A stretch of DNA of 64,000 nt from Bacilli bacterium (GTDB taxonomy: Bacteria > Bacillota_I > Bacilli_A > RF39 > UBA660): contig JAFXZI010000007.1 of assembly GCA_017541325.1 (NCBI GenBank), positions 1-64,000 of the forward strand, in the 5' to 3' direction. Shown piece after piece: positions 1 through 64,000 of the stretch. The position numbers and the translations under genes are program-made. The notes beneath the pieces are model-generated. The model was not told the DNA's origin and did no database searches. It saw nothing but the letters and a program-made list of their open reading frames with translations. Each line of letters opens with the position of its first letter. Within the stretch, counting starts at the first letter, position 1.

Positions 1-196
<196 letters not shown>

Positions 197-266
197 TATT
201 TGTTTATTTGATTAGATCGTAAACACATTATCTTAGTTTTCAGAGAATTATTACTCAATAATTCTT

Positions 267-373
<107 letters not shown>

Positions 374-386
374 TTTTTTTTTGCAA

Positions 387-416
387 AAAAATCCACAAAA
401 ATTGTGGATTTTTATA
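387..416 (+). terminator. rRNA operon terminator
   Basis: Perfect 12-bp stem AAAAATCCACAA / TTGTGGATTTTT with a 3-nt loop, starting 14 nt after the 5S gene and followed by T-rich sequence. It closes the rRNA operon. Confidence 0.8.
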
Positions 417-424
417 TATTGTGT

Positions 425-430
425 TATAAT
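425..430 (+). promoter_or_regulatory. -10 element for the DHH phosphodiesterase gene
   Basis: TATAAT preceded by TGT (extended -10 form) directly after the rRNA terminator and 27 nt before the proposed ATG. No convincing -35 hexamer is visible. Confidence 0.5.
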
Positions 431-456
431 ATGTTGCATTAGAAAGGGACATGATT

Positions 457-1653
457 ATGGATACTGATAATCCTAATACTATTGATTTAGAATTGTTACC
501 AAAAGTGATTTACTCAACAACACCAGCAGAGAGTAAAACATTTATCTCTGATTTGAAGGTTAATCTTGAAAAATTTGTACTTGAAAGTGATTCAGTTTTT
601 GTTATTGGGCATAATGTTGCTGATCTTGATTCAATCGGTTCAGCTGCTACATTTGCTTATGTTTCTGAATGGTTAAGAAAAAAAGAAAAAGAAAAAGATA
701 GTACTTTTGATAAGAATCCTGAATCAGTATATGTAGTTGTTAATGATTGGCAATCTAAATTACAATCTAGTGTAAAAAAATTAATGCATGATAAATGTTC
801 GTCTATTCGTTTTATTAACAAATATGATTGTTTAAGATTACTTGGAGATAATGATTTCCTTTTAGTTACTGATGTTAATCAGTCTAGTAGAATTGCATTA
901 AGTGATGATCTACATAGATTTAGACATGTTATGGTTGTCGACCATCATGATGTTAATGCTGGAACAATGCATGCTGATAAGTTTTTTATTGATAAAACTA
1001 AGTCTAGTGCATCAGAAATTGCTTATAGAGTGTTAGCTTCATTTGGAATCTCATGTCCTAAAGATATTGCAACTGCAGTTTTAGCTGGAATAAATCAAGA
1101 TACAGATAATTATGAACAAAAGAGAACTCCAGCTCTACTATCTTTAATTGCGAAATTAATGAATATAGATAAAAATGCAGATGCATATGTTACACAAATA
1201 CTTAGATCAAACTTTTATACCGATATGGAGATATATGATATTATTTTAAAATGCATGCATTCTGGGAAACTATTTTTATATGAAATGACTAGAACTGATT
1301 CACTTCCTGAAGTTGATTCAGATGAATCTATTCAAGTTAATAGTACAGTTGCTTTTCTTTTAAATGATAAAAAAAGTGATAAGATTACTTTATCAAAAAT
1401 AGCAAATGCTTTAAGAAAATATGCTGATGTATCATTTGCTATTGGACAAATAGATGAAGATGATAAGGTTAGTATTCATGTTAGATCTAACGGTAATATT
1501 GATGGTGGAAAAATAATGGAACCATTTGGTGGTGGAGGTGCTATTGAAATGGCAAGTGCACAAGTAGATCAAGAAACCCCTTTAGAGGATGTAAAATCAA
1601 AAGTTTTATCTCTACTACCTCCAACTAGATTAGTTGAAAGAACTGTTAAATAA
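457..1653 (+). CDS. DHH/DHHA1 family phosphodiesterase (stand-alone GdpP-like catalytic module)
   Basis: The DHH-DHHA1 fold hydrolyses cyclic dinucleotides or short oligonucleotides (GdpP, NrnA, DhhP). DHH motif I (GHNVADLDS) lies near residue 50 and the signature VVDHHD near residue 165. A C-terminal DHHA1 glycine-rich segment (EPFGGGGAIEMASAQ) lies near residue 365. Unlike GdpP there are no membrane helices, PAS or GGDEF parts, so this would be a soluble enzyme. In GdpP/NrnA the glycine run is normally followed by His (GGGGH); here it is Ala, so substrate handling may differ. I chose ATG 457 over ATG 451 because GGG at 446-448 is 8 nt before 457 but only 2 nt before 451. It is monocistronic, between its own -10 and a terminator. 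The exact substrate (c-di-AMP, pApA or nanoRNA) cannot be told from sequence alone. Confidence 0.8.
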   Translation: MDTDNPNTIDLELLPKVIYSTTPAESKTFISDLKVNLEKFVLESDSVFVIGHNVADLDSIGSAATFAYVSEWLRKKEKEKDSTFDKNPESVYVVVNDWQSKLQSSVKKLMHDKCSSIRFINKYDCLRLLGDNDFLLVTDVNQSSRIALSDDLHRFRHVMVVDHHDVNAGTMHADKFFIDKTKSSASEIAYRVLASFGISCPKDIATAVLAGINQDTDNYEQKRTPALLSLIAKLMNIDKNADAYVTQILRSNFYTDMEIYDIILKCMHSGKLFLYEMTRTDSLPEVDSDESIQVNSTVAFLLNDKKSDKITLSKIANALRKYADVSFAIGQIDEDDKVSIHVRSNGNIDGGKIMEPFGGGGAIEMASAQVDQETPLEDVKSKVLSLLPPTRLVERTVK

Positions 1654-1657
1654 AAAT

Positions 1658-1686
1658 AAAGAGACTATATAATCTCTTTTTTTTTT
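1658..1686 (+). terminator. Terminator after the DHH phosphodiesterase gene
   Basis: Stem AAAGAGA/TCTCTTT with an 8-nt loop followed by a run of T. It starts 4 nt after the stop codon. Confidence 0.7.
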
Positions 1687-1688
1687 GT

Positions 1689-1694
1689 TATAAT
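1689..1694 (+). promoter_or_regulatory. -10 element of the t6A operon
   Basis: TATAAT with an upstream TGT (extended -10) immediately behind the terminator U-tract. RBS AAGGTG at 1700-1705 follows, then ATG 1713. Confidence 0.5.
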
Positions 1695-1712
1695 AAATTA
1701 AGGTGATTGGGA

Positions 1713-2165
1713 ATGATAGAAAAAATAACAACTTATAGTGAAAATGAAACAATTGAATTAGCACAAAACATTGAATCTGAAAAATTTCCAAATATGGTTA
1801 TTTGTTTAGAAGGAGATTTAGGTAGTGGGAAAACTGTTTTTACCAAGGGATTTGCACAAGCTTTAGGAATAGAAGATAATATTACCTCTCCAACTTTTAC
1901 CATTATTAAAGAATATACTAGTGGTGAATTACCTTTATATCATATGGATGTTTATAGATTAGATGGTAATATCGAAGGACTTGGAATTGATGAATACTTT
2001 ACTAAGGGCGGAGTAACTATAATTGAATGGGCTGATACGATAGCTGATTATCTTCCCGACGAAAGATTAGATATTAAGTTTAAAGTAATTGATGAGAATC
2101 AAAGAGTTTTAAAAATTATTCCTCATGGTAAGAAATATGAAGATATTTGTGGGGCAATTCTATGA
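1713..2165 (+). CDS. tsaE: tRNA threonylcarbamoyladenosine biosynthesis ATPase TsaE
   Basis: TsaE is the small P-loop ATPase that cycles the TsaB-TsaD complex making t6A37 in ANN-decoding tRNAs. The protein (~150 aa) has Walker A EGDLGSGKT, the SPTF segment (ITSPTFTIIKEY), the HMDVYRL motif and the IEWAD motif, all in canonical order and at family length. Start: RBS AAGGTG lies 7 nt before ATG 1713, while an in-frame TTG at 1707 would touch the RBS. It begins a four-gene operon with tsaB, rimI and tsaD, and its TGA stop overlaps the tsaB start in ATGA. Confidence 0.95.
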   Translation: MIEKITTYSENETIELAQNIESEKFPNMVICLEGDLGSGKTVFTKGFAQALGIEDNITSPTFTIIKEYTSGELPLYHMDVYRLDGNIEGLGIDEYFTKGGVTIIEWADTIADYLPDERLDIKFKVIDENQRVLKIIPHGKKYEDICGAIL

Positions 2166-2800
2166 GAATTTTATATATAGATACAACATCAAATTATTTA
2201 TATACAGGAATTGTTGAAGAAGATAATCTTGTTTGTGAGATAAAGAAAAAGTTTGACCATGATTTATCTACAATGGCTTTATCAATGATTGCTGAAATGT
2301 TTAATAAGAATGATATTAAGCCAATTGATATCAACAAAATAATACTTGTTAATGGACCAGGAAGTTTTACAGGTTGTAGAATAGGTATTACCATTGCTAA
2401 AGTATATGCATGGACTCTTAATATACCAATTTCTGTAATATCTAGTTTGGAAGCTATGGCAACAACAAATCTAGAATATGGTTTTTATGTCCCTGTAATA
2501 GATGCTAGACGTGACTATGTTTATGCAGGAATATATGATAATGAGGGTAACTCTATAATGAAAGATCAATATATGAAAAAAAGTGTGCTTGAAATGGCAG
2601 CTAATGGTATGACAAGCGATTATACATATATTACTAACGATAATTTAGAACTAGATGGTGAAATAAATTCATATAATCCAGATATATTAAAGATAGTAGA
2701 AAGATATAAAGATAGAGAGGATATAAATCCTCATTTAATCGATGCTAATTATTTAAAATTAACAGAAGCTGAGGAAAATCTAAATGATAGAAATTGTTAA
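2162..2800 (+). CDS. tsaB: t6A biosynthesis scaffold protein TsaB
   Basis: TsaB is the inactive ASKHA-fold partner that dimerises with TsaD and is needed for threonylcarbamoyl transfer. It opens with MRILYIDTTSN and contains the hallmark VNGPGSFTGCRIGI followed by the A-K-x-Y/W helix, as in bacterial TsaB. Length (~212 aa) is normal. The start is taken at the ATG in the ATGA overlap with tsaE, indicating translational coupling. The C-terminal half is more divergent and Lys/Asn-rich. Confidence 0.92.
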   Translation: MRILYIDTTSNYLYTGIVEEDNLVCEIKKKFDHDLSTMALSMIAEMFNKNDIKPIDINKIILVNGPGSFTGCRIGITIAKVYAWTLNIPISVISSLEAMATTNLEYGFYVPVIDARRDYVYAGIYDNEGNSIMKDQYMKKSVLEMAANGMTSDYTYITNDNLELDGEINSYNPDILKIVERYKDREDINPHLIDANYLKLTEAEENLNDRNC

Positions 2801-3215
2801 TATAGACAATGAAAAAGATATTATGGATATTCAAGTTATATATAATGATATAATAAAACAAAAAAAAGAACTAAAAAAAGAAATGATAACTAATCCATAT
2901 AAGATTCTTTATTCTTTTAAAGATAATAATAGTATTTTAGGTTTTATTGAAATATCTTTTATTTATGATAGGATAGAAATTGACTATATTTATGTTTTAG
3001 AAGAATATAGAAAAAGACATATTGCCTCTTCTTTGATGAATGAGGTTATATCATTTGGAAAAGACAATAATATTAGTAATATTACTTTAGAAGTAAGAAT
3101 AGATAATATTCCAGCAATTAATTTATATAAAAAGTATGATTTTATAGAATGTGCTACAAGAAAAGGATATTATAATGGGATTGATGGAATATTGATGAAA
3201 AAAGAGATGATTTAA
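2784..3215 (+). CDS. rimI: Ribosomal protein alanine N-acetyltransferase RimI-like (GNAT)
   Basis: A 143-aa GNAT acetyltransferase. It contains the acetyl-CoA binding region V(L)EEYRKRHIASSLMNEV (RxxGxG/A loop, here with His-Ile in place of Gly-Ile) and the C-terminal NIPAINLYKKYDF motif typical of RimI. RimI acetylates the N terminus of S18 in E. coli. In Firmicutes it commonly sits between tsaB and tsaD, as here. The start overlaps the tsaB end by 17 nt and is preceded by GAGG. Real substrates of Firmicute RimI are uncertain. Confidence 0.85.
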   Translation: MIEIVNIDNEKDIMDIQVIYNDIIKQKKELKKEMITNPYKILYSFKDNNSILGFIEISFIYDRIEIDYIYVLEEYRKRHIASSLMNEVISFGKDNNISNITLEVRIDNIPAINLYKKYDFIECATRKGYYNGIDGILMKKEMI

Positions 3216-4219
3216 TGAAAGATGTTTATATTTTAGGAATTGAGAGTAGTTGTGATGAAACAAGTTGCGCTATTGTAAAAAACGGAAAAGAAGAAATTGC
3301 AACTATTATTTCAAGTCAAATTGATATACATAAAAATTATGGTGGTGTTGTACCTGAAATAGCAAGTAGACAACATGTTAAAAATATCACTATAGTTATA
3401 GAAGAATGTTTAGAAAAAGCCAATATGGAAATAAAAGATATAGATGCAATTGCAGTTACTTATGGTCCAGGGTTAATTGGATCGCTACTTATAGGTCTTG
3501 AAGCAGCTAAAACATTATCTTTTATTTATAACAAGCCTTTAATTCCAGTTCACCATATAGCTGGACATATATATGCAAATAATTTAGTTAAGGAAATGAA
3601 GTTTCCTCTTTTAGCACTTGTAATAAGTGGTGGACATACTGAACTAGTATATATGAAAGAACATCTAAATTTTGAAGTGTTGGGTGGAACATTAGATGAT
3701 GCTGTTGGTGAATGTTATGATAAAGTTGCTAGAGTAGTTGGAATTCCATATCCAGGAGGACCACATATAGATAGAATGGCAGAGATTGGAAATGCAAATT
3801 ATAAATTACCAATACCACTTAATGATGATTCATATAATTTTAGTTTTAGTGGATTAAAGAGTGCTGTTATTAATTTGGCACATAACTTAGAACAAAGAAA
3901 AGAAGAATTAAATAAAGAAGATTTAGCGGCGTCTTTTCAAGAAGTCGTTACAACTGTACTTGCAAAAAAAGTAGAAAAAGCAATAGATGAAAAGAATATT
4001 AAATATTTCATTACAGCTGGAGGAGTAGCAGCTAATTTAGCAATAAGAGAAAAATTATCAAAACTATGTGATGAAAAGAATGTAGAATATTCATTCCCAG
4101 CTATCAGATACTGCACTGATAATGCAGCAATGATTGCAGCAGCTGGATATTATTACTATTTAAATAATTCGTTTTCAAATTTAATAATTAATGCCAAGTC
4201 AAGTGATGTTTTAAAATAA
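3215..4219 (+). CDS. tsaD: tRNA N6-adenosine threonylcarbamoyltransferase TsaD
   Basis: TsaD is the catalytic Kae1-type subunit that transfers threonylcarbamoyl to A37 of tRNA. The sequence shows IESSCDETSCAIV at the N terminus, the metal-binding HHIAGHIYANN (HxxxH at ~111-115), VSGGHTELV, and the C-terminal AGGVAAN and CTDNAAMIA motifs. Length (334 aa) is typical. The ATG overlaps the rimI stop (taATGa). TsaC/YwlC, needed for the first step, is not in this window. Confidence 0.97.
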   Translation: MKDVYILGIESSCDETSCAIVKNGKEEIATIISSQIDIHKNYGGVVPEIASRQHVKNITIVIEECLEKANMEIKDIDAIAVTYGPGLIGSLLIGLEAAKTLSFIYNKPLIPVHHIAGHIYANNLVKEMKFPLLALVISGGHTELVYMKEHLNFEVLGGTLDDAVGECYDKVARVVGIPYPGGPHIDRMAEIGNANYKLPIPLNDDSYNFSFSGLKSAVINLAHNLEQRKEELNKEDLAASFQEVVTTVLAKKVEKAIDEKNIKYFITAGGVAANLAIREKLSKLCDEKNVEYSFPAIRYCTDNAAMIAAAGYYYYLNNSFSNLIINAKSSDVLK

Positions 4220-4246
4220 TTGAATTATAATGTATGGGGGTACAGT

Positions 4247-6445
4247 ATGGTTGAGTTAGAGAAGTTATTATTAAGATATTTAGAAACACTAACTAGTGGA
4301 GTAAAGATTAAGGAAATATGTGATAATCTTGGATTATCTTTAGACGAGAAAGAGATTGTTCTTACTGCTTTACATAATTTAGAAGTAGAAGGAAAAGTCT
4401 ATATGAATAAACATAGGGAATTTATGTTGATGTCTCGTTCTAGTAAAAAATATGGAACTGTTTCTGTAAATCGCCATGGAGTTGGTGTTTTATTAAACTC
4501 TAATATTAAAATATCTAAAGAAAATCTTGGCGGAGCTCTTCCTGGAGATATTGTAGTACTTAATAGTGATGGTGGTAGAGATGACTATTATGTTGAAAAA
4601 ATATTAAAAAGAGGATTTGGTTCAATTGCGTGTGGAATTATTGAAGAAGATGGACATAAATATGCAATGCCAATCTCAGATAACGAGTTTTTAAGAATTG
4701 AAGTAGATGAATCTGAATTAGCAGATTATGTAGAAGGTGACTTGATATCTGTTGAATTAGATGCAACTGGACGAGATGATTTTTATAGAAAGACTTCTCA
4801 AAGAAAGAGAAAAAAAGGAGAATCAAATGCTCCTACACATCATGGAACAGTTAAAGAGTATTTAGGGAATGTAAATGATCCTAATTACGATATAGAAGTA
4901 ATAGCTAATAAACATGGATTTTATAAAAGATATCCAAAAGAAGTAGAAGAAGAAGTAAAGAAAATACCTGAAGATATTAGTGGAGAAGATTTATCAAATA
5001 GAAGAGATTACCGTAAAAAAATAGTATTTACAATAGATGGTGAAGATACTAAAGATATAGATGATGCGATATCTTTAGAAATACTTCCTAACGGGAACTA
5101 TTTACTTGGAGTACATATTGCTGATGTATCTCATTATGTTAAACCTGGAAGCGCATTATTTGAAGAAGCAAGAAGAAGGGGTACATCTTTATATATATTA
5201 GATAGAGTAATTGCAATGTTACCTAAAAAATTATCTAATGGAATATGTTCCTTAAAACCAAATGTAGATAGACTTACTAAAACATGTGAAATGGAAATAA
5301 CAAAAGATGGACAAATAGTTAATTCAAATGTTTTTCATAGTGTAATTAGATCTAGGAAACAAATGACTTATACTGCTGTTAACCAAATTTTAGAAGAAGG
5401 TGTAGTTCCAGAAGGGTATGAAGAATATTCAGATATTTTATTAGAAATGGGAGAACTTGCAAAAGCATTAGATAAGCGTAGGATTGCTGAAGGTAAGATT
5501 GATTTCTACTCTCATGAAGTAAAAACTAAAACTAATGAAAAAGGAGATATTATTTCAGTTAAAGCAAATTATCAAAGAAGTGCAGAAAGATTGATAGAAA
5601 ACTTTATGGTTGCTGCTAACACAAGTGTTGCTAAAATGTTTGCAAATCTACCATTTATTTTCCGTATTCATGAAAGTATTGATAGATTTAAATTGAGACC
5701 TTTATTTAATAAAATTGCTAATATTCTTCCTAATGGTTTAATACCAAAAAGTATGCATAATAGAGATATTCAGAGTTTCTTAGAAAGAATAAAAAATACT
5801 AAATTTTTTGCTCCTATATCTTTGTTAATCCTTAAATGTATGTCAAAAGCTAAATATTCTGATAATAATTTAGGTCACTGTGGATTGGGGTTAAGATTTT
5901 ATACACATTTTACTAGTCCAATTAGAAGATTCTCAGACTTAGTTGTTCATAATTTAATCGATTTATATTTGAGTAAAGATTTTGAGAAAAAAAGAAATGA
6001 TAAAGAATTCATGGATGAATTAGCACTTAAAGTTCATGAATATGCTGAGCAAGCATCTGCAAGGGAAGTTGAAGGAGACCATGCTGAATATGAAGTGTTG
6101 GATTCTAAGATGGCTGAATTTATGAGCAAGCATAAAGGTGAAGAATTCACTGGTACTATATTAGAGATGAGTGCATCTGGAATGCGCGTAGTTTTTGATG
6201 ATGTATATGAAGGTTTTGTCCATACTAACAATATAGAAGGTGAAGGAAAAACCAGGTTTAATAAAGATTGTTTATCTATTACTAAAGGTGGAGAAGAATA
6301 CACTTTAGGTGATACAGTAGCAGTTGTTATAGATTCTACATCAAAGAGTAAAGGTGAAATTAGCTTAAAACTAAAAGGACATGATGTTATTAAACTTTAT
6401 GAAGAAAAAGGAATGAGCAAATCGTTGACATCAGATAAAAAATAG
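4247..6445 (+). CDS. rnr: Ribonuclease R (3'-5' exoribonuclease, RNB family)
   Basis: RNase R degrades structured RNA and takes part in rRNA quality control and trans-translation. Order of domains: N-terminal winged helix (~1-70), cold-shock/OB regions (~75-240), RNB catalytic domain (~240-580) with the metal-binding TIDGEDTKDIDDAIS motif, and a C-terminal S1 domain (~630-710, FTGTILEMSASGMRVVF). Length ~732 aa matches the family. ATG 4247 is preferred because TGGGGG lies 6 nt upstream; the in-frame TTG at 4220 has no RBS. Many Firmicutes have smpB next; here it is absent and the gene instead follows tsaD closely, so it may be cotranscribed with the t6A operon. Confidence 0.95.
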   Translation: MVELEKLLLRYLETLTSGVKIKEICDNLGLSLDEKEIVLTALHNLEVEGKVYMNKHREFMLMSRSSKKYGTVSVNRHGVGVLLNSNIKISKENLGGALPGDIVVLNSDGGRDDYYVEKILKRGFGSIACGIIEEDGHKYAMPISDNEFLRIEVDESELADYVEGDLISVELDATGRDDFYRKTSQRKRKKGESNAPTHHGTVKEYLGNVNDPNYDIEVIANKHGFYKRYPKEVEEEVKKIPEDISGEDLSNRRDYRKKIVFTIDGEDTKDIDDAISLEILPNGNYLLGVHIADVSHYVKPGSALFEEARRRGTSLYILDRVIAMLPKKLSNGICSLKPNVDRLTKTCEMEITKDGQIVNSNVFHSVIRSRKQMTYTAVNQILEEGVVPEGYEEYSDILLEMGELAKALDKRRIAEGKIDFYSHEVKTKTNEKGDIISVKANYQRSAERLIENFMVAANTSVAKMFANLPFIFRIHESIDRFKLRPLFNKIANILPNGLIPKSMHNRDIQSFLERIKNTKFFAPISLLILKCMSKAKYSDNNLGHCGLGLRFYTHFTSPIRRFSDLVVHNLIDLYLSKDFEKKRNDKEFMDELALKVHEYAEQASAREVEGDHAEYEVLDSKMAEFMSKHKGEEFTGTILEMSASGMRVVFDDVYEGFVHTNNIEGEGKTRFNKDCLSITKGGEEYTLGDTVAVVIDSTSKSKGEISLKLKGHDVIKLYEEKGMSKSLTSDKK

Positions 6446-6486
6446 TGTATCTTTCTAATTAGTTTGTTTGCAACTTGAATATATAA

Positions 6487-6519
6487 AAACGAATCATTTG
6501 TATTTTGGTTCGTTTTATT
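6487..6519 (+). terminator. Terminator after rnr
   Basis: Ten-bp stem AAACGAATCA / TGGTTCGTTT (one G-U pair) with a 9-nt loop and a following T-rich run. Confidence 0.75.
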
Positions 6520-6532
6520 TTTAGGAGGGATT

Positions 6533-8566
6533 ATGAGTATAACTGAAAAAGATTTAAATCAAGAAAAGATCTACTTAGGTATTACAATTGATGTCATCCG
6601 AGAAAAGATTTCTAAACTTGGATTAGAACTTTATGAAAGAGAAGATAAAGTTCAAGAATTCCAAAAATTTATTTGGGATAGTAAAACTGATATGGATCCA
6701 ACTGAAATGAAAAGTATTATAGCAACAAATGATGCTGAAGTAATGCTTATGCAAAATAAAGCCAAATATTTAAGACGATTATATCGCGTACAAGATAATC
6801 CATATTTTGGAGCAATGACATTTAAAAATGGAAATGAAACTAATAAAATCTATATTGGAATTACTTATGTTGAAGATGAAGAAAATGATGTTTATTTAGT
6901 AAACGATTGGAGAAGTCCAATTTGTTCTATGTACTATGACTATGAAACTGGACCAGCTAGTTATAAGGCACCAGGAGGAATAGTAGAAGGAGAAATACTA
7001 AATAAAAGACAATTTAATATAAAAGATGGTAAGTTAGTTAGAGCGTTTGATAACAATTTAAATATTGATGATGAATTATTACAAGAAGTTTTAGCTACTG
7101 AATCCAATGATAAAATGAAGAATATAGTTAATACTATTCAACAAGAACAAAATGCAGTTATTAGAAATGTTGAAGATAAAAATTTAATTGTTCAAGGAAT
7201 TGCTGGTTCTGGTAAAACTAGTGTAGCACTTCATAGAATAGCATTTTTATTATATAAAATAGAGAATTTATCATCTAATAATGTACTTATATTTTCACCA
7301 AATCAAATATTTTCAGAGTACATTTCTAATGTTCTTCCAGAACTTGGAGAAGAAAATACTATGCAAACAACTTTCCATGATTTCTTAATTAGTTATATAG
7401 AAGAATTTAAGGAAGTGGAATCATTTTCATCATTTATAGAAAGATATTATAAATATGAAGAACCAAATGTTGACTTAGTAAGATATAAACAAAGTGATAA
7501 AGTAATAGAAGATTTAAAACTATATGTTGATGAATTGTTACAAAAAATAGAATTTACTGATGGAATTGATAATAGAGATTTTACAATTACTAAAGATGAA
7601 CTTAATGATATGTTAAAAGATCGTTATAGTAAAATGCTTTTAGATGAAAGATTAGATTTAATCGCGGAAAAATTATCTGATAATTATTATCGTAGTAATA
7701 AGAGTAAAGCAAGATCAATAAGAGCAGTATTATTAGATTTATTAAATATTCCTTTTAATTTAAAAGAGATATATAAAGAGTTTTATAAAAGTAATGCATT
7801 TGTTAATAGTTATGGTAAATCAATTACAGATAATGAAATAAATGAAACGGTAAAAAATAAGATAATTAAATATGAAGATGCATGTTTATTTGCATATCTA
7901 AAATCATTATTAAAAGGATTTGATTATAGAGGATTAATTGAACAAGTAGTAATAGATGAAGCTCAAGATTATTCTTTAATACAATATATAATACTAAGAA
8001 ATATCTTTAAAAAAGCAAGCTTTACTATTTTAGGTGATATTAATCAAACTATTAATCCTTACTATAAATATGAAAGTTTAGAAATACTAAAAGAAGTATT
8101 TAAAACTGATACAAAGTATTTAGAACTTAAGAAAACATATCGTTCTAGTCCAGAAATAATTGAGTATACTAATAAAATATTAGGACTAAATCATGTATCT
8201 GCGATTAGAAAAAGTGATAATATTCCTGTTCAAACTAAGAAGAATAATATTGATGAATTAATAAATGATATAAAAAGATTAAAGTTTGAATATAAAAGTT
8301 TAGCTATTATTACTAAAACTGATGAAGAAAGTGAATATCTTTATAAAAAACTTAATAAAGAATTCGAAGATATTTCTCTACTAAATTATAATTCTGTTAA
8401 TTTTAAGAAAGATTTAGTAATAGTGCCATCATACGTGGCTAAAGGATTAGAGTTTGATTCAGTAATAATATATATTGATGAAAATAATGAATATAAAAAT
8501 GAAGAAAGATATTTATATTATGTAGCTTGTACTCGTGCTCAACATGAGTTAATAATCTACAAATAA
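6533..8566 (+). CDS. helD: HelD-type superfamily 1 helicase (RNA polymerase recycling)
   Basis: HelD is an SF1 UvrD-like ATPase that binds stalled RNA polymerase and removes it from nucleic acid. The protein has the HelD-specific N-terminal coiled-coil arm (~1-70) and the family segment YVVNDWRSPICSMYYDYE-like (~125-145). Walker A IAGSGKTSVALHR is near residue 222, followed by motif II VIDEAQDYS and the C-terminal SF1 motifs VAKGLEFDSVII and YVACTRAQHEL. The length (677 aa) is slightly below the Bacillus protein. RBS AGGAGGG is 6 nt before ATG. It is a single gene after the rnr terminator. Confidence 0.88.
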   Translation: MSITEKDLNQEKIYLGITIDVIREKISKLGLELYEREDKVQEFQKFIWDSKTDMDPTEMKSIIATNDAEVMLMQNKAKYLRRLYRVQDNPYFGAMTFKNGNETNKIYIGITYVEDEENDVYLVNDWRSPICSMYYDYETGPASYKAPGGIVEGEILNKRQFNIKDGKLVRAFDNNLNIDDELLQEVLATESNDKMKNIVNTIQQEQNAVIRNVEDKNLIVQGIAGSGKTSVALHRIAFLLYKIENLSSNNVLIFSPNQIFSEYISNVLPELGEENTMQTTFHDFLISYIEEFKEVESFSSFIERYYKYEEPNVDLVRYKQSDKVIEDLKLYVDELLQKIEFTDGIDNRDFTITKDELNDMLKDRYSKMLLDERLDLIAEKLSDNYYRSNKSKARSIRAVLLDLLNIPFNLKEIYKEFYKSNAFVNSYGKSITDNEINETVKNKIIKYEDACLFAYLKSLLKGFDYRGLIEQVVIDEAQDYSLIQYIILRNIFKKASFTILGDINQTINPYYKYESLEILKEVFKTDTKYLELKKTYRSSPEIIEYTNKILGLNHVSAIRKSDNIPVQTKKNNIDELINDIKRLKFEYKSLAIITKTDEESEYLYKKLNKEFEDISLLNYNSVNFKKDLVIVPSYVAKGLEFDSVIIYIDENNEYKNEERYLYYVACTRAQHELIIYK

Positions 8567-8637
8567 TATTTTTCTTCTTTTTTTTAGGAAATTATATTTT
8601 TATTTGTAATAATAATATTGATGGTAGAAGGAGGAAT

Positions 8638-10104
8638 ATGAAAAAGATAATATTGTTTATTACGATATTATCATTAATAATAGGTTTAAAAATTAATGTA
8701 TATGCATTAACTTATTCAGATAAATTCTATATTTCGGATGTAATTGATAATATTTATTATGGAAAAACAAAAAATGGTGTAACTGAATATAGAAAAGCTA
8801 AATTTAAAAAGAGAGCATCTGATAATAAAATAGTATATTGTATTGAACCGTTTGTTGATTTAAATGAAGATGCTACTTTAAAGGGATATGACTATAATTA
8901 TGAACAATTATTAAATATATCTAAAAGTGATTGGGAAAGAATAAGTTTACTTGCTTATTATGGATATGGATATAAAGGACATACTGCTGAAAAATGGTAT
9001 CCTATTACTCAAATACTTATATGGAAAACAATTGATAAAAATGCTTCTTTCTTTTGGACAGATACTTTTGAAGGTAATAAAGTAAATAAATTTGAAAGTG
9101 AAACGAAAGAATTAGAAAATTTAGTAAGTAATCATAAAAAATTACCTTCATTTGCTAATCATATTTATGATGTTTCAATAAATGAACATATTACATTAAA
9201 TGATTCTAATAGTGTTTTAGTTGACTATGATATTAGTACTAATAAAGAATTTGATGTTGTAAAAGACGGTAATAATTTAATATTTAATACAAAAGATGAA
9301 GATACTATAGATATATATTTTACTAAAAAAGATAAAAAATATAATACACCACCTATAGTATATGTAAGTAGTACTTATCAAAATACATTATTAGTTGGTA
9401 GTTTTGAAGAAATAAGTACTAAAATCACTTTAAATATCGATAGTGGTTCAATTAAAATTAAAAAAATAGATAGTGAAAATAGTACTACTATACCACAAGG
9501 ACAAGCTTCATTAATCGGTGCAGTATATGAAGTATATAAATATGATAAGTTAGTTGGTGAAATAACTATTGGTGAAAATAATGAAGGAATAATTGATCAT
9601 TTACAATATGGTAGATATAAGATAAAAGAAAAAAAGAGTGGCGTTGGTTATAAAATAGATTCAAATGAGTATGAGATAAATATAAATAGTGTTAAAAAAG
9701 ATTACGATTTAGAATTAAAAAATGAAGTTATTAAAAATAAAATAAAAATATATAAATATTTTGGCGATAATAATACAAAAAGAGTGGAAAAAGGAATAAC
9801 TTTCGTAATATATGATTCAAACAATAATAAGTATGGCGAAGTAACAACAGATGAAAATGGAATAATAGAAATAGAATTACCTTATGGAAAATATTTGTTT
9901 CGTCAAAAGAATACTACAGAAGGATATAAAAAAGTAGATGATTTTAATATAGAAGTAAAAGAGGAAAGTAATAATATATTTGAATATTATTTAAATGATA
10001 TCAAAGTACCAGATACAAATGAAGATCTTAAAACAATAGTACTTAGTATTTTATTATTAGTATCTGGAATATTATTAATTTTAGTAGTTTGTGTTAAAGA
10101 TTAA
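8638..10104 (+). CDS. Secreted, sortase-anchored surface protein with thioester domain and Cna-B-like repeats
   Basis: Signal peptide at 1-24 (KKIILFITILSLIIGLKINVYA). Residues ~25-170 look like a thioester adhesion domain: the YCIEPF cysteine (~68) and the TQILIW glutamine (~125) are the residues that form the internal Cys-Gln thioester in Gram-positive adhesins. Two Cna-B/SpaA-like domains follow (~275-360 and ~365-455; SIKIKKIDSE…, VEKGITFVIYD…). The C terminus has a sorting signal: KVPDTNED, a ~22-residue hydrophobic segment, then short VCVKD. The motif is VPDTN rather than LPxTG. The sortase gene overlaps the 3' end by 14 nt, so the pair probably forms a dedicated substrate-enzyme unit. 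Function as an adhesin is inferred; thioester formation is not proven. Confidence 0.8.
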   Translation: MKKIILFITILSLIIGLKINVYALTYSDKFYISDVIDNIYYGKTKNGVTEYRKAKFKKRASDNKIVYCIEPFVDLNEDATLKGYDYNYEQLLNISKSDWERISLLAYYGYGYKGHTAEKWYPITQILIWKTIDKNASFFWTDTFEGNKVNKFESETKELENLVSNHKKLPSFANHIYDVSINEHITLNDSNSVLVDYDISTNKEFDVVKDGNNLIFNTKDEDTIDIYFTKKDKKYNTPPIVYVSSTYQNTLLVGSFEEISTKITLNIDSGSIKIKKIDSENSTTIPQGQASLIGAVYEVYKYDKLVGEITIGENNEGIIDHLQYGRYKIKEKKSGVGYKIDSNEYEININSVKKDYDLELKNEVIKNKIKIYKYFGDNNTKRVEKGITFVIYDSNNNKYGEVTTDENGIIEIELPYGKYLFRQKNTTEGYKKVDDFNIEVKEESNNIFEYYLNDIKVPDTNEDLKTIVLSILLLVSGILLILVVCVKD

Positions 10105-10666
10105 ATTATTACTATTTTTAGCATCTATTTCAGCGTTTTATATATCTATCTCTAAAGCAATATACTACGAAAGTCAAAAAGATAGAATAATTATTGAAAC
10201 AGTTATTAATGAAATAAATGGTGAACCGTTAAAAAAAGAAGAAAAAAAGATAAATACAAATAATAAAATAGAAGATAAATATAAAATAATTCTCGAGATA
10301 CCTAAGATCAATTTAAAGAAGGGAATATTATCAAAAGAAGATAAGAATAATAATGTAGATAAGAATGTAACTATACTTGATTATTCTGTATATCCAGGAG
10401 AAGTTGGGAATATTTATATTGCTGCTCATTCTGGAACGGGATTACACTCTTATTTCAACAATATAGATAAGTTAAAAATAAATGATATTATTAATCTTTA
10501 TTACAATAAAAAGAAATATATTTATTCTTTATATGATATTAAATTAATCAAAAAAAACGAGAAAATATCACTTATTTCTAAAGAAAAAAATAACTTGTTT
10601 TTGATAACATGTAGTCAAAAATATAAAAATAAATACTTAATATTATATTTTAGAGGACAATATTAG
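10091..10666 (+). CDS. Sortase (cysteine transpeptidase)
   Basis: N-terminal membrane anchor (~5-25), a Lys/Glu-rich linker, then the sortase fold. Catalytic residues are His in YIAAHSGTG (~113), Cys in LITCS (~174) and Arg in YFRGQ (~188), matching the His-Cys-Arg triad. At 191 aa it is small but complete. GTG at 10091 lies inside the preceding gene and has no strong RBS, so translation is probably coupled. It should anchor the upstream VPDTN protein to peptidoglycan or polymerise it. The class is not obvious from sequence; class D-like is possible. Confidence 0.88.
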   Translation: MLKIKLLLFLASISAFYISISKAIYYESQKDRIIIETVINEINGEPLKKEEKKINTNNKIEDKYKIILEIPKINLKKGILSKEDKNNNVDKNVTILDYSVYPGEVGNIYIAAHSGTGLHSYFNNIDKLKINDIINLYYNKKKYIYSLYDIKLIKKNEKISLISKEKNNLFLITCSQKYKNKYLILYFRGQY

Positions 10667-10680
10667 ATATTGTCCTTTTA
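10654..10680 (+). terminator. Terminator overlapping the sortase stop codon
   Basis: Stem AGGACAATAT / ATATTGTCCT with TAG as the loop, followed by TTTT. The loop TAG is the sortase stop codon, so the last sense codons form the 5' arm. Confidence 0.8.
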
Positions 10681-10709
10681 AATTTAATTTTGAAAAATCT
10701 AAAAAATGC

Positions 10710-10739
10710 TTGATTTTATAGGGGTTTTGATGATATACT
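10710..10739 (+). promoter_or_regulatory. Promoter of the S10-spc-alpha operon
   Basis: TTGATT (10710-10715), 18-nt spacer, TATACT (10734-10739). It precedes a ~115-nt untranslated leader and rpsJ, the first gene of the ribosomal super-operon. Confidence 0.6.
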
Positions 10740-10745
10740 TTTAAC

Positions 10746-10862
10746 TGTGTGGCTGCTTAGATGTGTGAGGTTACTGATACGCCAGGATAAGTTGACTGGT
10801 AAAATCAGAGAATTTACGCGGAGCAAGTCTATACTAAGATATAGGCGAAGGGAGGACTTTAA
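10746..10862 (+). promoter_or_regulatory. Structured 5' leader of the S10 operon (putative r-protein leader)
   Basis: About 115 nt between promoter and rpsJ. Visible pairings include TGAT…ATCA enclosing CCAG…CTGG (10774-10819) and a perfect hairpin CTATA-CTAAGA-TATAG just before the AGGGAGGA RBS. The segment GAGGTTACTGATACGCC and the later GCGGAGCAAG resemble rpsJ leaders of other Firmicutes, where L4 or another operon protein is thought to give feedback. No ORF is present. The identity of the binding protein is inference. Confidence 0.6.
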
Positions 10863-11168
10863 ATGTCAAATGTAGTTCGTATAAAGTTAAAAGCTTACGA
10901 TCACAGAATACTTGATAATGCTGCTCAAAAAATAGTTGAAACTGTAAAAAGAACAGGAGGAGAAATAAGTGGACCTGTACCACTACCTACTGAAATTCAA
11001 AAGTACACTATATTAAGAGCTGTTCATAAATACAAAGATTCTCGTGAACAATTCGAAATGCGTACACATAAGAGATTAATTGACATCAAAAATCCTAGTA
11101 AGGAAACTGTTGATGCATTAACTCACTTAGATATACCTAGCGGTGTAGATATCCAAATCAAATTATAA
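10863..11168 (+). CDS. rpsJ: 30S ribosomal protein S10
   Basis: S10 is a head protein of the small subunit and also NusE, a transcription antitermination factor. The 101-aa product has the conserved [12 protein letters not shown] start and the loop with GPVPLPT and [10 protein letters not shown]. It is the first gene of the super-operon, preceded by AGGGAGGA. Confidence 0.97.
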
Positions 11169-11183
11169 TAGGAGGAAATTAAA

Positions 11184-11966
11184 ATGAAAAAAGGAATCTT
11201 AGGTAAAAAAATTGGAATGACTCAAGTTTTTACTGAAAGTGGAAAACTAATTCCTGTTACTGTTATCGAAGTTGAACCAAACGTTGTAACTCAAATCAAA
11301 ACAGTTGAAAAAGATGGTTATGATGCAATTCAATTAGGTGCAGTATCAATAAGAGAAAAAAGTTCTAACAAAGCAAAAACTGGTCATACTAACAAAGCAA
11401 ATACAACTCCTAAGCGCTTCTTAAAAGAAATAAGAGGAGTTAATGTTGAAGATTATACATTAGGTCAAGTTATTGATGCTTCAATATTCGCTAAAGGTGA
11501 AGTTGTAGATGTAACTGGAACTAGTAAAGGAAAAGGTACTCAAGGGGTTATTAAAAGATGGAACCAATCACGTGGACCTATGGGTCATGGTTCTCAATAT
11601 CATCGTGGAGTAGGTTCTTTAGGAACATTACTACCAATGCATGTTATTAAAGGTAAAAAAATGGCTGGACATATGGGTGATGAACAAGTAACAATTCAAA
11701 ACCTAGAAGTTGTTTCAGTAGATTTAGAAAACAATGTTATTTTAATCAAAGGAAGCGTTCCTGGTCCAAAGAAATCTTTAGTTATGATTAAGACTTCAGT
11801 AAAAAAAGGAGAGCAAGTTAATGAAACAGAAGAATTAATTACTTATGAAGTAATTGAAGAAACTGAAGAAGCTGCTCCAGTTGAAGAAGCTACAGAAGAA
11901 GTTCAAGAAGAAACAGAAGAAGTAGTAGAAGAAAAAACTGAAGAAACTACAGAAGAAACTGCTTAA
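11184..11966 (+). CDS. rplC: 50S ribosomal protein L3 with acidic C-terminal extension
   Basis: L3 is an early assembly protein near the peptidyl transferase centre. The first ~210 residues are a complete L3 ([16 protein letters not shown] start; [22 protein letters not shown] core loop). A ~45-residue tail made almost only of Glu, Thr, Val and Ala follows ([15 protein letters not shown]…), which is not part of bacterial L3. L3 proteins with long low-complexity tails are known from some Mollicutes. The role of this tail is unknown. Confidence 0.96.
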
Positions 11967-11970
11967 TAAT

Positions 11971-12008
11971 CATCACATAAAGATAAACAAAATACTTATA
12001 ATGTGATG
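11971..12008 (+). promoter_or_regulatory. Intercistronic hairpin between rplC and rplD
   Basis: Perfect 8-bp inverted repeat CATCACAT / ATGTGATG with an inner ATAA/TTAT pair, ending 2 nt before the AGGAGG of rplD. There is no U-tract, so it is not a terminator. This 58-nt gap is the longest inside the rpsJ-rplP part of the operon. A processing site or a translational control element for L4 is possible. Confidence 0.5.
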
Positions 12009-12024
12009 AAAGGAGGAAATGAAG

Positions 12025-12645
12025 ATGGAAAAAATCGCACTTTTAAACTTAAAAGGTGAAAAACTAAAGGATATAAATTTAGACAAAGAAATATTTGGAA
12101 TAGAAACAAATGATAAAGTCTTATATGATGCAATTATTCTTACAAGAGCATCACTAAGACAAGGAACACATAAAACTAAAAACCGCTCAGAAGTATCTGG
12201 TGGTGGAAGAAAACCATGGAGACAAAAAGGAACTGGTCATGCAAGACAAGGTTCTATAAGAGCTACTCAATGGGTTGGTGGAGGAGTTCCATTTGGTCCA
12301 AGACCTAGAGACTACTCTATTAAGATGAATCGTAAAGAACGTAGATTAGCATTACTTAGTGCATTAACTAGTAAAGTTAAAGATATGATCGTTGTTGAAG
12401 ATTTAACTCTTAAGACACCAAAAACAAAAGATTTAGAAGCATTACTTGCTGGATTAAAATTAAATAATACTAATACTTTAATAATTGTTAAAGAATTAGA
12501 AGAAAATATGATTTTAGCAAGTAGAAATCTTCAAAATGTAGTACTAATTGATGCAAGCGAAATAAATGTTCTTGATTTAATCGCTGCTGATAAAGTGTTA
12601 ACTACTGAAGATGCAATTAGAAAAATTGAGGAGGTGCTAAAGTAA
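12025..12645 (+). CDS. rplD: 50S ribosomal protein L4
   Basis: L4 lines the exit tunnel and in several bacteria represses its own operon. The sequence has the conserved extended loop region (NRSEVSGGGRKPWRQKGTGHAR, QWVGGGVPFGPRPRDY). ATG 12025 is preferred: AGGAGG at 12011-12016 is 8 nt upstream, whereas ATG 12019 is only 2 nt from it. Length ~206 aa is normal. Confidence 0.96.
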   Translation: MEKIALLNLKGEKLKDINLDKEIFGIETNDKVLYDAIILTRASLRQGTHKTKNRSEVSGGGRKPWRQKGTGHARQGSIRATQWVGGGVPFGPRPRDYSIKMNRKERRLALLSALTSKVKDMIVVEDLTLKTPKTKDLEALLAGLKLNNTNTLIIVKELEENMILASRNLQNVVLIDASEINVLDLIAADKVLTTEDAIRKIEEVLK

Positions 12646-12646
12646 T

Positions 12647-12940
12647 ATGGATACTAAGTATTTAGAAATAATTAAAGCACCAGTTATAACTGAAAAATCA
12701 AGAATGTTAGCTGAAAAAGAAGGAAAATATGAATTTATTGTTGATCCTCGTGCTAACAAAACAGAAATTAAACAAGCAATAGAAAGAATATTCAATGTTA
12801 AAGTTGAAGATATTTCAACAATTAACGTTGTACCTAAAAAAAGAAGAGTTGGTCGTTATAGCGGATTAACTAATCGTGCTAAAAAAGCAATTGTTAAATT
12901 AGCTGAAGGACAAGCAATCAACTTAGGTGAGGAGGAATAA
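12647..12940 (+). CDS. rplW: 50S ribosomal protein L23
   Basis: L23 sits at the tunnel exit and is the docking site for trigger factor and SRP. The 97-aa product has the [11 protein letters not shown] start and the conserved [17 protein letters not shown] segment. It begins 1 nt after the rplD stop, with RBS GAGGTG inside rplD. Confidence 0.96.
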
Positions 12941-12942
12941 TA

Positions 12943-13770
12943 ATGGCAATAAGAAATTATAAACCTACTACTCCTGGAAGAAGAAAAATGAGTACGCTAG
13001 TTAATGGCGAAATTACTAAAAGTACACCAGAAAAAAGTTTAACTGTAAGTAAAGCTAAAAATGGTGGAAGAAATAACTCTGGAAAAATAACTGTTAGACA
13101 TCAAGGTGGAGGAGCTAAAAGAAAATACAGAATTATTGATTTCAAGAGAAATAAAAGAGATGTAGTTGGAGTTGTAGCTTCAATTGAATATGATCCAAAT
13201 AGAAGTGCAAATATTGCATTAATCAACTATAAAGATGGAGAAAAAAGATATATTATCGCTCCTAAAGATTTAGAAGTTGGTATGGAAGTAGTTGCTGGAG
13301 AAAACGTTGATATTAAAGTTGGTAATGCTTTACCAATTGCTAATATTCCAGTAGGTACAGTAATTCATAATATAGAATTACGTCCTGGAAAAGGAGGAGA
13401 ACTTGCAAGATCTGCTGGTGCTTCTGCTCAAATTCTAGGTAGAGAAGGAAACTACGTAATGGTTCGTTTATCAAGTGGTGAACAAAGAAAAGTTCTTGGA
13501 ACTTGTTATGCAACTATTGGTGTAGTTGGAAATGAAGATTATAGTCTTATTAAATTAGGAAAAGCTGGACGTACTCGTCACATGGGAATCAGACCTACAG
13601 TTCGTGGATCTGTTATGAACCCTAACGATCACCCACATGGTGGTGGTGAAGGTAAAGCTCCAGTTGGACGTAAATCACCAATGACTCCTTGGGGTAAACC
13701 TGCTCTTGGTGTTAAGACTAGAAAGAAAAAAGCGTCTGATAAGTTAATCGTACGTCGTCGTAGTAAATAG
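12943..13770 (+). CDS. rplB: 50S ribosomal protein L2
   Basis: L2 is a core large-subunit protein near the peptidyl transferase centre. The sequence has the family start [14 protein letters not shown] and the C-terminal [21 protein letters not shown] region carrying the conserved His. Length 275 aa is standard. Confidence 0.98.
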
Positions 13771-13781
13771 GAGGAAATAAA

Positions 13782-14051
13782 ATGGCAAGAAGTTTGAAAA
13801 AAGGACCTTATGTATTCGAAAGATTACTTAATAAGGTAAAAGAATTAAATAAAAATGGTAAAAAAGAAGTTATCAAAACATGGTCACGCCGTTCTACAAT
13901 TTATCCTGACTTTATTGGACACACTTTCGCAGTTCATAATGGAAAAGAATTTATACCAGTATATGTAACTGAAGATATGGTAGGACACAAACTTGGAGAA
14001 TTCGCTTTAACACGTAAATTCGGTGGTCATGGCGATGACAAGAATAAATAG
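13782..14051 (+). CDS. rpsS: 30S ribosomal protein S19
   Basis: S19 is a small-subunit head protein contacting S13. It starts [11 protein letters not shown] and carries [21 protein letters not shown], both diagnostic. Length 89 aa is standard. Confidence 0.97.
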
Positions 14052-14068
14052 TACTAGGAGGGATATAG

Positions 14069-14401
14069 ATGGAAGCAAAAGCAATAGCAAAAACTCTTAG
14101 AGTATCACCAATCAAAGCTCGTTTAGTAGTTGATATGATTCGTGGTAAAGATGTAAAAGATGCATTAAATATTTTAAATAATACAAATAAAAAATCTGCA
14201 AGACTTACTAAAAAAGTCTTAGATTCTGCTGTAGCTAATGCTGTTAACAACTATAATATGGATGTTAATACATTATATGTTAAAGAAGCTAGAGTAGACG
14301 CAGGTCCTGTTATGAAGAGACACATGTTTGATTCAAGAAGTCACATCGGTCACAATGATAAAAGAACAAGTCATATTGTGATTACAGTGGCTAATAAGTA
14401 G
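14069..14401 (+). CDS. rplV: 50S ribosomal protein L22
   Basis: L22 lines the exit tunnel with its β-hairpin. The 110-aa protein has LRVSPIKARLVVDMIRGKDV at the start and the hairpin tip region with HIGHNDKRTSHI at the end. RBS AGGAGGG. Confidence 0.96.
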   Translation: MEAKAIAKTLRVSPIKARLVVDMIRGKDVKDALNILNNTNKKSARLTKKVLDSAVANAVNNYNMDVNTLYVKEARVDAGPVMKRHMFDSRSHIGHNDKRTSHIVITVANK

Positions 14402-14419
14402 TCGATAAGGAGGTTTAGT

Positions 14420-15154
14420 ATGGGTCAAAAAGTTAGTCCAATTGGACTTAGAATAGGAATTAATAAAGACTGGGAAGCTAAATGGTATGCTAATAATTCT
14501 GAATTTTCTGATTACTTAGAAAAAGATATAAAAATTCGTAAATATGTTGAGAAAAATTTAGATAATGCAGGAATTAGTAAAGTCGAAATTGAAAGAAATA
14601 ATAAAAGATGTGAACTTATTATTCATACTTCAAAACCTGGAGTTATTATTGGAAAAGGTGGAGAAGGAATTGAAAATATTAAGAAAGAACTTAATAAATT
14701 AACAAACGAAAATGTTCAAATTTCAATTGTTGATGTTAAAAGAGGAGAACTAGATGCAGCATTAGTTGCAAATAGTATCGCTACTCAAATCGAAGGAAGA
14801 GTATCATTCAGAATTGCTCAAAAAAGAGCTATTCAAGCTGCTATGAAATCTGGAGCTAAAGGAATTAAAACTCTAGTATCTGGACGTTTAGGTGGAGCTG
14901 ATATAGCAAGAGCTGAAGGATATACTGAAGGAACTATTCCACTTCATACTTTAAGAGCTGATATAGATTATGCTCAAGATGAAGCAGATACTACTTTTGG
15001 TAAAATTGGGGTTAAAGTATGGATCTATAAAGGAGAAATTTTAGAAGATAATAAAAAATCTGATGAAAAAAGACCTAATAGAGAAAGAAGAAATAACAAC
15101 AAAAGAGAAAGAAAAGTAGAAAAACAAGAAAACAAGACTGAAGGAGGTAATTAA
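14420..15154 (+). CDS. rpsC: 30S ribosomal protein S3
   Basis: S3 forms part of the mRNA entry channel and helicase. It begins [16 protein letters not shown] and carries the KH-domain [18 protein letters not shown]. Length is 244 aa; the last ~30 residues form a Lys/Arg/Asn/Glu-rich tail ([15 protein letters not shown]…), longer than in many homologues. Confidence 0.97.
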
Positions 15155-15155
15155 G

Positions 15156-15587
15156 ATGTTAATACCAGCAAGAACAAAATATCGTCGTGTACATAGATTA
15201 CCTTACGAAGGTCATTCAAAAGGTAATACTGAATTAACACAAGGTACTTATGGTTTACAAGCTAAAGAAGGTGCATGGATAACTGCTAATCAAATTGAAG
15301 CAGCTCGTGTAGCTATGACTCGTTATATGAAACGTGGAGGAAAAGTATTTATTAATATATTCCCTCATATGCCTTTAACTAAAAAGCCAATTGGTACTCG
15401 TATGGGAAAAGGTAAAGGTTCAGTAGAAGGATGGGTTGCTGTAGTTAAAGAAGGTAAAATTCTTTTCGAAGTAAAAGATGTTACTGAAGATGTAGCACGT
15501 GAAGCATTAAGACTTGCTTCTCATAAATTACCTATCCAAACAAGATTTGTAAAAAAAGAAGATGGTGGTGATATAAATGAAGGTTAA
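15156..15587 (+). CDS. rplP: 50S ribosomal protein L16
   Basis: L16 binds near the A-site tRNA and organises 23S rRNA late in assembly. The sequence has [35 protein letters not shown] and the C-terminal [12 protein letters not shown] motif. Length 143 aa is standard. Confidence 0.97.
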
Positions 15588-15771
15588 TGAAATAAGAGAA
15601 TTATCCACTGAAGAAATAGTAGCAAAAATAAAAGAATCTAAAGAAGAACTATTTAATCTTCGTTTCCAACAAGCAACTGGAAATCTAGAAAAACCTTCAA
15701 AAATTAGAGAATTAAGACACCAAATAGCAAGACTTAAAACAGTTGTGCGTGAACGTGAGTTGGAAAAGTAG
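15577..15771 (+). CDS. rpmC: 50S ribosomal protein L29
   Basis: L29 lies next to L23 at the tunnel exit. The 64-aa helical-hairpin protein has [21 protein letters not shown], the family signature. The start overlaps the rplP end by 11 nt; GGTGGTGAT upstream serves as RBS. Confidence 0.95.
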
Positions 15772-15782
15772 GAGGTTAAAGT

Positions 15783-16040
15783 ATGGAAAAAGTTAAAAAA
15801 GAATTAGTTGGAACAGTAGTAAGTGCTAAAAATAATAAAACAATAACTGTTCTAGTAGAAACATATAAAAAACATCCAAAATATGGAAAAAGAGTTAAAT
15901 ATTCTAAAAAATATGCTGTTCACGATGAAACAAACAAAGCTAAAGAAGGAGATATAGTTAGAATAGTTGAAACTAAACCAATTTCAGCTACTAAACATTT
16001 CTATTTAGCAGAAGTTGTTAAAGAAGCAGTTATATTATAG
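15783..16040 (+). CDS. rpsQ: 30S ribosomal protein S17
   Basis: S17 is an OB-fold primary binder of 16S rRNA. The protein (85 aa) has the characteristic [17 protein letters not shown] start and [26 protein letters not shown]. Confidence 0.96.
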
Positions 16041-16061
16041 TTAGGTGAAGGAGGATTAATT

Positions 16062-16430
16062 ATGATTCAACAAGAAAGTCGTTTAAAAGTTGCTGATAAC
16101 TCAGGAGCTAAAGAACTTTTAGTTATTAAAGTCCTTGGTGGAAGTAAAGTTAAAACAGGAAACATTGGTGACGTAGTTGTTGGTACAATTAAAAAAGCCA
16201 CACCTAACGGAGCCGTTGCCAAAGGTAAAGTAGTTAAAGCAGTTATTGTTAGAACTACATTTGGTATTAGAAGAGATGACGGATCTTATATTAAATTTGA
16301 TGATAATGCATGTGTAATTATCAGAGAAGATAAGAGCCCTGTTGGAACTCGTATCTTTGGGCCTGTAGCGCGTGAATTACGTGAAAAAGATTTTATGAAA
16401 ATAGTATCTTTAGCCAAGGAAGTTTTATAG
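16062..16430 (+). CDS. rplN: 50S ribosomal protein L14
   Basis: L14 is at the subunit interface and is the binding site of the silencing factor RsfS. It begins [27 protein letters not shown] and ends with [11 protein letters not shown], both standard. Length 122 aa. Confidence 0.98.
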
Positions 16431-16439
16431 GAGGATATT

Positions 16440-16748
16440 ATGAAAATAAAAGTAGGAGATAAAGTCGAAGTAATTGCTGGTGCTAGTAAAGGTAAAACAG
16501 GAAAAGTACTTAGAACTTATAAATCAGAAAACAAAGTTATAGTAGAAGGATGCAACATTGTTAAAAAACATCAAAGACCTAGCGCAACTTCAACAGGAGG
16601 AATCGTTGAAGTAGAAGCAAAAATAGATGCTTCAAATGTAATGATAGTAGATCCTAAAACTAATAAACCAACAAGAATTGGACATACTATCGATAAAAAT
16701 AATAAAAAAGTAAGAGTCGCTAAAAAATCTGGCGAAAAGATTGACTAG
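16440..16748 (+). CDS. rplX: 50S ribosomal protein L24
   Basis: L24 is an assembly initiator with a KOW motif, here KVGDKVEVIAGASKGKTGKV. The 102-aa length and EGCNIVKKHQRP segment are typical. Confidence 0.96.
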   Translation: MKIKVGDKVEVIAGASKGKTGKVLRTYKSENKVIVEGCNIVKKHQRPSATSTGGIVEVEAKIDASNVMIVDPKTNKPTRIGHTIDKNNKKVRVAKKSGEKID

Positions 16749-16766
16749 AAAAGGAAGGTGTAAAAA

Positions 16767-17306
16767 ATGAACCGCCTAAAAGAAAAATACGTTAAAGAAA
16801 TCGTACCATCATTAAAAGATAAATATAATTATAGTTCAGTTATGGAAGTACCAAAACTTGAAAAAATTGTTATCAATATTGGTGTAGGAGATGCAACTAC
16901 TAATTCAAAATTATTAGAAGCAGCATGTCATGACTTAGCCTTAATTTCTGGACAAAAGCCTGTAATTACAAAAGCAAAAAAATCAATTGCTGGATTTAAA
17001 GTAAGAGAAGGACAAGCAATCGGATGTAAGGTAACTCTAAGAGGAGAAAATATGTATAACTTCTTAGATAAATTAATAAGCATTTCATTACCTCGTGTTC
17101 GTGACTTTAGAGGTGTTTCTCCTAAAGCATTTGATGGAAGAGGAAACTATACTCTAGGAATTAAAGAACAATTAATTTTCGGAGAAATTGAATTTGATGA
17201 AGTTTTTAAAGTAAGAGGAATGGATATAGTTTTAGTAACAACTGCTAAAACAAATGAAGAAGCTTATGACTTATTAGATGGGCTTGGAATTCCATTTAGA
17301 AAGTAA
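16767..17306 (+). CDS. rplE: 50S ribosomal protein L5
   Basis: L5 binds 5S rRNA. The sequence has the conserved [37 protein letters not shown] and [22 protein letters not shown] segments. Length 179 aa is standard. Confidence 0.98.
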
Positions 17307-17319
17307 TCGGAGGTAAACA

Positions 17320-17505
17320 ATGGCAAAGAAAAGTATGATCGTTAAAGCTAATAAAAAGCAAAAATTTAAAGTTAGAGAATATACACGTTGCAAAAGATGT
17401 GGAAGACCTCATGCTGTTATGAGTAAATTTGGAATTTGCCGTATTTGCTTTAGAGAATTAGCTTACAAAGGACAAATACCAGGCGTTAAAAAATCAAGCT
17501 GGTAA
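17320..17505 (+). CDS. rpsZ: 30S ribosomal protein S14, zinc-binding type
   Basis: Short (61 aa) S14 of the C+ type. Zinc ligands are the [10 protein letters not shown]…CRICF pattern (two CxxC pairs, residues ~24-43). It is a head protein of the small subunit. The zinc form is normal at this place in Firmicutes. Confidence 0.96.
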
Positions 17506-17525
17506 TTGGGAAGGAGGAAATAAAA

Positions 17526-17924
17526 ATGGCTGTAGTAACTGATACAATTGCAGATATGCTAACTCGTATTAGAAATGCAAACGCAATGCGTTATGAAGAA
17601 GTAACAGTACCTGCTTCAAAATTAAAAGTAGAAATTGCTAGAATTTTAAAAGAAGAAGGTTTTATTAAAAACTATAAAGTTGAAAAAGATGGTGCTAAAA
17701 GCGATATCATTTTAACTTTAAAATATGTAAATAAAGAAAGAGTTATTACTGGATTAAAACGTATTTCAAAACCAGGATTAAGAGTATATGCTGGGGCTAA
17801 TGAAGTACCAAAAGTACTAAATGGTCTTGGAATAGCTATTATTTCAACTTCTAAAGGTATTATGACTGATAAAGAAGCAAGAAAACAAAATCTAGGTGGA
17901 GAAGTTCTTGCGTATATTTGGTAG
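17526..17924 (+). CDS. rpsH: 30S ribosomal protein S8
   Basis: S8 binds the central domain of 16S rRNA and represses the spc operon in E. coli. The sequence has [14 protein letters not shown] and the C-terminal [14 protein letters not shown] motif. Length 132 aa is standard. Confidence 0.98.
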
Positions 17925-17950
17925 AAAACTAAAGTGTAAGGAGGACAAAC

Positions 17951-18487
17951 ATGAGTCGTATAGGAGATAGAAAATTAGTAATTCCTGCAGGAGTTACTGT
18001 AACTGTAGATAATGGTGTTATTACTGTTAATGGTCCTAAAGGTGAACTTACTACTAAAGTAATTAATAATTTAGAAGTAAAAATCGAAGGAGACACTTTA
18101 GAAGTTCTAAAAGGAAATGACAGTAGTACAACAAATATGATGCAAGGTACATTAAATGCTAACATTAATAATATGTTAGTAGGTGTTACAAAAGGATTTA
18201 CAAAAGGATTAGAAATTATTGGTGTTGGTTACCGTTTCTCTACAAAGGGAAATAAACTTGTAATTAATGCTGGATATTCTCACCCTGTTGAAATGGATAT
18301 TCCTGAAGGAATAAAGGTAGAAGTACCAAGCAATACTGAACTAACTATTAATGGTATTGATAAAATACTAGTTGGAGAATTTGCAGCACAAGTTAGAAAG
18401 GTAAGACAACCAGAACCTTACAAAGGAAAAGGAATTCGTTATAAAGATGAACATGTCCGTCGTAAGGAAGGTAAAAAAGCTGCTTAA
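17951..18487 (+). CDS. rplF: 50S ribosomal protein L6
   Basis: L6 is near the factor-binding site of the large subunit. It opens MSRIGDRKLVIPAGVTV and ends with the PEPYKGKGIRYKDEHVRRKEGK signature. Length 178 aa is standard. Confidence 0.98.
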   Translation: MSRIGDRKLVIPAGVTVTVDNGVITVNGPKGELTTKVINNLEVKIEGDTLEVLKGNDSSTTNMMQGTLNANINNMLVGVTKGFTKGLEIIGVGYRFSTKGNKLVINAGYSHPVEMDIPEGIKVEVPSNTELTINGIDKILVGEFAAQVRKVRQPEPYKGKGIRYKDEHVRRKEGKKAA

Positions 18488-18512
18488 TAAAATAAGATAA
18501 GGAGAGTTACTT

Positions 18513-18869
18513 ATGATTAAGAAAGAATCAAGAAATGTTATGCGTGAAGCTAGACACACTCGTGAAGCAATTCATGGAACAACTGCAGTTCCAAGATTAA
18601 ATGTGTTTAGATCAAATTCAAATATTTTTGCACAAATTATTGATGATGAAAAAGGTGTAACACTTGTTAGTTCATCATCACTAGATAAAAGTTTGAAACT
18701 AGCTAATGGAAGTAATGTCGAAGCAGCAAAAAAAGTTGGTGAAGACATTGCTAAAAAAGCAATCAAAGCTAACATTAAAAAAGTAGTATTTGATAGAGGT
18801 GGATATCTTTATCATGGACGTGTTAAAGCTTTAGCTGAAGCAGCACGTGAACAAGGATTAGAATTCTAA
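18513..18869 (+). CDS. rplR: 50S ribosomal protein L18
   Basis: L18 binds 5S rRNA together with L5. The 118-aa protein shows [22 protein letters not shown] and the C-terminal [23 protein letters not shown] signature. RBS AAGGAGAG precedes the ATG. Confidence 0.97.
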
Positions 18870-18882
18870 AGGAGGGTAATTT

Positions 18883-19392
18883 ATGCAAAAAAGAAACAAT
18901 GACCCAAAAGCTAAAATTTTTGAAGAACAAGTAATTGAAGTTAAAAGTGTTACTAAAGTTAACAAAGGTGGAAGACAAAGAAGATTCTCAGCTACAGTTG
19001 TAGTAGGAGATAGAAAAGGTCGCGTTGGATTAGGTATCGGTAAAGCTGCTGAAGTACCTGATGCAATTAAAAAAGCTATACAAGCTGCTAACAAAAATGT
19101 AGTTAGAATACCTCTAACTGATAATAGAACAATCGCTCATGAATTATTTGGAGAAAGTGGAGCTGCAAAGGTAGTTTTAAGACCAGCTTCAGCTGGTACT
19201 GGAGTTATCGCTGGTGGAGCCGTTCGTGCTGTACTAGAACTTGCTGGAATCCATGATATCCTTTCAAAATCTCTAGGATCAAGAACTAAAAATAACATGG
19301 CTAATGCAACTTTAAATGCATTAAAACAATTAAAAACACCAGAACATGTTGCTGAACTTAGAGGAAAAACAGTAGAGGAGATATTAGGATAA
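18883..19392 (+). CDS. rpsE: 30S ribosomal protein S5
   Basis: S5 takes part in mRNA entry and decoding accuracy. It has the double-stranded RNA-binding-like [20 protein letters not shown] segment and [22 protein letters not shown]. The stop overlaps the next start. In most bacteria rpmD (L30) follows; here rplO follows directly, so L30 is missing. Confidence 0.98.
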
Positions 19393-19835
19393 TGAAATTA
19401 AATGAATTAGAAAAAAATATCGGTGCTACACACCGTGCTAAAAGAAAAGGTACTGGTAGAGGTACTGGAAATGGAAAAACAGCAGGAAAAGGACAAAAAG
19501 GACAAAATTCAAGAAGCGGTGGAGGAGTTAGAGTAAACTTTGAAGGTGGACAATTACCTTTATATAGAAGATTACCAAAGAGAGGATTCTCTAACTATGA
19601 ATTCAAAACTGTATATGCAGTAGTAAATGTTAGCGATTTAAATAGATTTGATAATGGTACTTTAGTTACACCAGCTTTATTAAAAGAATGTGGTTTAGTT
19701 AAAAACCAATTAGATGGTGTAAAAGTTTTAGGAAATGGTGAATTAGAGAAAAAATTAACTATTCAAGCTAATAAATTCTCAAAACAAGCTATTGAAAAAA
19801 TAGAAAAAGCTGGAAGTAAATACGAGGTGATCTAA
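19392..19835 (+). CDS. rplO: 50S ribosomal protein L15
   Basis: L15 is a late-assembly large-subunit protein. The start [37 protein letters not shown] is the Gly/Lys-rich extension of the family, and [15 protein letters not shown] is diagnostic. It overlaps the rpsE stop by 1 nt, with RBS GAGGAGA inside rpsE. Confidence 0.97.
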
Positions 19836-19836
19836 T

Positions 19837-21102
19837 ATGTTTCGAACAATGAAACAATTAACATCACCTACAAACAAAGATTTAAGACACAGAATATATT
19901 TCACACTATTAGTTTTATTAATTTTTGTAGTTGGTGTTAATGTTCGTGTCCCAGGGACAACAGATTATACTAGAAATTTAGGTTTTCTAGAAATAATTAA
20001 TGCAATGAGTGGAGGAGCTCTTAGAAACTTTTCTATATTTGCTCTAGGTGTAATGCCATATATCAGTGCATCAATTATTATGCAATTACTACAAATGGAT
20101 ATAATTCCATATTTTAGTGAATTAAAAAAAGAAGGACCTGTTGGTCGTCAAAAAATTACAAAAATAACAAGATATATGGGTATAATTTTAGCCTTTTTAC
20201 AAGGTTTTGCTTATTCATTTATGATGATAGGAAATAAAGCAACTGTAGTTGATTATTTATATATTTCATTAATTTTAACTGCTGGTACAGCTTATCTATT
20301 ATGGTTAGGAGATCAAGTTACTCAAAAAGGTTTGGGAAACGGAGTTTCATTATTAATCATGGCTGGTATTATTATTTCGTTACCAGGAACACTTGTAACT
20401 GTATTTAATCAATTTGTATCAAGTGGTGATTATAGCGGAGCAACTGGACCATTATTGTTCGCTGGATTTATATTAATATATTTCTTAATAACAATAGGAG
20501 TTATTTTTGTAGAAGAAGCATTTAGAAGAATTAAAATTCAATATGCAAATAAAACAACAGTAGCATATGCTTCAAATAGAAGTTATATGCCAATAAAAAT
20601 AAATGTTGCTGGTGTTATTCCTGTAATTTTTGCATCAAGTTTATTAGCAATACCTGCAACAGTATCACAATTTGTTAAAAACGAAGGTACAAGAAATTTT
20701 ATAGATAATTATTTAACATATACTAAACCAGTTGGGTTTATTATATATGTATTATTAATTTATTTATTCTCTTATGTTTATACATTTATTCAAATAAGAC
20801 CAGATGAATTTGCTAAGAACTTAAATGAATCAGGAGGTTATGTTCCAGGAGTTCGTCCAGGAAAAGCAACTGAAAGTTATTTAAGTGGTATCTTAGTAAG
20901 ACTTACATTTGTAGGTGGATTGTTTATAGCTGCTTTAGCTGCTGTACCAATTGTATTTAGTGCAATTACTAAATTACCACAAAATGCAACTATCGGTGGT
21001 ACAAGTTTACTTATCGTAGTTGGAGTTTTACTTGAAACATATAAACAATTAGAGGGAAGTTTAGTAAGTAGAAATTATAAAAAAGGATATACTAGAAGAT
21101 AA
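19837..21102 (+). CDS. secY: Preprotein translocase subunit SecY
   Basis: SecY is the channel of the Sec translocon in the cytoplasmic membrane. The 421-aa protein has about ten hydrophobic segments. It also has the GVMPYISASIIMQLLQ segment, the second half GNGVSLLIMAGI, and the C5 cytosolic loop around NLNESGGYVPGVRPGKAT. Position between rplO and adk is canonical. SecG is not in this window. Confidence 0.97.
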   Translation: MFRTMKQLTSPTNKDLRHRIYFTLLVLLIFVVGVNVRVPGTTDYTRNLGFLEIINAMSGGALRNFSIFALGVMPYISASIIMQLLQMDIIPYFSELKKEGPVGRQKITKITRYMGIILAFLQGFAYSFMMIGNKATVVDYLYISLILTAGTAYLLWLGDQVTQKGLGNGVSLLIMAGIIISLPGTLVTVFNQFVSSGDYSGATGPLLFAGFILIYFLITIGVIFVEEAFRRIKIQYANKTTVAYASNRSYMPIKINVAGVIPVIFASSLLAIPATVSQFVKNEGTRNFIDNYLTYTKPVGFIIYVLLIYLFSYVYTFIQIRPDEFAKNLNESGGYVPGVRPGKATESYLSGILVRLTFVGGLFIAALAAVPIVFSAITKLPQNATIGGTSLLIVVGVLLETYKQLEGSLVSRNYKKGYTRR

Positions 21103-21103
21103 T

Positions 21104-21763
21104 ATGAAGAATTTAATATTAATTGCTGCTCCAGGAGCAGGAAAAGGAACTTTAGCGAAAGCTTTAAAAGAAGAATATAATTATGTTCATATATCAACTG
21201 GAGATTTACTTAGGGAAATAGTTGCTAGTGGTGATCCGCTAGGAGAAAAAATAAAAGATATTTTAGCACAAGGAGCTTTAGTAAGTGATGAACTTGTGTT
21301 TGAAGTATTAAAGAAAAGATTAATGGAGCCTGATTGTAAAGGTGGAATTATTTTAGATGGATTCCCAAGAAATTTACAACAAGCTGAAAAATACGATGAA
21401 ATCGTAAAAGAAGTTGGACTTGATTTAGGAACTGCTGTTCTACTTGATATAGATGAAAGTATTTTAGTAAGTAGAATTACTGGAAGAAGACTATGCAAAG
21501 ATTGTGGAGCAATTTACAATTTAAACAATCCAGATATGCTTCCTAAAGTTGATGGTGTTTGTGATAAGTGTGGAGGAAGTTTATATCAAAGAAGTGATGA
21601 TAATGAAGAATCACTTAAAACTAGATATGCTACATATTTAGAGCAAACTGCACCATTAATAGATTATTATGAAAATAAAGGAATTTTATGTAAGGTAGAC
21701 GCATCTGAAAGTCCAGAAGCAACATTAAATCAAGTTAAAGAAATTATTAAAGAGGGTGAATAG
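21104..21763 (+). CDS. adk: Adenylate kinase, zinc-lid type
   Basis: Adk interconverts ATP + AMP and 2 ADP. The LID has the four-cysteine zinc site CKDCGAIYNL…CDKCGG (~residues 130-156). The P-loop is APGAGKGTLA, where most homologues have GTQA, and the NMP-binding motif is DGFPRNLQQA instead of DGFPRTLxQA. Both are single conservative changes next to catalytic segments; Arg, Lys and Asp residues are kept, so activity is expected. Length 219 aa is standard. The stop overlaps the RBS of map. Confidence 0.96.
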   Translation: MKNLILIAAPGAGKGTLAKALKEEYNYVHISTGDLLREIVASGDPLGEKIKDILAQGALVSDELVFEVLKKRLMEPDCKGGIILDGFPRNLQQAEKYDEIVKEVGLDLGTAVLLDIDESILVSRITGRRLCKDCGAIYNLNNPDMLPKVDGVCDKCGGSLYQRSDDNEESLKTRYATYLEQTAPLIDYYENKGILCKVDASESPEATLNQVKEIIKEGE

Positions 21764-21764
21764 C

Positions 21765-22511
21765 TTGATAAGTATCAAAAGTGATAGAGAAATCGAGTTA
21801 TTAAGAGAGGCTGGACATATTGTATATGAGACTCATCAATATTTAAAACCTTTCTTACATCCTGGAATAACAACACAAGAAATAGATGATTTAGCAGCCG
21901 AGTTTATTATAAGTAAGGGAGCTACTCCTTCTTGTAAGGGATATAATGGATATCCTGCTAATATATGTATTAGTATAAATGATGAAGTAGTTCATGGTAT
22001 TGCTTCAAAAAGAAAACTTAAAGAAGGAGATATTGTTACTTTAGATATATGTGCATGCTACAAAGGATACCATGGAGACTCTGCTTGGAGTTATCCTGTT
22101 GGTAACATATCTAGTGATGCTAAATATATTTTAGAACATACTGAAAAAGCTCTATATGAAGGACTTAAGGTTATTAAAAATGGATGTAGAGTTGGAGATA
22201 TATCTCATGCAGTTGAAGAGTATGCAAATACTTATCATTTAGGTGTTGTTAAAGAGTTAACAGGTCATGGAGTTGGAAATCATCTTCATGAAGAACCAAA
22301 TGTTCCTAATTATGGAAAAGCAGGAACAGGACCAGTTCTTAGAACAGGAATGGTTATTGCTGTTGAACCAATGTTAACTTTAGGTAGTCCAGATATTTAT
22401 ATGTTAGATGATGACTGGACTATAAAAACAGATGACGGTAGTTTATCTGGTCATTTTGAACATACTATAGTCGTAACTGACGATGGGTATGAAATCCTAA
22501 CAAAGGAGTGA
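21765..22511 (+). CDS. map: Type I methionine aminopeptidase
   Basis: MetAP removes the initiator Met from nascent proteins. The metal ligands are visible as [19 protein letters not shown] (two Asp), [15 protein letters not shown] (His) and the Glu residues in AVEPML and HFEHTI. I chose TTG 21765 ([13 protein letters not shown]), 7 nt after GAGGGTG; the upstream in-frame GTG 21756 lies inside that RBS. In the first Asp motif, DxG is replaced by [12 protein letters not shown] with Ala-Cys, a minor deviation. Located between adk and infA as usual. Confidence 0.95.
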
Positions 22512-22515
22512 TTGT

Positions 22516-22731
22516 ATGGCTAAAGATGATACAATAGAAATTGAAGGAAAAGTTCTAGATATTTTACCTGGAGGTAAATTTAAAGTAGAGCTTGAAAATG
22601 GTCACATTGTGGAAGCTCACGTTTCTGGTAAAATCCGAATGAATTACATCCGCATTTTACCGGGGGATACCGTAATGTTAGAACTATCGCCTTATGATTT
22701 AACACGTGGGCGAATTACCTATAGGAAATAA
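22516..22731 (+). CDS. infA: Translation initiation factor IF-1
   Basis: 71-aa S1/OB-fold protein with the hallmark [41 protein letters not shown] and YRK end. It blocks the A site during initiation. RBS AAGGAGTG overlaps the end of map. Confidence 0.97.
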
Positions 22732-22747
22732 TAGGAGGGAAAATAAT

Positions 22748-22861
22748 ATGAAAGTAAGATCATCAGTAAAACCAATGTGCGCTAAATGCAAAGTAATTAA
22801 GCGTAAAGGAAAAGTTATGATAATTTGTGAAAACCCAAAACACAAACAAGTACAAGGTTAA
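22748..22861 (+). CDS. rpmJ: 50S ribosomal protein L36
   Basis: 37-aa protein beginning [20 protein letters not shown], with zinc ligands Cys11, Cys14, Cys27 and His32 (CAKC…ICENPKH). It is the zinc-binding version of L36. RBS AGGAGGG at 22733-22739. The gene fills the gap between infA and rpsM. Confidence 0.95.
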
Positions 22862-22881
22862 TTGAAAGGAAGTGCAAGTAG

Positions 22882-23250
22882 ATGGCTCGTATAAAAGGTG
22901 TCGATATACCAAACGATAAACAAATTGGTACATCATTAACATATATTTATGGTATAGGAAAAAATATTGCTAAAGAGATATTAGCAAAAGCAAAAGTAGA
23001 TGAATCTATTAGGGTTAAAGATTTATCAGATGAACAATTAGATACAATAAGAAGTGTCATTTCTGAATATCCTGTTGAAGGAGATTTAAGAAGAGATGTT
23101 AATATGAACATCAAAACTAAAATGGAAATCAACTGCTATCAAGGTGTTCGTCATAAAAGAGGTTTACCTGTAAGAGGACAATCAACTAGAAGTAATGCTC
23201 GTACTCGTAAAGGTAGAGGTAAAACTGTTGCTAATAAGAAGAAAAACTAG
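22882..23250 (+). CDS. rpsM: 30S ribosomal protein S13
   Basis: S13 forms bridges with the large subunit and contacts P-site tRNA. The sequence has [26 protein letters not shown] and the C-terminal [18 protein letters not shown] signature. Length 122 aa. Confidence 0.98.
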
Positions 23251-23274
23251 TTTTTAAGAAGGAGGTCAAGAATT

Positions 23275-23658
23275 ATGGCTTATAAAACAAGAAAAAGAAA
23301 AGTAAAGAAAAATGTGCCTGAAGGTGTAGCACACATCCATGCAACTTTTAATAATACAATAACTACTATAAGTGATAAAGAAGGAAACGCTCTTGCTTGG
23401 GCTAGTAGTGGAGCAATAGGTTTCAAAGGTAGTAAAAAATCAACTCCATTCGCTGCAGGACAAGCTGCAGAAGCTGCTGGAAAAGCTGCTTTCGATTTAG
23501 GAATGAGAAAAGTTGAAGTTTATGTTAAAGGATTAGGTCCAGGACGTGAAACAGCTATTAGATCACTTCAAACTGCAGGTCTTGAAGTAACTGCAATTAC
23601 AGATGTGACACCAATTCCACATAATGGATGTCGTCCACCAAAACGTCCACGTGGATAA
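23275..23658 (+). CDS. rpsK: 30S ribosomal protein S11
   Basis: S11 lies in the platform near the E site. It has [24 protein letters not shown] and the terminal [18 protein letters not shown], both diagnostic. The Asn-Gly pair known to form isoaspartate in E. coli S11 is retained (PHNGCR). Confidence 0.98.
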
Positions 23659-23679
23659 TAAAAAAAGGGAGGTAGTTTC

Positions 23680-24630
23680 ATGATTGAATTTAAAAAACCA
23701 AATTATAAAATAACTGATTATGTAGAAAGTAATTTTTACGGAAAATTTGAATTAGAACCTTTAGAAAGAGGTTTCGGTACAACTTTAGGAAATGCATTAA
23801 GACGTGTTATGTTATCATCACTTCCAGGAAGTGCAATTAGCAGTGTTAAAATTGAAGGTGCACTTCATGAGTTTCAAACAGTTGAAGGAATTGTTGAAGA
23901 TGTAACTACAATTATTCTTAACTTAAAGAAAGTAGTTGTTAAAAACTATTCTGAAGATGTTAAAACTATTAGAATTAATAAAAAAGAAGAAGGACCAGTA
24001 ACAGCTGGTGATATTGATCACGATAGTGATATTGAAATTTTAAATCCGGATTTAGTAATTGCAAACATTGCTAAAGGTGGAGAACTTAACATGGAAATGA
24101 CTGTGTCTAATGGTCGTGGATATGTTAGAAGTGAAGAAAACAAACAATTATTAGATATTAAAAAAGTTGGTATTATTCCAATAGATTCATTATTTGCTCC
24201 AATTGAAAGAGTATCTTATGATGTAGAAAGTGCTCGTGTTGGACAAGATGAAAGTTATGATAAATTAGTATTACAAGTATGGACTAATGGATCAATTAAA
24301 CCAGAAGAAGCAGTTGCTTTAGCATCTCGTATTCTAATTGAGCATTTTGAAATATTAACTAACTTAAGTAATATTGCAGATGTTACAGGAATGATGATAG
24401 AGAAAACTGAAGATCCGAAGGTTAAAGCTCTTGAAACAACTATAGAAGATTTAGACTTCTCAGCTCGTGCTTATAACTGTTTAAAGAGAGCTAATGTTCA
24501 TACATTACAAGATTTAGTTAACATGAGTGAAAGTGAAATAATGAAAATTCACAATTTAGGAAAGAAGTCTTTAAAAGAAGTATTAGACAAAGTTAAAGAA
24601 TTAGGTCTAGTATTACGTGATGAAGACTAG
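23680..24630 (+). CDS. rpoA: DNA-directed RNA polymerase subunit alpha
   Basis: N-terminal dimerisation domain (LERGFGTTLGNALRRVMLSSLPGSAI) is followed by a linker. The C-terminal domain (~250-316) has helix-hairpin-helix elements (CLKRANVHTLQDLV, HNLGKKSLKEVLDKV) that bind UP elements and activators. Length 316 aa is standard. Confidence 0.98.
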   Translation: MIEFKKPNYKITDYVESNFYGKFELEPLERGFGTTLGNALRRVMLSSLPGSAISSVKIEGALHEFQTVEGIVEDVTTIILNLKKVVVKNYSEDVKTIRINKKEEGPVTAGDIDHDSDIEILNPDLVIANIAKGGELNMEMTVSNGRGYVRSEENKQLLDIKKVGIIPIDSLFAPIERVSYDVESARVGQDESYDKLVLQVWTNGSIKPEEAVALASRILIEHFEILTNLSNIADVTGMMIEKTEDPKVKALETTIEDLDFSARAYNCLKRANVHTLQDLVNMSESEIMKIHNLGKKSLKEVLDKVKELGLVLRDED

Positions 24631-24644
24631 AAGGAGGGATTAAA

Positions 24645-24992
24645 GTGGCATATAGAAAATTAGGTGTTGATAATAAGCATAGAAGAAGTATGCTTGCAAA
24701 TCTTACTAAAGAAGTTATTGTTAATGGTAAAATAGAAACAACTGAAACTAGAGCAAAAGAAGTACGTAAATTTGTTGATAAAATGATTACTTATGGAAAA
24801 AATGGAGACTTAGTTTCTAGAAGAAAAGCTTTAGCTTTCCTTCAAAATGATGACGCTGCTGTTAAAAAAGTATTTAATGAGTTAGCTCCTAAATACGCAA
24901 AAAGAAACGGTGGTTATACTAGAATTATTAAAACAGCTGAAAGAAGAGGAGATAATTCTCTAATGGCTGTAATAGAATTAGTAGAAGAATAG
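24645..24992 (+). CDS. rplQ: 50S ribosomal protein L17
   Basis: 115-aa protein with MAYRKLGVDNKHRRSMLANL and the IETTETRAKEVRKFVDKMIT segment. The start codon is GTG, preceded by AAGGAGGG. It is the last gene of the super-operon, and its stop codon is inside the following terminator. Confidence 0.97.
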   Translation: MAYRKLGVDNKHRRSMLANLTKEVIVNGKIETTETRAKEVRKFVDKMITYGKNGDLVSRRKALAFLQNDDAAVKKVFNELAPKYAKRNGGYTRIIKTAERRGDNSLMAVIELVEE

Positions 24993-25018
24993 AAGTGTCA
25001 AATCACTTCTTTTTTTTA
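24990..25018 (+). terminator. Terminator of the ribosomal super-operon
   Basis: Stem AGAAGTG / CACTTCT with a 6-nt loop and eight T residues. The 5' arm begins inside the rplQ stop codon. Confidence 0.8.
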
Positions 25019-25028
25019 ATAAATTTGT

Positions 25029-25034
25029 TATAAT
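25029..25034 (+). promoter_or_regulatory. -10 element for the 25052 gene
   Basis: TATAAT with TGT just upstream (extended -10). RBS GGTGAT at 25041-25046 and ATG 25052 follow. Confidence 0.5.
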
Positions 25035-25051
25035 TAAAATGGTGATATAAA

Positions 25052-26218
25052 ATGGCAAAGAAAAAGAAAAAAAGAAGAGTTAAAATAAAAAAAGTCCCTA
25101 TAATATTAGTTATTATTCTATTAATTATTATTGGATTATTTATACATTTTAATTCTAAAACATATCTATTTACAAAAGCTTATAATAAAAGTTTAAATAT
25201 GAAATTAGAATCATATAAAGAATCTAAAAGCAAATATTTTCCATATGCTGATGACAAATACTTATTAGAGACAAATACTATTTTTAATTATAATGAAGAA
25301 AAAGAAACAATTAATGGAAAGATTTATGTAGATGGATCTAATAATTATTTCGATTTATATATAAAACAAAATGAAGATGAAATGAAATTCTCGATTATTA
25401 ATAAAGATAATAAATCTTATTACAAAATAAAAGATGAATTCTATTATATAAATAATCCTGCTAGTGAAGAGATAAGTGAAAAAGAAGTTAAAGATATAAT
25501 ATCTTCATACTTTAAAAAGTACATAAAAAAAGGATCTATCAGTAAAAAGAAAGTAACAATTAATTATGATAAAGCTTATAAAACAAAAAAATATACTCTA
25601 AAACTTTCTAATAAAGATTTTTATAATTATTTATTAGATATATTAAATGATAAAAAGATTAGTAAAGCATTCGATACTAAAAAATATATTAAAGAAATAG
25701 AAGAATTAAAAAAGAAAGAAAAGACTATTAGAAATAGTTTTGAATATTCTATTTATCTTTATAAAGATACACCAATACTAGAAGAGTATGTATTTGGAAA
25801 AGATAAATCTAGTATTTCTATTTTTAATAAAGATGAATATAAACATATTAAATTTAAAAATAAAGATAGTAAGAAAGATTCTTATATTATAATTAAAAAT
25901 AATAAGATAGATTTATTTATCAATGATTATATGTATGGAAAAGGTACAATTACAGATAATACAATTGATATTACATTTACTGATTATGATAAAAAAGAAA
26001 TAGGAAATTTATCTTATAAAATAGAAAATGATAATAATTATTACAATATAATATTTAAGATGAATACAAATCTTGATAGTTTAAAATTAAATATTGATGT
26101 AAATAATAAAATAGATACAAGTAAAAGTATTCCATCACTAGATTTAAAAAATGCTAAAAGTATAACTAGTGCATCTAGTGAAGATTTGGAAATGTTTAAA
26201 GAATTGCTAACTAACTAA
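25052..26218 (+). CDS. Membrane-anchored extracellular protein of unknown function
   Basis: 388 aa. A Lys/Arg-rich cytoplasmic start (MAKKKKKRRVKIKK) precedes one membrane helix (~15-34). A long Lys/Asn/Asp/Tyr-rich outside domain follows that looks β-rich, with alternating hydrophobic strands such as YFDLYIKQNEDEMKFSIIN. No catalytic motif or Cys pattern is seen. The charge layout makes it an N-in, C-out single-pass protein. It has its own promoter and sits between the ribosomal operon and an SDR gene. I do not recognise the family; an extracellular substrate-binding or cell-envelope role is only a guess. Confidence 0.6.
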   Translation: MAKKKKKRRVKIKKVPIILVIILLIIIGLFIHFNSKTYLFTKAYNKSLNMKLESYKESKSKYFPYADDKYLLETNTIFNYNEEKETINGKIYVDGSNNYFDLYIKQNEDEMKFSIINKDNKSYYKIKDEFYYINNPASEEISEKEVKDIISSYFKKYIKKGSISKKKVTINYDKAYKTKKYTLKLSNKDFYNYLLDILNDKKISKAFDTKKYIKEIEELKKKEKTIRNSFEYSIYLYKDTPILEEYVFGKDKSSISIFNKDEYKHIKFKNKDSKKDSYIIIKNNKIDLFINDYMYGKGTITDNTIDITFTDYDKKEIGNLSYKIENDNNYYNIIFKMNTNLDSLKLNIDVNNKIDTSKSIPSLDLKNAKSITSASSEDLEMFKELLTN

Positions 26219-26245
26219 AACATAGATAATATAAGTGTTTTATGA

Positions 26246-26251
26246 TATAAT
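26246..26251 (+). promoter_or_regulatory. Extended -10 promoter of the SDR gene
   Basis: TATGATATAAT (26241-26251). Because transcription should start near 26258, the in-frame ATG at 26252 cannot be the start, which supports ATG 26270. Confidence 0.55.
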
Positions 26252-26269
26252 ATGATTGGAGTTGGTTGT

Positions 26270-27037
26270 ATGAAAGCATTGATTACAGGTGCATCTTCTG
26301 GGCTTGGATATGATATGTCATATTATCTAGCAGATTTAGGATATGATTTAATATTAGTTGCTAGAAATAAAGAGAAATTACAAGAGATGCAAAAAGAAAT
26401 AAAGACCAATGTAAAAATAATCATTGCAGATTTATCAAACGAAAGTAAGTTAAAAGAAATATATGTTTTATGTAAAAATGAAAATATAGATGTATTAATA
26501 AATAATGCTGGTTTTGGATTGTGTGATAATTTCCTAGATACAGATCTAGAATCTGAAATAGAAATGATAAATACTAATATCAAAGCGGTACATGTTTTAA
26601 CAAAGTTATTTTTAAAAGATATGAAAAAGAGAAATAGTGGATATATTCTAAATGTTGCATCTTTAGCAGCATTTATGCCTGGACCTCTTATGACAACATA
26701 TTATGCAACTAAAGCTTATGTTTTAAGATTTACTACAGCAATATATGAAGAGTTAAGAAGAGAAAAATCAGATGTAGTTATATCTTGTTTATGCCCAGGA
26801 CCTGTTGATACTAATTTCAATAATGTTGCAGATGTTACTTTTTCAGTTAAGGGAATGGATAGTAAATTTGTGGCTAAATATGCTATAGATAAAATGTTTA
26901 AAAAGAAGTTAATTATTATTCCTGGAACTAAAATGAAAATGGCTGCATTCTTCAGTAGATTCTTGTCAATTAAGAAACAAGCTAAAATAACTTATAATAT
27001 TCAAAAGAAAAAGATGAAAAGTAGGAAAGATAAGTAG
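26270..27037 (+). CDS. Short-chain dehydrogenase/reductase
   Basis: Classical SDR. The NAD(P)-binding TGASSGLG is at residues ~6-13, followed by the structural NNAG, the catalytic Ser region NVASLAAF, the catalytic YYATK (YxxxK), and PGPVDTNF after it. ~255 aa, cytosolic. The basic residue in LILVARNKEKL suggests NADP(H). The C-terminal part ending in many Lys resembles the DltE/YqjQ-like group of SDRs. Substrate unknown. ATG 26270 is preceded by TGGAGTTGG. Monocistronic between its own promoter and terminator. Confidence 0.85.
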   Translation: MKALITGASSGLGYDMSYYLADLGYDLILVARNKEKLQEMQKEIKTNVKIIIADLSNESKLKEIYVLCKNENIDVLINNAGFGLCDNFLDTDLESEIEMINTNIKAVHVLTKLFLKDMKKRNSGYILNVASLAAFMPGPLMTTYYATKAYVLRFTTAIYEELRREKSDVVISCLCPGPVDTNFNNVADVTFSVKGMDSKFVAKYAIDKMFKKKLIIIPGTKMKMAAFFSRFLSIKKQAKITYNIQKKKMKSRKDK

Positions 27038-27056
27038 ACCTTTTATCTTTTTTTTT
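27026..27056 (+). terminator. Terminator after the SDR gene
   Basis: Stem AAAGATAA / TTATCTTT; the loop includes the SDR stop codon (27035-27037). Followed by a T run. Confidence 0.65.
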
Positions 27057-27057
27057 G

Positions 27058-27063
27058 TATAAT
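27058..27063 (+). promoter_or_regulatory. -10 element of the ECF-like cassette/truA operon
   Basis: TATAAT right after the SDR terminator, with RBS AAGGTGAT (27073-27080) before ATG 27084. Confidence 0.5.
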
Positions 27064-27083
27064 AAATAATCGAAGGTGATTAT

Positions 27084-27890
27084 ATGGGTTCTATTTCTGT
27101 TGATAAGTTAAATTTTAGATATGATAAGAAATTAATATTGAATGATATTACGTTTAAAGTAAAAATTCCGTCTCTAATATCAGTAGTTGGTCCAAATAAT
27201 TGTGGTAAGACTACATTAATTAGATGTTTATGTGGTTCTGTGCCTACTGAGGATGTAATAACTATAGATGATACTTTATTATCTAAAAAAACAGTTAGAA
27301 AGTATTCTCGTAGTATTGGAGTAGTCTTTTCAGGAGATTTTAAACAATTCTTATTTAGTAAAGTGTTTGATGAAATTACTTTTCCATTATGTAATCTAAA
27401 TTATAGTAAGAAGAAAATTAAAGATCAAACTAGATATATTTCTAAATTATTGTTTATAGAAGATATACTAAATAAAAGTACAGGAGAACTAACTAAAGTA
27501 GAAAAAATTAAAGTATTAATCGCAACAAGTATTATTCATCATCCTAAAGTATTATTACTTGATGATATTTTAGTTGGATTAAGTAATAGTGAAAAAGAAA
27601 ATATATTATTACTTTTAAAAAGAGTAATTAGAGAAATGGAAATAATCGTTATAATGACCTCAAGTAGTTTAGAAGATGCAATTTATAGTGATGCTCTTCT
27701 AATATTAGATCAAGGTATAGTTAGATACAGTGGAAGAATCGCAGATATATTAGAACACGATAATGCTTTGACTAAAATGGGAATTGAAATTCCAGTAATG
27801 ATGGATATGTCATTGAAATTAAAATTTTATAATCTTTTAAATCAAGTAATATTAAATGAAGAAGAAATGGTTGATGCATTATGGGATTAG
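27084..27890 (+). CDS. EcfA1-like ABC ATPase with altered catalytic motifs
   Basis: Position and order (after rplQ, before truA) are those of EcfA1, an ATPase of the energy-coupling factor vitamin transporter. Walker A is intact (GPNNCGKTT, ~36-44). The Q-loop glutamine is replaced (VFSGDFKQF versus VFQNPDNQF). The LSGGQ signature is lost (STGELTKVEKIKV, ~131-143). Walker B is VLLLDDILVGL with Asp where the catalytic Glu should be, and the switch His is missing (IVIMTSSS). The fold is clearly ABC. It may bind ATP but should hydrolyse it poorly. It overlaps the next gene by 10 nt. Classified by motif reading and synteny; no search was possible. Confidence 0.7.
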   Translation: MGSISVDKLNFRYDKKLILNDITFKVKIPSLISVVGPNNCGKTTLIRCLCGSVPTEDVITIDDTLLSKKTVRKYSRSIGVVFSGDFKQFLFSKVFDEITFPLCNLNYSKKKIKDQTRYISKLLFIEDILNKSTGELTKVEKIKVLIATSIIHHPKVLLLDDILVGLSNSEKENILLLLKRVIREMEIIVIMTSSSLEDAIYSDALLILDQGIVRYSGRIADILEHDNALTKMGIEIPVMMDMSLKLKFYNLLNQVILNEEEMVDALWD

Positions 27891-28669
27891 TTGTAAGTAA
27901 TTTAAAATATAGAGACTTATTAAATGATGTAAGTTTCAAAATTGGAAAAAGTAGAATTTTAGGTATTTATGGAAATAATGCAAAATATATTTTAGATATA
28001 TTAAATGGTGATTTAAAAGATTATACAGGAATAGTTGAATATGAAAAATATGTAGTAGATGAGTTGTTTTATAAAAATAATTCAAGTGTATTTTTCTTAG
28101 TTAATAGTAATCCAGTTTTTTATACTAACAAAGTTGAAGAAGAGTTCAAATTTAATTTAACTTTAAGAAAATATAATGGTGATTTTGATAAAGCAATTAT
28201 AAAAGGATTAAGTTTACTTGGATTTGATAAGGAAATATTAAATAGAAAGATTAATACTTTATCAAGAAGTGAAAAGTATTTATTAAGTATTGCAATAGGA
28301 ATGTCATTTAATCCTGAAGTAATTATGTTTAAAGATACTTATGTAGGAATGGATCATAATAATAAAAAATTATTAACAACTCTTGTTAATAATTTAAAAG
28401 AAGATAAAAAAATAGTGATACTTGCTTCTAATGATACTAATTTATTATATCAATATACGGATGAAGTAATACTATTAGACGGAAATAATATATATAAAGT
28501 AGGACAAACTGATAAAATATTTACTTCTGTAGAACTAATGAAGGGAGATATTATACCAATGCCAAATATTACTAAAGTAACTTACCTAGCTAAATCTAAA
28601 AAGAATGTTAAACTATCTTATCATAAAGATGTAAGAGATATTATAAAGGATATATATAAGCATGTATAA
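27881..28669 (+). CDS. EcfA2-like degenerate ABC ATPase lacking Walker A
   Basis: Second ATPase-like protein of the cassette (262 aa). The P-loop position reads GIYGNNAKYILD (~residues 27-38), with no GK[S/T]. The signature is TLSRSEKYLLS, Walker B is VIMFKDTYVGMD (the first Asp is shifted or lost and the Glu is absent), and the switch region is ILASNDTN without His. Secondary-structure order still follows an ABC domain. It overlaps genes on both sides, so all three are translated together. Likely a pseudo-ATPase partner of the 27084 product. Confidence 0.65.
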   Translation: MGLVVSNLKYRDLLNDVSFKIGKSRILGIYGNNAKYILDILNGDLKDYTGIVEYEKYVVDELFYKNNSSVFFLVNSNPVFYTNKVEEEFKFNLTLRKYNGDFDKAIIKGLSLLGFDKEILNRKINTLSRSEKYLLSIAIGMSFNPEVIMFKDTYVGMDHNNKKLLTTLVNNLKEDKKIVILASNDTNLLYQYTDEVILLDGNNIYKVGQTDKIFTSVELMKGDIIPMPNITKVTYLAKSKKNVKLSYHKDVRDIIKDIYKHV

Positions 28670-29291
28670 GAGTTTAAGTTTTTATGGTAAGTTATTAAGT
28701 TTTATTTTATTAGTTGTTGCTATGGTGTTACTTAGAAATTATAATATTTTCCTACTTATATGTGGTATGATCTTTATTCTTAGTTTTTTAAATAGAAATA
28801 GATTTTATTTCTTAATATGTTTAGCTTTGTTTGTAGCAACCTATTTAATACCTTTTAATGAGTTATCATTCTTTGTATTAAAAATTATTTTAATTATTGT
28901 ATACGCATTAATTATTGAATCAAGTCTATTATCGCTAGAAAAAAGATATTTATATGATAAATTATTCTATCGTAATAGTACTACTAAACAATTAAAGAAA
29001 TGTATAAAGAGATATTATTATAAAGATGTAATAAATAATATAGAAAATGATAATATGTCTGTTCAAAAATATTTATATGAAAAAGATAAATATAAAACAT
29101 TCTTAAAAGAAGAAGCTAAAGCAAAAGCAGAAATAGAACTAGATAATTTATATTTAATTGATAAATTAAGATATGATAGATATTTCACTAGTAAAAAGAG
29201 TAAATTAACTTTTTCTTGGAATAATTATGATAATTTATATATTGCATTAAGTTTAATACTTTTTGTAATAGTTATCGTATTTGGTATGTAA
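28662..29291 (+). CDS. Membrane protein in the EcfT position
   Basis: 209 aa. Four hydrophobic segments lie in the first ~95 residues, a long charged helical stretch (~100-180) follows, and a final membrane helix ends the protein (~190-208). EcfT has a similar plan: N-terminal helices plus cytoplasmic coupling helices that touch the ATPases. It is shorter than typical EcfT (~265 aa), and I cannot find the Ala-Arg-Gly coupling motifs. Called EcfT-like by position only. It overlaps the upstream gene by 8 nt, and truA begins 1 nt after its stop. Confidence 0.5.
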   Translation: MYKSLSFYGKLLSFILLVVAMVLLRNYNIFLLICGMIFILSFLNRNRFYFLICLALFVATYLIPFNELSFFVLKIILIIVYALIIESSLLSLEKRYLYDKLFYRNSTTKQLKKCIKRYYYKDVINNIENDNMSVQKYLYEKDKYKTFLKEEAKAKAEIELDNLYLIDKLRYDRYFTSKKSKLTFSWNNYDNLYIALSLILFVIVIVFGM

Positions 29292-29292
29292 T

Positions 29293-30024
29293 ATGAGATA
29301 TAAAATTACTTTTTCATATGATGGTACAGCTTTTCACGGATATCAAAAACAAAATGAATATAGATCTGTAGAAGAGTGTTTAGAAAATGCTTTATATGAT
29401 ATAAACAATCATACATTTACTAGCATTACATCTTCTGGAAGAACTGATAAAGGAGTACATGCTAAAGGACAAGTTGCGAGTTTTAATTTAGATGTTAATA
29501 TAACTGAATATAAATTAAAATGTGCATTAAATAGTTTGCTTCCTGAAGATATTCATGTAATAAATGCTGAAGAAGTAGATGATGATTTTCATCCAAGATA
29601 TATGGCAAAAGAAAAAAAGTATGTATATTACTTAAATGTTGGTGAATATAATCCAATTGAAAGAAACTATATTTATCAATATAACAGAGGACTTGATATA
29701 GATAAAATGAAAGAAGGTATTAAATATTTCGTAGGAAAACATGATTTTCAATCATTTGTATCAAATGAATGTGAAAAGGATAGTTATGTAAGAGAAATAT
29801 TTGATGCTAGAATAGAAAAAGAAGATGATATAATTAAATTTATCTTTGTTGGAAATGGTTTTATGAAATATCAAGTTAGAAATATGGTAGGTACACTTGT
29901 AAAAGTAGGAAAAGGTAAATTAGAACCTATTGATATAGATTTAATCTTAAGAGGAGAAAAAGATAAAAATGAAGTTCTAACAATAAAACCAGAAGGACTT
30001 TATTTAGAAGAAGTAAAATACTAG
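29293..30024 (+). CDS. truA: tRNA pseudouridine synthase A
   Basis: TruA makes Ψ at positions 38-40 of tRNA anticodon stems. The catalytic Asp is in SSGRTDKGVHAKGQVASF. The RNMVGTLVKVGKGK segment near the C terminus is also typical. ATG 29293 (MRYKITFSYDGTAF) is the natural start; the in-frame TTG 29281 lies in the upstream gene. Located after the ECF-like cassette, as in other Firmicutes. Confidence 0.95.
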   Translation: MRYKITFSYDGTAFHGYQKQNEYRSVEECLENALYDINNHTFTSITSSGRTDKGVHAKGQVASFNLDVNITEYKLKCALNSLLPEDIHVINAEEVDDDFHPRYMAKEKKYVYYLNVGEYNPIERNYIYQYNRGLDIDKMKEGIKYFVGKHDFQSFVSNECEKDSYVREIFDARIEKEDDIIKFIFVGNGFMKYQVRNMVGTLVKVGKGKLEPIDIDLILRGEKDKNEVLTIKPEGLYLEEVKY

Positions 30025-30025
30025 T

Positions 30026-30063
30026 AAAATCGCTAAAATTCTTGACTTTTAGCGGTTTTTTTT
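30026..30063 (+). terminator. Terminator after truA
   Basis: Stem AAAATCGCTAAAA / TTTTAGCGGTTTT with an 8-nt loop and a T8 tract. The loop and 3' arm contain the -35 hexamer of the rplM promoter. Confidence 0.8.
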
Positions 30064-30070
30064 GTAGAAT
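30042..30070 (+). promoter_or_regulatory. rplM-rpsI promoter, overlapping the truA terminator
   Basis: TTGACT (30042-30047), 17-nt spacer, TAGAAT (30065-30070). It is one of the few full -35/-10 promoters in the window. The -35 is inside the upstream terminator hairpin. Confidence 0.7.
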
Positions 30071-30076
30071 TTATAT

Positions 30077-30144
30077 CGGTACATTAAATCCCCACATATT
30101 TTGACTTTATCCGGAAAGTCATAAAATGTATTAAGGAGAAAAAT
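30077..30144 (+). promoter_or_regulatory. Putative L13 leader upstream of rplM
   Basis: About 68 nt of 5' UTR with a hairpin GACTTT-ATCCGG-AAAGTC (30103-30120) enclosed by ACAT/ATGT pairing (30094-30129), ending at the AAGGAG RBS. Firmicute rplM genes commonly have an autoregulatory L13 leader; this matches by place and size, not by a checked covariance model. Confidence 0.5.
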
Positions 30145-30576
30145 ATGAATAGTTATATGCAAAAAAAGGAAACTGTAGATCGTAAATGGTATGTTATTGA
30201 TGCCGAAGGTCAAGTTTTAGGACGTGTTGCTGCTAAAGCTGCACATATGCTTCGTGGTAAACATAAAGCAACTTATACTCCACATATTGATTGTGGTGAT
30301 TATATTATCATTATTAATGCTGAAAAAGCAGTATTAACTGGTAATAAAATGGAAGATAAAAAATATTATAATCACTCTATGTATCCAGGAGGATTAAGAG
30401 TAAGAACTGCAAAAGAAATGCAAGAAAAATATCCAGTAGAAATGGTTGAAAGAGCTGTTAAAGGAATGCTTCCTCATAATAGATTAGGAAGACAAATGGG
30501 AAAGAAACTATTTGTTTATGCAGGTAGTGAACATCCACATATGGCACAAAAACCAGAAGTAATGGAAATTAAATAG
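30145..30576 (+). CDS. rplM: 50S ribosomal protein L13
   Basis: L13 is an early assembly protein of the large subunit. The sequence has [55 protein letters not shown] and [13 protein letters not shown], all typical. Length 143 aa. Confidence 0.97.
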
Positions 30577-30589
30577 GAGGTAAGGTTAT

Positions 30590-31009
30590 ATGGCAAAGAA
30601 TAATACTGTATATTATGGTACTGGTAAAAGAAAAACTAGTATTGCTAAAGTAAAATTAGTTCCTGGTAAAGGAAAAATAACAGTTAATGGAAAAGATGTT
30701 CATGAATATCTACCTTACGAAACATTAGTAATGGATTTAGTTCAACCATTAGATTTAACTAATACTAGAGAAATCTTTGATGTAGAAGTATCAGTTAAAG
30801 GTGGAGGATTCTCTGGACAAACTGGTGCAATTCGTTTAGGAATTACTAGAGCTTTACTTGAGTATGATAAACCAAATGAAGGTAGTGAAAATAGTTTTAG
30901 AAAATTATTAAAGCCAGCTGGATTTATTACAAGAGATTCTAGAATTAAAGAACGTAAGAAACCAGGATTAAAGAAAGCACGTCGTGCTCCACAATTCTCA
31001 AAGAGATAA
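30590..31009 (+). CDS. rpsI: 30S ribosomal protein S9
   Basis: S9 reaches the P-site tRNA with its C-terminal tail. It has [27 protein letters not shown] and the end [19 protein letters not shown]. Cotranscribed with rplM; RBS AGGAGGT. Confidence 0.98.
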
Positions 31010-31013
31010 TTTC

Positions 31014-31038
31014 AAAAAGACCGTTTTGGTCTTTTTTT
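31014..31038 (+). terminator. Terminator after rplM-rpsI
   Basis: Stem AAAAAGACC / GGTCTTTTT with loop GTTTT-type and following T residues, 5 nt after the rpsI stop. Confidence 0.8.
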
Positions 31039-31065
31039 GTTTTAATAACTAACTAAATACTATGA

Positions 31066-31071
31066 TATAAT
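31066..31071 (+). promoter_or_regulatory. Extended -10 promoter of the nucleosidase gene
   Basis: TATGATATAAT (31061-31071). The predicted RNA start (~31078) lies after ATG 31076, which argues for the next in-frame ATG, 31091. Confidence 0.55.
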
Positions 31072-31090
31072 TAATATGGGATGTGATAAG

Positions 31091-31777
31091 ATGATTGGAA
31101 TTAGTGTTCCTGCTAAAAAAGAATGGGAAGCAGTATTAAACAAGTTTAATAAAGATATTACTGAATGTGAAACATATCCTATAGGAGAATATTTCAAAAC
31201 AAATTTATATGGAGAAGATATTATTTTTTATAGGTGTGGAGTTAGAAAAATGAATTGCTCCGCTGCTACTCAATATATGATAGATCATTTTAATTTAAAA
31301 AAAATAGTATTAATTGGAACATGTGCTGGAGTAGATGATAAATATAAAAACTTAGATGTATTATTTCCTAACAAATTCGTTCAATATGATTGTACTGTAA
31401 AAGAGATGGAACCACTAATAAAAGAATCTTTCACTGTTAATATTGACATGAGTAATTATAAAGAATTGAATACTGGAATTGTTGGTACTGCAGATAAACC
31501 AGTAGTAACTTGGAAAGATTATATAGAATTAAAAGAGAATAACATTACAATAGCTGATACTGAATCTGCCGCAGTGGCTTATCTTTGTAGAGCGAATAAT
31601 GTTGAATGTGTAGTAATTAGAGGAATATCTGATTTTCCAATTAATGAAGCAACTCCTAAAGAATCATATGATAATCAATTAGATTTATTTCTAACAAATA
31701 TACCAATAGTAATAAACAATATTATTGATAACTATTTGGAGATTGCTATTAAAAATAGTTTTAATTTCATTGATTAA
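31091..31777 (+). CDS. Nucleoside phosphorylase/MTA-SAH nucleosidase family protein
   Basis: PNP/UDP phosphorylase fold (228 aa). The signature region is IADTESAAVAYLCRANNVECVVIRGISDFP near residues 153-183. The ESAA glutamate (ribose contact) and the GISD aspartate (catalytic acid in MTA/SAH nucleosidases) are both present. IGTCAGV in the middle is the usual phosphate/ribose loop. Probably cleaves the glycosidic bond of MTA, SAH or a related nucleoside in the cytosol. The first ~60 residues are divergent from MtnN, so a different nucleoside substrate is possible. Single gene. Confidence 0.7.
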   Translation: MIGISVPAKKEWEAVLNKFNKDITECETYPIGEYFKTNLYGEDIIFYRCGVRKMNCSAATQYMIDHFNLKKIVLIGTCAGVDDKYKNLDVLFPNKFVQYDCTVKEMEPLIKESFTVNIDMSNYKELNTGIVGTADKPVVTWKDYIELKENNITIADTESAAVAYLCRANNVECVVIRGISDFPINEATPKESYDNQLDLFLTNIPIVINNIIDNYLEIAIKNSFNFID

Positions 31778-31846
31778 TATTAAAATGTTAAAAGACTTTG
31801 ACATATTTCCAAAGCACTTCGCTAGATTTGTTAAGTAAGATTTTTC

Positions 31847-31852
31847 TATAAT
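31847..31852 (+). promoter_or_regulatory. -10 element of the 31875 regulator gene
   Basis: TATAAT 23 nt before the ATG. A TTGACA at 31798-31803 is too far upstream for it; that hexamer has no good partner -10. Confidence 0.4.
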
Positions 31853-31874
31853 TATTCGTGAAAGGAGAGATGTT

Positions 31875-32285
31875 ATGGCATTAGGTCAAAATATATTAGA
31901 ATACAGAAAGAAAAATGGTCTTTCACAAGAACAATTAGGTGATAAGGTAAATGTTACAAGACAAACGATATCTAATTGGGAGTTAGAAGAAACTGCTCCA
32001 AATCCAGAACAACTAAAATTGCTTTCAAAAGCATTAAATGTAAGTGTAGACGAATTAATTGATAATGATTTACAAAATGTTGTTTTATCAAAAATAAAAG
32101 TGACTGAAAAACAAACAAAGTCCATAAAGAAGATTCTTAAAGGCTTTCTTATTGGATTTATTATATTTTTAGTTATAGACATTATAGCTTTCTTAATATG
32201 TTTCTTTGGTCATATTGGGCCGTTTGAAGAAAACAACAAAGAAATACTATTTCATACGCAATATATGAAAAGTGATATAATTTAA
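31875..32285 (+). CDS. XRE-family HTH protein with C-terminal membrane helix
   Basis: 136 aa. The N-terminal Cro/CI-type HTH (~5-60) reads ILEYRKKNGLSQEQLGDKVNVTRQTISNWELEETAPNPEQL. A single membrane helix (~90-112) and a short ~20-residue outside tail follow. A DNA-binding domain tethered to the membrane suggests a one-component sensor or a regulator of an envelope process. RBS AAAGGAGAG. The -10 of the next gene lies in its 3' end. Confidence 0.75.
   Translation: MALGQNILEYRKKNGLSQEQLGDKVNVTRQTISNWELEETAPNPEQLKLLSKALNVSVDELIDNDLQNVVLSKIKVTEKQTKSIKKILKGFLIGFIIFLVIDIIAFLICFFGHIGPFEENNKEILFHTQYMKSDII
32276..32281 (+). promoter_or_regulatory. -10 of the Nudix gene inside the upstream gene
   Basis: TGATATAAT in the last codons of the 31875 gene, 19 nt before the Nudix ATG. 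Confidence 0.45.
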
Positions 32286-32299
32286 TAGGATGTGATTAT

Positions 32300-32872
32300 A
32301 TGGAATATAAAAGAATGAGAGAATATACTCATGAAGAGTTTGTTAAGTTAGTATTAAGTTTAAATGAAGAACAATTATTAGATCTTAGTGCTAACTACGG
32401 AGGATATCCTGTATTATTCAGAATGGCTCTTGATGATAGAATTAGTCATATACCATTTATACAAACAGGGGCGGCTATTATAATTAGAAATGAAGAAGGA
32501 GAAATTCTTTTACAAGAGAGAACTGATAATGGTAAATGGGGGCTTCCTGGAGGTTGCCAAGATTTAGGAGAAGATTTAAGAGATACTGCTGTTAGAGAAG
32601 CATATGAAGAAACTGGATTAAAAATAAATCCTAATGACATTGTTTTAATTGATACTATTTCAGGAGCATCTAGAAAGAGAAGTTATCCTAATGGAGATAT
32701 AGTATATAATAATACTTCTCTATATCTTGCAAATGTAAAAAAGGAAGAATCAAGTAATCTAAGAGGAGACTCTGAAACAAAGAGATTAAAGTTTTTTAAT
32801 ATAGATGATATTCCTGATGAATTTCATGATTTAGATTTAATTGATGCTTATAAAAAGTACATTAATAAGTAA
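32300..32872 (+). CDS. Nudix hydrolase
   Basis: Hydrolyses nucleoside diphosphates linked to another group. The Nudix box GGCQDLGEDLRDTAVREAYEETGL (~residues 83-106) fits Gx5Ex7REUxEExGU. The N-terminal ~50 residues form a helical extension. 190 aa, cytosolic. Possible jobs are house-cleaning of oxidised or alarmone nucleotides. Preceded by AGGATGTGAT as RBS and closed by a GAAA-loop terminator. Confidence 0.85.
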   Translation: MEYKRMREYTHEEFVKLVLSLNEEQLLDLSANYGGYPVLFRMALDDRISHIPFIQTGAAIIIRNEEGEILLQERTDNGKWGLPGGCQDLGEDLRDTAVREAYEETGLKINPNDIVLIDTISGASRKRSYPNGDIVYNNTSLYLANVKKEESSNLRGDSETKRLKFFNIDDIPDEFHDLDLIDAYKKYINK

Positions 32873-32895
32873 AAGATTCGAAAGAATCTTTTTTT
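32871..32895 (+). terminator. Terminator after the Nudix gene
   Basis: Stem AAAGATTC / GAATCTTT closed by a GAAA tetraloop, followed by TTTT. Confidence 0.8.
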
Positions 32896-32896
32896 A

Positions 32897-32925
32897 TTGA
32901 CATAGATAATAATTGGATATACAAT
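32897..32925 (+). promoter_or_regulatory. Promoter of the GntR-ABC operon
   Basis: TTGACA (32897-32902), 17-nt spacer, TACAAT (32920-32925): a near-consensus promoter, stronger than its neighbours. Confidence 0.75.
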
Positions 32926-32950
32926 ATTATTGTATTAATCAAGTAATACA
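32919..32950 (+). promoter_or_regulatory. Operator palindromes of the YtrA-type GntR regulator
   Basis: Two perfect inverted repeats overlap the -10 and the transcription start. They are ATACAAT-ATT-ATTGTAT (32919-32935) and TGTATTA-ATCAAG-TAATACA (32931-32950). The second has the size and spacing of YtrA-subfamily GntR operators. The first gene downstream encodes such a regulator, so autorepression is likely. Confidence 0.7.
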
Positions 32951-32961
32951 GTGGAGGGAAT

Positions 32962-33321
32962 ATGGAATTTACATTTGATAATAATATTCCAATATATATT
33001 CAATTATTGGAATATATGAAAATCTATTTAATATCAGGAACATTTAAATGTGGAGATAAATTACCTTCAGTAAGAGATTTTGCATCTACATTTAAAGTTA
33101 ATCCTAATACTATGCAAAAAGCTTTATCTGAACTTGAAAGTATGAATCTTATTTATACTGAAAGAACTAATGGTAAGTATGTTACTAAAGACCAAAAACT
33201 AATTGATAAGTTAAAAGATGAATATGCTATGACTTTAGCTAAAAGTTATATGCAAGGTATGAAACGAATTGGTTTAGGTAAAGCAGACTCTATTAAATAC
33301 TTAGAAAGGATAGATGATTAA
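32962..33321 (+). CDS. GntR family transcriptional regulator (YtrA subfamily)
   Basis: 119 aa. The winged HTH (~10-75) reads PIYIQLLEYMKIYLISGTFKCGDKLPSVRDFASTFKVNPNTMQKALSELE. The short helical tail (~80-119) is characteristic of the YtrA group, which lacks a large effector domain and controls adjacent ABC transporters. Strong promoter with palindromic operators directly upstream and RBS GTGGAGGG. First gene of a three-gene operon with an ABC ATPase and permease. Confidence 0.88.
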   Translation: MEFTFDNNIPIYIQLLEYMKIYLISGTFKCGDKLPSVRDFASTFKVNPNTMQKALSELESMNLIYTERTNGKYVTKDQKLIDKLKDEYAMTLAKSYMQGMKRIGLGKADSIKYLERIDD

Positions 33322-33322
33322 T

Positions 33323-34018
33323 ATGAATTTATTAGAAATAAAACATCTAAATAAATCATTTGATAATAAAACTATTCTAGATGATATTAATTTAAAAATA
33401 TCTAAAGGAAAGATTATTGGATTACTTGGAAAGAATGGTGCTGGTAAATCTACTTTAATTAAAATTATTAATGATTTATTAACAATAGATAGTGGAGAAG
33501 TATTGTTTAAAGGTAAAAAAATTGGAGTTTATTCTAAAGAAAATATTGCTTTTCTTCCTGAAAGAACTTATTTAGATAAAAGTATGAAAGTAGAAGCAGT
33601 AATAAATTTCTTTTCTGATTTTTATAAAGACTTTAATAAAGAAAAAGCATATGAACTACTAGAAAAGTTAGATTTAGATAAAAAACAAAGAATAACTAAA
33701 ATGTCTAAAGGAATGCAAGAAAAGTTACAATTAATTCTAGTTATGTCACGTGAAGCTGATTTATATATATTAGATGAACCATTAAGTGGAGTAGATCCTG
33801 CTACTCGTGACTATATATTAGATACTATTCTATCTAATTTTAAAGAGGGTGCTAGTATTATTATTTCTACGCATTTAATTTCAGACATAGAAAGAATACT
33901 TGATGAAGTAATATTTATTGATAAAGGTAAAATTGTCCTACAAAGTGAAGCAGATGCTCTTAGAAATAAAGAAAAGTCATCAATCGATGAAATCTTTAGG
34001 AGGATGTTCAAATGTTAA
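33323..34018 (+). CDS. ABC transporter ATP-binding protein
   Basis: ~231 aa. Walker A GKNGAGKST (~34-42), signature MSKGMQEKL (~131; SKGM replaces SGGQ, as usual in this YtrB-like group), Walker B LYILDEPLSGVD, and switch His STHLI. Start: ATG 33323 gives MNLLEIKHLNKSF, the normal family start; ATG 33314 overlapping the GntR stop is possible but close to the RBS. Pairs with the downstream permease as an exporter, probably for cell-envelope stress or peptide antibiotics. Confidence 0.88.
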   Translation: MNLLEIKHLNKSFDNKTILDDINLKISKGKIIGLLGKNGAGKSTLIKIINDLLTIDSGEVLFKGKKIGVYSKENIAFLPERTYLDKSMKVEAVINFFSDFYKDFNKEKAYELLEKLDLDKKQRITKMSKGMQEKLQLILVMSREADLYILDEPLSGVDPATRDYILDTILSNFKEGASIIISTHLISDIERILDEVIFIDKGKIVLQSEADALRNKEKSSIDEIFRRMFKC

Positions 34019-34800
34019 CTAAATTATTTAAAAATGATTTTGCTTGGATATTTAATAAAGCAATGTGGATATATTATTTGGTATTAATTCTTGTAACTAT
34101 ATCAGTTAAAATAGTAGAAAATGTTAAACAAAATTTATTCTTAGTTATGGTGGATAAAGTTTTAGTAGGAATATTTATATCATGTTGTATTTCTATTTTA
34201 ATTACTTGTTTCATGAGAATATGGGTTAGATTTATAACTAATTTATATAAAGATGAAAGTTATCTAACACATACACTTCCTGTTACTAAAAATCAAATAT
34301 TTAATGCTAAAGTACTTGCATCAATTATTACTTTAATTATTTCTTTACTTGTTATAGTAGCTTGCGTTGCATTTGCATATTTAAATGAAAATACTTTTGA
34401 AGAACTAAGAGTTATGTATGATTCTTTAGTACATGCATATAATGGAGTAATAGCTGTTATATTCGTTATTGGTTTAGTATTATTAATAATACTTGAAATG
34501 ATAAATCTGATGATGGCTGGAATATTTGGAATAATCGCAGGACATCGTTCAAATAATTATAGAATGATAAAATCTATTTTTATAGGTATTGCTTGTTATT
34601 TTGCAGTAGCAATTATAATAGTATCAACAGTAAATATAATAAGTGAGAATTTATTAAATGAAGTTGTTACAAATGGATTCCCGGGAATTAAAACTTTATC
34701 AACAATGGGATTAACATCTTTAGCTTTATATATTATTTCTATATTATTCTTTTACTTTAATTCTAAAAGAATTTTAAATAAAGGTGTAAATGTAGAATAA
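34012..34800 (+). CDS. ABC transporter permease (six-helix ABC-2-like)
   Basis: 262 aa with about six hydrophobic segments (~20-40, 60-85, 100-125, 145-175, 180-205, 230-250). The segment DESYLTHTLPVTKNQIFNAKVLASII, with its LPVT turn before a membrane helix, is common in this exporter family. Overlaps the ATPase gene by 7 nt, with AGGAGG upstream. Completes the GntR-controlled transporter. Confidence 0.8.
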   Translation: MLTKLFKNDFAWIFNKAMWIYYLVLILVTISVKIVENVKQNLFLVMVDKVLVGIFISCCISILITCFMRIWVRFITNLYKDESYLTHTLPVTKNQIFNAKVLASIITLIISLLVIVACVAFAYLNENTFEELRVMYDSLVHAYNGVIAVIFVIGLVLLIILEMINLMMAGIFGIIAGHRSNNYRMIKSIFIGIACYFAVAIIIVSTVNIISENLLNEVVTNGFPGIKTLSTMGLTSLALYIISILFFYFNSKRILNKGVNVE

Positions 34801-34827
34801 ACAGTCAAATATATGACTGTTTTTTTA
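34801..34827 (+). terminator. Terminator of the GntR-ABC operon
   Basis: Stem ACAGTCA / TGACTGT with loop AATATA and seven T residues. Confidence 0.8.
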
Positions 34828-34830
34828 TGC

Positions 34831-34836
34831 TATAAT
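34831..34836 (+). promoter_or_regulatory. Extended -10 of the HD-domain gene
   Basis: TGCTATAAT right after the terminator; RBS GAGGTAG, ATG 34855. Confidence 0.5.
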
Positions 34837-34854
34837 ATACTAGTGAGGTAGAAG

Positions 34855-35559
34855 ATGAATAACAAATATATAGAACTTATTAATAACTTTATAAATGGAA
34901 AATTAAATATTACTGATTTAAATACTAGTAGTTATAACTACAGTTTTTATAATTCAGCAATTGATATATTAAATGAATTAAATATAAATAGATTATTTTA
35001 TAATGATGTTACTAAAATATTATCTAAGTCAAAATATAATGATATATTTATTGAAATGATGAAAAATATAAAAACTGAATTATTATATAAAAGTCATTGT
35101 CATGGACTAAATCATAATATAAGAGTAGCATTATTTGCATTAATTATATGTGTTAATGAAGACATTTCTTTAGAAGATTTTATAATAATTATTGAAGGTG
35201 CAAAATATCATGATATAGGTAGAGAAAATGACTTAACAGATGATTCACATGGTAAAAGAAGTGCGATGAAAATGGACTTTTTAAAAGATGAATATAGTAA
35301 TGAGGAATTGAATCTTTTAAAAACAATTGTAACATGTCATAGTATAGATGATGAGTATTTTGACTCTGTTGCTAAGAAAAATAATATTAAAGATATAGAT
35401 AGATGTAGAAAGATGTATAATATATTAAAAGATTCAGATGCATTAGATAGAGTTAGATTAGATGATCCTACTATAAAAATAAATCTAATGAGAACTACTA
35501 CTGCAAAGGAATTAATCCCTTTTGCATATGAAATGTATGAAAGTTATATAAAATATTAA
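34855..35559 (+). CDS. HD-domain phosphohydrolase
   Basis: 234 aa. The HD metal site is formed by HNIRV (first His, ~84), AKYHDIGR (HD, ~122), DSHGKRSA (His), CHS and the distal DSDALDRVR. This order fits HD-family phosphohydrolases of nucleotide or second-messenger metabolism. Soluble; the N-terminal ~60 residues are helical and not recognised. Monocistronic. Substrate unknown. Confidence 0.75.
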   Translation: MNNKYIELINNFINGKLNITDLNTSSYNYSFYNSAIDILNELNINRLFYNDVTKILSKSKYNDIFIEMMKNIKTELLYKSHCHGLNHNIRVALFALIICVNEDISLEDFIIIIEGAKYHDIGRENDLTDDSHGKRSAMKMDFLKDEYSNEELNLLKTIVTCHSIDDEYFDSVAKKNNIKDIDRCRKMYNILKDSDALDRVRLDDPTIKINLMRTTTAKELIPFAYEMYESYIKY

Positions 35560-35593
35560 AAAGAAGTAGAATTTACTTTTAAATGTTTTTTGA

Positions 35594-35599
35594 TATAAT
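35594..35599 (+). promoter_or_regulatory. Extended -10 of the 35622 gene
   Basis: TGATATAAT, followed by RBS AGGTGAT (35611-35617) and ATG 35622. Confidence 0.5.
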
Positions 35600-35621
35600 T
35601 ATTATAAAGTAGGTGATTTTT

Positions 35622-36080
35622 ATGAATAAAAAAACTTTTGCAGTAATATTATTAATAATAGGTTTGTTATTAATGGGATTTGGATTAAAAACAAATAATA
35701 ATCTAAAAGAAGAAAATAATAAAGTTAAGGAAGAAAAAAATCAAGAACCAAAAAAAGAAAAAATAATGAAAAAAGAAAAGTATTATCGTACTACTGCTCC
35801 TCCTGAAGTATTTGATGTAGTAGAACTTAATACTGAAACAAAAGAATTAAAAGTGCATTTTACTCAAGGAGGAGGAGAGTGTGCTGATGGACCATGTGGA
35901 ACTACTTATGAAAGAGAAGGAACTATTAAATTAACAGATGAAGAATATACAAAAGTTATGAAACTATGGGATCACAATTATGAATTTTTTGCACAGTTGG
36001 ATAAATTTATTTTAGATGGTGTAAGTAGAGAAGAAGTAAATGAATATTGGGATTTATGTATTAAAGAATTAGGATTATAG
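35622..36080 (+). CDS. Small membrane-anchored protein of unknown function
   Basis: 152 aa. Membrane helix at ~5-22, then a Lys/Glu-rich linker (~26-55), then a ~95-residue outside domain. It contains GGGECADGPCGTTYE (two Cys that could pair) and an acidic helical end. I see no known domain. The ATG is set by the AGGTGAT RBS; an upstream in-frame GTG lies in that RBS. Confidence 0.6.
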   Translation: MNKKTFAVILLIIGLLLMGFGLKTNNNLKEENNKVKEEKNQEPKKEKIMKKEKYYRTTAPPEVFDVVELNTETKELKVHFTQGGGECADGPCGTTYEREGTIKLTDEEYTKVMKLWDHNYEFFAQLDKFILDGVSREEVNEYWDLCIKELGL

Positions 36081-36097
36081 AAAAATATTTGTATTAT

Positions 36098-36123
36098 AAA
36101 AAGACCTTTTTAGGTCTTTTTTA
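36098..36123 (+). terminator. Terminator after the 35622 gene
   Basis: Stem AAAAAGACCT / AGGTCTTTTT with a T4 loop and a following T run. Confidence 0.75.
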
Positions 36124-36191
36124 TTAATTCCAGTTTTATTTCCTGTTAAAATATTATTAAGTATATTACTCTTATTATGTGAGGGATATTT

Positions 36192-37631
36192 ATGAATCAA
36201 GAGAAAATTGGAAAGTTTATTGCAAAATTAAGAAAAGAAAGAGGTCTAACACAAGAAGAATTAGCAGAACAATTAAATGTTACAAACAAATCTGTTTCTA
36301 ATTGGGAAAATGGTAAAAATATGCCAGACGTTTCTTTATTTAAAGAATTGTGTAGTATTTTAGGAATATCAGTTAATGAATTAATAAATGGAGAAAAAAT
36401 TAATATAAAAGATATTAATAAATATAATGAAACGACACTAAATATAATGAGTAATAATGAATTAAACAAAAAGAAATTTAATAAAAGAATAAAAGTATTA
36501 ATTGGTATTATTATTTTTATGTTGATACTAGTTATAATTCTATTAATATCACATAATAATATTTATCCTAAGTTTGATATATATTCTTTTATTATTAATC
36601 CTACTGATCCTGATAAAAAACAATTATTAAATAAAAAGTATAAATATAAATTAAATAATAAAGAATATGATATTTATTATTATGGTATAGATAATGCTCA
36701 ATTATGTGATGGTAAAGAAAATTGTTATTCCATTAAACAAGCTCTTGATTATAAACAAACGGATATAGATAGTATTAGGAAGCATTTTGAATCACTATAT
36801 CAATATCAATCAATTGAGATAAATAGATTATATGATGGTGGTACTACTATATATACTACAAGCGGATATCAAGTTATAATGTGTAATACAGCATCTGGAA
36901 ATAAAGATATTTATATTGGTACCCCTAATATGGTAGAAAATCTTTTTGGTATGTATTGTGGTCATTCTTTAAATACTGATAAAAGTTTTACTAGAACTTA
37001 TAAAATAATTAGTTCAAAAATTAGTAGTGATCCGGAATTTAACGAGATTGTTTTAGAAACTAGTAATAAAGAAAAGGGTAAAGTACTAATAAATAATTCA
37101 TATGATTTAGTTCCTGGAAAAACTTATTATTTCAGTTTTTATACTTTTGATATGTATAAAGATACTATTGAAAATATTTTTAATAATTCTATTCTTTTAA
37201 AAACTATTGAATTAGAAGAAGGACAAGATTTTATTAATGAAAAGATATATGTTAATGAAGTGGATGATAACGGATCAGAACTAAATGAAGCAAAATATGT
37301 TCGTATGGATATTGTTGATGGTACTTTAACAAGAACTGGAGCTACTATAAGAATTACTGATTATACAAAAGGTAAATATACATATGGTGAACCATATAGA
37401 ATTGATAAATATGAAAATAATAAATGGGTAAGACTTGATTGTAATGATTGTGCATTTAACTTACCAGCATATTATCCAGATATAAATGGACAATTAGAGT
37501 TTAAACTTGATTGGAAACATATGTATGGATCATTAAAAAAAGGAAAATATCGTATTGTAAAAAATGCTCTTGAAGGCGAAGGAGAAAATATAAAAACTTA
37601 TTACTTTTCAGTAGAGTTTACTATTGAATAA
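36192..37631 (+). CDS. Membrane-bound XRE-type regulator with large extracellular domain
   Basis: 479 aa. HTH at ~6-60 (GKFIAKLRKERGLTQEELAEQLNVTNKSVSNWENGKNMPD), a linker, one membrane helix (~100-121), then ~355 residues outside. The outside part holds several Cys (CDGKENC near 175, CNDC near 415) and β-rich repeats. Topology is N-in, C-out. Such proteins could sense an envelope or host signal and act on DNA directly, but no family for the outer domain is recognised. RBS GAGGG. Single gene. Confidence 0.7.
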   Translation: MNQEKIGKFIAKLRKERGLTQEELAEQLNVTNKSVSNWENGKNMPDVSLFKELCSILGISVNELINGEKINIKDINKYNETTLNIMSNNELNKKKFNKRIKVLIGIIIFMLILVIILLISHNNIYPKFDIYSFIINPTDPDKKQLLNKKYKYKLNNKEYDIYYYGIDNAQLCDGKENCYSIKQALDYKQTDIDSIRKHFESLYQYQSIEINRLYDGGTTIYTTSGYQVIMCNTASGNKDIYIGTPNMVENLFGMYCGHSLNTDKSFTRTYKIISSKISSDPEFNEIVLETSNKEKGKVLINNSYDLVPGKTYYFSFYTFDMYKDTIENIFNNSILLKTIELEEGQDFINEKIYVNEVDDNGSELNEAKYVRMDIVDGTLTRTGATIRITDYTKGKYTYGEPYRIDKYENNKWVRLDCNDCAFNLPAYYPDINGQLEFKLDWKHMYGSLKKGKYRIVKNALEGEGENIKTYYFSVEFTIE

Positions 37632-37638
37632 TATTTGA

Positions 37639-37644
37639 TATAAT
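37639..37644 (+). promoter_or_regulatory. Extended -10 of the MBL-fold gene
   Basis: TTGATATAAT directly after the upstream stop; RBS AGGTGAT (37650-37656), ATG 37660. Confidence 0.5.
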
Positions 37645-37659
37645 TAAATAGGTGATTTT

Positions 37660-38376
37660 ATGAAGGTTAGAGTAATTGGAAGTGGAAGTATATGGAATGA
37701 ATATAATAGTGCATCTTATTTATTAGATGATGATACTATTATTGATTGCCCTAATGGAATGTGTAAGTATTTATTAAGACAAGGAATTACTCCTAAAAAC
37801 ATTAGTAATGTATTAATAACTCATTTTCATGGTGATCATTGTTTCGATATTCCTTTTTATCTATTGATTAAATCAAGAGGAGAAGGTAAAAATGTAAATA
37901 TATATTGCAGCAGTGATGGAAAAAGGAGAGTAGATAAATTATTAAGTCTTGCTTTTCCAAATTCTGGAGTTAATATTTATAAAGAATTAAATATAAAGTA
38001 TAGTTCTAAAAAAGAATTTAAAATAAATAATTATAAAGTATCAAAGTGTTTAGTTGATCATGGTAATATGCATCCTGCATATGGATATTTAATTAAAGGA
38101 AAGAATAAAGTAATTGGTTTTACTGGAGATACAACTTATTGTAAAGGATTAGAGTATCTAGCTAGTAAATGTGATTATCTATTTACTGATTGTATGTTTA
38201 TAAATTCTACTGATAAGCATATGGGGATCGATAAGTTACATATTTTATTAAATAATAATCCAAATTGTACATTTGTAGTTAGTCATTTAGAAAATGAAAC
38301 TAGAAAAGAATTAAAAAAATTAAAATTAGATAGAGTAATAATACCAGAAGATGGATATGAAATAGAAGTTGAATAA
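37660..38376 (+). CDS. Metallo-β-lactamase fold hydrolase (RNase Z-like group)
   Basis: 238 aa. The metal site is LITHFHGDHCFD (HxHxDH, ~53-60), VDHG (His) near 127, GFTGDTTYC (Asp) near 155, and a late SHLE His. The start MKVRVIGSGS and short loops resemble the RNase Z/ElaC and phosphonate-P branch, but the RNase Z exosite is not evident. Likely a phosphodiesterase or other hydrolase in the cytosol. Monocistronic. Confidence 0.75.
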   Translation: MKVRVIGSGSIWNEYNSASYLLDDDTIIDCPNGMCKYLLRQGITPKNISNVLITHFHGDHCFDIPFYLLIKSRGEGKNVNIYCSSDGKRRVDKLLSLAFPNSGVNIYKELNIKYSSKKEFKINNYKVSKCLVDHGNMHPAYGYLIKGKNKVIGFTGDTTYCKGLEYLASKCDYLFTDCMFINSTDKHMGIDKLHILLNNNPNCTFVVSHLENETRKELKKLKLDRVIIPEDGYEIEVE

Positions 38377-38388
38377 ACTTCTTTTTTA
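38364..38388 (+). terminator. Terminator overlapping the MBL gene 3' end
   Basis: Stem AGAAGTT / AACTTCT followed by TTTTT. The stop codon is in the loop. Confidence 0.6.
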
Positions 38389-38433
38389 TGTTAACTAAAC
38401 TAAAAAGGTCATACAAAAACCTGTATATTGTGC

Positions 38434-38439
38434 TATAAT
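38434..38439 (+). promoter_or_regulatory. Extended -10 of the abi-htrA transcript
   Basis: TGCTATAAT 18 nt before ATG 38457. An inverted repeat ATACA-AAAACC-TGTAT lies just upstream (38411-38426). Confidence 0.5.
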
Positions 38440-38456
38440 TACAATAGGTGGGAATA

Positions 38457-39398
38457 ATGAGGGACAAGCACTTTGTAAATTTAAATGAACAAATTGAAAT
38501 ATTTAAATATAAAGGTCTTACATTCGCAGATGAGGAATATGCTAAGAATGTTCTTTTGCGTGAAAATTATTTCTTTATTAATGGATATCGTCATTTATTC
38601 TTAAAAAATAAAAATGAAAAGACTTTTATTAAAGGAACTACATTCGAGGAATTATATAGTCTCTTTTTATTTGATAGACAATTTCGTAATATTATTTTCA
38701 AAAATTTACTTATTATAGAGAATAATATAAAATCAATTATTTCTTATCAATTATCAAAAAAGTATGGTTATAAAGAAAGTGAATACTTACGAAACAAAAA
38801 CTTTGATAATAGTCCAATGAAACAAAAACAAATAAATGATCTTATTAAGAAAATGAAAAGACAAATTAGAGTTAATGGTAGACAACACTCTGCAACAAGT
38901 CACTATATTAATAATTATGGTTATATTCCTTTATGGGTTCTTGTTAAAGTATTATCATTTGGTATTGTAAGTGAGATGTATTCTATTTTAAAACTTGAAG
39001 ATAGATTAAGTATTTCTAGTATTTATGGAATAGATCAAGAAGAATTAGTTAATTATCTACCAATACTAGCTAATTATCGTAATTTATGTGCTCATGAGGA
39101 TATTTTATTTGAAAATAGAACTCAAAGAACTATAAATGATACTGTCTATCATAAATTATTAAATATAGAGAAAATGGATGATGAATATATTTATGGTAAG
39201 AATGATTTATTTGCACTAATAATAATTCTAAAACAAATGTTAACAGAACAAGAAGTTAAGAATTTAGTTATAGAAATTAGTAGAGCGATAGACAATTTAG
39301 ATTATAATTTAAAAACTATAGAAATAGATAAAGTATTAGATAGAATGGGATTTCCTTCTAATTGGAAAGAAATTGCTAATATAGAAGTGGAGATGTAA
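38457..39398 (+). CDS. Abi_2 (AbiD/AbiF) family HEPN protein
   Basis: 313 aa. The family start (LNEQIEIFKYKGLTFADEEYAKNVLLRENYFFINGYRHLF) and the region FDRQFRNIIFKNLLIIENNIKSIISYQL match the Abi_2 abortive-infection family. The C-terminal half has YRNLCAHEDIL, an Rx4H HEPN ribonuclease motif. Such proteins are thought to cleave RNA on phage infection. Recent work links AbiF proteins to ncRNA antitoxins and to Cas13 origin; I see no definite ncRNA next to this gene. It starts at ATG 38457 (RBS AGGTGGG) and is followed 2 nt later by htrA. Confidence 0.85.
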   Translation: MRDKHFVNLNEQIEIFKYKGLTFADEEYAKNVLLRENYFFINGYRHLFLKNKNEKTFIKGTTFEELYSLFLFDRQFRNIIFKNLLIIENNIKSIISYQLSKKYGYKESEYLRNKNFDNSPMKQKQINDLIKKMKRQIRVNGRQHSATSHYINNYGYIPLWVLVKVLSFGIVSEMYSILKLEDRLSISSIYGIDQEELVNYLPILANYRNLCAHEDILFENRTQRTINDTVYHKLLNIEKMDDEYIYGKNDLFALIIILKQMLTEQEVKNLVIEISRAIDNLDYNLKTIEIDKVLDRMGFPSNWKEIANIEVEM

Positions 39399-39400
39399 TT

Positions 39401-40453
39401 ATGAAGGATAAATTATGGGTTCTATTATGTATGATAATTGTTTTTGGTTTAGGTGCAGGAACAATGTATTTTATAGGTAATAAGTATCTAAATAAACCAG
39501 AAAAAACAACAAAAGAAATTGTTGAAAAAAGAGATGTAACTATTACTGATAACACTGGTATATCTGAAGCAGTTGATAAAGTATATAATACCGTTGTAAT
39601 GATAAAGACTTATAGAAATGGTAGAATTTATGGAAGCGGAAGTGGTGTTATATATAAAATAGATGATAAATTTGGTTATATAATGACTAATTACCACGTT
39701 GTAGATGAATCCACTAGTATAAAAGTTAGATTTTATAATGAAGAAGAATTAGATGGAAAAGTAATGGGTGGAGACAAATGGCTTGATATAGCAATTGTTA
39801 GAGTAGATAAAAAAGATTACTTAAAGAAGGCTGAAATTGGTTCAAGTGATAAATTAAAAATGGGAGATACAGTTTTTGCAGTTGGTACACCTGTTGGAGA
39901 AGAGTATTATAATACAATAACTAGAGGTATTGTATCTGGAATAGATAGAAAAGTAACTCTTTCAGTTGAAACTAAAGAAGATTGGGTTATGAAAGCTATT
40001 CAAGTAGATGCTGCTATAAATCCTGGAAATAGTGGAGGGCCTTTATTTAATGCATCGGGAGAAGTTGTAGGAATTAATTCAGTTAAATTAATTGATAGTA
40101 AAATTGAGGGAATGGGATTTTCTATTAAGATAGAAGATGCTATGGAATATGCTACAACTTTTGAAAATGGAAAAGAAATAGAAAGACCTTTACTAGGAAT
40201 AAGATTAGTAAATACTTCTAATTATGATTATGGAGTAGAAGTAATAAGTATTGAAAAAAATAGTGGTGCAGAAAAGTCTGATTTAAAAGCAGGAGATATT
40301 ATTATAAAAATAGGTAAAGAAAAAATAATAAATCAAGCTTATTTAAAATATGTTCTTTATAGTTATAAAGTAGGAGATAAAATAGAAGTAACTTATTTAA
40401 GAGGTGGAAAAGAACAAAAAACAGAAGTAACACTAACTAAAAATAATGGCTAA
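39401..40453 (+). CDS. htrA: HtrA/DegP-like membrane-anchored serine protease
   Basis: 350 aa. Membrane anchor (~5-25). The chymotrypsin-like protease domain carries catalytic His (TNYHVVDE, ~100), Asp (WLDIAIV, ~130) and Ser (NPGNSGGPLFN, ~211). One PDZ domain (~260-345, GVEVISIEKNSGAEKSDLKAGDIIIKIG) follows. It degrades misfolded secreted proteins at the outer membrane face. Directly downstream of the abi gene, so probably cotranscribed. Confidence 0.93.
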   Translation: MKDKLWVLLCMIIVFGLGAGTMYFIGNKYLNKPEKTTKEIVEKRDVTITDNTGISEAVDKVYNTVVMIKTYRNGRIYGSGSGVIYKIDDKFGYIMTNYHVVDESTSIKVRFYNEEELDGKVMGGDKWLDIAIVRVDKKDYLKKAEIGSSDKLKMGDTVFAVGTPVGEEYYNTITRGIVSGIDRKVTLSVETKEDWVMKAIQVDAAINPGNSGGPLFNASGEVVGINSVKLIDSKIEGMGFSIKIEDAMEYATTFENGKEIERPLLGIRLVNTSNYDYGVEVISIEKNSGAEKSDLKAGDIIIKIGKEKIINQAYLKYVLYSYKVGDKIEVTYLRGGKEQKTEVTLTKNNG

Positions 40454-40472
40454 TATTTAGTCATTATTTTTT
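40441..40472 (+). terminator. Terminator overlapping the htrA stop
   Basis: Stem AAATAATGGCTAA / TTAGTCATTATTT with one mismatch and a T8 tract. The 5' arm contains the last codons. Confidence 0.75.
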
Positions 40473-40478
40473 TTATGA

Positions 40479-40484
40479 TATAAT
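40479..40484 (+). promoter_or_regulatory. Extended -10 of the 40501 gene
   Basis: TATGATATAAT (40474-40484), then RBS GGGTGG and ATG 40501. Confidence 0.55.
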
Positions 40485-40500
40485 TACTTTGGGTGGTATT

Positions 40501-41418
40501 ATGAGAGATAGTAAGTTATTTAGAATTATTCTATACTTATTATTAGTTGGTTGTATTATTACATATGTAAAACTATATATTATAGATAAACCTAAAAATA
40601 ATTATGTAGATTTACCAAAGAAAGTTACAGATGTAAAATGGTATAAGTTTAATGATCAATCAACTATTGAGTTCTCTATAGGAAATATAAAAACTACAGA
40701 TGACTCTTTAGCGGAATGTACTAAATATTCTTATGATAAAAAGAATAATAAAATTACTTTAAATTGTAATGAAGTTGATATGAAATTATTAAACGTAGAT
40801 AAATATAAATTAATGCTTATGATGGATCGTGGTAATAAATCTACAACTATTACTTATTACAAGTATAAAGAGATAATAGATTATATGAATGAAAATAATC
40901 TTACAAGTATTACTGAAAGTGAAATCGAAGAAAATGTTATTTTACCTAAAAAGATAAATAGTAATGATTATAAAAATGCAGAGATGAATAAACTAACTGT
41001 TATAAAAGAATTGACAGTAAGTGATTTATCAGAAAAATTAAATGGGAATAATAATATAATACTAATTATTAATCCAAATATGAAAACGTCTTCATTTAAT
41101 ATAATACCTATATTTATAAATTGGATGGAAAACTATGATAATTATTCATTTTATTATATAAATGGAAATAATATAAATATTAATGATCAAACTCTTTTAG
41201 ATCAACTTGATGATACAAATATAAAAGATTATATAGTAGGACTTAATGATCTAAATATTATACAGGTAAAAGATAATAAATATGAATTTTTAAATATTAG
41301 TATTAATACTACTATTAATCAAGATACAGTATTTGATTGTAAAGATGATTGTAATGAAATTGACTTAACTATAAAAAGAGGAGAAGAAGAGATTCTTCTA
41401 GAAGAATTATTTAATTAA
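40501..41418 (+). CDS. Membrane-anchored extracellular protein of unknown function
   Basis: 305 aa. Membrane helix at ~8-28, then an outside region. The middle (~175-225, NNIILIINPNMKTSSFNIIPIFINWME) has a strand-loop-helix pattern like the start of a thioredoxin fold, but the CxxC site is replaced by MKTSSF, so no redox activity is expected. Four Cys occur, two as CKDDC near the C terminus. An in-frame TTG 40489 is rejected because it overlaps the RBS. Function unknown. Confidence 0.6.
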   Translation: MRDSKLFRIILYLLLVGCIITYVKLYIIDKPKNNYVDLPKKVTDVKWYKFNDQSTIEFSIGNIKTTDDSLAECTKYSYDKKNNKITLNCNEVDMKLLNVDKYKLMLMMDRGNKSTTITYYKYKEIIDYMNENNLTSITESEIEENVILPKKINSNDYKNAEMNKLTVIKELTVSDLSEKLNGNNNIILIINPNMKTSSFNIIPIFINWMENYDNYSFYYINGNNININDQTLLDQLDDTNIKDYIVGLNDLNIIQVKDNKYEFLNISINTTINQDTVFDCKDDCNEIDLTIKRGEEEILLEELFN

Positions 41419-41446
41419 AAAAGAGACTCAGGTCTCTTTATTTTTT
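41417..41446. terminator. Bidirectional terminator between convergent genes
   Basis: Stem AAAGAGAC / GTCTCTTT with loop TCAG, A-rich on the left and T-rich on the right, between the 40501 gene (+) and tetR (-). The tetR stop lies in its right arm. Confidence 0.8.
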
Positions 41447-42001
41447 ATATATAAATTTTCTTGCACCATATATGCTTAATTTTTCTATAGATCTAGATAA
41501 ATCATCTATACTCATATCAAAATTGTTTTTAACCCAATAATTAAGCATTCCTAAAGCCCCATTAAAGACAAATACAATAGCATATTCTACTTCATCATCA
41601 CTAATATCTATATCATCTGTTTTCCACTTCTCTAAGCATTTTTCGTAGGCTACTTCAAGTACATCATTTAAGAAATACATATTATTATTAGTATTAAATA
41701 ATATATTTACTAATTTCTTATTATTATAAAAAATAGTTAGAATTTCATGAGCAAAACTATATACTGAATAGTCTGTTAAATTTAATATAGGTTGACTATT
41801 TTTTATTTGATCCATAAATTCATCTTCTATTTTTTTAAGTAGGTCATATACATCTAAATAATATCTATAAAAAGTAGCACGATTTATATCTGCAATTTCA
41901 CATATTTCTGTAACAGTTATATTAGATATATCTTTTTTTTCCAGTAAACTTAAGAATGTATCTTTTATAACTTTTTGGGTATATTTTACTCTTCTATCCA
42001 T
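41438..42001 (-). CDS. TetR/AcrR family transcriptional regulator
   Basis: 187 aa. N-terminal HTH (~8-55) reads YTQKVIKDTFLSLLEKKDISNITVTEICEIADINRATFYRYYLDVYDLL. The C-terminal domain (~70-187) is of the TetR_C_7-like type seen with dihydroxyacetone-kinase-type regulators. Divergent from an acyl-CoA synthetase gene and separated by a symmetric 145-nt control region, so it probably represses that gene in response to a fatty acid or acyl-CoA. RBS AAGGAGAA. Confidence 0.88.
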   Translation of the reverse strand: MDRRVKYTQKVIKDTFLSLLEKKDISNITVTEICEIADINRATFYRYYLDVYDLLKKIEDEFMDQIKNSQPILNLTDYSVYSFAHEILTIFYNNKKLVNILFNTNNNMYFLNDVLEVAYEKCLEKWKTDDIDISDDEVEYAIVFVFNGALGMLNYWVKNNFDMSIDDLSRSIEKLSIYGARKFIYKK

Positions 42002-42008
42002 AAAAAAT

Positions 42009-42138
42009 TCTCCTTTTTAAACAAAAAAATCTAAAATGTTTAATAAATAACAAAATTAAAAAAATTGATTATTGTATGTAATACAAGTAAATTATATAAT
42101 ATAAATGTAACTTATTCAACAAATGTTTAAAAAGGAGA
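42009..42138. promoter_or_regulatory. Divergent control region tetR/acyl-CoA synthetase
   Basis: A perfect 15-bp inverted repeat frames the region (42009-42023 and 42124-42138) and contains both RBSs. The motif AAATGTTTAA also occurs at 42034-42043 and 42121-42130. The rightward promoter is TTGTAT (42072-42077), 17 nt, TATAAT (42095-42100). Its -35 is one arm of TTGTAT-GTA-ATACAA (42072-42086), a likely TetR operator. Confidence 0.65.
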
Positions 42139-42146
42139 CTTAATAA

Positions 42147-43868
42147 ATGAAGATTATTGATAACATAAAGAGTAAAGTTTTTAAAGAAAAAAGATGGGAA
42201 AAGTTTTATCCAAAAGATAAAAGAAATGTAGAAGTTCCTAATATGTCTTTATATGAATACATATTAGAAAACAATAAAACTAACTTAGATAAAGCTGCAC
42301 TTAATTATTTTGGAAATAAAACTAGTTATAGAACTCTATTAACTGAGATTGATTTATGTGCAAAATCTCTTCGTAGTCAAGGAGTTAGATCTGGAGATGT
42401 AGTAAGTATATGTATGGCTAATACTCCAGAAGCAGTTATTTCTTTCTATGCAGTATCTAAAATAGGTGCTATTGCAAATATGATCCATCCATTATCTGCT
42501 GAAGAAGAAATAAAAGATTCGTTAAATGCTACTAATACAGTAATACTTATTACAATGAATATTAATTATAAAAAAATTAAGAATATAATAGATGAAACAA
42601 AGGTATATAAAGTTGTTATAGTATCTGCCAAGGATTCTATGCCTCTTCTTATGGGAATGGGATATTATTTACTTGAAGATAGAAAAGTAGAAGTATCTAA
42701 AAGTAATGAACAATTTATGTCTTGGAAAAAATTCATGGAAAAAGGAAAAAGATACAATACTAAGGTTTTAGTAAATACTACTAAAGATCAACCAGCTGTA
42801 ATACTTCATAGTGGTGGAACTAGTGGTACTCCAAAACATATTTTACTATCTAATGGTAATTTAAATGTAGTTCCTGAACAAGCTAAAATTGCTCTTCCAG
42901 ACATTGATAAAACAGATTCGTTCCTATCTATTCTTCCATTCTTCCATTGTTTTGGACTTGTAGAATGTCTTCACTTCCCATTATCTCAAGGACTTGAAGT
43001 AATTCTTGTTCCAAAATTTGATGCAGGAAGATTTGATAAATTAATAACTAAATATAAACCAACTGTTATTCCTGGTGTACCTACTTTGTTTGAAGCAATG
43101 ATATCTAATAAACATATGGATAAGATAGATTTTTCTAATATTAAATATATTGTTTCTGGTGGTGACTCTTTAAATGAGGAAAAGAATGTTGCAGTAAACA
43201 AATTCTTAGCAGAACATCATTGTAAGAAGAATATTGTACAAGGATATGGACTAACAGAAGCTAGTGGAGGAATTATATTTAGTGGACTTGAAACATCTAA
43301 AGTAATGGGTGCTGTAGGAATTCCTCTTCCAGGAAATGATTTAAAAATAATTGATGTTAATACTAAAGAAGAACTATCTCCTGGAGAAGCTGGTGAAATA
43401 GTAGTAAGTGGACCATCTGTAATGATTGGTTACTTAAATAATGAAAAAGAAACTAATGATATTCTAGAAAAAGATAAAAAAGGTAAAGTATGGGTTCATA
43501 CTGGAGATATGGGTTATATTAATGAAGATGGAGTATTATTCTTTGTTCAAAGAATTAAAAGACTTATTATCGTATCTGGTTATAATGTATTCCCATCTCA
43601 CTTAGAAGATGTTATAAATAAACATGAATATGTATTAAATTCTTGTGTAGTTGGTGTACCACACCCATATAAGGTACAAGTACCTAAAGCATATATTGTA
43701 TTAAAAAATGGTATTAAGCCAACTGCAAAAGTTAAAAAAGAAATAAAAGAATATTGTGAAAAGAATTTAGCTAAATATATGTTACCAAAAGATTATGTAT
43801 TTAGAGAATCTCTTCCTAAAACTATGATTGGTAAAGTAGATTATAGAAAATTAGAAGAAGAAGAATAA
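42147..43868 (+). CDS. Long-chain acyl-CoA synthetase (AMP-dependent ligase)
   Basis: 573 aa ANL-superfamily enzyme: activates a fatty acid as acyl-AMP and joins it to CoA. The P-loop is LHSGGTSGTPKHI (~225). The A5 motif is GYGLTEASGG, A7 is WVHTGDMGYINEDG, A8 is RIKRLIIVSGYNVFPSHLED, and the catalytic Lys in A10 is MIGKVDYRK. Soluble or peripheral. Controlled by the divergent TetR. No fatty-acid oxidation genes are nearby, so the acyl-CoA probably feeds lipid recycling. Confidence 0.88.
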   Translation: MKIIDNIKSKVFKEKRWEKFYPKDKRNVEVPNMSLYEYILENNKTNLDKAALNYFGNKTSYRTLLTEIDLCAKSLRSQGVRSGDVVSICMANTPEAVISFYAVSKIGAIANMIHPLSAEEEIKDSLNATNTVILITMNINYKKIKNIIDETKVYKVVIVSAKDSMPLLMGMGYYLLEDRKVEVSKSNEQFMSWKKFMEKGKRYNTKVLVNTTKDQPAVILHSGGTSGTPKHILLSNGNLNVVPEQAKIALPDIDKTDSFLSILPFFHCFGLVECLHFPLSQGLEVILVPKFDAGRFDKLITKYKPTVIPGVPTLFEAMISNKHMDKIDFSNIKYIVSGGDSLNEEKNVAVNKFLAEHHCKKNIVQGYGLTEASGGIIFSGLETSKVMGAVGIPLPGNDLKIIDVNTKEELSPGEAGEIVVSGPSVMIGYLNNEKETNDILEKDKKGKVWVHTGDMGYINEDGVLFFVQRIKRLIIVSGYNVFPSHLEDVINKHEYVLNSCVVGVPHPYKVQVPKAYIVLKNGIKPTAKVKKEIKEYCEKNLAKYMLPKDYVFRESLPKTMIGKVDYRKLEEEE

Positions 43869-43878
43869 AATAAAAAAA

Positions 43879-43906
43879 CTTGTGCATAAATATATTTATG
43901 ATATAA
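43879..43906 (+). promoter_or_regulatory. tRNA-Trp promoter
   Basis: TTGTGC (43879-43884), 16-nt spacer, TATAAT (43901-43906) with TATGA directly upstream. 19 nt later the mature tRNA starts. Confidence 0.65.
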
Positions 43907-43925
43907 TATTTATGTACAAATTTTT

Positions 43926-43999
43926 AGGGGATTAGTTAAATGGTATAATAGGAGTCTCCAAAACTTTAGTTGGGAGTTCGATTCTCTCATCCCCTGCCA
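43926..43999 (+). tRNA. trnW: tRNA-Trp (anticodon CCA)
   Basis: Cloverleaf with 7-bp acceptor AGGGGAT/ATCCCCT, D-stem GTTA/TAAT and anticodon stem GGAGT/ACTTT. The loop CTCCAAA contains CCA (Trp, UGG only). T-stem GGGAG/CTCTC with TTCGATT, discriminator G and an encoded CCA end. No tRNA with UCA anticodon is seen, consistent with UGA as stop. Confidence 0.95.
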
Positions 44000-44010
44000 T
44001 TATGTAATTT

Positions 44011-44041
44011 ACTCGAACTTTTTAGTAATAAAAAGTCGAGT
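44011..44041 (+). repeat. Hairpin after tRNA-Trp
   Basis: ACTCGAACTTTTT / AAAAAGTCGAGT with one bulged A and a 6-nt loop. No U-tract follows, so it may be a processing structure rather than a terminator. Confidence 0.5.
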
Positions 44042-44080
44042 TTAACTATATATTTCAAGGCAAACGAAAGAATGCGATAA

Positions 44081-44116
44081 AAAAATCCATCAGTTCGAAA
44101 GGACGGTGGATTTTTC
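44081..44116 (+). terminator. Terminator of the tRNA-Trp transcript
   Basis: Stem AAAAATCCA / TGGATTTTT enclosing a second hairpin GTTC-GAAA-GGAC, followed by T. The outer stem matches the 5S terminator (AAAATCCA…TGGATTTT). The SD-like GGACGGTGG of the next ORF lies in its 3' arm. Confidence 0.7.
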
Positions 44117-44119
44117 ATT

Positions 44120-44395
44120 GTGTTAGAAATTAGAAAAGATATAATTCCTTATGATTACAAGGTAAAAGACAGGTTAGAATTCATTTGTAAGTATGCTAAC
44201 CGAGATGCGCGATTTTTTAATGGTAATGTAATATCAATTGAAAGAACTAATTTACATTATGTAGAACCTCATAGATTATATGTAGGAAAGCATTTATTTT
44301 TATTCTTTAATTATAGGAAAGAAGTATATTATCAAACATTAGAAACAAAAATTGAATTCAAAGACTTAACTAATTTTATAAAAAGCCTAGATTAG
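44120..44395 (+). CDS. Small protein of unknown function downstream of tRNA-Trp
   Basis: 91 aa, start GTG 4 nt after the terminator U-tract. The only SD-like sequence (GGACGGTGGA) is inside the terminator stem, so expression would depend on read-through and opening of that stem. The sequence (LEIRKDIIPYDYKVKDRLEFICKYANRDARF…) is soluble, basic and aromatic-rich, with no recognised motif. Could belong to the neighbouring mobile element or be a chromosomal leftover. The coding call rests on ORF length and codon pattern. Confidence 0.5.
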   Translation: MLEIRKDIIPYDYKVKDRLEFICKYANRDARFFNGNVISIERTNLHYVEPHRLYVGKHLFLFFNYRKEVYYQTLETKIEFKDLTNFIKSLD

Positions 44396-44404
44396 ACCTA
44401 AATA

Positions 44405-44432
44405 TTGACATTTTCTTAAAAATGTATAGAAT
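44405..44432 (+). promoter_or_regulatory. Promoter of the recombinase attenuator region
   Basis: TTGACA (44405-44410), 16-nt spacer, TAGAAT (44427-44432). A small perfect palindrome, GAACA-T-TGTTC, lies just downstream (44448-44458) and may be an operator. Confidence 0.65.
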
Positions 44433-44474
44433 AAATAACTAACAAAGAACATTGTTCATGAAATGGGGGATAAC

Positions 44475-44546
44475 ATGAATATCTTTATTAGAAAAAAAGA
44501 AAAGTTAATTTATTTTATCGATTTTATCAAGGAGATGAGGGACTAA
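44475..44546 (+). CDS. 23-aa leader peptide upstream of the serine recombinase
   Basis: ATG with a strong GGGGGAT RBS 4-10 nt upstream; reads MNIFIRKKEKLIYFIDFIKE then MRD and stop. Its last codons (AAGGAGATG…) form the 5' arm of a terminator, the layout of a translation-coupled attenuator. Too short for homology arguments. Confidence 0.5.
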   Translation: MNIFIRKKEKLIYFIDFIKEMRD

Positions 44547-44571
44547 TTATTAGTGCTTTATCTCCTTTTTA
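44529..44571 (+). terminator. Attenuator-type terminator before the serine recombinase
   Basis: Outer stem AAGGAGAT / ATCTCCTT with inner perfect repeat ACTAAT-T-ATTAGT and a T5 tract. It overlaps the leader-peptide stop and lies 20 nt before the recombinase ATG. Stalling on the leader peptide would open the stem. Confidence 0.65.
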
Positions 44572-44590
44572 TGTGGAAAGGAGTGGTTAG

Positions 44591-46465
44591 ATGAATAATG
44601 AAGAAAGAGTTTGTGCAATTTATTCAAGAGTATCTACTGAAGATCAAGCTCGCGAAGGATTTAGTCTTGGAGAACAAAAGAAAAGACTAGAAGATTATTG
44701 TAAGGTAATGAATTATAAAATCTATGGTTTTTATGAAGATGGTGGAATAAGTGCTAAAACAGGTAATCATAGACCAGAATTTGAACGAATGTTAGAAGAT
44801 GGTAAAAATGGATGTTTCAATACTGTACTTGCTCTAAAACTTGATAGAATTAGTCGTAGTGTATTTGATATGGAAAGAATAAATAAGTTTTTTGAAGAAA
44901 ACAATTTAACTTTAATTTGTTTATACGACCAATATGATACTTCAACAGCAAATGGAAGAATGATACAAAGAATTATGACTAGTGTTGCTCAAAATGAAAT
45001 TGAAAGAACTAGCGAGAGAACAAAAATAGGTTTAGATGGAGCAATAAAAGAAGGTCATATTCCTGGTAAAACTCCTGTAGGTTATTATCGTGATAATAAG
45101 AAACTAGCCGTAGATCCATTATCAAGTTTAGTAGTTGAAAGAGTGTTTAAATCATATGCAAGAGGTATATCACATTATAAAATTGCAGAACAACTTAATA
45201 ATGAAAAAGCATTGAATAAAACAAATTGGACAGACAATTCTATTAGAAGAATATTAGATAATCCAGTTTATAAAGGAGATTATTTAAGTAATAAAGGTAA
45301 GAAATCAGAAAAGTATTATGAAAATGTTTGCCCTGCTATTATTGATAAGGACTTATGGGAATATTGCCAAGACCAAGCACCAAGAAACTTAAAACATTAT
45401 CAAAGAAACAAAGTATATTTATTTCTTCAAAAACTATGTTGTCCTAAATGTGGAAGAACAATGGGTGGTAAGGCAACAAGAAAGAAAAATGGTAAAGTTT
45501 ATTACTATTATCATTGTATTTTTTGCAAAAAGAATATTGAAGAATCTATAATCGAAGAACAAATTATTAGAGACTTAAATAATATTTTTGAATACGATGC
45601 AATTGTTCATCAATACTATTTCCCTTTGATAAAAAGCAAACTAGGTATTAAAGAAAAAAATTATGAAAAAGAATTAAATAATTTAGAAAATAGAAAAAAT
45701 AAGATAGCAGATTCTTATATTGATGGAACATTTGATAAAGAAATATATATTAAAAAAAGAGATGAAATTGAAGAAGATATTAGACATATAAAGAGATTAA
45801 TGCTAGAAGAAAAACAAATAAGTAAAATGACTTTTGCAAGAGAAGATTTACTAGTAGATCGAGATTTAAAATATATTAATAAAATAGCTCTACCATTACT
45901 TTATGATAAGTTTGTTGATAATTGGAATGATACTTCAAGAGAAAAGAAGAACGAATTAGTAATGGATTATATAGATACTATTGAGCTATTTGAAAAAAAT
46001 TCAAATTATTATGTTAAAAAAATTAATTTTAGAAATTCATTTTATAATAAGTTTTCTGAATTATTTTGGGATGGATTTATTGATTATGATATTTCTAAAA
46101 GGAATGATAAAAATGCACCAACAGTTAGGTTTAGTGAATATATTCCGAAAGAAAAGGTTAAGGAACATATTAATAAATTAAGACATTTTTATACTGTAGA
46201 TATTTACCCAGGAGTATTTGATTTTGATAAAGGACTATTAGATATTCAAATGCCAAGTACAGTTGAATTAGTTAGGATTTCTCCACAAGAGAAAGTAAAA
46301 TATGAAAATGGTTATCATGGAATTAGTGAAGTTAATGCTATTGGAGTAGATATTTCTAAAAAAGAATTTATAGATTTAGATGAAGATTTATTTGATAAAA
46401 TGATAGAAAATATTGAAGAAATTATGGACGAAAATGATGAATTATATCTTATAGAAGACAAATAA
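44591..46465 (+). CDS. Large serine recombinase (integrase/excisionase)
   Basis: 624 aa. The resolvase domain starts VCAIYSRVSTEDQAREGFSL, with catalytic Ser at ~15 and its partner Arg at ~13, and continues with LDRISRSVFDMERI. The recombinase domain (~165-265) has GKTPVGYYRDN and NPVYKGDYL. A zinc ribbon (CPKCGR…CIFCKK, ~285-315) and a coiled-coil (~345-400) precede the divergent C-terminal part, which is rather acidic (…DENDELYLIEDK). It catalyses site-specific integration and excision of the element through Ser-DNA links. RBS AAGGAG. Similar in plan to TndX/Tn4451 recombinases. Confidence 0.93.
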   Translation: MNNEERVCAIYSRVSTEDQAREGFSLGEQKKRLEDYCKVMNYKIYGFYEDGGISAKTGNHRPEFERMLEDGKNGCFNTVLALKLDRISRSVFDMERINKFFEENNLTLICLYDQYDTSTANGRMIQRIMTSVAQNEIERTSERTKIGLDGAIKEGHIPGKTPVGYYRDNKKLAVDPLSSLVVERVFKSYARGISHYKIAEQLNNEKALNKTNWTDNSIRRILDNPVYKGDYLSNKGKKSEKYYENVCPAIIDKDLWEYCQDQAPRNLKHYQRNKVYLFLQKLCCPKCGRTMGGKATRKKNGKVYYYYHCIFCKKNIEESIIEEQIIRDLNNIFEYDAIVHQYYFPLIKSKLGIKEKNYEKELNNLENRKNKIADSYIDGTFDKEIYIKKRDEIEEDIRHIKRLMLEEKQISKMTFAREDLLVDRDLKYINKIALPLLYDKFVDNWNDTSREKKNELVMDYIDTIELFEKNSNYYVKKINFRNSFYNKFSELFWDGFIDYDISKRNDKNAPTVRFSEYIPKEKVKEHINKLRHFYTVDIYPGVFDFDKGLLDIQMPSTVELVRISPQEKVKYENGYHGISEVNAIGVDISKKEFIDLDEDLFDKMIENIEEIMDENDELYLIEDK

Positions 46466-46479
46466 TTTCTTTTTAAAAA

Positions 46480-46550
46480 GATAATTAGCAAGCAACGGAT
46501 TTGTACCCCTTACGAGGTAAATCCAACTATGGGGACACCCCAATCCCCGA
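46480..46550 (+). other. oriT: oriT-like transfer origin
   Basis: Stem GGATTTGTACC…GGTAAATCC (46497-46524) carries CCCCTTACG (46506-46514) in its loop. This resembles the nic region CGCCCTTACG of R64- and pGO1/pSK41-type (MOBP) origins. A second hairpin GGGG-ACA-CCCC follows at 46531-46541. It sits directly upstream of the relaxosome and relaxase genes, the normal place for oriT. Confidence 0.65.
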
Positions 46551-46560
46551 AAGGAGTTTT

Positions 46561-46881
46561 ATGAGAAGAAGAGACAAAAGAATTGAGATTTATTTTAACG
46601 ATGTAGAATTAAATAAACTAGATAATGATAGAGAAGAACTTGGATTATCTAGATCTGAATATATTAGATTATTAATTCTTAGAAATAAAATTAATAAGAA
46701 AAATAATAAAGAGATTCTAAATGCAACTTTAGAACTTCAAAATGTAAAAGACTATCTTAAAAAGATAGATACTCAAATAGAAAAAGATGGAGAAATTAAC
46801 TCTTATGTTCAAGTTGTTATTAAAGAGTCTTTAAATAACTTAAATAAAACAATGGAAATATTAAATAACAAAATAGAATAG
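46561..46881 (+). CDS. mobC: Relaxosome accessory protein (MobC-like, ribbon-helix-helix)
   Basis: 106 aa. The N-terminal RHH motif (RIEIYFNDVELNKLDNDREELGLSRSEYIRLLIL) binds DNA near oriT; the C-terminal half is a coiled-coil-like helix. Starts at ATG 46561 with AAGGAG; an in-frame TTG at 46501 lies in the oriT stem and is not credible. Probably bends or melts oriT for the downstream relaxase. Confidence 0.8.
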   Translation: MRRRDKRIEIYFNDVELNKLDNDREELGLSRSEYIRLLILRNKINKKNNKEILNATLELQNVKDYLKKIDTQIEKDGEINSYVQVVIKESLNNLNKTMEILNNKIE

Positions 46882-46891
46882 GAGGTGTAAG

Positions 46892-48187
46892 ATGGCAACT
46901 ACATCTTTATGGCCAATTAAAATGACCATAAACAAAACAATTAATTATGTAGAAAATAAAGATAAGACAAGAATCCCTTTATCAAATTTATCAATTTCTA
47001 TCGATTATGCTAAAAATAAAAATAAAACGGAAGAACAGTTTTATGTGACAGGTATTAATTGCGATAGTGATAATGTTTATCAAGATATGATGAGAGTAAA
47101 AAAAGCATATAATAAGTTTGATGGAATACAAGGTTTTCACGGATATCAATCTTTTAAAGAAAAAGAAGTGACACCAGAACTAGCTCATAAAATAGGAATA
47201 GAGTTTGCTAAAGAAATGTGGGGAGATGATTTTCAAGTAGTAGTCACAACTCACTTAAATACAAATCACATACATAATCACTTTGTAGTTAATTCAGTAA
47301 GTATTAAAGATGGACATAAATATAATTATAGTAATAAAGAAATGGCAAGATTAAGAAAGACAAATGATTTTATTTGTGAAGAACATAATATAAGTCATTT
47401 AGAAGAAAAACCAACACCTAAAAAACATATAGATTTTAATTATTATTTAAATCATGATAATTATTCTACTAGAACACAAGCAATAATTGATATGGCAATT
47501 AAGAATGCTCTTAATTATGCAGATTTTAAAGACATAATGAAAAAGAATAATTATGAAGTAATAGAAAGATATGGAAAATTATCAGTAAGAGCTTTTAATA
47601 AAAATAGAAATATAAGAATAGAAAGACAATTTGGAAGTGATTATTCAATAGATAGAATAAATGAAAGAATATTAGAAGAAACTTCAGATAAATTAACTAT
47701 GGAAGAACTTGAACAATATAATTATCATAAAAGAAATTATATTAATAATCAGAATAGTTTAATAGCACAATTCTTATTTATTATCTTTAAGATAAAAGTA
47801 TATCAAAAGAGTCCTAGAAACTATCCATTAAGCCCAGCAATGAGAAAAGAAGTTGATAAAATGGAAAAATATAGTATGGAAATAGTATTTATGAATGATA
47901 ATAAAATTGATTCAAAAGAAGAATTACAAATATTTAAACAAATGAATAAAGAGTTATTAGATGATTTAATATATACAAGAAAAAGAACCTATGAATATAA
48001 ATCAAAAACTAAAGATAAAGTAGAAAAAGAAGAATGTGATTTAAGAGTTGATTTTTACAATGAAATAATAAAAGAATTACAAACAAAAGTTAAGACTTGT
48101 AAGATGATTGAACATAATCACAAAATTGTTGAAAAAGAATTAGAAACAAGATATAGTAAAGAACAAAAAAGATTGTTGGAATTATAA
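46892..48187 (+). CDS. MOBP-type relaxase/mobilization nuclease
   Basis: 431 aa. The VirD2/MobA-like domain has a candidate catalytic Tyr in the start region (NKTINYVENK, ~18). The three-His metal motif is HLNTNHIHNHFVVNSVS (~125-141). It nicks oriT and stays covalently bound to the DNA. The C-terminal half (~270-431) is Lys/Glu-rich helical, probably for coupling to a channel. RBS AGGAGGTG. Cotranscribed with mobC. A lone VirD4-like ATPase is encoded at 56080-57423. Confidence 0.92.
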   Translation: MATTSLWPIKMTINKTINYVENKDKTRIPLSNLSISIDYAKNKNKTEEQFYVTGINCDSDNVYQDMMRVKKAYNKFDGIQGFHGYQSFKEKEVTPELAHKIGIEFAKEMWGDDFQVVVTTHLNTNHIHNHFVVNSVSIKDGHKYNYSNKEMARLRKTNDFICEEHNISHLEEKPTPKKHIDFNYYLNHDNYSTRTQAIIDMAIKNALNYADFKDIMKKNNYEVIERYGKLSVRAFNKNRNIRIERQFGSDYSIDRINERILEETSDKLTMEELEQYNYHKRNYINNQNSLIAQFLFIIFKIKVYQKSPRNYPLSPAMRKEVDKMEKYSMEIVFMNDNKIDSKEELQIFKQMNKELLDDLIYTRKRTYEYKSKTKDKVEKEECDLRVDFYNEIIKELQTKVKTCKMIEHNHKIVEKELETRYSKEQKRLLEL

Positions 48188-48277
48188 GAACAATTGAGGA
48201 ATAATCACATATTTTAGTGAACCAATAGAGGTTATGAATAGGTTTATTGAATAGATTTATTAATATATTTTTTATGA

Positions 48278-48283
48278 TATAAG
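48278..48283 (+). promoter_or_regulatory. -10 element of the exporter leader
   Basis: TATGATATAAG; transcription would start near 48290 and run through a 12-codon ORF and a terminator before the ABC exporter gene. Confidence 0.4.
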
Positions 48284-48295
48284 ATAGATGATAAT

Positions 48296-48334
48296 ATGGA
48301 TCAATTCGCATTGATAGTGTTTATTTGTTCATAA
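48296..48334 (+). CDS. 12-aa leader ORF upstream of the ABC exporter
   Basis: Reads MDQFALIVFICS then stop. Its first codons form a hairpin ATCAAT-TCGC-ATTGAT (48300-48315). It ends 4 nt before an intrinsic terminator. The layout is like leader peptides of antibiotic-resistance ABC genes controlled by ribosome stalling. RBS is weak; coding status is uncertain. Confidence 0.3.
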   Translation: MDQFALIVFICS

Positions 48335-48338
48335 AGAT

Positions 48339-48362
48339 GACTTGATTTGCAAGTCTATTTTT
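48339..48362 (+). terminator. Leader terminator upstream of the ABC exporter
   Basis: Stem GACTTG / CAAGTC with loop ATTTG, followed by TATTTTT. No full gene ends here, so it is either the end of the relaxase transcript or an attenuator. Confidence 0.6.
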
Positions 48363-48435
48363 ATAATACATTTTTTATTTATCATGAAAAATAACAGTAA
48401 ACAAAAGAAATATATATTTTTGTTATTAATTTTGC

Positions 48436-48441
48436 TATAAT
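48436..48441 (+). promoter_or_regulatory. Extended -10 directly upstream of the ABC exporter
   Basis: TGCTATAAT 35 nt before the ATG. A second weaker TATGATATAAA lies at 48453-48463 in front of the AGAGGAT RBS. Confidence 0.45.
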
Positions 48442-48475
48442 AATAAATAGATTATGATATAAAGAGGATACTATT

Positions 48476-51019
48476 ATGTTAGAATTAAAAAATGTTAATA
48501 AAATATATAAATCTAAAAATACTAGTAATACAGAAGCATTAAGAAATATTAATTTAAATTTTAATAAAGTCGGTCTTACATTTATTTTAGGAAAAAGTGG
48601 ATGTGGTAAAAGCACACTTTTAAATATTTTAGGTGGACTTGATACTCCAACTAGTGGAGAAATAATTTTTAAGGGGAAATCATTTAAAGATTTTAAAAGT
48701 AGTAATTATGACTCATATAGAAATACTTCAATAGGTTTCGTTTTTCAAGAATATAATCTTGTTGAAAAGTTTAATGTGTTTGATAATGTAGCATATGCTT
48801 TAAAACTTCAAAATAATAAAATTGATGAAAATGTTGTTTTAAATGTTTTAGAAGAAGTTGGCCTTAAAGATCTTGCTAAGAGAAAAGTAAATGAATTATC
48901 GGGTGGACAGAAACAGCGTGTAGCAATAGCAAGAGCTCTAGTTAAAAATCCAAGTATCATTTTAGCAGATGAACCAACAGGAAATTTGGATAGTGAAAGT
49001 TCTAAAATGATTTTTGAAATATTAAAGAAACTTTCTCTTGAAAGACTTGTTATTGTTGTTTCACACGACGAAGAAAGTGCTAACACTTATGGTGATAGAA
49101 TAATTTCATTACAAGATGGAGTTATTGTAAGTGACACTAATCCTCAGATTATTGATAATTATACAAATTATGAAATAAAGAAAAATCATTTACCATTTAA
49201 AGAAGCATTTAGATTTTCAATTAAGAATATATTTGGTCATAAATTAAAACTTATATTTTCAATTTTATTAATAGCATTTGCTCTATCTTTCTTTGGATTT
49301 ACTATTATGCAATATTACCTAAGAAGCAATAGTGAAATAGAGCGTATTGTAAATGAATTTGATGTTAATTATATTGATATAAATAAACTATCTACTAAGT
49401 ATGGAGTGTGTCCATTAGATGGATATTACAGAAATTGTTATGATACAGGGAAGTTTACTAATGATGAAGTGGAAACTCTTAGAAGTAAAGGAAATATTAA
49501 ACTTAATGAAAGATATAGATTTCAAGTAAATGGTGCACTTATTAATTTAGTGGATTTAGATGAAGAAAAATATACAAAATTAGGCTATTACTATTATAAT
49601 TATGAGTACCCTAGTACATTTACAGAACTAAAAAAAGAACAATTTAATTTCAAATTAATTGGTAGTGTTCCACAAAAATTTAATGAAATAGTAATTATAA
49701 AACCAGTTGCAGATTATATAATTAACTATGGAGCATACTTATATAATAGTGAAGATATTTATAAACCAAATAGTTATCAAGAGCTTATTAATGATAAAAT
49801 AGAAATTAAGTTTGGAAGTAGTAGTGTTATAATATCAGGAATAATAGATGATGATTTAAGTGAGTTTGAATCATTAAAAAATATTTATGACTCTGATTTA
49901 AGAAGTGATAAAGTAGCGCTCGTCGATAAAAGATTAATAGAAAAGTATAGATATAAGTATCCAGTATATTTTTATACATTAGAAGGATTTAAAGAAAAAA
50001 TTGAATTAAAAGAAAATGATTCTAGATATTTTAAATTTAGTGAGTCTAGTCCTGAAGATATTTTATATACAGTGAAACTATTTGAAAGTGGAAAAGTATA
50101 TACAAAAGATGGACTTGTAGAAATAAATAAATTAGATAATGGAATTATTGTTCCTGTTAGTTATCTTGATAAAATATCAAATGGTGATTTTTCTAAAAGT
50201 ATGAATGACTATATCATAAATGGAAAAGATCAAGATCCATCAAAGACAAGTGATGAGTATAGAGAAGAATTTATAACAAAATATATAAATGAAAATAATA
50301 TTACTGATAAAATGGTATCATTTAGTCTTTTTAAAATATATAATAATGATGAAGGAAATAATAATGCTAAAACATTACATTTAAGAATTCAAGGAATTAC
50401 TTTAGATGATGAAAATTATTATACAACTAAAGAAATATTAGAAGAAAATAGTGATGACAAGTATAGTATAGATTTATATGTATTAACTAAAGATATAGAT
50501 AACTATAATGATTTCTTTAATGATTATCCAATTGATGGAGAAAAATATATATCTAATACTGATTTTATATATTATATTGCTGAACATGAATATTCTATGA
50601 AAGTAGCATCTAAATACATTTTTATAATTAGTTTGTTTTTCTCATTATTTGCAATACTTTTATTATTTAATTTTATTGGTTTATCAATTACAGATAATAA
50701 AAAAGAAATAGGAGTATTAAGGGCTTTGGGTACTACTAAAAAAGATGTATCAAAAATATATTCTATACAAGGTTTATTAATAGGTTTTGTTTCATATATA
50801 TTATCAATATTGTTTGTAATTACTTATGCAAAAGGAGAAAATAATATTTTAATTGGAGGAAGTTTAAAAAAGATTTTTAATGTTGAACTATTTGGAATCA
50901 GTTTTATGCCACTTTTGGTTATGTTTATCTTCTTTGTCGTAGTAGTCTTGTTATCAAGTGTTAGTGTATCACTTCGTATAACAAAAATGAAACCAATTGA
51001 TGCGATAAATAATAAATAA
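48476..51019 (+). CDS. MacB-like ABC exporter, ATPase fused to FtsX-type permease
   Basis: 847 aa. The ATPase (~1-220) has Walker A GKSGCGKST, signature LSGGQKQRVAIARAL, Walker B ILADEPTGNLD and switch His SHDEES. One membrane helix (~258-280), a ~440-residue outside domain, and three membrane helices at the end (~722-842) follow, with FtsX-type LGTTKKDVSKIYSIQG between them. This plan exports peptides, antibiotics or lipoproteins. It follows the mobile element and has its own leader with a terminator, which fits induced resistance. Its stop codon lies in the repeat end of a MITE. Confidence 0.88.
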   Translation: MLELKNVNKIYKSKNTSNTEALRNINLNFNKVGLTFILGKSGCGKSTLLNILGGLDTPTSGEIIFKGKSFKDFKSSNYDSYRNTSIGFVFQEYNLVEKFNVFDNVAYALKLQNNKIDENVVLNVLEEVGLKDLAKRKVNELSGGQKQRVAIARALVKNPSIILADEPTGNLDSESSKMIFEILKKLSLERLVIVVSHDEESANTYGDRIISLQDGVIVSDTNPQIIDNYTNYEIKKNHLPFKEAFRFSIKNIFGHKLKLIFSILLIAFALSFFGFTIMQYYLRSNSEIERIVNEFDVNYIDINKLSTKYGVCPLDGYYRNCYDTGKFTNDEVETLRSKGNIKLNERYRFQVNGALINLVDLDEEKYTKLGYYYYNYEYPSTFTELKKEQFNFKLIGSVPQKFNEIVIIKPVADYIINYGAYLYNSEDIYKPNSYQELINDKIEIKFGSSSVIISGIIDDDLSEFESLKNIYDSDLRSDKVALVDKRLIEKYRYKYPVYFYTLEGFKEKIELKENDSRYFKFSESSPEDILYTVKLFESGKVYTKDGLVEINKLDNGIIVPVSYLDKISNGDFSKSMNDYIINGKDQDPSKTSDEYREEFITKYINENNITDKMVSFSLFKIYNNDEGNNNAKTLHLRIQGITLDDENYYTTKEILEENSDDKYSIDLYVLTKDIDNYNDFFNDYPIDGEKYISNTDFIYYIAEHEYSMKVASKYIFIISLFFSLFAILLLFNFIGLSITDNKKEIGVLRALGTTKKDVSKIYSIQGLLIGFVSYILSILFVITYAKGENNILIGGSLKKIFNVELFGISFMPLLVMFIFFVVVVLLSSVSVSLRITKMKPIDAINNK

Positions 51020-51304
51020 GGGGCTGTCGAGAAATTAAATTATTAGTTTCTTGATAGTTTTCTTTTTGTTTTAATTTCTAAAATGCTTTAAAAGTAAGGA
51101 ATTTAACCAAATTATAGTTTTTTTAATTTTAGTCATTATAGTTGGTAATACATATAAAAATATTGAATTTATTTATCTAAACAATATATCTAGTGCAAAA
51201 ATGATAGGTTTTTGAATATTTTTTGGATATTTAAATTTTAAAATATCAAGAAAATCAAGAAAAAAAGACTATCGAAACCTATTCAGTTTTTCGACAGCCC
51301 CTTA
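51017..51304. mobile_element. MITE-like element with long inverted repeats
   Basis: Perfect 14-bp terminal inverted repeat TAAGGGGCTGTCGA / TCGACAGCCCCTTA. It extends imperfectly to ~50 bp on each side (…GTTTC-GATAGT-TTTTTCTTG…). The ~190-bp AT-rich interior has no ORF. GGGGCTGTC ends are common in IS1182-like and related insertion sequences; an internally deleted derivative is likely. No clear target duplication. It lies between convergent genes and both stop codons are in its ends. Confidence 0.75.
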
Positions 51305-51862
51305 CTTTATAAAAAAGATAAATAATATTAATATTATAGAAACAATTATAGATAAAGTTAGTAATTTATAATCAATATTGTTTTCTTCTGTTATTTTTTT
51401 AATAATATCTTCCTTACTACAATCTTTTGAATCATTCAGTAACTTTCTATATTTAGACATTATATCGTTATTGAGTAATTTACTTAATAACAATGGATGA
51501 TATTTAACAAATAATACAACTAGAAGTACCAATATTGGTCCACTAAAAGGATATAATCTTATAAATAATAAAATTACCCCACCCCATTCTTTTATACAGT
51601 ATAATATGAAAAGAAACCATAACAGTAAATATATAGTTGTTCTAATCATTTTTTTAGATATTGAATAAAACCATCCAAATAAAAAGTATTCATCTTTAGG
51701 ATTTCCATTACTTTCAAAATTGTTTTGAATATATTGTTCTATATCATAGGAAGAATATTTTTCTGCAAATTCATCTACTACTATTGAATTAAATAGATTG
51801 CCACATCTAGGACAAAAATTTAATTGACTTTTATATTTACTATTACATTTTGGACATATCAT
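51302..51862 (-). CDS. Zinc-ribbon membrane protein of unknown function
   Basis: 186 aa. N-terminal zinc ribbon (CPKCNSKYKSQLNFCPRCG, two CxxC pairs), a polar segment, two close membrane helices (~74-92 and 100-117), and a last helix (~167-185). Family not recognised beyond the common zinc-ribbon + membrane plan. Two tandem copies of the extended -10 lie upstream. Its stop codon is provided by the MITE end. Confidence 0.65.
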   Translation of the reverse strand: MICPKCNSKYKSQLNFCPRCGNLFNSIVVDEFAEKYSSYDIEQYIQNNFESNGNPKDEYFLFGWFYSISKKMIRTTIYLLLWFLFILYCIKEWGGVILLFIRLYPFSGPILVLLVVLFVKYHPLLLSKLLNNDIMSKYRKLLNDSKDCSKEDIIKKITEENNIDYKLLTLSIIVSIILILFIFFIK

Positions 51863-51879
51863 GTAAATCTATCCTTTCA

Positions 51880-51919
51880 TGATAATTATATCAAAAAAAA
51901 TAATTATATCAAAAAAAAT
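51880..51919 (-). repeat. Tandemly duplicated -10 promoter unit
   Basis: On the minus strand the 18-19-nt unit TTTTTTTTGATATAATTA occurs twice in a row. Each contains TGATATAAT, upstream of the zinc-ribbon membrane protein gene (RBS GAAAGGAT). Confidence 0.7.
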
Positions 51920-51963
51920 AATTTATATTTTATTATTTAAAAAAATCATGTTATAATTGATTT

Positions 51964-52076
51964 ATCTGATGGATTAATAGTCTATCGTATTCTAAAAATC
52001 AAGGTTGTATAATTAAGACTTTGATGTGCCATTTAGAAAAGTAAAACACTAGTTGTATTAACTAGTGTTTTTTTAT
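51964..52076 (+). ncRNA. Candidate small RNA with promoter and terminator
   Basis: Extended -10 TGTTATAAT at 51949-51957; no ORF follows. The ~110-nt segment can form GATGGA…TCTATC and CAAGGT…ACTTTG hairpins and ends in a strong terminator AAACACTAGTT / AACTAGTGTTT plus T run (52044-52076). The terminator could also serve the minus-strand HIT gene, but its T-tract favours the plus strand. Confidence 0.4.
52044..52076. terminator. Intrinsic terminator downstream of the 51964 transcript and the HIT gene
   Basis: 11-bp perfect stem AAACACTAGTT / AACTAGTGTTT with loop GTATT. Seven T on the plus side, four on the minus side. Confidence 0.8.
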
Positions 52077-52078
52077 AA

Positions 52079-52513
52079 TCAATTCAAATTAAATTCTTTT
52101 TGCATCATTTCAAATATTTTAAATTTTTCTTCTTTAGTAAAAATATCTGTTTGCCTTCTAAGTTTACTGTTTGCCCATTTCCAAAAATTATATCCAAAAT
52201 GTCTATCTTTATATATCTTATTAAATAGTTTTAATTCATTTTTGTATCTTGGGACAAACCAAAAATGAACGTGAGGTTTTTCGTTATCTCTATATGCATT
52301 ATTCATTAAACATGCAAAGTTAAACATGGTAGCTCCAAATACTTTTTTACAAACTCTCTCAAGTTCTTTCTCTAAAATACCTAGTTCCTGCCATTCGTCA
52401 CTTGTCATATCACCTAAGCATTTTTTGTGACCTGATATTATACAAGCTCCTGGAAACTCTTGACACCAATCCTCAAATACGACTTCAAAATACTTTCCTT
52501 TATATAATTCCAT
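52079..52513 (-). CDS. HIT-like nucleotide hydrolase/transferase
   Basis: ~144 aa. The motif KPHVHFWFVPRYK near residue 85 is the histidine-triad region, with two of the three His kept (HVHFW, third position Trp). The middle His, the usual nucleophile, is present. HIT proteins hydrolyse dinucleoside polyphosphates or AMP conjugates. ATG at 52513 is chosen because AGAGGTG is 7 nt upstream; GTG 52522 overlaps it. Promoter ATGATATAAT on the minus strand (52533-52541). Confidence 0.65.
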   Translation of the reverse strand: MELYKGKYFEVVFEDWCQEFPGACIISGHKKCLGDMTSDEWQELGILEKELERVCKKVFGATMFNFACLMNNAYRDNEKPHVHFWFVPRYKNELKLFNKIYKDRHFGYNFWKWANSKLRRQTDIFTKEEKFKIFEMMQKEFNLN

Positions 52514-52550
52514 AATTAACACCTCTATAATAATTATATCATTTAAATAG

Positions 52551-52579
52551 TTGATTTAGTAATCAAGTCTGTGTATTCT
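52551..52579 (+). promoter_or_regulatory. Possible promoter in the HIT/tfoX intergenic region
   Basis: TTGATT (52551-52556), 17 nt, TATTCT (52574-52579) with TG upstream. TTGATT is also one arm of TTGATT-TAGT-AATCAA. It could drive a ~70-nt RNA ending at the terminator at 52656. Confidence 0.35.
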
Positions 52580-52585
52580 AATTAA

Positions 52586-52656
52586 AGCAAAAAAGTCTTA
52601 AACCCCTATGATTATCGTGCAATTAAGTAAATCAAAGTAGCTATGCTACTTTTTTT
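52586..52656 (+). ncRNA. Candidate small RNA ending in an orphan terminator
   Basis: A strong terminator AAAGTAGC-TAT-GCTACTTT plus T7 (52634-52656) has no plus-strand gene upstream, since the preceding gene points away. A short non-coding transcript from the 52551 promoter would explain it. No family recognised. Confidence 0.3.
52634..52656 (+). terminator. Orphan terminator upstream of the TfoX-N gene
   Basis: 8-bp stem AAAGTAGC / GCTACTTT, loop TAT, followed by T residues. Confidence 0.75.
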
Positions 52657-52661
52657 CATGA

Positions 52662-52667
52662 TATAAT
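52662..52667 (+). promoter_or_regulatory. Extended -10 of the TfoX-N gene
   Basis: CATGATATAAT, 18 nt before ATG 52686. Confidence 0.5.
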
Positions 52668-52685
52668 ATTATATGAGATGATAGT

Positions 52686-52983
52686 ATGTCTACTACAAAA
52701 GAATATAAAGATTTTATTATGGAACAATTAAATATCTTAAATGATATAACTTGTAAACCAATGATGGGAGAATACTTGCTTTATTATAAAAGAACATTGT
52801 TTGGTGGAATATATGATGATAGATTACTTGTAAAGATAGTAGATGGTAATAAAAAATATAACATGCAAGAAGAGATTCCGTATGATAATGCTAAACCAAT
52901 GTATTTAGTCGAAAGCGTTGATAATAGTGAAATAATAAATAATAAAAGAAATAGTACTAGATACATATAATGATCTTAAATAA
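52686..52983 (+). pseudogene. TfoX N-terminal-domain protein, probably frameshifted
   Basis: The open frame (52686-52970, 94 aa) has the TfoX-N pattern: KDFIMEQL, MMGEYLLYYKRTLFGGIYDDRLLVKIV, then YDNAKPMYLVESVDN. After the A4 run at 52944-52947 the frame gives an unlikely end (RNSTRYI). The +1 frame continues with KEIVLDTYNDLK and a stop at 52981-52983, which is what TfoX-N proteins have. So one A has been gained, by mutation or by sequencing/assembly error. TfoX-N proteins are small and often of unknown role; full TfoX/Sxy controls competence. The truncated product might still fold. Confidence 0.65.
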
Positions 52984-53034
52984 TAATTCAATTATAATTA
53001 AAAATAATATAAGACATTTTTGGTGTTAAGATGT

Positions 53035-53040
53035 TATAAT
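53035..53040 (+). promoter_or_regulatory. Extended -10 of the 53060 gene
   Basis: TGTTATAAT, followed by RBS GAGGTAGAG and ATG 53060. Confidence 0.5.
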
Positions 53041-53059
53041 ATGATATGAGGTAGAGTAT

Positions 53060-54094
53060 ATGTTTAGGTTTTATAGAAAAGTAGATAAGAGCGAAGAAAA
53101 TGAATACGGAATAGAACTTGTTGAAGATGAAAATCCTTTTGAAAAACCTATATTTTTATCTTTACTTGCATTAAATCAGCAAATAAGAGATACAAATGGA
53201 TCTATTAGTAGAGCTTTAGAATTTGCTGGTATTAGATTACCTAGTGGTGAAGATAATATGCCATTAAAAGATATTCCTGTTGATTTTTTAGGATTATCAT
53301 ATGGTGAACCAGTTGGTATTAAATTTAAAAGAATAGCTTCAGGAGATAGTTTGGTTTCTGTTAGTAGAGGGACTGAAGAGTTTGTAAAAAAATATATGTT
53401 TCCTTTAATATCTGCAGACGGTAAAAAAAGAAGTGTAGATGAATGTCGTAAAAATATGCGTAATATTAATATAATGTGCTTTTGCGATGCTTTAATAATG
53501 GTAAGTTCTATGAATAAAACTTTAGTTAATGAAATGAGTAGATTGGGTTTTTCCGAAGAAGAAATAGATGATATTCTTTCGCAAGTATGTATTATTCCTG
53601 TTGGAACTGAGTATTCTACAATTAAATCTGTTATTAGTGATTTAAAATTTACTACTCTTTTTGTACTTGATATCAAAGATTCGTTTGGTATTTCAAATGA
53701 AGAATCTCTAAAAAAATTATTTGGTGAATTTAGAGAAAGATGTTTTAAAATTAAAGATGCATTTAGTGTATCTGGTGATGGGACTAATAAAAACAGTAGA
53801 TTGTTAATAGCAAACGATGATGGGAATCATAGTCTTTCATCTTTTATCCATAAAGGAAAAGCTTTCCCATCAATTATAGTAAAGACTGTTAGTGGAATAC
53901 TTAATAATTCAATATCAAATAATAACTCTGATATGTTTATACCACTTGATTCAATTGTTGGTGATGCTCTTGATCAAGTTTGTGAAACTCTAATTGGTAT
54001 GAGAAGAGAAGAAACAAAAGAAGATTTATTATCTGATACATTAAGTAGGGTTACTTATCCATCAAAAGAAGAAATATCTATTAAAAAGAATTAA
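53060..54094 (+). CDS. Soluble protein of unknown function
   Basis: 344 aa, no signal peptide or membrane helix. Mixed α/β composition with hydrophobic strands such as TTLFVLDIKDSFG and CIIPVGTEYSTI. I cannot see a P-loop, HTH, metal site or other motif. The middle (VNEMSRLGFSEEEIDDILSQVCIIPVGTEYSTIKSVISDLKFTTLFVLD) could be a Rossmann-like or von Willebrand-like part, but this is speculation. It is followed closely (24 nt) by a membrane-anchored protein gene with a TTG start, probably one operon. Confidence 0.55.
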   Translation: MFRFYRKVDKSEENEYGIELVEDENPFEKPIFLSLLALNQQIRDTNGSISRALEFAGIRLPSGEDNMPLKDIPVDFLGLSYGEPVGIKFKRIASGDSLVSVSRGTEEFVKKYMFPLISADGKKRSVDECRKNMRNINIMCFCDALIMVSSMNKTLVNEMSRLGFSEEEIDDILSQVCIIPVGTEYSTIKSVISDLKFTTLFVLDIKDSFGISNEESLKKLFGEFRERCFKIKDAFSVSGDGTNKNSRLLIANDDGNHSLSSFIHKGKAFPSIIVKTVSGILNNSISNNNSDMFIPLDSIVGDALDQVCETLIGMRREETKEDLLSDTLSRVTYPSKEEISIKKN

Positions 54095-54118
54095 TTGCAT
54101 AAAAAGGAGTTGGTTTGC

Positions 54119-55147
54119 TTGAAAAATAATAAACCAAAATTATTAATAATTATTATTGGTGTAGTTTTTATAATTATAGGAATTATATTACACTTTTTAG
54201 TTTTTAAAGATAAAAGTGTTTATTATAAGATAACTTATGACGATAATTCTGCTCCAGGGTCACAATCAATAATTGAAGTATATAATGATAGAATTGATAT
54301 TTCTACAACTCATTATTGTAGTGCGAAAAATTGTAGTCCTACAAAAGAAAATAAAACATTAAAATATAACAAGGAGATAATGGACAAGTTAATTAAATAT
54401 TTGAAGAACAATTATAAAAAAAATGATATCAAAGTTAATAGGGAAGATTTAATGAATGATGGTATTAACCCTATAGAATATCTTATGCTTGGAGAAAAAT
54501 GGCTTGAATTATCTTTAGAAGATTATGAATATTTAATAGAGTATCATGAAAATAATACTTATGGTTACTATATATATTTTAAAGATGATAATTCAATTGT
54601 AGTAAAAAAAGCAAAAATAAATGATAAGTATGATATTGTAAATATAGATACTTATAATCTAGATTTTAAGAAAGAAAAAATAAAATTATTATATAAATAT
54701 GTAGAAAATGAATCTAAAACAAATAAGACAAAATATATTATAAAATCATCAATTTTGTTAAAAAATGAAACAAACATTTTTAAAAGTATTGTTGAAAAAG
54801 ATGAGAAATATTTAACTGAGGAAGAAGAATTAGTTTATATTATTTCTTATAGTGGAGTAAATTGTCCAACACCAATTCTATATCTATATAATGATAATAC
54901 TTATGAATATTATTATACTTTTGCTACTGGATATCAAAAACCTACTCCAAAAATCGGTAATTATAATTATGATATTAATAAAATAATTAAAAATATTGAT
55001 AAATATAAAGAAGATCCATCTGGAATATATAATATAAATGAACTAAATGGTAAGACTTACAAAACATATAGTACCAACGCAGAATTAAAGGAATTTTTAA
55101 ATTCAATAGATGTAAAATTAGAAGAATGTACGGAACAACAAAATTAA
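54119..55147 (+). CDS. Membrane-anchored protein of unknown function
   Basis: 342 aa with TTG start at 54119, 9 nt after AAGGAG (54104-54109); an in-frame TTG at 54110 touches the RBS. Membrane helix ~7-29, then a ~310-residue outside domain rich in Tyr, Asn, Asp and Lys. Two CxxxxC-type pairs are present (CSAKNCSP near 70). Topology N-in/C-out. No family recognised; the composition is like the other orphan anchored proteins at 25052, 35622 and 40501. Confidence 0.55.
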   Translation: MKNNKPKLLIIIIGVVFIIIGIILHFLVFKDKSVYYKITYDDNSAPGSQSIIEVYNDRIDISTTHYCSAKNCSPTKENKTLKYNKEIMDKLIKYLKNNYKKNDIKVNREDLMNDGINPIEYLMLGEKWLELSLEDYEYLIEYHENNTYGYYIYFKDDNSIVVKKAKINDKYDIVNIDTYNLDFKKEKIKLLYKYVENESKTNKTKYIIKSSILLKNETNIFKSIVEKDEKYLTEEEELVYIISYSGVNCPTPILYLYNDNTYEYYYTFATGYQKPTPKIGNYNYDINKIIKNIDKYKEDPSGIYNINELNGKTYKTYSTNAELKEFLNSIDVKLEECTEQQN

Positions 55148-55180
55148 AAAACACTAGATAATTATCTAGTGTTTTAATTT
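55148..55180 (+). terminator. Terminator after the 53060-54119 operon
   Basis: Perfect palindrome AAAACACTAGAT-AATT-ATCTAGTGTTTT followed by T-rich sequence. Its arms resemble those of the 52044 terminator (ACACTAG). Confidence 0.8.
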
Positions 55181-55300
55181 TTTATAATTCTTGTTTATTT
55201 ATATTTTTACTTATTTTTTTTATTACTCAATAAGTTAGTGAAACTAAATATGATACAGGTAAGAGTGTATTATTGATAGATTTCGTTTTAAGTAAATAAT

Positions 55301-55330
55301 AAAAGCACTAGTTCTTAGTGCTTTTTATTT
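55301..55330. terminator. Terminator at the 3' end of the Sir2 gene
   Basis: Stem AAAAGCACTA / TAGTGCTTTT with loop GTTC-type, T-rich on the right and A-rich on the left, so usable in both directions. The right arm overlaps the cobB stop. Between 55181 and 55300 I see no gene. Confidence 0.7.
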
Positions 55331-56041
55331 TAATTTAGAAAAAATTTCACCTAATGGTTTATGTATTACAAGTTCTGCATAATCATCATATGGAGTAGGT
55401 GTATTATTAATTATTACTAGATGTTTTCCTTTATAAAAATCTATTAATCCGCTAGCTGGTTGTACCGTTAGAGATGTTCCTGCAACGATAAGTAAATCTG
55501 CATTTAAAATACATGTTATTGCATCATTATATGCTTCAGGAAGCATTTCTCCATATAAGGTAACATCCGGTCTTATTGTTCCACCACATTCACATTTAGG
55601 GATATCGTTTGATTTAAATATATAATCATACGGATATTCTTTTTTACATTTCATGCAATAATTTCTATATGTTGTCCCATGTACTTCTAATACTTTTTTT
55701 GATCCAGCTCTTTGATGTAATCCATCTATGTTTTGTGTAACAATTGCTTTTAATTTTCCTTGCTCTTCAAGTTTTGCTAAATATCTATGTGTTATATTTG
55801 GTTCTATGTTTAATGTATTCATATTTTTTTTATAATAATCAAAAAACAAATCTGTATTATTAATTAAACAATCTATACTTAACATATATTCTGGAGAATA
55901 ATTTTTATATTTTTCTTTATATAAACCATCTTTTCCCCTAAAATCTTTTATTCCACTTTCAGTAGATACTCCAGCTCCACCAAAAAATACAATATTACTA
56001 GATTGATCAATTAATTCTTGTAATTGTTTTATTTCATCCAT
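55325..56041 (-). CDS. cobB: NAD-dependent protein deacylase, Sir2 family
   Basis: 238 aa. NAD site FFGGAGVSTESGIKDFRG (~20-37), TQNIDGLHQRAG (~98), catalytic His in EVHGT, zinc site CMKC…CECGG (~129-153), and VAGTSLTVQPASGL (~190). Removes acetyl or related acyl groups from lysine using NAD+. Cytosolic. RBS GGTGAT with -10 TATAAT on the minus strand just upstream. Monocistronic. Confidence 0.93.
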   Translation of the reverse strand: MDEIKQLQELIDQSSNIVFFGGAGVSTESGIKDFRGKDGLYKEKYKNYSPEYMLSIDCLINNTDLFFDYYKKNMNTLNIEPNITHRYLAKLEEQGKLKAIVTQNIDGLHQRAGSKKVLEVHGTTYRNYCMKCKKEYPYDYIFKSNDIPKCECGGTIRPDVTLYGEMLPEAYNDAITCILNADLLIVAGTSLTVQPASGLIDFYKGKHLVIINNTPTPYDDYAELVIHKPLGEIFSKLK

Positions 56042-56079
56042 AATATCACCAATTAAATTATAACATAAAAAAAGAGGAA

Positions 56080-57423
56080 TTAATCCTCTTTCATAGTGTA
56101 TAATTCTACTTTATCAAATTCTAGGTTTGGTTGTTCAACTGGTTTTTCTTCAAACTTCCAATCTATATTAAAATCTGGAAGTAATTTTGTTTTAATAGGA
56201 TACATTCTAGGAGTAATAATAATTGCTTCGAAATAATCCATTGTTTTAAGTTCTTCTTCTGTGATTAAACTTGTATTTTCATCTATTCTTCCGCATAATC
56301 TAGATATTTGTTGTAATGTTTCTATATCATTTGCAAGTAAATATATAATATTACCAAAACTCATTTTTAATAGTTCAGTATATTCTTTACCATATACATT
56401 ATCAAGTTCTAATAAACTTTTTATGTAGATATTATATCTAACATTGTTTCCTCTTGATAGATTTAAAACATTTACAAAATCTTTTATAGTTTTTAAGTTT
56501 TCAAAGTCATCAATATAGAAATTTAATCTTCTTTCCTTATTAGGGTTAATACTTTCCATATAATTACATTGATCAATTATAAGAGAAACTAATTCTTTTG
56601 TACTAGGTTTATTTTCATTAATAATAAATAATGCGGTTTTATCTTTTTGAATGTTTTCTAAATCAATGTTGTTATTGCATAAAACTTTAGATAGTCCTTC
56701 TTTTACTGTATAAAGTTTAGTTCTTTGTTTAAATACAGCTAGAATTGATCCTTTAGTTTCATTAGGAGCTTCAAATATACCAGATAGATAAATATATATT
56801 AATGAACTTTTATCTAATGTTTTTAGATATTTTTTTAATTTTTCACTTTCATTTGCTAAAAGTGAAAGACTATTTAAATTTATTTCTGATTCTTTAGCAT
56901 TCTCAAATAAGTATAATGCTAATCCAGTAAATAAATTGATTGCGGAATTAACCCAGAAAGGATCTTCGTTAGCAGAAACTTCAGAAGATAATAAATAATA
57001 ACCTACATTTTCTATCATTTCTAAAGCATTATCTTTTTCTCCAGCCTTATATAACTTATAAGGTAGATATAATGGATTATAATTATTACCTTTATTAGTA
57101 TTAACTAAGTTAATAACATATAATTTATATCCTTCTTTCTTTATTTCTCCACTTAATTTTTTGTAGATTTCACCTTTGATGTCATTTACAACAAATGATT
57201 CACCAGCTTTAATAGCAAGTCTTATTTGAGGTAACATAGTTGCGACTGTTTTACCAGACCCTGTTGCACCAATTATTAGATTATGTGCTTCTTTATCATC
57301 AATATATAGATGATTATCATCATACATAATCTCAATTCCTGATTTTTTTATTATAGAATCATAACTAATTTGGGTAGTTTTATTTATTATTTCTTCTTTA
57401 CTTGCCCATCTTGAATATGCCAT
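56080..57423 (-). CDS. VirD4/TraG-like ATPase (type IV coupling protein-like), without membrane helices
   Basis: 447 aa. Walker A IIGATGSGKT (~52-59) is followed at once by a typical VirD4/TraG segment: GESFVVNDIKGEIYKKL, YNPLYLPYKLY, and DPFWVNSAINLFTGLALYLFE. Walker B is NFYIDDFENL (~300), then NIIYLLANDIETLQQISRLCG. The usual N-terminal membrane helices of coupling proteins are missing. No other conjugation genes lie near. ATG 57423 is set by AAAGGGGG. It could couple the relaxase of the 44405 element to a host channel, or be a domesticated DNA/protein translocase. Confidence 0.8.
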   Translation of the reverse strand: MAYSRWASKEEIINKTTQISYDSIIKKSGIEIMYDDNHLYIDDKEAHNLIIGATGSGKTVATMLPQIRLAIKAGESFVVNDIKGEIYKKLSGEIKKEGYKLYVINLVNTNKGNNYNPLYLPYKLYKAGEKDNALEMIENVGYYLLSSEVSANEDPFWVNSAINLFTGLALYLFENAKESEINLNSLSLLANESEKLKKYLKTLDKSSLIYIYLSGIFEAPNETKGSILAVFKQRTKLYTVKEGLSKVLCNNNIDLENIQKDKTALFIINENKPSTKELVSLIIDQCNYMESINPNKERRLNFYIDDFENLKTIKDFVNVLNLSRGNNVRYNIYIKSLLELDNVYGKEYTELLKMSFGNIIYLLANDIETLQQISRLCGRIDENTSLITEEELKTMDYFEAIIITPRMYPIKTKLLPDFNIDWKFEEKPVEQPNLEFDKVELYTMKED

Positions 57424-57497
57424 ACATATCCCCCTTTCATGACTAAAGTATACACTATAAAAATACATTTAACTTAAACAATAATGGTCTTTTGTGT

Positions 57498-57503
57498 TAT
57501 AAT
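57498..57503 (+). promoter_or_regulatory. Extended -10 of the AraC-type gene
   Basis: TGTTATAAT; RNA would start after the in-frame ATG at 57484, supporting ATG 57520 as start. Confidence 0.5.
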
Positions 57504-57519
57504 TGTCTTGGTGAAGAGA

Positions 57520-57984
57520 ATGTTTTCTAATGAACTGGTCTGTAATATATTAGATTATATAAATAAAAATATTAATAAAGAGATTACTATTGATGAGTTA
57601 TCTAATATTTTCTATTATGATAAAACTTATATTATGAAAAGATTTAAAAAAGAATTAAGTATAACTATATTTGATTATATTAATAGCATGAGAGTATTTA
57701 ATAGTTTAACTTTATATAGTTTTGATAATTATATTATTTATATTGCTTTTAAAAGCGGATTTAATTCACTTGAATATTATTCTGAAATGTTTAAAAAAAT
57801 AATGGGTGTTAGTCCAAGTATTTATAGAAAATATGTTAATAGGGATATTTCTATTAAAGATAAAGAAATAGATTTAATTCTTTATAATATAGTTAAATTA
57901 AATAGAATTAAAAAAATGACAGATAAATATCTTAATAATAGAAAACCATCTATTATTATGGTTAAAAAGATTGCACTAAAATAA
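57520..57984 (+). CDS. AraC/XylS-family DNA-binding protein (HTH domain only)
   Basis: 154 aa. The double HTH of AraC proteins occupies ~5-110: EITIDELSNIFYYDKTYIMKRFKKELSITIFDYINSMRV, then IIYIAFKSGFNSLEYYSEMFKKIMGVSPSIYRK, with the family ending FKKxxGxSPxxYR. No sensory domain; ~45 Lys/Ile/Asn-rich residues follow. Divergent from the VirD4-like gene with a ~95-nt gap, so it may regulate it. RBS GGTGAAGAG. Confidence 0.85.
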   Translation: MFSNELVCNILDYINKNINKEITIDELSNIFYYDKTYIMKRFKKELSITIFDYINSMRVFNSLTLYSFDNYIIYIAFKSGFNSLEYYSEMFKKIMGVSPSIYRKYVNRDISIKDKEIDLILYNIVKLNRIKKMTDKYLNNRKPSIIMVKKIALK

Positions 57985-58015
57985 AAAAGATAGATTCAAA
58001 TCTATCTTTTTTTAT
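57983..58015. terminator. Bidirectional terminator between convergent genes
   Basis: Stem AAAAAGATAGA / TCTATCTTTTT, loop TTCAAA, with A and T runs on either side. It serves the AraC-type gene (+) and the lipid kinase (-). Confidence 0.8.
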
Positions 58016-58883
58016 AATTCTTTATTAATCCAATTAAATCTCTATCATAAAAGATATTAATCTTCTTTGGTAATAATTCTATTTCAAATGTTTTAGAAGT
58101 TAGTTCTTCGCCGTCTAAATTAGCGGTTACTTCTTGATCACATTTAATAATTGCTTTATTAGTAATTATCTTTTTAACATGTTTATTGCTTTCGTGTTTT
58201 CCTGCCTTTACACGATTTATTAGTAAAGCAAATTTTAATCTACTCATTCTATCTATTAAAAATAATTCAAATTTACCATCATCTACTTTACCTTTAGGAT
58301 TAATAGTATATCCTTTTCCATAATATTTAGCATTACCAACAATTATTGTGCAAAACTCTTTTTCATATTTTTCATTATCAACAAGAACTGTGAATTTTTT
58401 TAAAATATATTTTGCAAAATGTTTAATAATACTTGCGTTATATCTTTGTTTTCTTGGAATTAGTTTACTTTTAAAATCTGCATTATTAGCAATATCTGCA
58501 TCAATTCCAAAACAACCTATATTTATAAAGTATTTATCATTTATTTTTAATACATCACATGGATTTGATCCTTTAATGAAGTTTTCACGGCAATATCTAT
58601 TAAAATCATTACCTGTTCCACAAGGAATAAAACCTAGAGTATTTTTTGTATCAATTAATTTATTTAAAGCTCTATTAATTATTCCATCTCCGCCTACAAC
58701 GATGATTGTTTCTTTTTTATTCTTATAACTATCTAGTATATCTTCAGTAGATCTTTTATCATTATTAGTTTCAATAATATATTTAAATTTTAGTTTTTTA
58801 GATGCTTCTTCTATGCCTTCAATTATTTCGTTAGTTCTTTCTTTAAGTGAAAAAGTGTTAACTAAGAATACATATTTTTTCAT
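58002..58883 (-). CDS. Diacylglycerol/lipid kinase family protein
   Basis: 293 aa DAGK-catalytic fold. Nucleotide loop VVGGDGIINRAL (~77-88) with GGDG, then LGFIPCGTGNDFNRY (~103). A C-terminal β-domain carries DDGKFELFLIDRM and CDQEVTANLDGE. Phosphorylates diacylglycerol, undecaprenol or another lipid; DgkB in Bacillus recycles DAG from lipoteichoic acid synthesis. Cytosolic, membrane-associated. Monocistronic. Confidence 0.87.
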   Translation of the reverse strand: MKKYVFLVNTFSLKERTNEIIEGIEEASKKLKFKYIIETNNDKRSTEDILDSYKNKKETIIVVGGDGIINRALNKLIDTKNTLGFIPCGTGNDFNRYCRENFIKGSNPCDVLKINDKYFINIGCFGIDADIANNADFKSKLIPRKQRYNASIIKHFAKYILKKFTVLVDNEKYEKEFCTIIVGNAKYYGKGYTINPKGKVDDGKFELFLIDRMSRLKFALLINRVKAGKHESNKHVKKIITNKAIIKCDQEVTANLDGEELTSKTFEIELLPKKINIFYDRDLIGLIKNYKKR

Positions 58884-58964
58884 ACTCTCACCTAGTTAAA
58901 GTATACCATATTATTGAGCAAAATACATATTTGTGGTATTTTATTACTAGTTATTGAGGTAGTT

Positions 58965-60515
58965 ATGATTAGATTTAATAATATAAAAGTAAAAGAAGAT
59001 TTAGATGAAGAACAATTGTTAGATTTTTTATGTAAAAAAGAACATTTATTTAAAGAAAATATTAAAGAATTTTATATAAGAAAAAAGTCAATTGATGCTA
59101 GAGATAAAGATAATATTTATTATAATTATACTTTTGATTTAGTATGTGAATCTGAATATGATATAAAAAATTGTATTCATATAGATGAACCAGTTAATGA
59201 AGAAATACAAGTTAAAAGGAAGAGTAATGATCGACCAATTATAATTGGAAGTGGACCAGCTGGACTATTTTGTGCTTTAACATTTATTAATAATGGTATT
59301 AAACCAATTATATTTGAACAAGGCGATAAAGTAGATGAAAGAGTTTCTAAAGTAGATAATTTTAAAAATAATAGAGTCTTAGATATTCATTCAAATGTTC
59401 AATTTGGTGAAGGTGGTGCAGGTACATTTTCTGATGGAAAATTAACTACTGGAATTAATAGTAGTTATTGTAATCAAGTATTAGAGTTGTTTTATAAATT
59501 TGGTGCACCTAAAGAGATTCTTTATTTAAATAAACCACATATAGGAACTGATAATTTAGTAAAAATAGTAAAAAATATTAGAAACTATATAGAATCTTTA
59601 GGTGGAGAATATCATTTTAATGAAGAAATAACAGATTTTATTATAGATAATAATAGAGTAGTTGGTGTTGTTGGAAAAGAAAAATACTATTCAGATACAG
59701 TAGTTCTAGCTATTGGTCATAGTGCTCGTAAAACCTTTAAAAAATTATATGATCTTAATGTATTAATGGAAAAGAAACCTTTTTCTGTAGGAGTTAGAAT
59801 AGAACATTTACAAAAAGATATTAATAAAAGTCAATATGGAGACAAATCTAAATTAAAACTACCACCTGCAGAATATAAATTGGTATATCATGGAAAAGAT
59901 AGAAGTGCCTATACCTTTTGTATGTGCCCAGGAGGTGTTGTTATAGCATCTTCTAGTGGTGAAGGAGAAATAGTTACTAATGGTATGAGTACTTATAAAA
60001 GAGATTTAGAAAATGCTAATAGTGCTCTTTTAGTTAATGTTGTTCCAGAAGACTTTAAAAAGGATTATCCGTTAAGTGGAATTGATTTTCAAAAAGAACT
60101 TGAAGAAAAAGCATTTGTATTAGGTGGTGAAAACTATAACGCTCCAGTTCAAAGAGTAGAAGATTTTTTAAATAATAGAGTATCTACAAAAATAGGTTCA
60201 GTTAGACCAACTTATCTTCCTGGAGTAAGACTAACTAATTTAAATGAAATACTTCCTAAATTTGTTAGTAATACTATGAAAGATGCAATATACTATTTTG
60301 ATAAAAAAATAAATGGTTTTAATAATCCAGATGCTATTTTAACTGGTGTTGAAACTCGTAGTAGTTCACCAGTTAGAATAATTAGAGATATAAATTATGA
60401 ATCAAATATTAAAGGATTATTTCCTTGCGGAGAAGGTCCTGGATATGCTGGTGGTATTATGAGTGCAGCAATCGATGGAATTAAATGCGCTAAAACAATA
60501 TTAGAACATGAATAA
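58965..60515 (+). CDS. FAD-dependent oxidoreductase (YtfP/COG2509-like)
   Basis: 516 aa. An N-terminal ~85-residue domain (IRFNNIKVKEDLDEEQLLDFLCKK…) is followed by the FAD βαβ fold PIIIGSGPAGLFCALTFINNGIKPIIFEQG (~93-122). FGEGGAGTFSDGKLTTG (~148) and the C-terminal GLFPCGEGPGYAGGIMSAAIDG are signatures of this uncharacterised dehydrogenase family. ATG 58965 is chosen: GAGGT lies 6 nt upstream, and the in-frame TTG 58914 has no RBS. Substrate unknown. Confidence 0.88.
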   Translation: MIRFNNIKVKEDLDEEQLLDFLCKKEHLFKENIKEFYIRKKSIDARDKDNIYYNYTFDLVCESEYDIKNCIHIDEPVNEEIQVKRKSNDRPIIIGSGPAGLFCALTFINNGIKPIIFEQGDKVDERVSKVDNFKNNRVLDIHSNVQFGEGGAGTFSDGKLTTGINSSYCNQVLELFYKFGAPKEILYLNKPHIGTDNLVKIVKNIRNYIESLGGEYHFNEEITDFIIDNNRVVGVVGKEKYYSDTVVLAIGHSARKTFKKLYDLNVLMEKKPFSVGVRIEHLQKDINKSQYGDKSKLKLPPAEYKLVYHGKDRSAYTFCMCPGGVVIASSSGEGEIVTNGMSTYKRDLENANSALLVNVVPEDFKKDYPLSGIDFQKELEEKAFVLGGENYNAPVQRVEDFLNNRVSTKIGSVRPTYLPGVRLTNLNEILPKFVSNTMKDAIYYFDKKINGFNNPDAILTGVETRSSSPVRIIRDINYESNIKGLFPCGEGPGYAGGIMSAAIDGIKCAKTILEHE

Positions 60516-60518
60516 ATG

Positions 60519-60547
60519 TTGAATATAACAAGTTAAAAATGTATAAT
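60519..60547 (+). promoter_or_regulatory. Promoter of the 60574-62693 operon
   Basis: TTGAAT (60519-60524), 17-nt spacer, TATAAT (60542-60547). RBS AAAGGGAT precedes ATG 60574. Confidence 0.65.
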
Positions 60548-60573
60548 TATGATAGATAGAAAGGGATTATGCT

Positions 60574-60855
60574 ATGGAAGAAAAAGAAAGTATTAAAATA
60601 GAAGAATTATTTTCTTATGGAATGTCTAAAGAAGGATTTGAGAAACTTCTAGAAGATATAAAAAACGCAGTTGGTGAAGGAAAACAAGCACTTGCTGGTG
60701 AAATAGATACAATTAGTGAAGAAGATAAGACCAAATTAAAGGAATTAGTATCAAGTGCTAATGAATCAATTGATAATAGTTTAAAAGATATTGAAGAATT
60801 ATTTGTAAGAATAATAAGTGATTGGGATAAAGAAAAAGGTGATACTAATGAATAA
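60574..60855 (+). CDS. Small acidic helical protein of unknown function
   Basis: 93 aa, highly acidic, predicted helical (ISEEDKTKLKELVSSANESIDNSLKDIEELF). No membrane segment. First gene of a four-gene set with another small helical protein, yidD and a polysaccharide deacetylase. Overlaps the next start by 8 nt. The coupling suggests the two small proteins work together; function not recognised. Confidence 0.6.
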   Translation: MEEKESIKIEELFSYGMSKEGFEKLLEDIKNAVGEGKQALAGEIDTISEEDKTKLKELVSSANESIDNSLKDIEELFVRIISDWDKEKGDTNE

Positions 60856-61030
60856 TGTTGAAAATTATATTTCTGGAATAGATAGTTCCTTAGAAAAAAT
60901 TAGAAACAATTATGAATACTATAAAGCTTTTGGATCTTTCTTTATTGCTAGTAAGATTAGAGAAGATTTAGAAGATATTATAGAAGAAATGGAAAAAGTT
61001 AAAGATTTTGCAAGTAGTTTAGATAAATAG
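60848..61030 (+). CDS. Small helical protein of unknown function
   Basis: 60 aa from ATG 60848 (RBS AGGTGAT). Mostly helix (SSLEKIRNNYEYYKAFGSF…EDLEDIIEEMEKVKDFASSL) with a short hydrophobic middle (FGSFFIASKI). Partner of the 60574 product by overlap. Confidence 0.55.
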   Translation: MNNVENYISGIDSSLEKIRNNYEYYKAFGSFFIASKIREDLEDIIEEMEKVKDFASSLDK

Positions 61031-61038
61031 GAGAAAAT

Positions 61039-61269
61039 ATGAGTAATTTTCTTATAAAAATTATTAGATTATATCAACGTATGCCTCTACATACACATAG
61101 TTTATGTAGATATACACCTACATGTTCTGAATATACTATAATTGCTATAAAAGAATATGGTTCTATAAGAGGATTATTCATGGGCTTTAAAAGAATTTTA
61201 AGATGCAATCCATTTGGTGGAAGTGGTTTTGATCCAGTGCCACCAAATACTAAGAAGGTGATAAGATGA
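61039..61269 (+). CDS. yidD: Membrane protein insertion efficiency factor YidD
   Basis: 76 aa with the complete family pattern: IIRLYQRMP, CRYTPTCSEYTIIAIKEYGSIRGLFMGFKRILRCNPFGGSGFDPVP. YidD is a small inner-face membrane-associated protein that helps YidC insertion. Usually near rpmH-rnpA-yidC; here it is away from them. Overlaps the deacetylase start by 4 nt (ATGA). Confidence 0.95.
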   Translation: MSNFLIKIIRLYQRMPLHTHSLCRYTPTCSEYTIIAIKEYGSIRGLFMGFKRILRCNPFGGSGFDPVPPNTKKVIR

Positions 61270-62693
61270 AAAAAGGTATAATTATTGGAATAATAGGTAT
61301 AATTTTAGTAGTTGCTGGTCTAGTTAGTTATTTTGCTTTTTCAAAACCAAAAATTACTCTCTTAGGCGGAGATTATATAAAAACAGAACTTAAACATAAA
61401 TACAAAGATAAAGGTGTATCTGTTACTTTAAACGGAAAAGAATTAGATAAGAATTCATATAAAGTAAAAATAGAAGATAATATTAATACAGATGAACTTG
61501 GAAAGTATAAAGAAACATATAATATTGAATATAAAAAGAAGATTTATAAAATTGTAAGAACTGTCGAAGTTGTTGATGAAGAAGGACCTGAAATAAATAC
61601 TAATTATGAAAAAGTAGAAACAGATTTTTGTACTGGAAAAGAAAAAGTAAATCTAACTTTTACAGCAGTAGATAATGGAGATGGAGATGTAACAGATAAA
61701 GTTACTAAAGAGAAAAAAGAAGATGGATATTATTTAAGTGTAGCTGATTCTAAAGGAAATAAAACTGTTAAACAAGTTCCTATAGTAAAAGAAGAAGAAC
61801 CAGCTCCACATATTAAAATAAATGGAACTACTCCAACTTATATTACAGTTGGTGATAAGTATAATGATCAAGGAGCATATTTAGCTGATTATTGTGGAAA
61901 TAAAAAAGAAGCTGAAGTAAAAAGTAATAGTACTGTTGATTCTAGTAAAGTAGGTACTTATAAAGTAGATTATAGTACTATATATAATGATAAAGAAATT
62001 AAAGCAACAAGAGAAGTAAAAGTAGTTAGAAAAGGAACTACTACATCTAATACAATAAAAGGAAATAAAATAGTATATTTAACTTTTGATGATGGACCGG
62101 GAGCTCATACTGAAAGATTATTAAATCTATTAGACAAATATAATGTTAAAGCAACATTCTTTGTAACACATCAATATCCAAAATATGAGTATTTAATTAA
62201 GGAAGAAGCAAAAAGAGGACATGCAGTTGCTGTTCACTCTTACTCACATAATTATAAAAAGATATATGCAAGCGTTGATGCGTTTAAAACAGATTTTAAT
62301 TTAATGAATGATATTATTGAAAATCAAACTGGTACAAGATCTAAAATATTTAGATTCCCAGGAGGAGGATCAAATACTGTATCTAGAAGTGCTTGTAAAG
62401 GTTGTAAGATAATGACTCAGATATCTAAAGTTATGGAGTCTGAAGGTTATTATTGGTTTGACTGGAATGTATCTAGTGGTGATGCTGATGGAAGTCCTAC
62501 TAAAGAAAAAACTACAAATAATGTTATTAATGGAATGAAAAATCATAGTAATGCTGTAATACTTATGCATGATATTCATAAATCTACTGTAGATGCTATG
62601 GAAGATATTTTAAAATTTGGTACAGAGAATGGATACACGTTTAAAGTATTAGATGAAACATCGCCAAAAATAAGACATAAAATAAATAATTAA
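61266..62693 (+). CDS. Membrane-anchored polysaccharide deacetylase with Ig-like domains
   Basis: 475 aa. Membrane anchor (~4-27), then two bacterial Ig-like (DUF5011-type) domains (~33-105 and ~178-258) joined by a segment with DNGDGDVTD. The NodB deacetylase domain (~268-470) has YLTFDDGPG (Asp-Asp), HSYSH (HxxxH metal site), RFPGGG and a final LMHDIH. Acts outside on N-acetyl sugars, likely peptidoglycan GlcNAc (PgdA-like) or another envelope glycan. Cotranscribed with yidD. Confidence 0.9.
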   Translation: MKKGIIIGIIGIILVVAGLVSYFAFSKPKITLLGGDYIKTELKHKYKDKGVSVTLNGKELDKNSYKVKIEDNINTDELGKYKETYNIEYKKKIYKIVRTVEVVDEEGPEINTNYEKVETDFCTGKEKVNLTFTAVDNGDGDVTDKVTKEKKEDGYYLSVADSKGNKTVKQVPIVKEEEPAPHIKINGTTPTYITVGDKYNDQGAYLADYCGNKKEAEVKSNSTVDSSKVGTYKVDYSTIYNDKEIKATREVKVVRKGTTTSNTIKGNKIVYLTFDDGPGAHTERLLNLLDKYNVKATFFVTHQYPKYEYLIKEEAKRGHAVAVHSYSHNYKKIYASVDAFKTDFNLMNDIIENQTGTRSKIFRFPGGGSNTVSRSACKGCKIMTQISKVMESEGYYWFDWNVSSGDADGSPTKEKTTNNVINGMKNHSNAVILMHDIHKSTVDAMEDILKFGTENGYTFKVLDETSPKIRHKINN

Positions 62694-62722
62694 AAAAACA
62701 TCTCAATTTGAGATGTTTTTAT
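62692..62722. terminator. Bidirectional terminator
   Basis: Stem AAAACATCTCA / TGAGATGTTTT with loop ATT and A/T runs on both sides, between the deacetylase (+) and the Bax inhibitor-1 gene (-). Confidence 0.8.
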
Positions 62723-63351
62723 TAGTCTCTTTTTCCAAATAATTGTAATAACTTAATTATTACATTAATAATATCTAAGTATAATTGGAATGCCCAAAAT
62801 ACTGCATATTTTTCTTCTTGTTCACCGTTCATTCTAGATATTCTCCAGATATCTACAACTATATATCCACAGAATATAAGTAAAATTGCAATAGAAGTTC
62901 CTAAGTCAATTGCAGCACTTTTTACAAATACATTAATTAAAGTTAATACAAGTGAACCTAGTAATGCAACCAATAGGAATGTTGCGAATCCATTAAGATT
63001 AAGCTTAGTATTTTTACCAACATATCCTAATACACCAAATATTACAGCAGTTGCTAAGAATACAAATATAATAGATGACATTTGATAATATAGGAATATT
63101 GATCCAAATGTAATACCTGTTATTGCAGTATATATTAGATATAATGTTTTTACTACTGTATCACTTAGTTTATGAAGTGCAAATATCATTACAAGACCTA
63201 ATACAATTTCTATTATTGCAAATAGACCATATGCACTGATTATACTTGCGAATAACTCAACATCTAGTGATAATAAATATCCACATCCAAAAGTAATTAA
63301 TAAACCAATAGCTAGCCATTTATATACTTTGGATAAAAATCCATTATTCAT
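62722..63351 (-). CDS. Bax inhibitor-1/YccA family membrane protein
   Basis: 209 aa with seven hydrophobic segments and the family pattern VYKWLAIGLLITFGCGYLLS at the start, TAITGITFGSIFLYY in the middle and DIWRISRM…YAVFWAFQLYLDIINVIIKLLQLFG at the end, carrying the conserved Asp. Bacterial BI-1 proteins are pH-sensitive calcium leak channels (BsYetJ) or FtsH modulators (YccA). RBS AAGGAGGAA. Confidence 0.9.
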   Translation of the reverse strand: MNNGFLSKVYKWLAIGLLITFGCGYLLSLDVELFASIISAYGLFAIIEIVLGLVMIFALHKLSDTVVKTLYLIYTAITGITFGSIFLYYQMSSIIFVFLATAVIFGVLGYVGKNTKLNLNGFATFLLVALLGSLVLTLINVFVKSAAIDLGTSIAILLIFCGYIVVDIWRISRMNGEQEEKYAVFWAFQLYLDIINVIIKLLQLFGKRD

Positions 63352-63420
63352 ATTTCCTCCTTCTCATAGCATAATGATAGCACATTTTATAATTTTATTA
63401 AAGTGAATTAAAAAGTATGA

Positions 63421-63426
63421 TATAAT
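63421..63426 (+). promoter_or_regulatory. Extended -10 of the CobW-like gene
   Basis: TATGATATAAT (63416-63426), RBS AAGGGTGAT (63436-63444), ATG 63449. Confidence 0.55.
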
Positions 63427-63448
63427 TTCTTTTGAAAGGGTGATATTA

Positions 63449-64000
63449 TGAAGGGTAAAGTATTACCAATTACATTATTAACAGGATATTTAGGTAGTGG
63501 TAAAACTACACTAATTAATCATATTTTAAAAAATCAAGAAGGGTATAAAATAGCAGTAATAGTAAATGATATTGGAGAAGTAAATATAGATGCTGATCTA
63601 ATAGAAAAAGGTGGAGTAGTTAAAGAAAAAGATGATAACTTAGTTGCTTTAACTAATGGCTGCATCTGTTGTACATTAAAAACTAATTTAATAGAACAAA
63701 TAGCTCAAATATATGATATGAATAAATTCGATTATTTATTAATAGAAGCTAGTGGTATATGTGAACCAATTCCAATAGCTCAAAGTATAATGGCAATCAA
63801 TCAAATGATGAATGAAAGTGGATTTAAAGATATAGTAAGATTAGATTCAATTATTACAGTTACAGATGCCTTAAGACTTGTTAAAGAATTTGCTGGTGGA
63901 GATGAATTGTTAAAAGAAGAAATAGAAGAAGACGATATAGAAAACTTAATAATTCAACAATTAGAATTCTGTGATATTGTTATTTTAAATAAAGTATCTG
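63449..64000 (+). CDS. CobW/ZNG1-family G3E GTPase (partial)
   Basis: The reading frame is open to the right edge, so the 3' part is missing; 184 codons are present. MKGKVLPITLLTGYLGSGKTTLINHIL holds the P-loop (~13-21). NGCICCTL is the CxCC metal-binding motif (~69-76). LIEASGICEP is the switch region, and VILNKVS is the NKxD guanine site. These GTPases act as zinc metallochaperones or in cobalamin metabolism. The Cys motif favours a zinc-related role; no cobalamin genes are visible. Confidence 0.92.

Follow-up and report, generated by a model that had tools for sequence, protein, structure and literature searches.

At the ancestral ecfA1-ecfA2-ecfT place before truA, the window (the whole stretch of 64,000 nt that was analysed) carries three overlapping genes whose ATPase motifs are eroded, and the question raised by this locus is whether such genes still encode a transporter, are the relic of one, or have been kept for another function. 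We call the three genes and their products A1, A2 and T.

Locus and ancestry of the three proteins

In the window, the ribosomal operon is followed by an uncharacterised gene, an SDR gene, the A1-A2-T trio (27084-29291) and truA. The arrangement described in the first-pass annotation was confirmed: on the forward strand, as for all features of the trio given below, A1 (27084..27890, 268 aa) and A2 (27881..28669, 262 aa) overlap by 10 nt, A2 and T (28662..29291, 209 aa) overlap by 8 nt, and the ATG of truA is at 29293. The genome that contains the window is 1.25 Mb in size and 97% complete. The trio is open in seven of the nine same-genus genomes, and the remaining two have assembly gaps at the locus; an apparent loss of A2 and T in G006 and G008 of this genus was rejected as an assembly gap, truA being absent or cut at the contig end.

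Several other genes of the window are recorded here as separate observations. The 388-aa protein encoded between rplQ and the SDR gene (25052-26218) has one apparent N-terminal membrane segment and gave no significant Pfam match. A single frame at 36192-37631 combines an N-terminal HTH_3 domain with a C-terminal Big_14 Ig-like domain and is possibly a membrane-anchored regulator; a large serine recombinase with Resolvase and Recombinase domains (44591-46465) suggests a mobile element nearby; and a protein of 847 aa (48476-51019) has an ABC ATPase and an FtsX permease in a single chain.

The best NCBIfam match of A1 was ECF_ATPase_1 (TIGR04520; E 2.6e-40) and that of A2 was ECF_ATPase_2 (TIGR04521; E 1.7e-19), each well under the curated cut-off. 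The AlphaFold model of A2 (pLDDT 92) is folded as an ECF ATPase, C-terminal domain included, and its top structural matches were all ECF ATPases, with TM of about 0.8-0.9. The two proteins are thus placed among the ECF ATPases by these family matches and A2 also by its fold, and, judging from sequence, A1 and A2 are descendants of EcfA1 and EcfA2.

The motif losses formerly noted in A1 were verified. The Walker A motif GPNNCGKT (27189..27212) is kept, and so is Asp160 of the Walker B motif VLLLDDILVGLS (27549..27584), in which Asp161 stands for the catalytic Glu (LLLDD) and the D-loop Asp is absent; the degenerate signature LTKVEK occupies the LSGGQ position (27489..27506), and Ser is found at both the Q-loop and the switch positions in place of Gln and His. 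A2 lacks the Walker A Lys, as had been claimed: its P-loop is gone, GIYGNNAKY being found at this position (27962..27988), where the phosphate loop of the model is shrunk to a three-residue turn. What the first-pass annotation had missed is that A2 keeps the signature LSRSEK (28259..28276) and, within a degenerate Walker B motif VIMFKDTYVGMD (28319..28354), the conserved D-loop Asp158, and the motif losses in A1 and A2 are therefore not random.

T had been regarded as a membrane protein shorter than EcfT, and this view agrees with its length (209 aa vs about 240-266 aa in canonical relatives) and with its AlphaFold model (pLDDT 80), which shows four membrane helices plus a further one at the terminus, together with two long helices in the cytoplasm. 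No Pfam or NCBIfam model matched T, the PF02361 model being silent, and a Pfam profile search of the window's genome found no PF02361 EcfT. A T profile built from the genus only gave no clear hhalign match to the canonical EcfT of family members (prob 11%), and a profile built from the genus and three intermediates gave a full-length alignment (E 5e-6); T of the intermediate genome G050 was matched by both T profiles. The best Foldseek matches of the model were EcfT chains (prob 0.60-0.93, E 0.2-0.9), and VIA-align gave Z of 7.8-9.6 over 176-190 residues against group II EcfT chains; because helical bundles reach such Z from arrangement alone, it is the profile comparison that carries the assignment. 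On this comparison and the model, T is homologous to EcfT / CbiQ (PF02361), and the EcfA1-EcfA2-EcfT ancestry proposed for the trio is upheld. As for the X-Arg-X coupling motifs of EcfT, the second is present in T as DNLYLIDKLRYDRYF (29142..29186), with Arg170 invariant in the genus and the motif corresponding to MEVRLYN of canonical EcfT, and the first is not recognisable.

Ordered erosion in related genomes

The A1-A2 pair was found in 52 of the 58 family genomes (G000-G057), nearly always directly upstream of T or truA; A1 of G055 lies off the contig, the locus was unreadable in G006, G008 and G041, and in G042 truA is present but A1 and A2 are missing. In G035 and G026, the SDR gene is joined straight to truA (L068 5127-5129; L077 5005-5076), showing a clean loss of A1-A2-T. 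When 84,980 species genomes were searched, 76 further loci were obtained, most of them from additional species and eight from genomes already among the earlier set; this search began from the A2 tail and is therefore biased toward the eroded clade. The A1 and A2 frames are open at all 76 loci, the 10-nt A1/A2 overlap is found at nearly all, and truA is close downstream in all but one. Taken with the open trio in the same-genus genomes, such a pattern lies far outside what chance would produce. The majority of these loci, like most relatives, are without T, and some have T of 185-217 aa. When a relocated T was sought elsewhere in the T-less genomes with a 21-row profile, none was found, a weak partial match (E 7.6e-4) occurring inside a 626-aa frame of G020. 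In the truA tree, Candidatus Faecimonas gallistercoris falls among the relatives with A1-A2; Faecimonas, which is T-less, is listed by GTDB under order RF39, with CAG-611 as its family according to one release (PMC8035907) and UBA660 according to a later study (PMC12661832). The window's genome, and with it the 119 related species that have both proteins, therefore probably belongs to GTDB RF39/UBA660.

A motif census of these 119 species showed that the Walker A motif of A2 is kept in 20 and lost in 99. Among the latter, Walker A of A1 is present in 96 and its Walker B Asp in 97, and A2 has the signature S..[EQ] in 93, as LSxxE, and the D-loop Asp in 85; A1 has LSxG in 2 and the catalytic Glu in 4 (otherwise mostly Asp or Asn), and the switch His is almost absent from both proteins. 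In an ABC dimer, each ATP is sandwiched between the Walker A motif of one subunit and its partner's signature. One composite site has therefore been kept and the other destroyed, because A1 Walker A and the A2 signature persist and A2 Walker A and the A1 signature are lost; with the latter two both gone, the pair is not an ABC heterodimer having one degenerate site and one catalytic site.

The C-terminal dimerisation tails of both proteins are retained as well. The best-conserved part of A1 is now its C-terminal quarter, and the C-terminal domain tail EIPVMMDMSLKLKFYNLL...EEEMVDALWD (27786..27887) is among the best-conserved parts in the eroded species, in which the invariant columns of A1 are G41, K42, D160, P237, L246, Y249 and W267. 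In canonical relatives with both Walker A motifs (e.g., L014, L015 and L020), including ones that bear the S-component EetB, A1 has Glu, Asp, Asn or Ser at the Q-loop position instead of Gln, and A1 was therefore asymmetric already before the erosion.

On the truA tree, which is built from one gene and has many weakly supported branches, seven changes were counted for A2 Walker A vs three for A1 Walker A, and the same outcome of erosion therefore arose several times. A1 Walker A has been lost too in G015, G053 and G028, where the C-terminal halves are still present, and the A2 signature has been lost in a few eroded genomes, so that the site is not essential everywhere. The erosion pattern, which was described in none of the papers searched, is family-wide and of several independent origins, and is not a quirk of one genome. 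The interpretation of the module in the first-pass annotation stands as to ancestry, maintenance and loss of hydrolysis residues, and is extended here by the structured course of the erosion throughout the family.

Substrate subunits, selection and alternative explanations

A genome-wide search for canonical EcfT and S-components had been recommended as a check. Like that for PF02361, the search for five S-component families, i.e., PF12822, PF07155, BioY (PF02632), ThiT (PF09515) and EetB (PF07456), was negative in the window's genome, and EetB is also absent from all same-genus genomes. PF12822, PF07155, BioY and ThiT were found nowhere above the cut-off in eroded genomes and are nearly absent family-wide, and the sole S-like family found in the family genomes was PF07456 (EetB). 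Weak PF12822 matches in G009, G011 and G023 were rejected as vitamin S-components, because they represent the PF07456 EetB-like protein; reading of the sequences located EetB in a cluster with ApbE, NusG_II and FMN-binding genes in these three genomes. In Listeria, EetB is an FAD-binding ECF-S protein required for flavin export (PMC9973259). EetB is present in 12 of the 58 family genomes, all of which are PF02361-positive, and in none of the 40 PF02361-negative ones (Fisher p 2e-8, with the genomes only partly independent by descent), and was above the cut-off in none of 50 further eroded species. A phylogenetic test of the EetB-EcfT link had only two well-supported independent pairs and low power, and the phylogenetic link is suggestive; EetB loss is the likely cause of hydrolysis loss. 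As a point against the reading preferred below, G031 and G052 (L021 and L030) keep canonical ATPase motifs and EcfT with no S-component of the five families found, and may have an undiscovered S-component.

By sequence, A1 and A2 contain no hydrolysis-competent ATP site, i.e., Walker A and Walker B with Glu, LSGGQ and switch His, and as no S-component of the five families was found either, the locus does not qualify as a working group II ECF transporter. The main rival to the reading that we prefer is a still-working ECF transporter, in which the one site left hydrolyses slowly and the S-component is too divergent for the Pfam models: T is kept under selection in the window's genus, S-components are highly divergent and our search covered five families of them, and in other ABC proteins a Walker B Asp can permit hydrolysis at a slow rate (PMC7756269), which counts against a non-hydrolysing pair. 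This explanation is, however, difficult to reconcile with the missing switch His and canonical signature, with the absence of the five S-component families, and with the many relatives, the greater part, that have the same A1-A2 pattern and no T at the locus or elsewhere; in addition, Glu-to-Gln replacement in the ATPases of a published ECF module abolished hydrolysis and transport (PMC10368641). We regard it as unlikely.

Between the two closest congeners, Nei-Gojobori dN/dS was 0.25 for A1, 0.32 for A2, 0.19 for T and 0.29 for truA, with a range of 0.19-0.33 within the genus; for 40 pairs of close species among the relatives, T being absent from nearly all, the A1 and A2 values lay mostly at 0.04-0.28, reached as much as 0.48 in a few, and were usually somewhat higher than those of truA, synonymous sites being partly saturated in these estimates. 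Because the A1 and A2 values are far under 1, neutral drift is excluded. A1, A2 and T are maintained by purifying selection and are not decaying, just as had been claimed, and the open frames in relatives agree with this. A slowly eroding relic of an ECF transporter, functionless today, would fit the graded erosion across the family, which in G015 has left 149 and 183 aa, and the clean gene loss seen in G035 and G026; but dN/dS well under 1 and, in the nearest genus pair, close to that of truA, together with the frames open at every one of the further loci, speaks against it, and so does the identical composite site kept in several separately eroded lineages, because a functionless pair would not hold matched residues on two proteins. 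We therefore consider a relic to be quite improbable.

The C-terminal tail of A2, ...SYHKDVRDIIKDIYKHV (28559..28666), has pN of 0.04 and pS of 0.35 at codons 241-263 within the genus, and the overlapping T start may therefore account for part of the tail constraint, not for all of it. A further alternative, that what truA needs from the frames is translational coupling or a translation signal within them and that the proteins do not matter, would suit the constant A1/A2 overlap, the tight truA spacing and this lower synonymous divergence, but is very improbable, since conservation is residue-specific (the nucleotide site and both tails) and far from start signals, and the direct joining of the SDR gene to truA in G035 and G026 indicates that A1-A2-T is not kept merely for truA translation.

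Proposed heterodimer and comparison with known systems

The reading that we prefer, with a probability of about 0.6, is that A1-A2 is a remnant of a group II ECF motor that has turned into a non-hydrolysing, ATP-clamped heterodimer; it is drawn from sequence and from analogy with two characterised cases. At the degenerate sites of heterodimeric exporters, a Walker B Asp is found together with ATP that is held tightly, as glue (PMC7756269), and in the 2EQ ECF module, in which both Walker B Glu are changed to Gln, ATP is bound and the ATPases close with zero hydrolysis (PMC10368641). The surviving A1/A2 site has the sequence of a glue site, from which we infer an ATP-clamped heterodimer: one ATP would be held at the A1/A2 interface as glue and not as fuel, and the pair would be mostly closed, as in the engineered Walker B Glu-to-Gln modules. 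In the window's genus, the mini-EcfT with one coupling-helix Arg motif would anchor the pair at the membrane, and in most relatives the pair would be soluble. Of the earlier proposal of a repurposed non-hydrolysing membrane complex or regulator, the hydrolysis-dead character is borne out by sequence, and the membrane complex does not hold as a general rule, most relatives being T-less.

As for the history, vitamin-import S-components may have been lost early in the family, after which the motor core would have been dedicated to the FAD exporter EetB; EetB would then have been lost, hydrolysis next, and T last in most lines. The pair may at present be a non-transport scaffold or an ATP-dependent switch for a putative partner. 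A broader proposal, for which we hold tentative and somewhat less than even expectations, is that transporter-free, ATP-clamped ABC pseudo-ATPase heterodimers, forming a class of their own derived from EcfA1-EcfA2, serve as a scaffold or energy-state switch, cytosolic in general and membrane-tethered in the window's genus, across a major uncultured lineage of gut Bacilli. Approximately a hundred species in which catalysis has been lost repeatedly, yet one ATP site has been kept, provide a test of the long-standing question of what ATP binding alone does in an ABC dimer, and their comparison may outline an evolutionary route from a transporter to a possible regulator, along which the last substrate subunit, then hydrolysis and then the membrane subunit are lost. 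The presence of ecfA genes in gut metagenomes is no proof of vitamin uptake.

In the literature searched, we found no description of degenerate or orphan ECF motors of the A1-A2 type, and as far as this literature shows, the locus is an undescribed variant of the group II ECF systems, as had been suggested. With the group II module EcfA-EcfA'-EcfT (Lactobacillus ECF-FolT/PanT; PDB 7NNU, 5D3M, 8BMS), the trio shares the gene order, the three subunit folds as far as predicted, the EcfA C-terminal domain and the place before truA, whereas here the hydrolysis-competent site is absent, the A2 P-loop is deleted, T is shortened with one recognisable Arg coupling motif, and the S-component search gave none. 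The FAD export by EetB-FmnA-EcfA-EcfA' of Listeria monocytogenes (PMC9973259) was probably the ancestral job of the motor in this family, and canonical family members co-occur with EetB, in contrast to the members whose motor has lost canonical EcfT, in all of which EetB is missing. TM287/288 and TmrAB (PMC7756269) resemble the pair in the Walker B Asp site that holds ATP as glue and in the partner D-loop Asp; their second site is catalytic, whereas A1 and A2 retain the degenerate-type site only. A precedent for enzyme-bound ABC ATPase dimers without a membrane transporter is given by PhnK/PhnL of C-P lyase (PDB 7Z16) and by the SufC-type SMS complex (9H78), whereas any enzyme partner of A1-A2 would be putative; these precedents belong to different families, and at least PhnK has the catalytic Glu, which was mutated in 7Z16.
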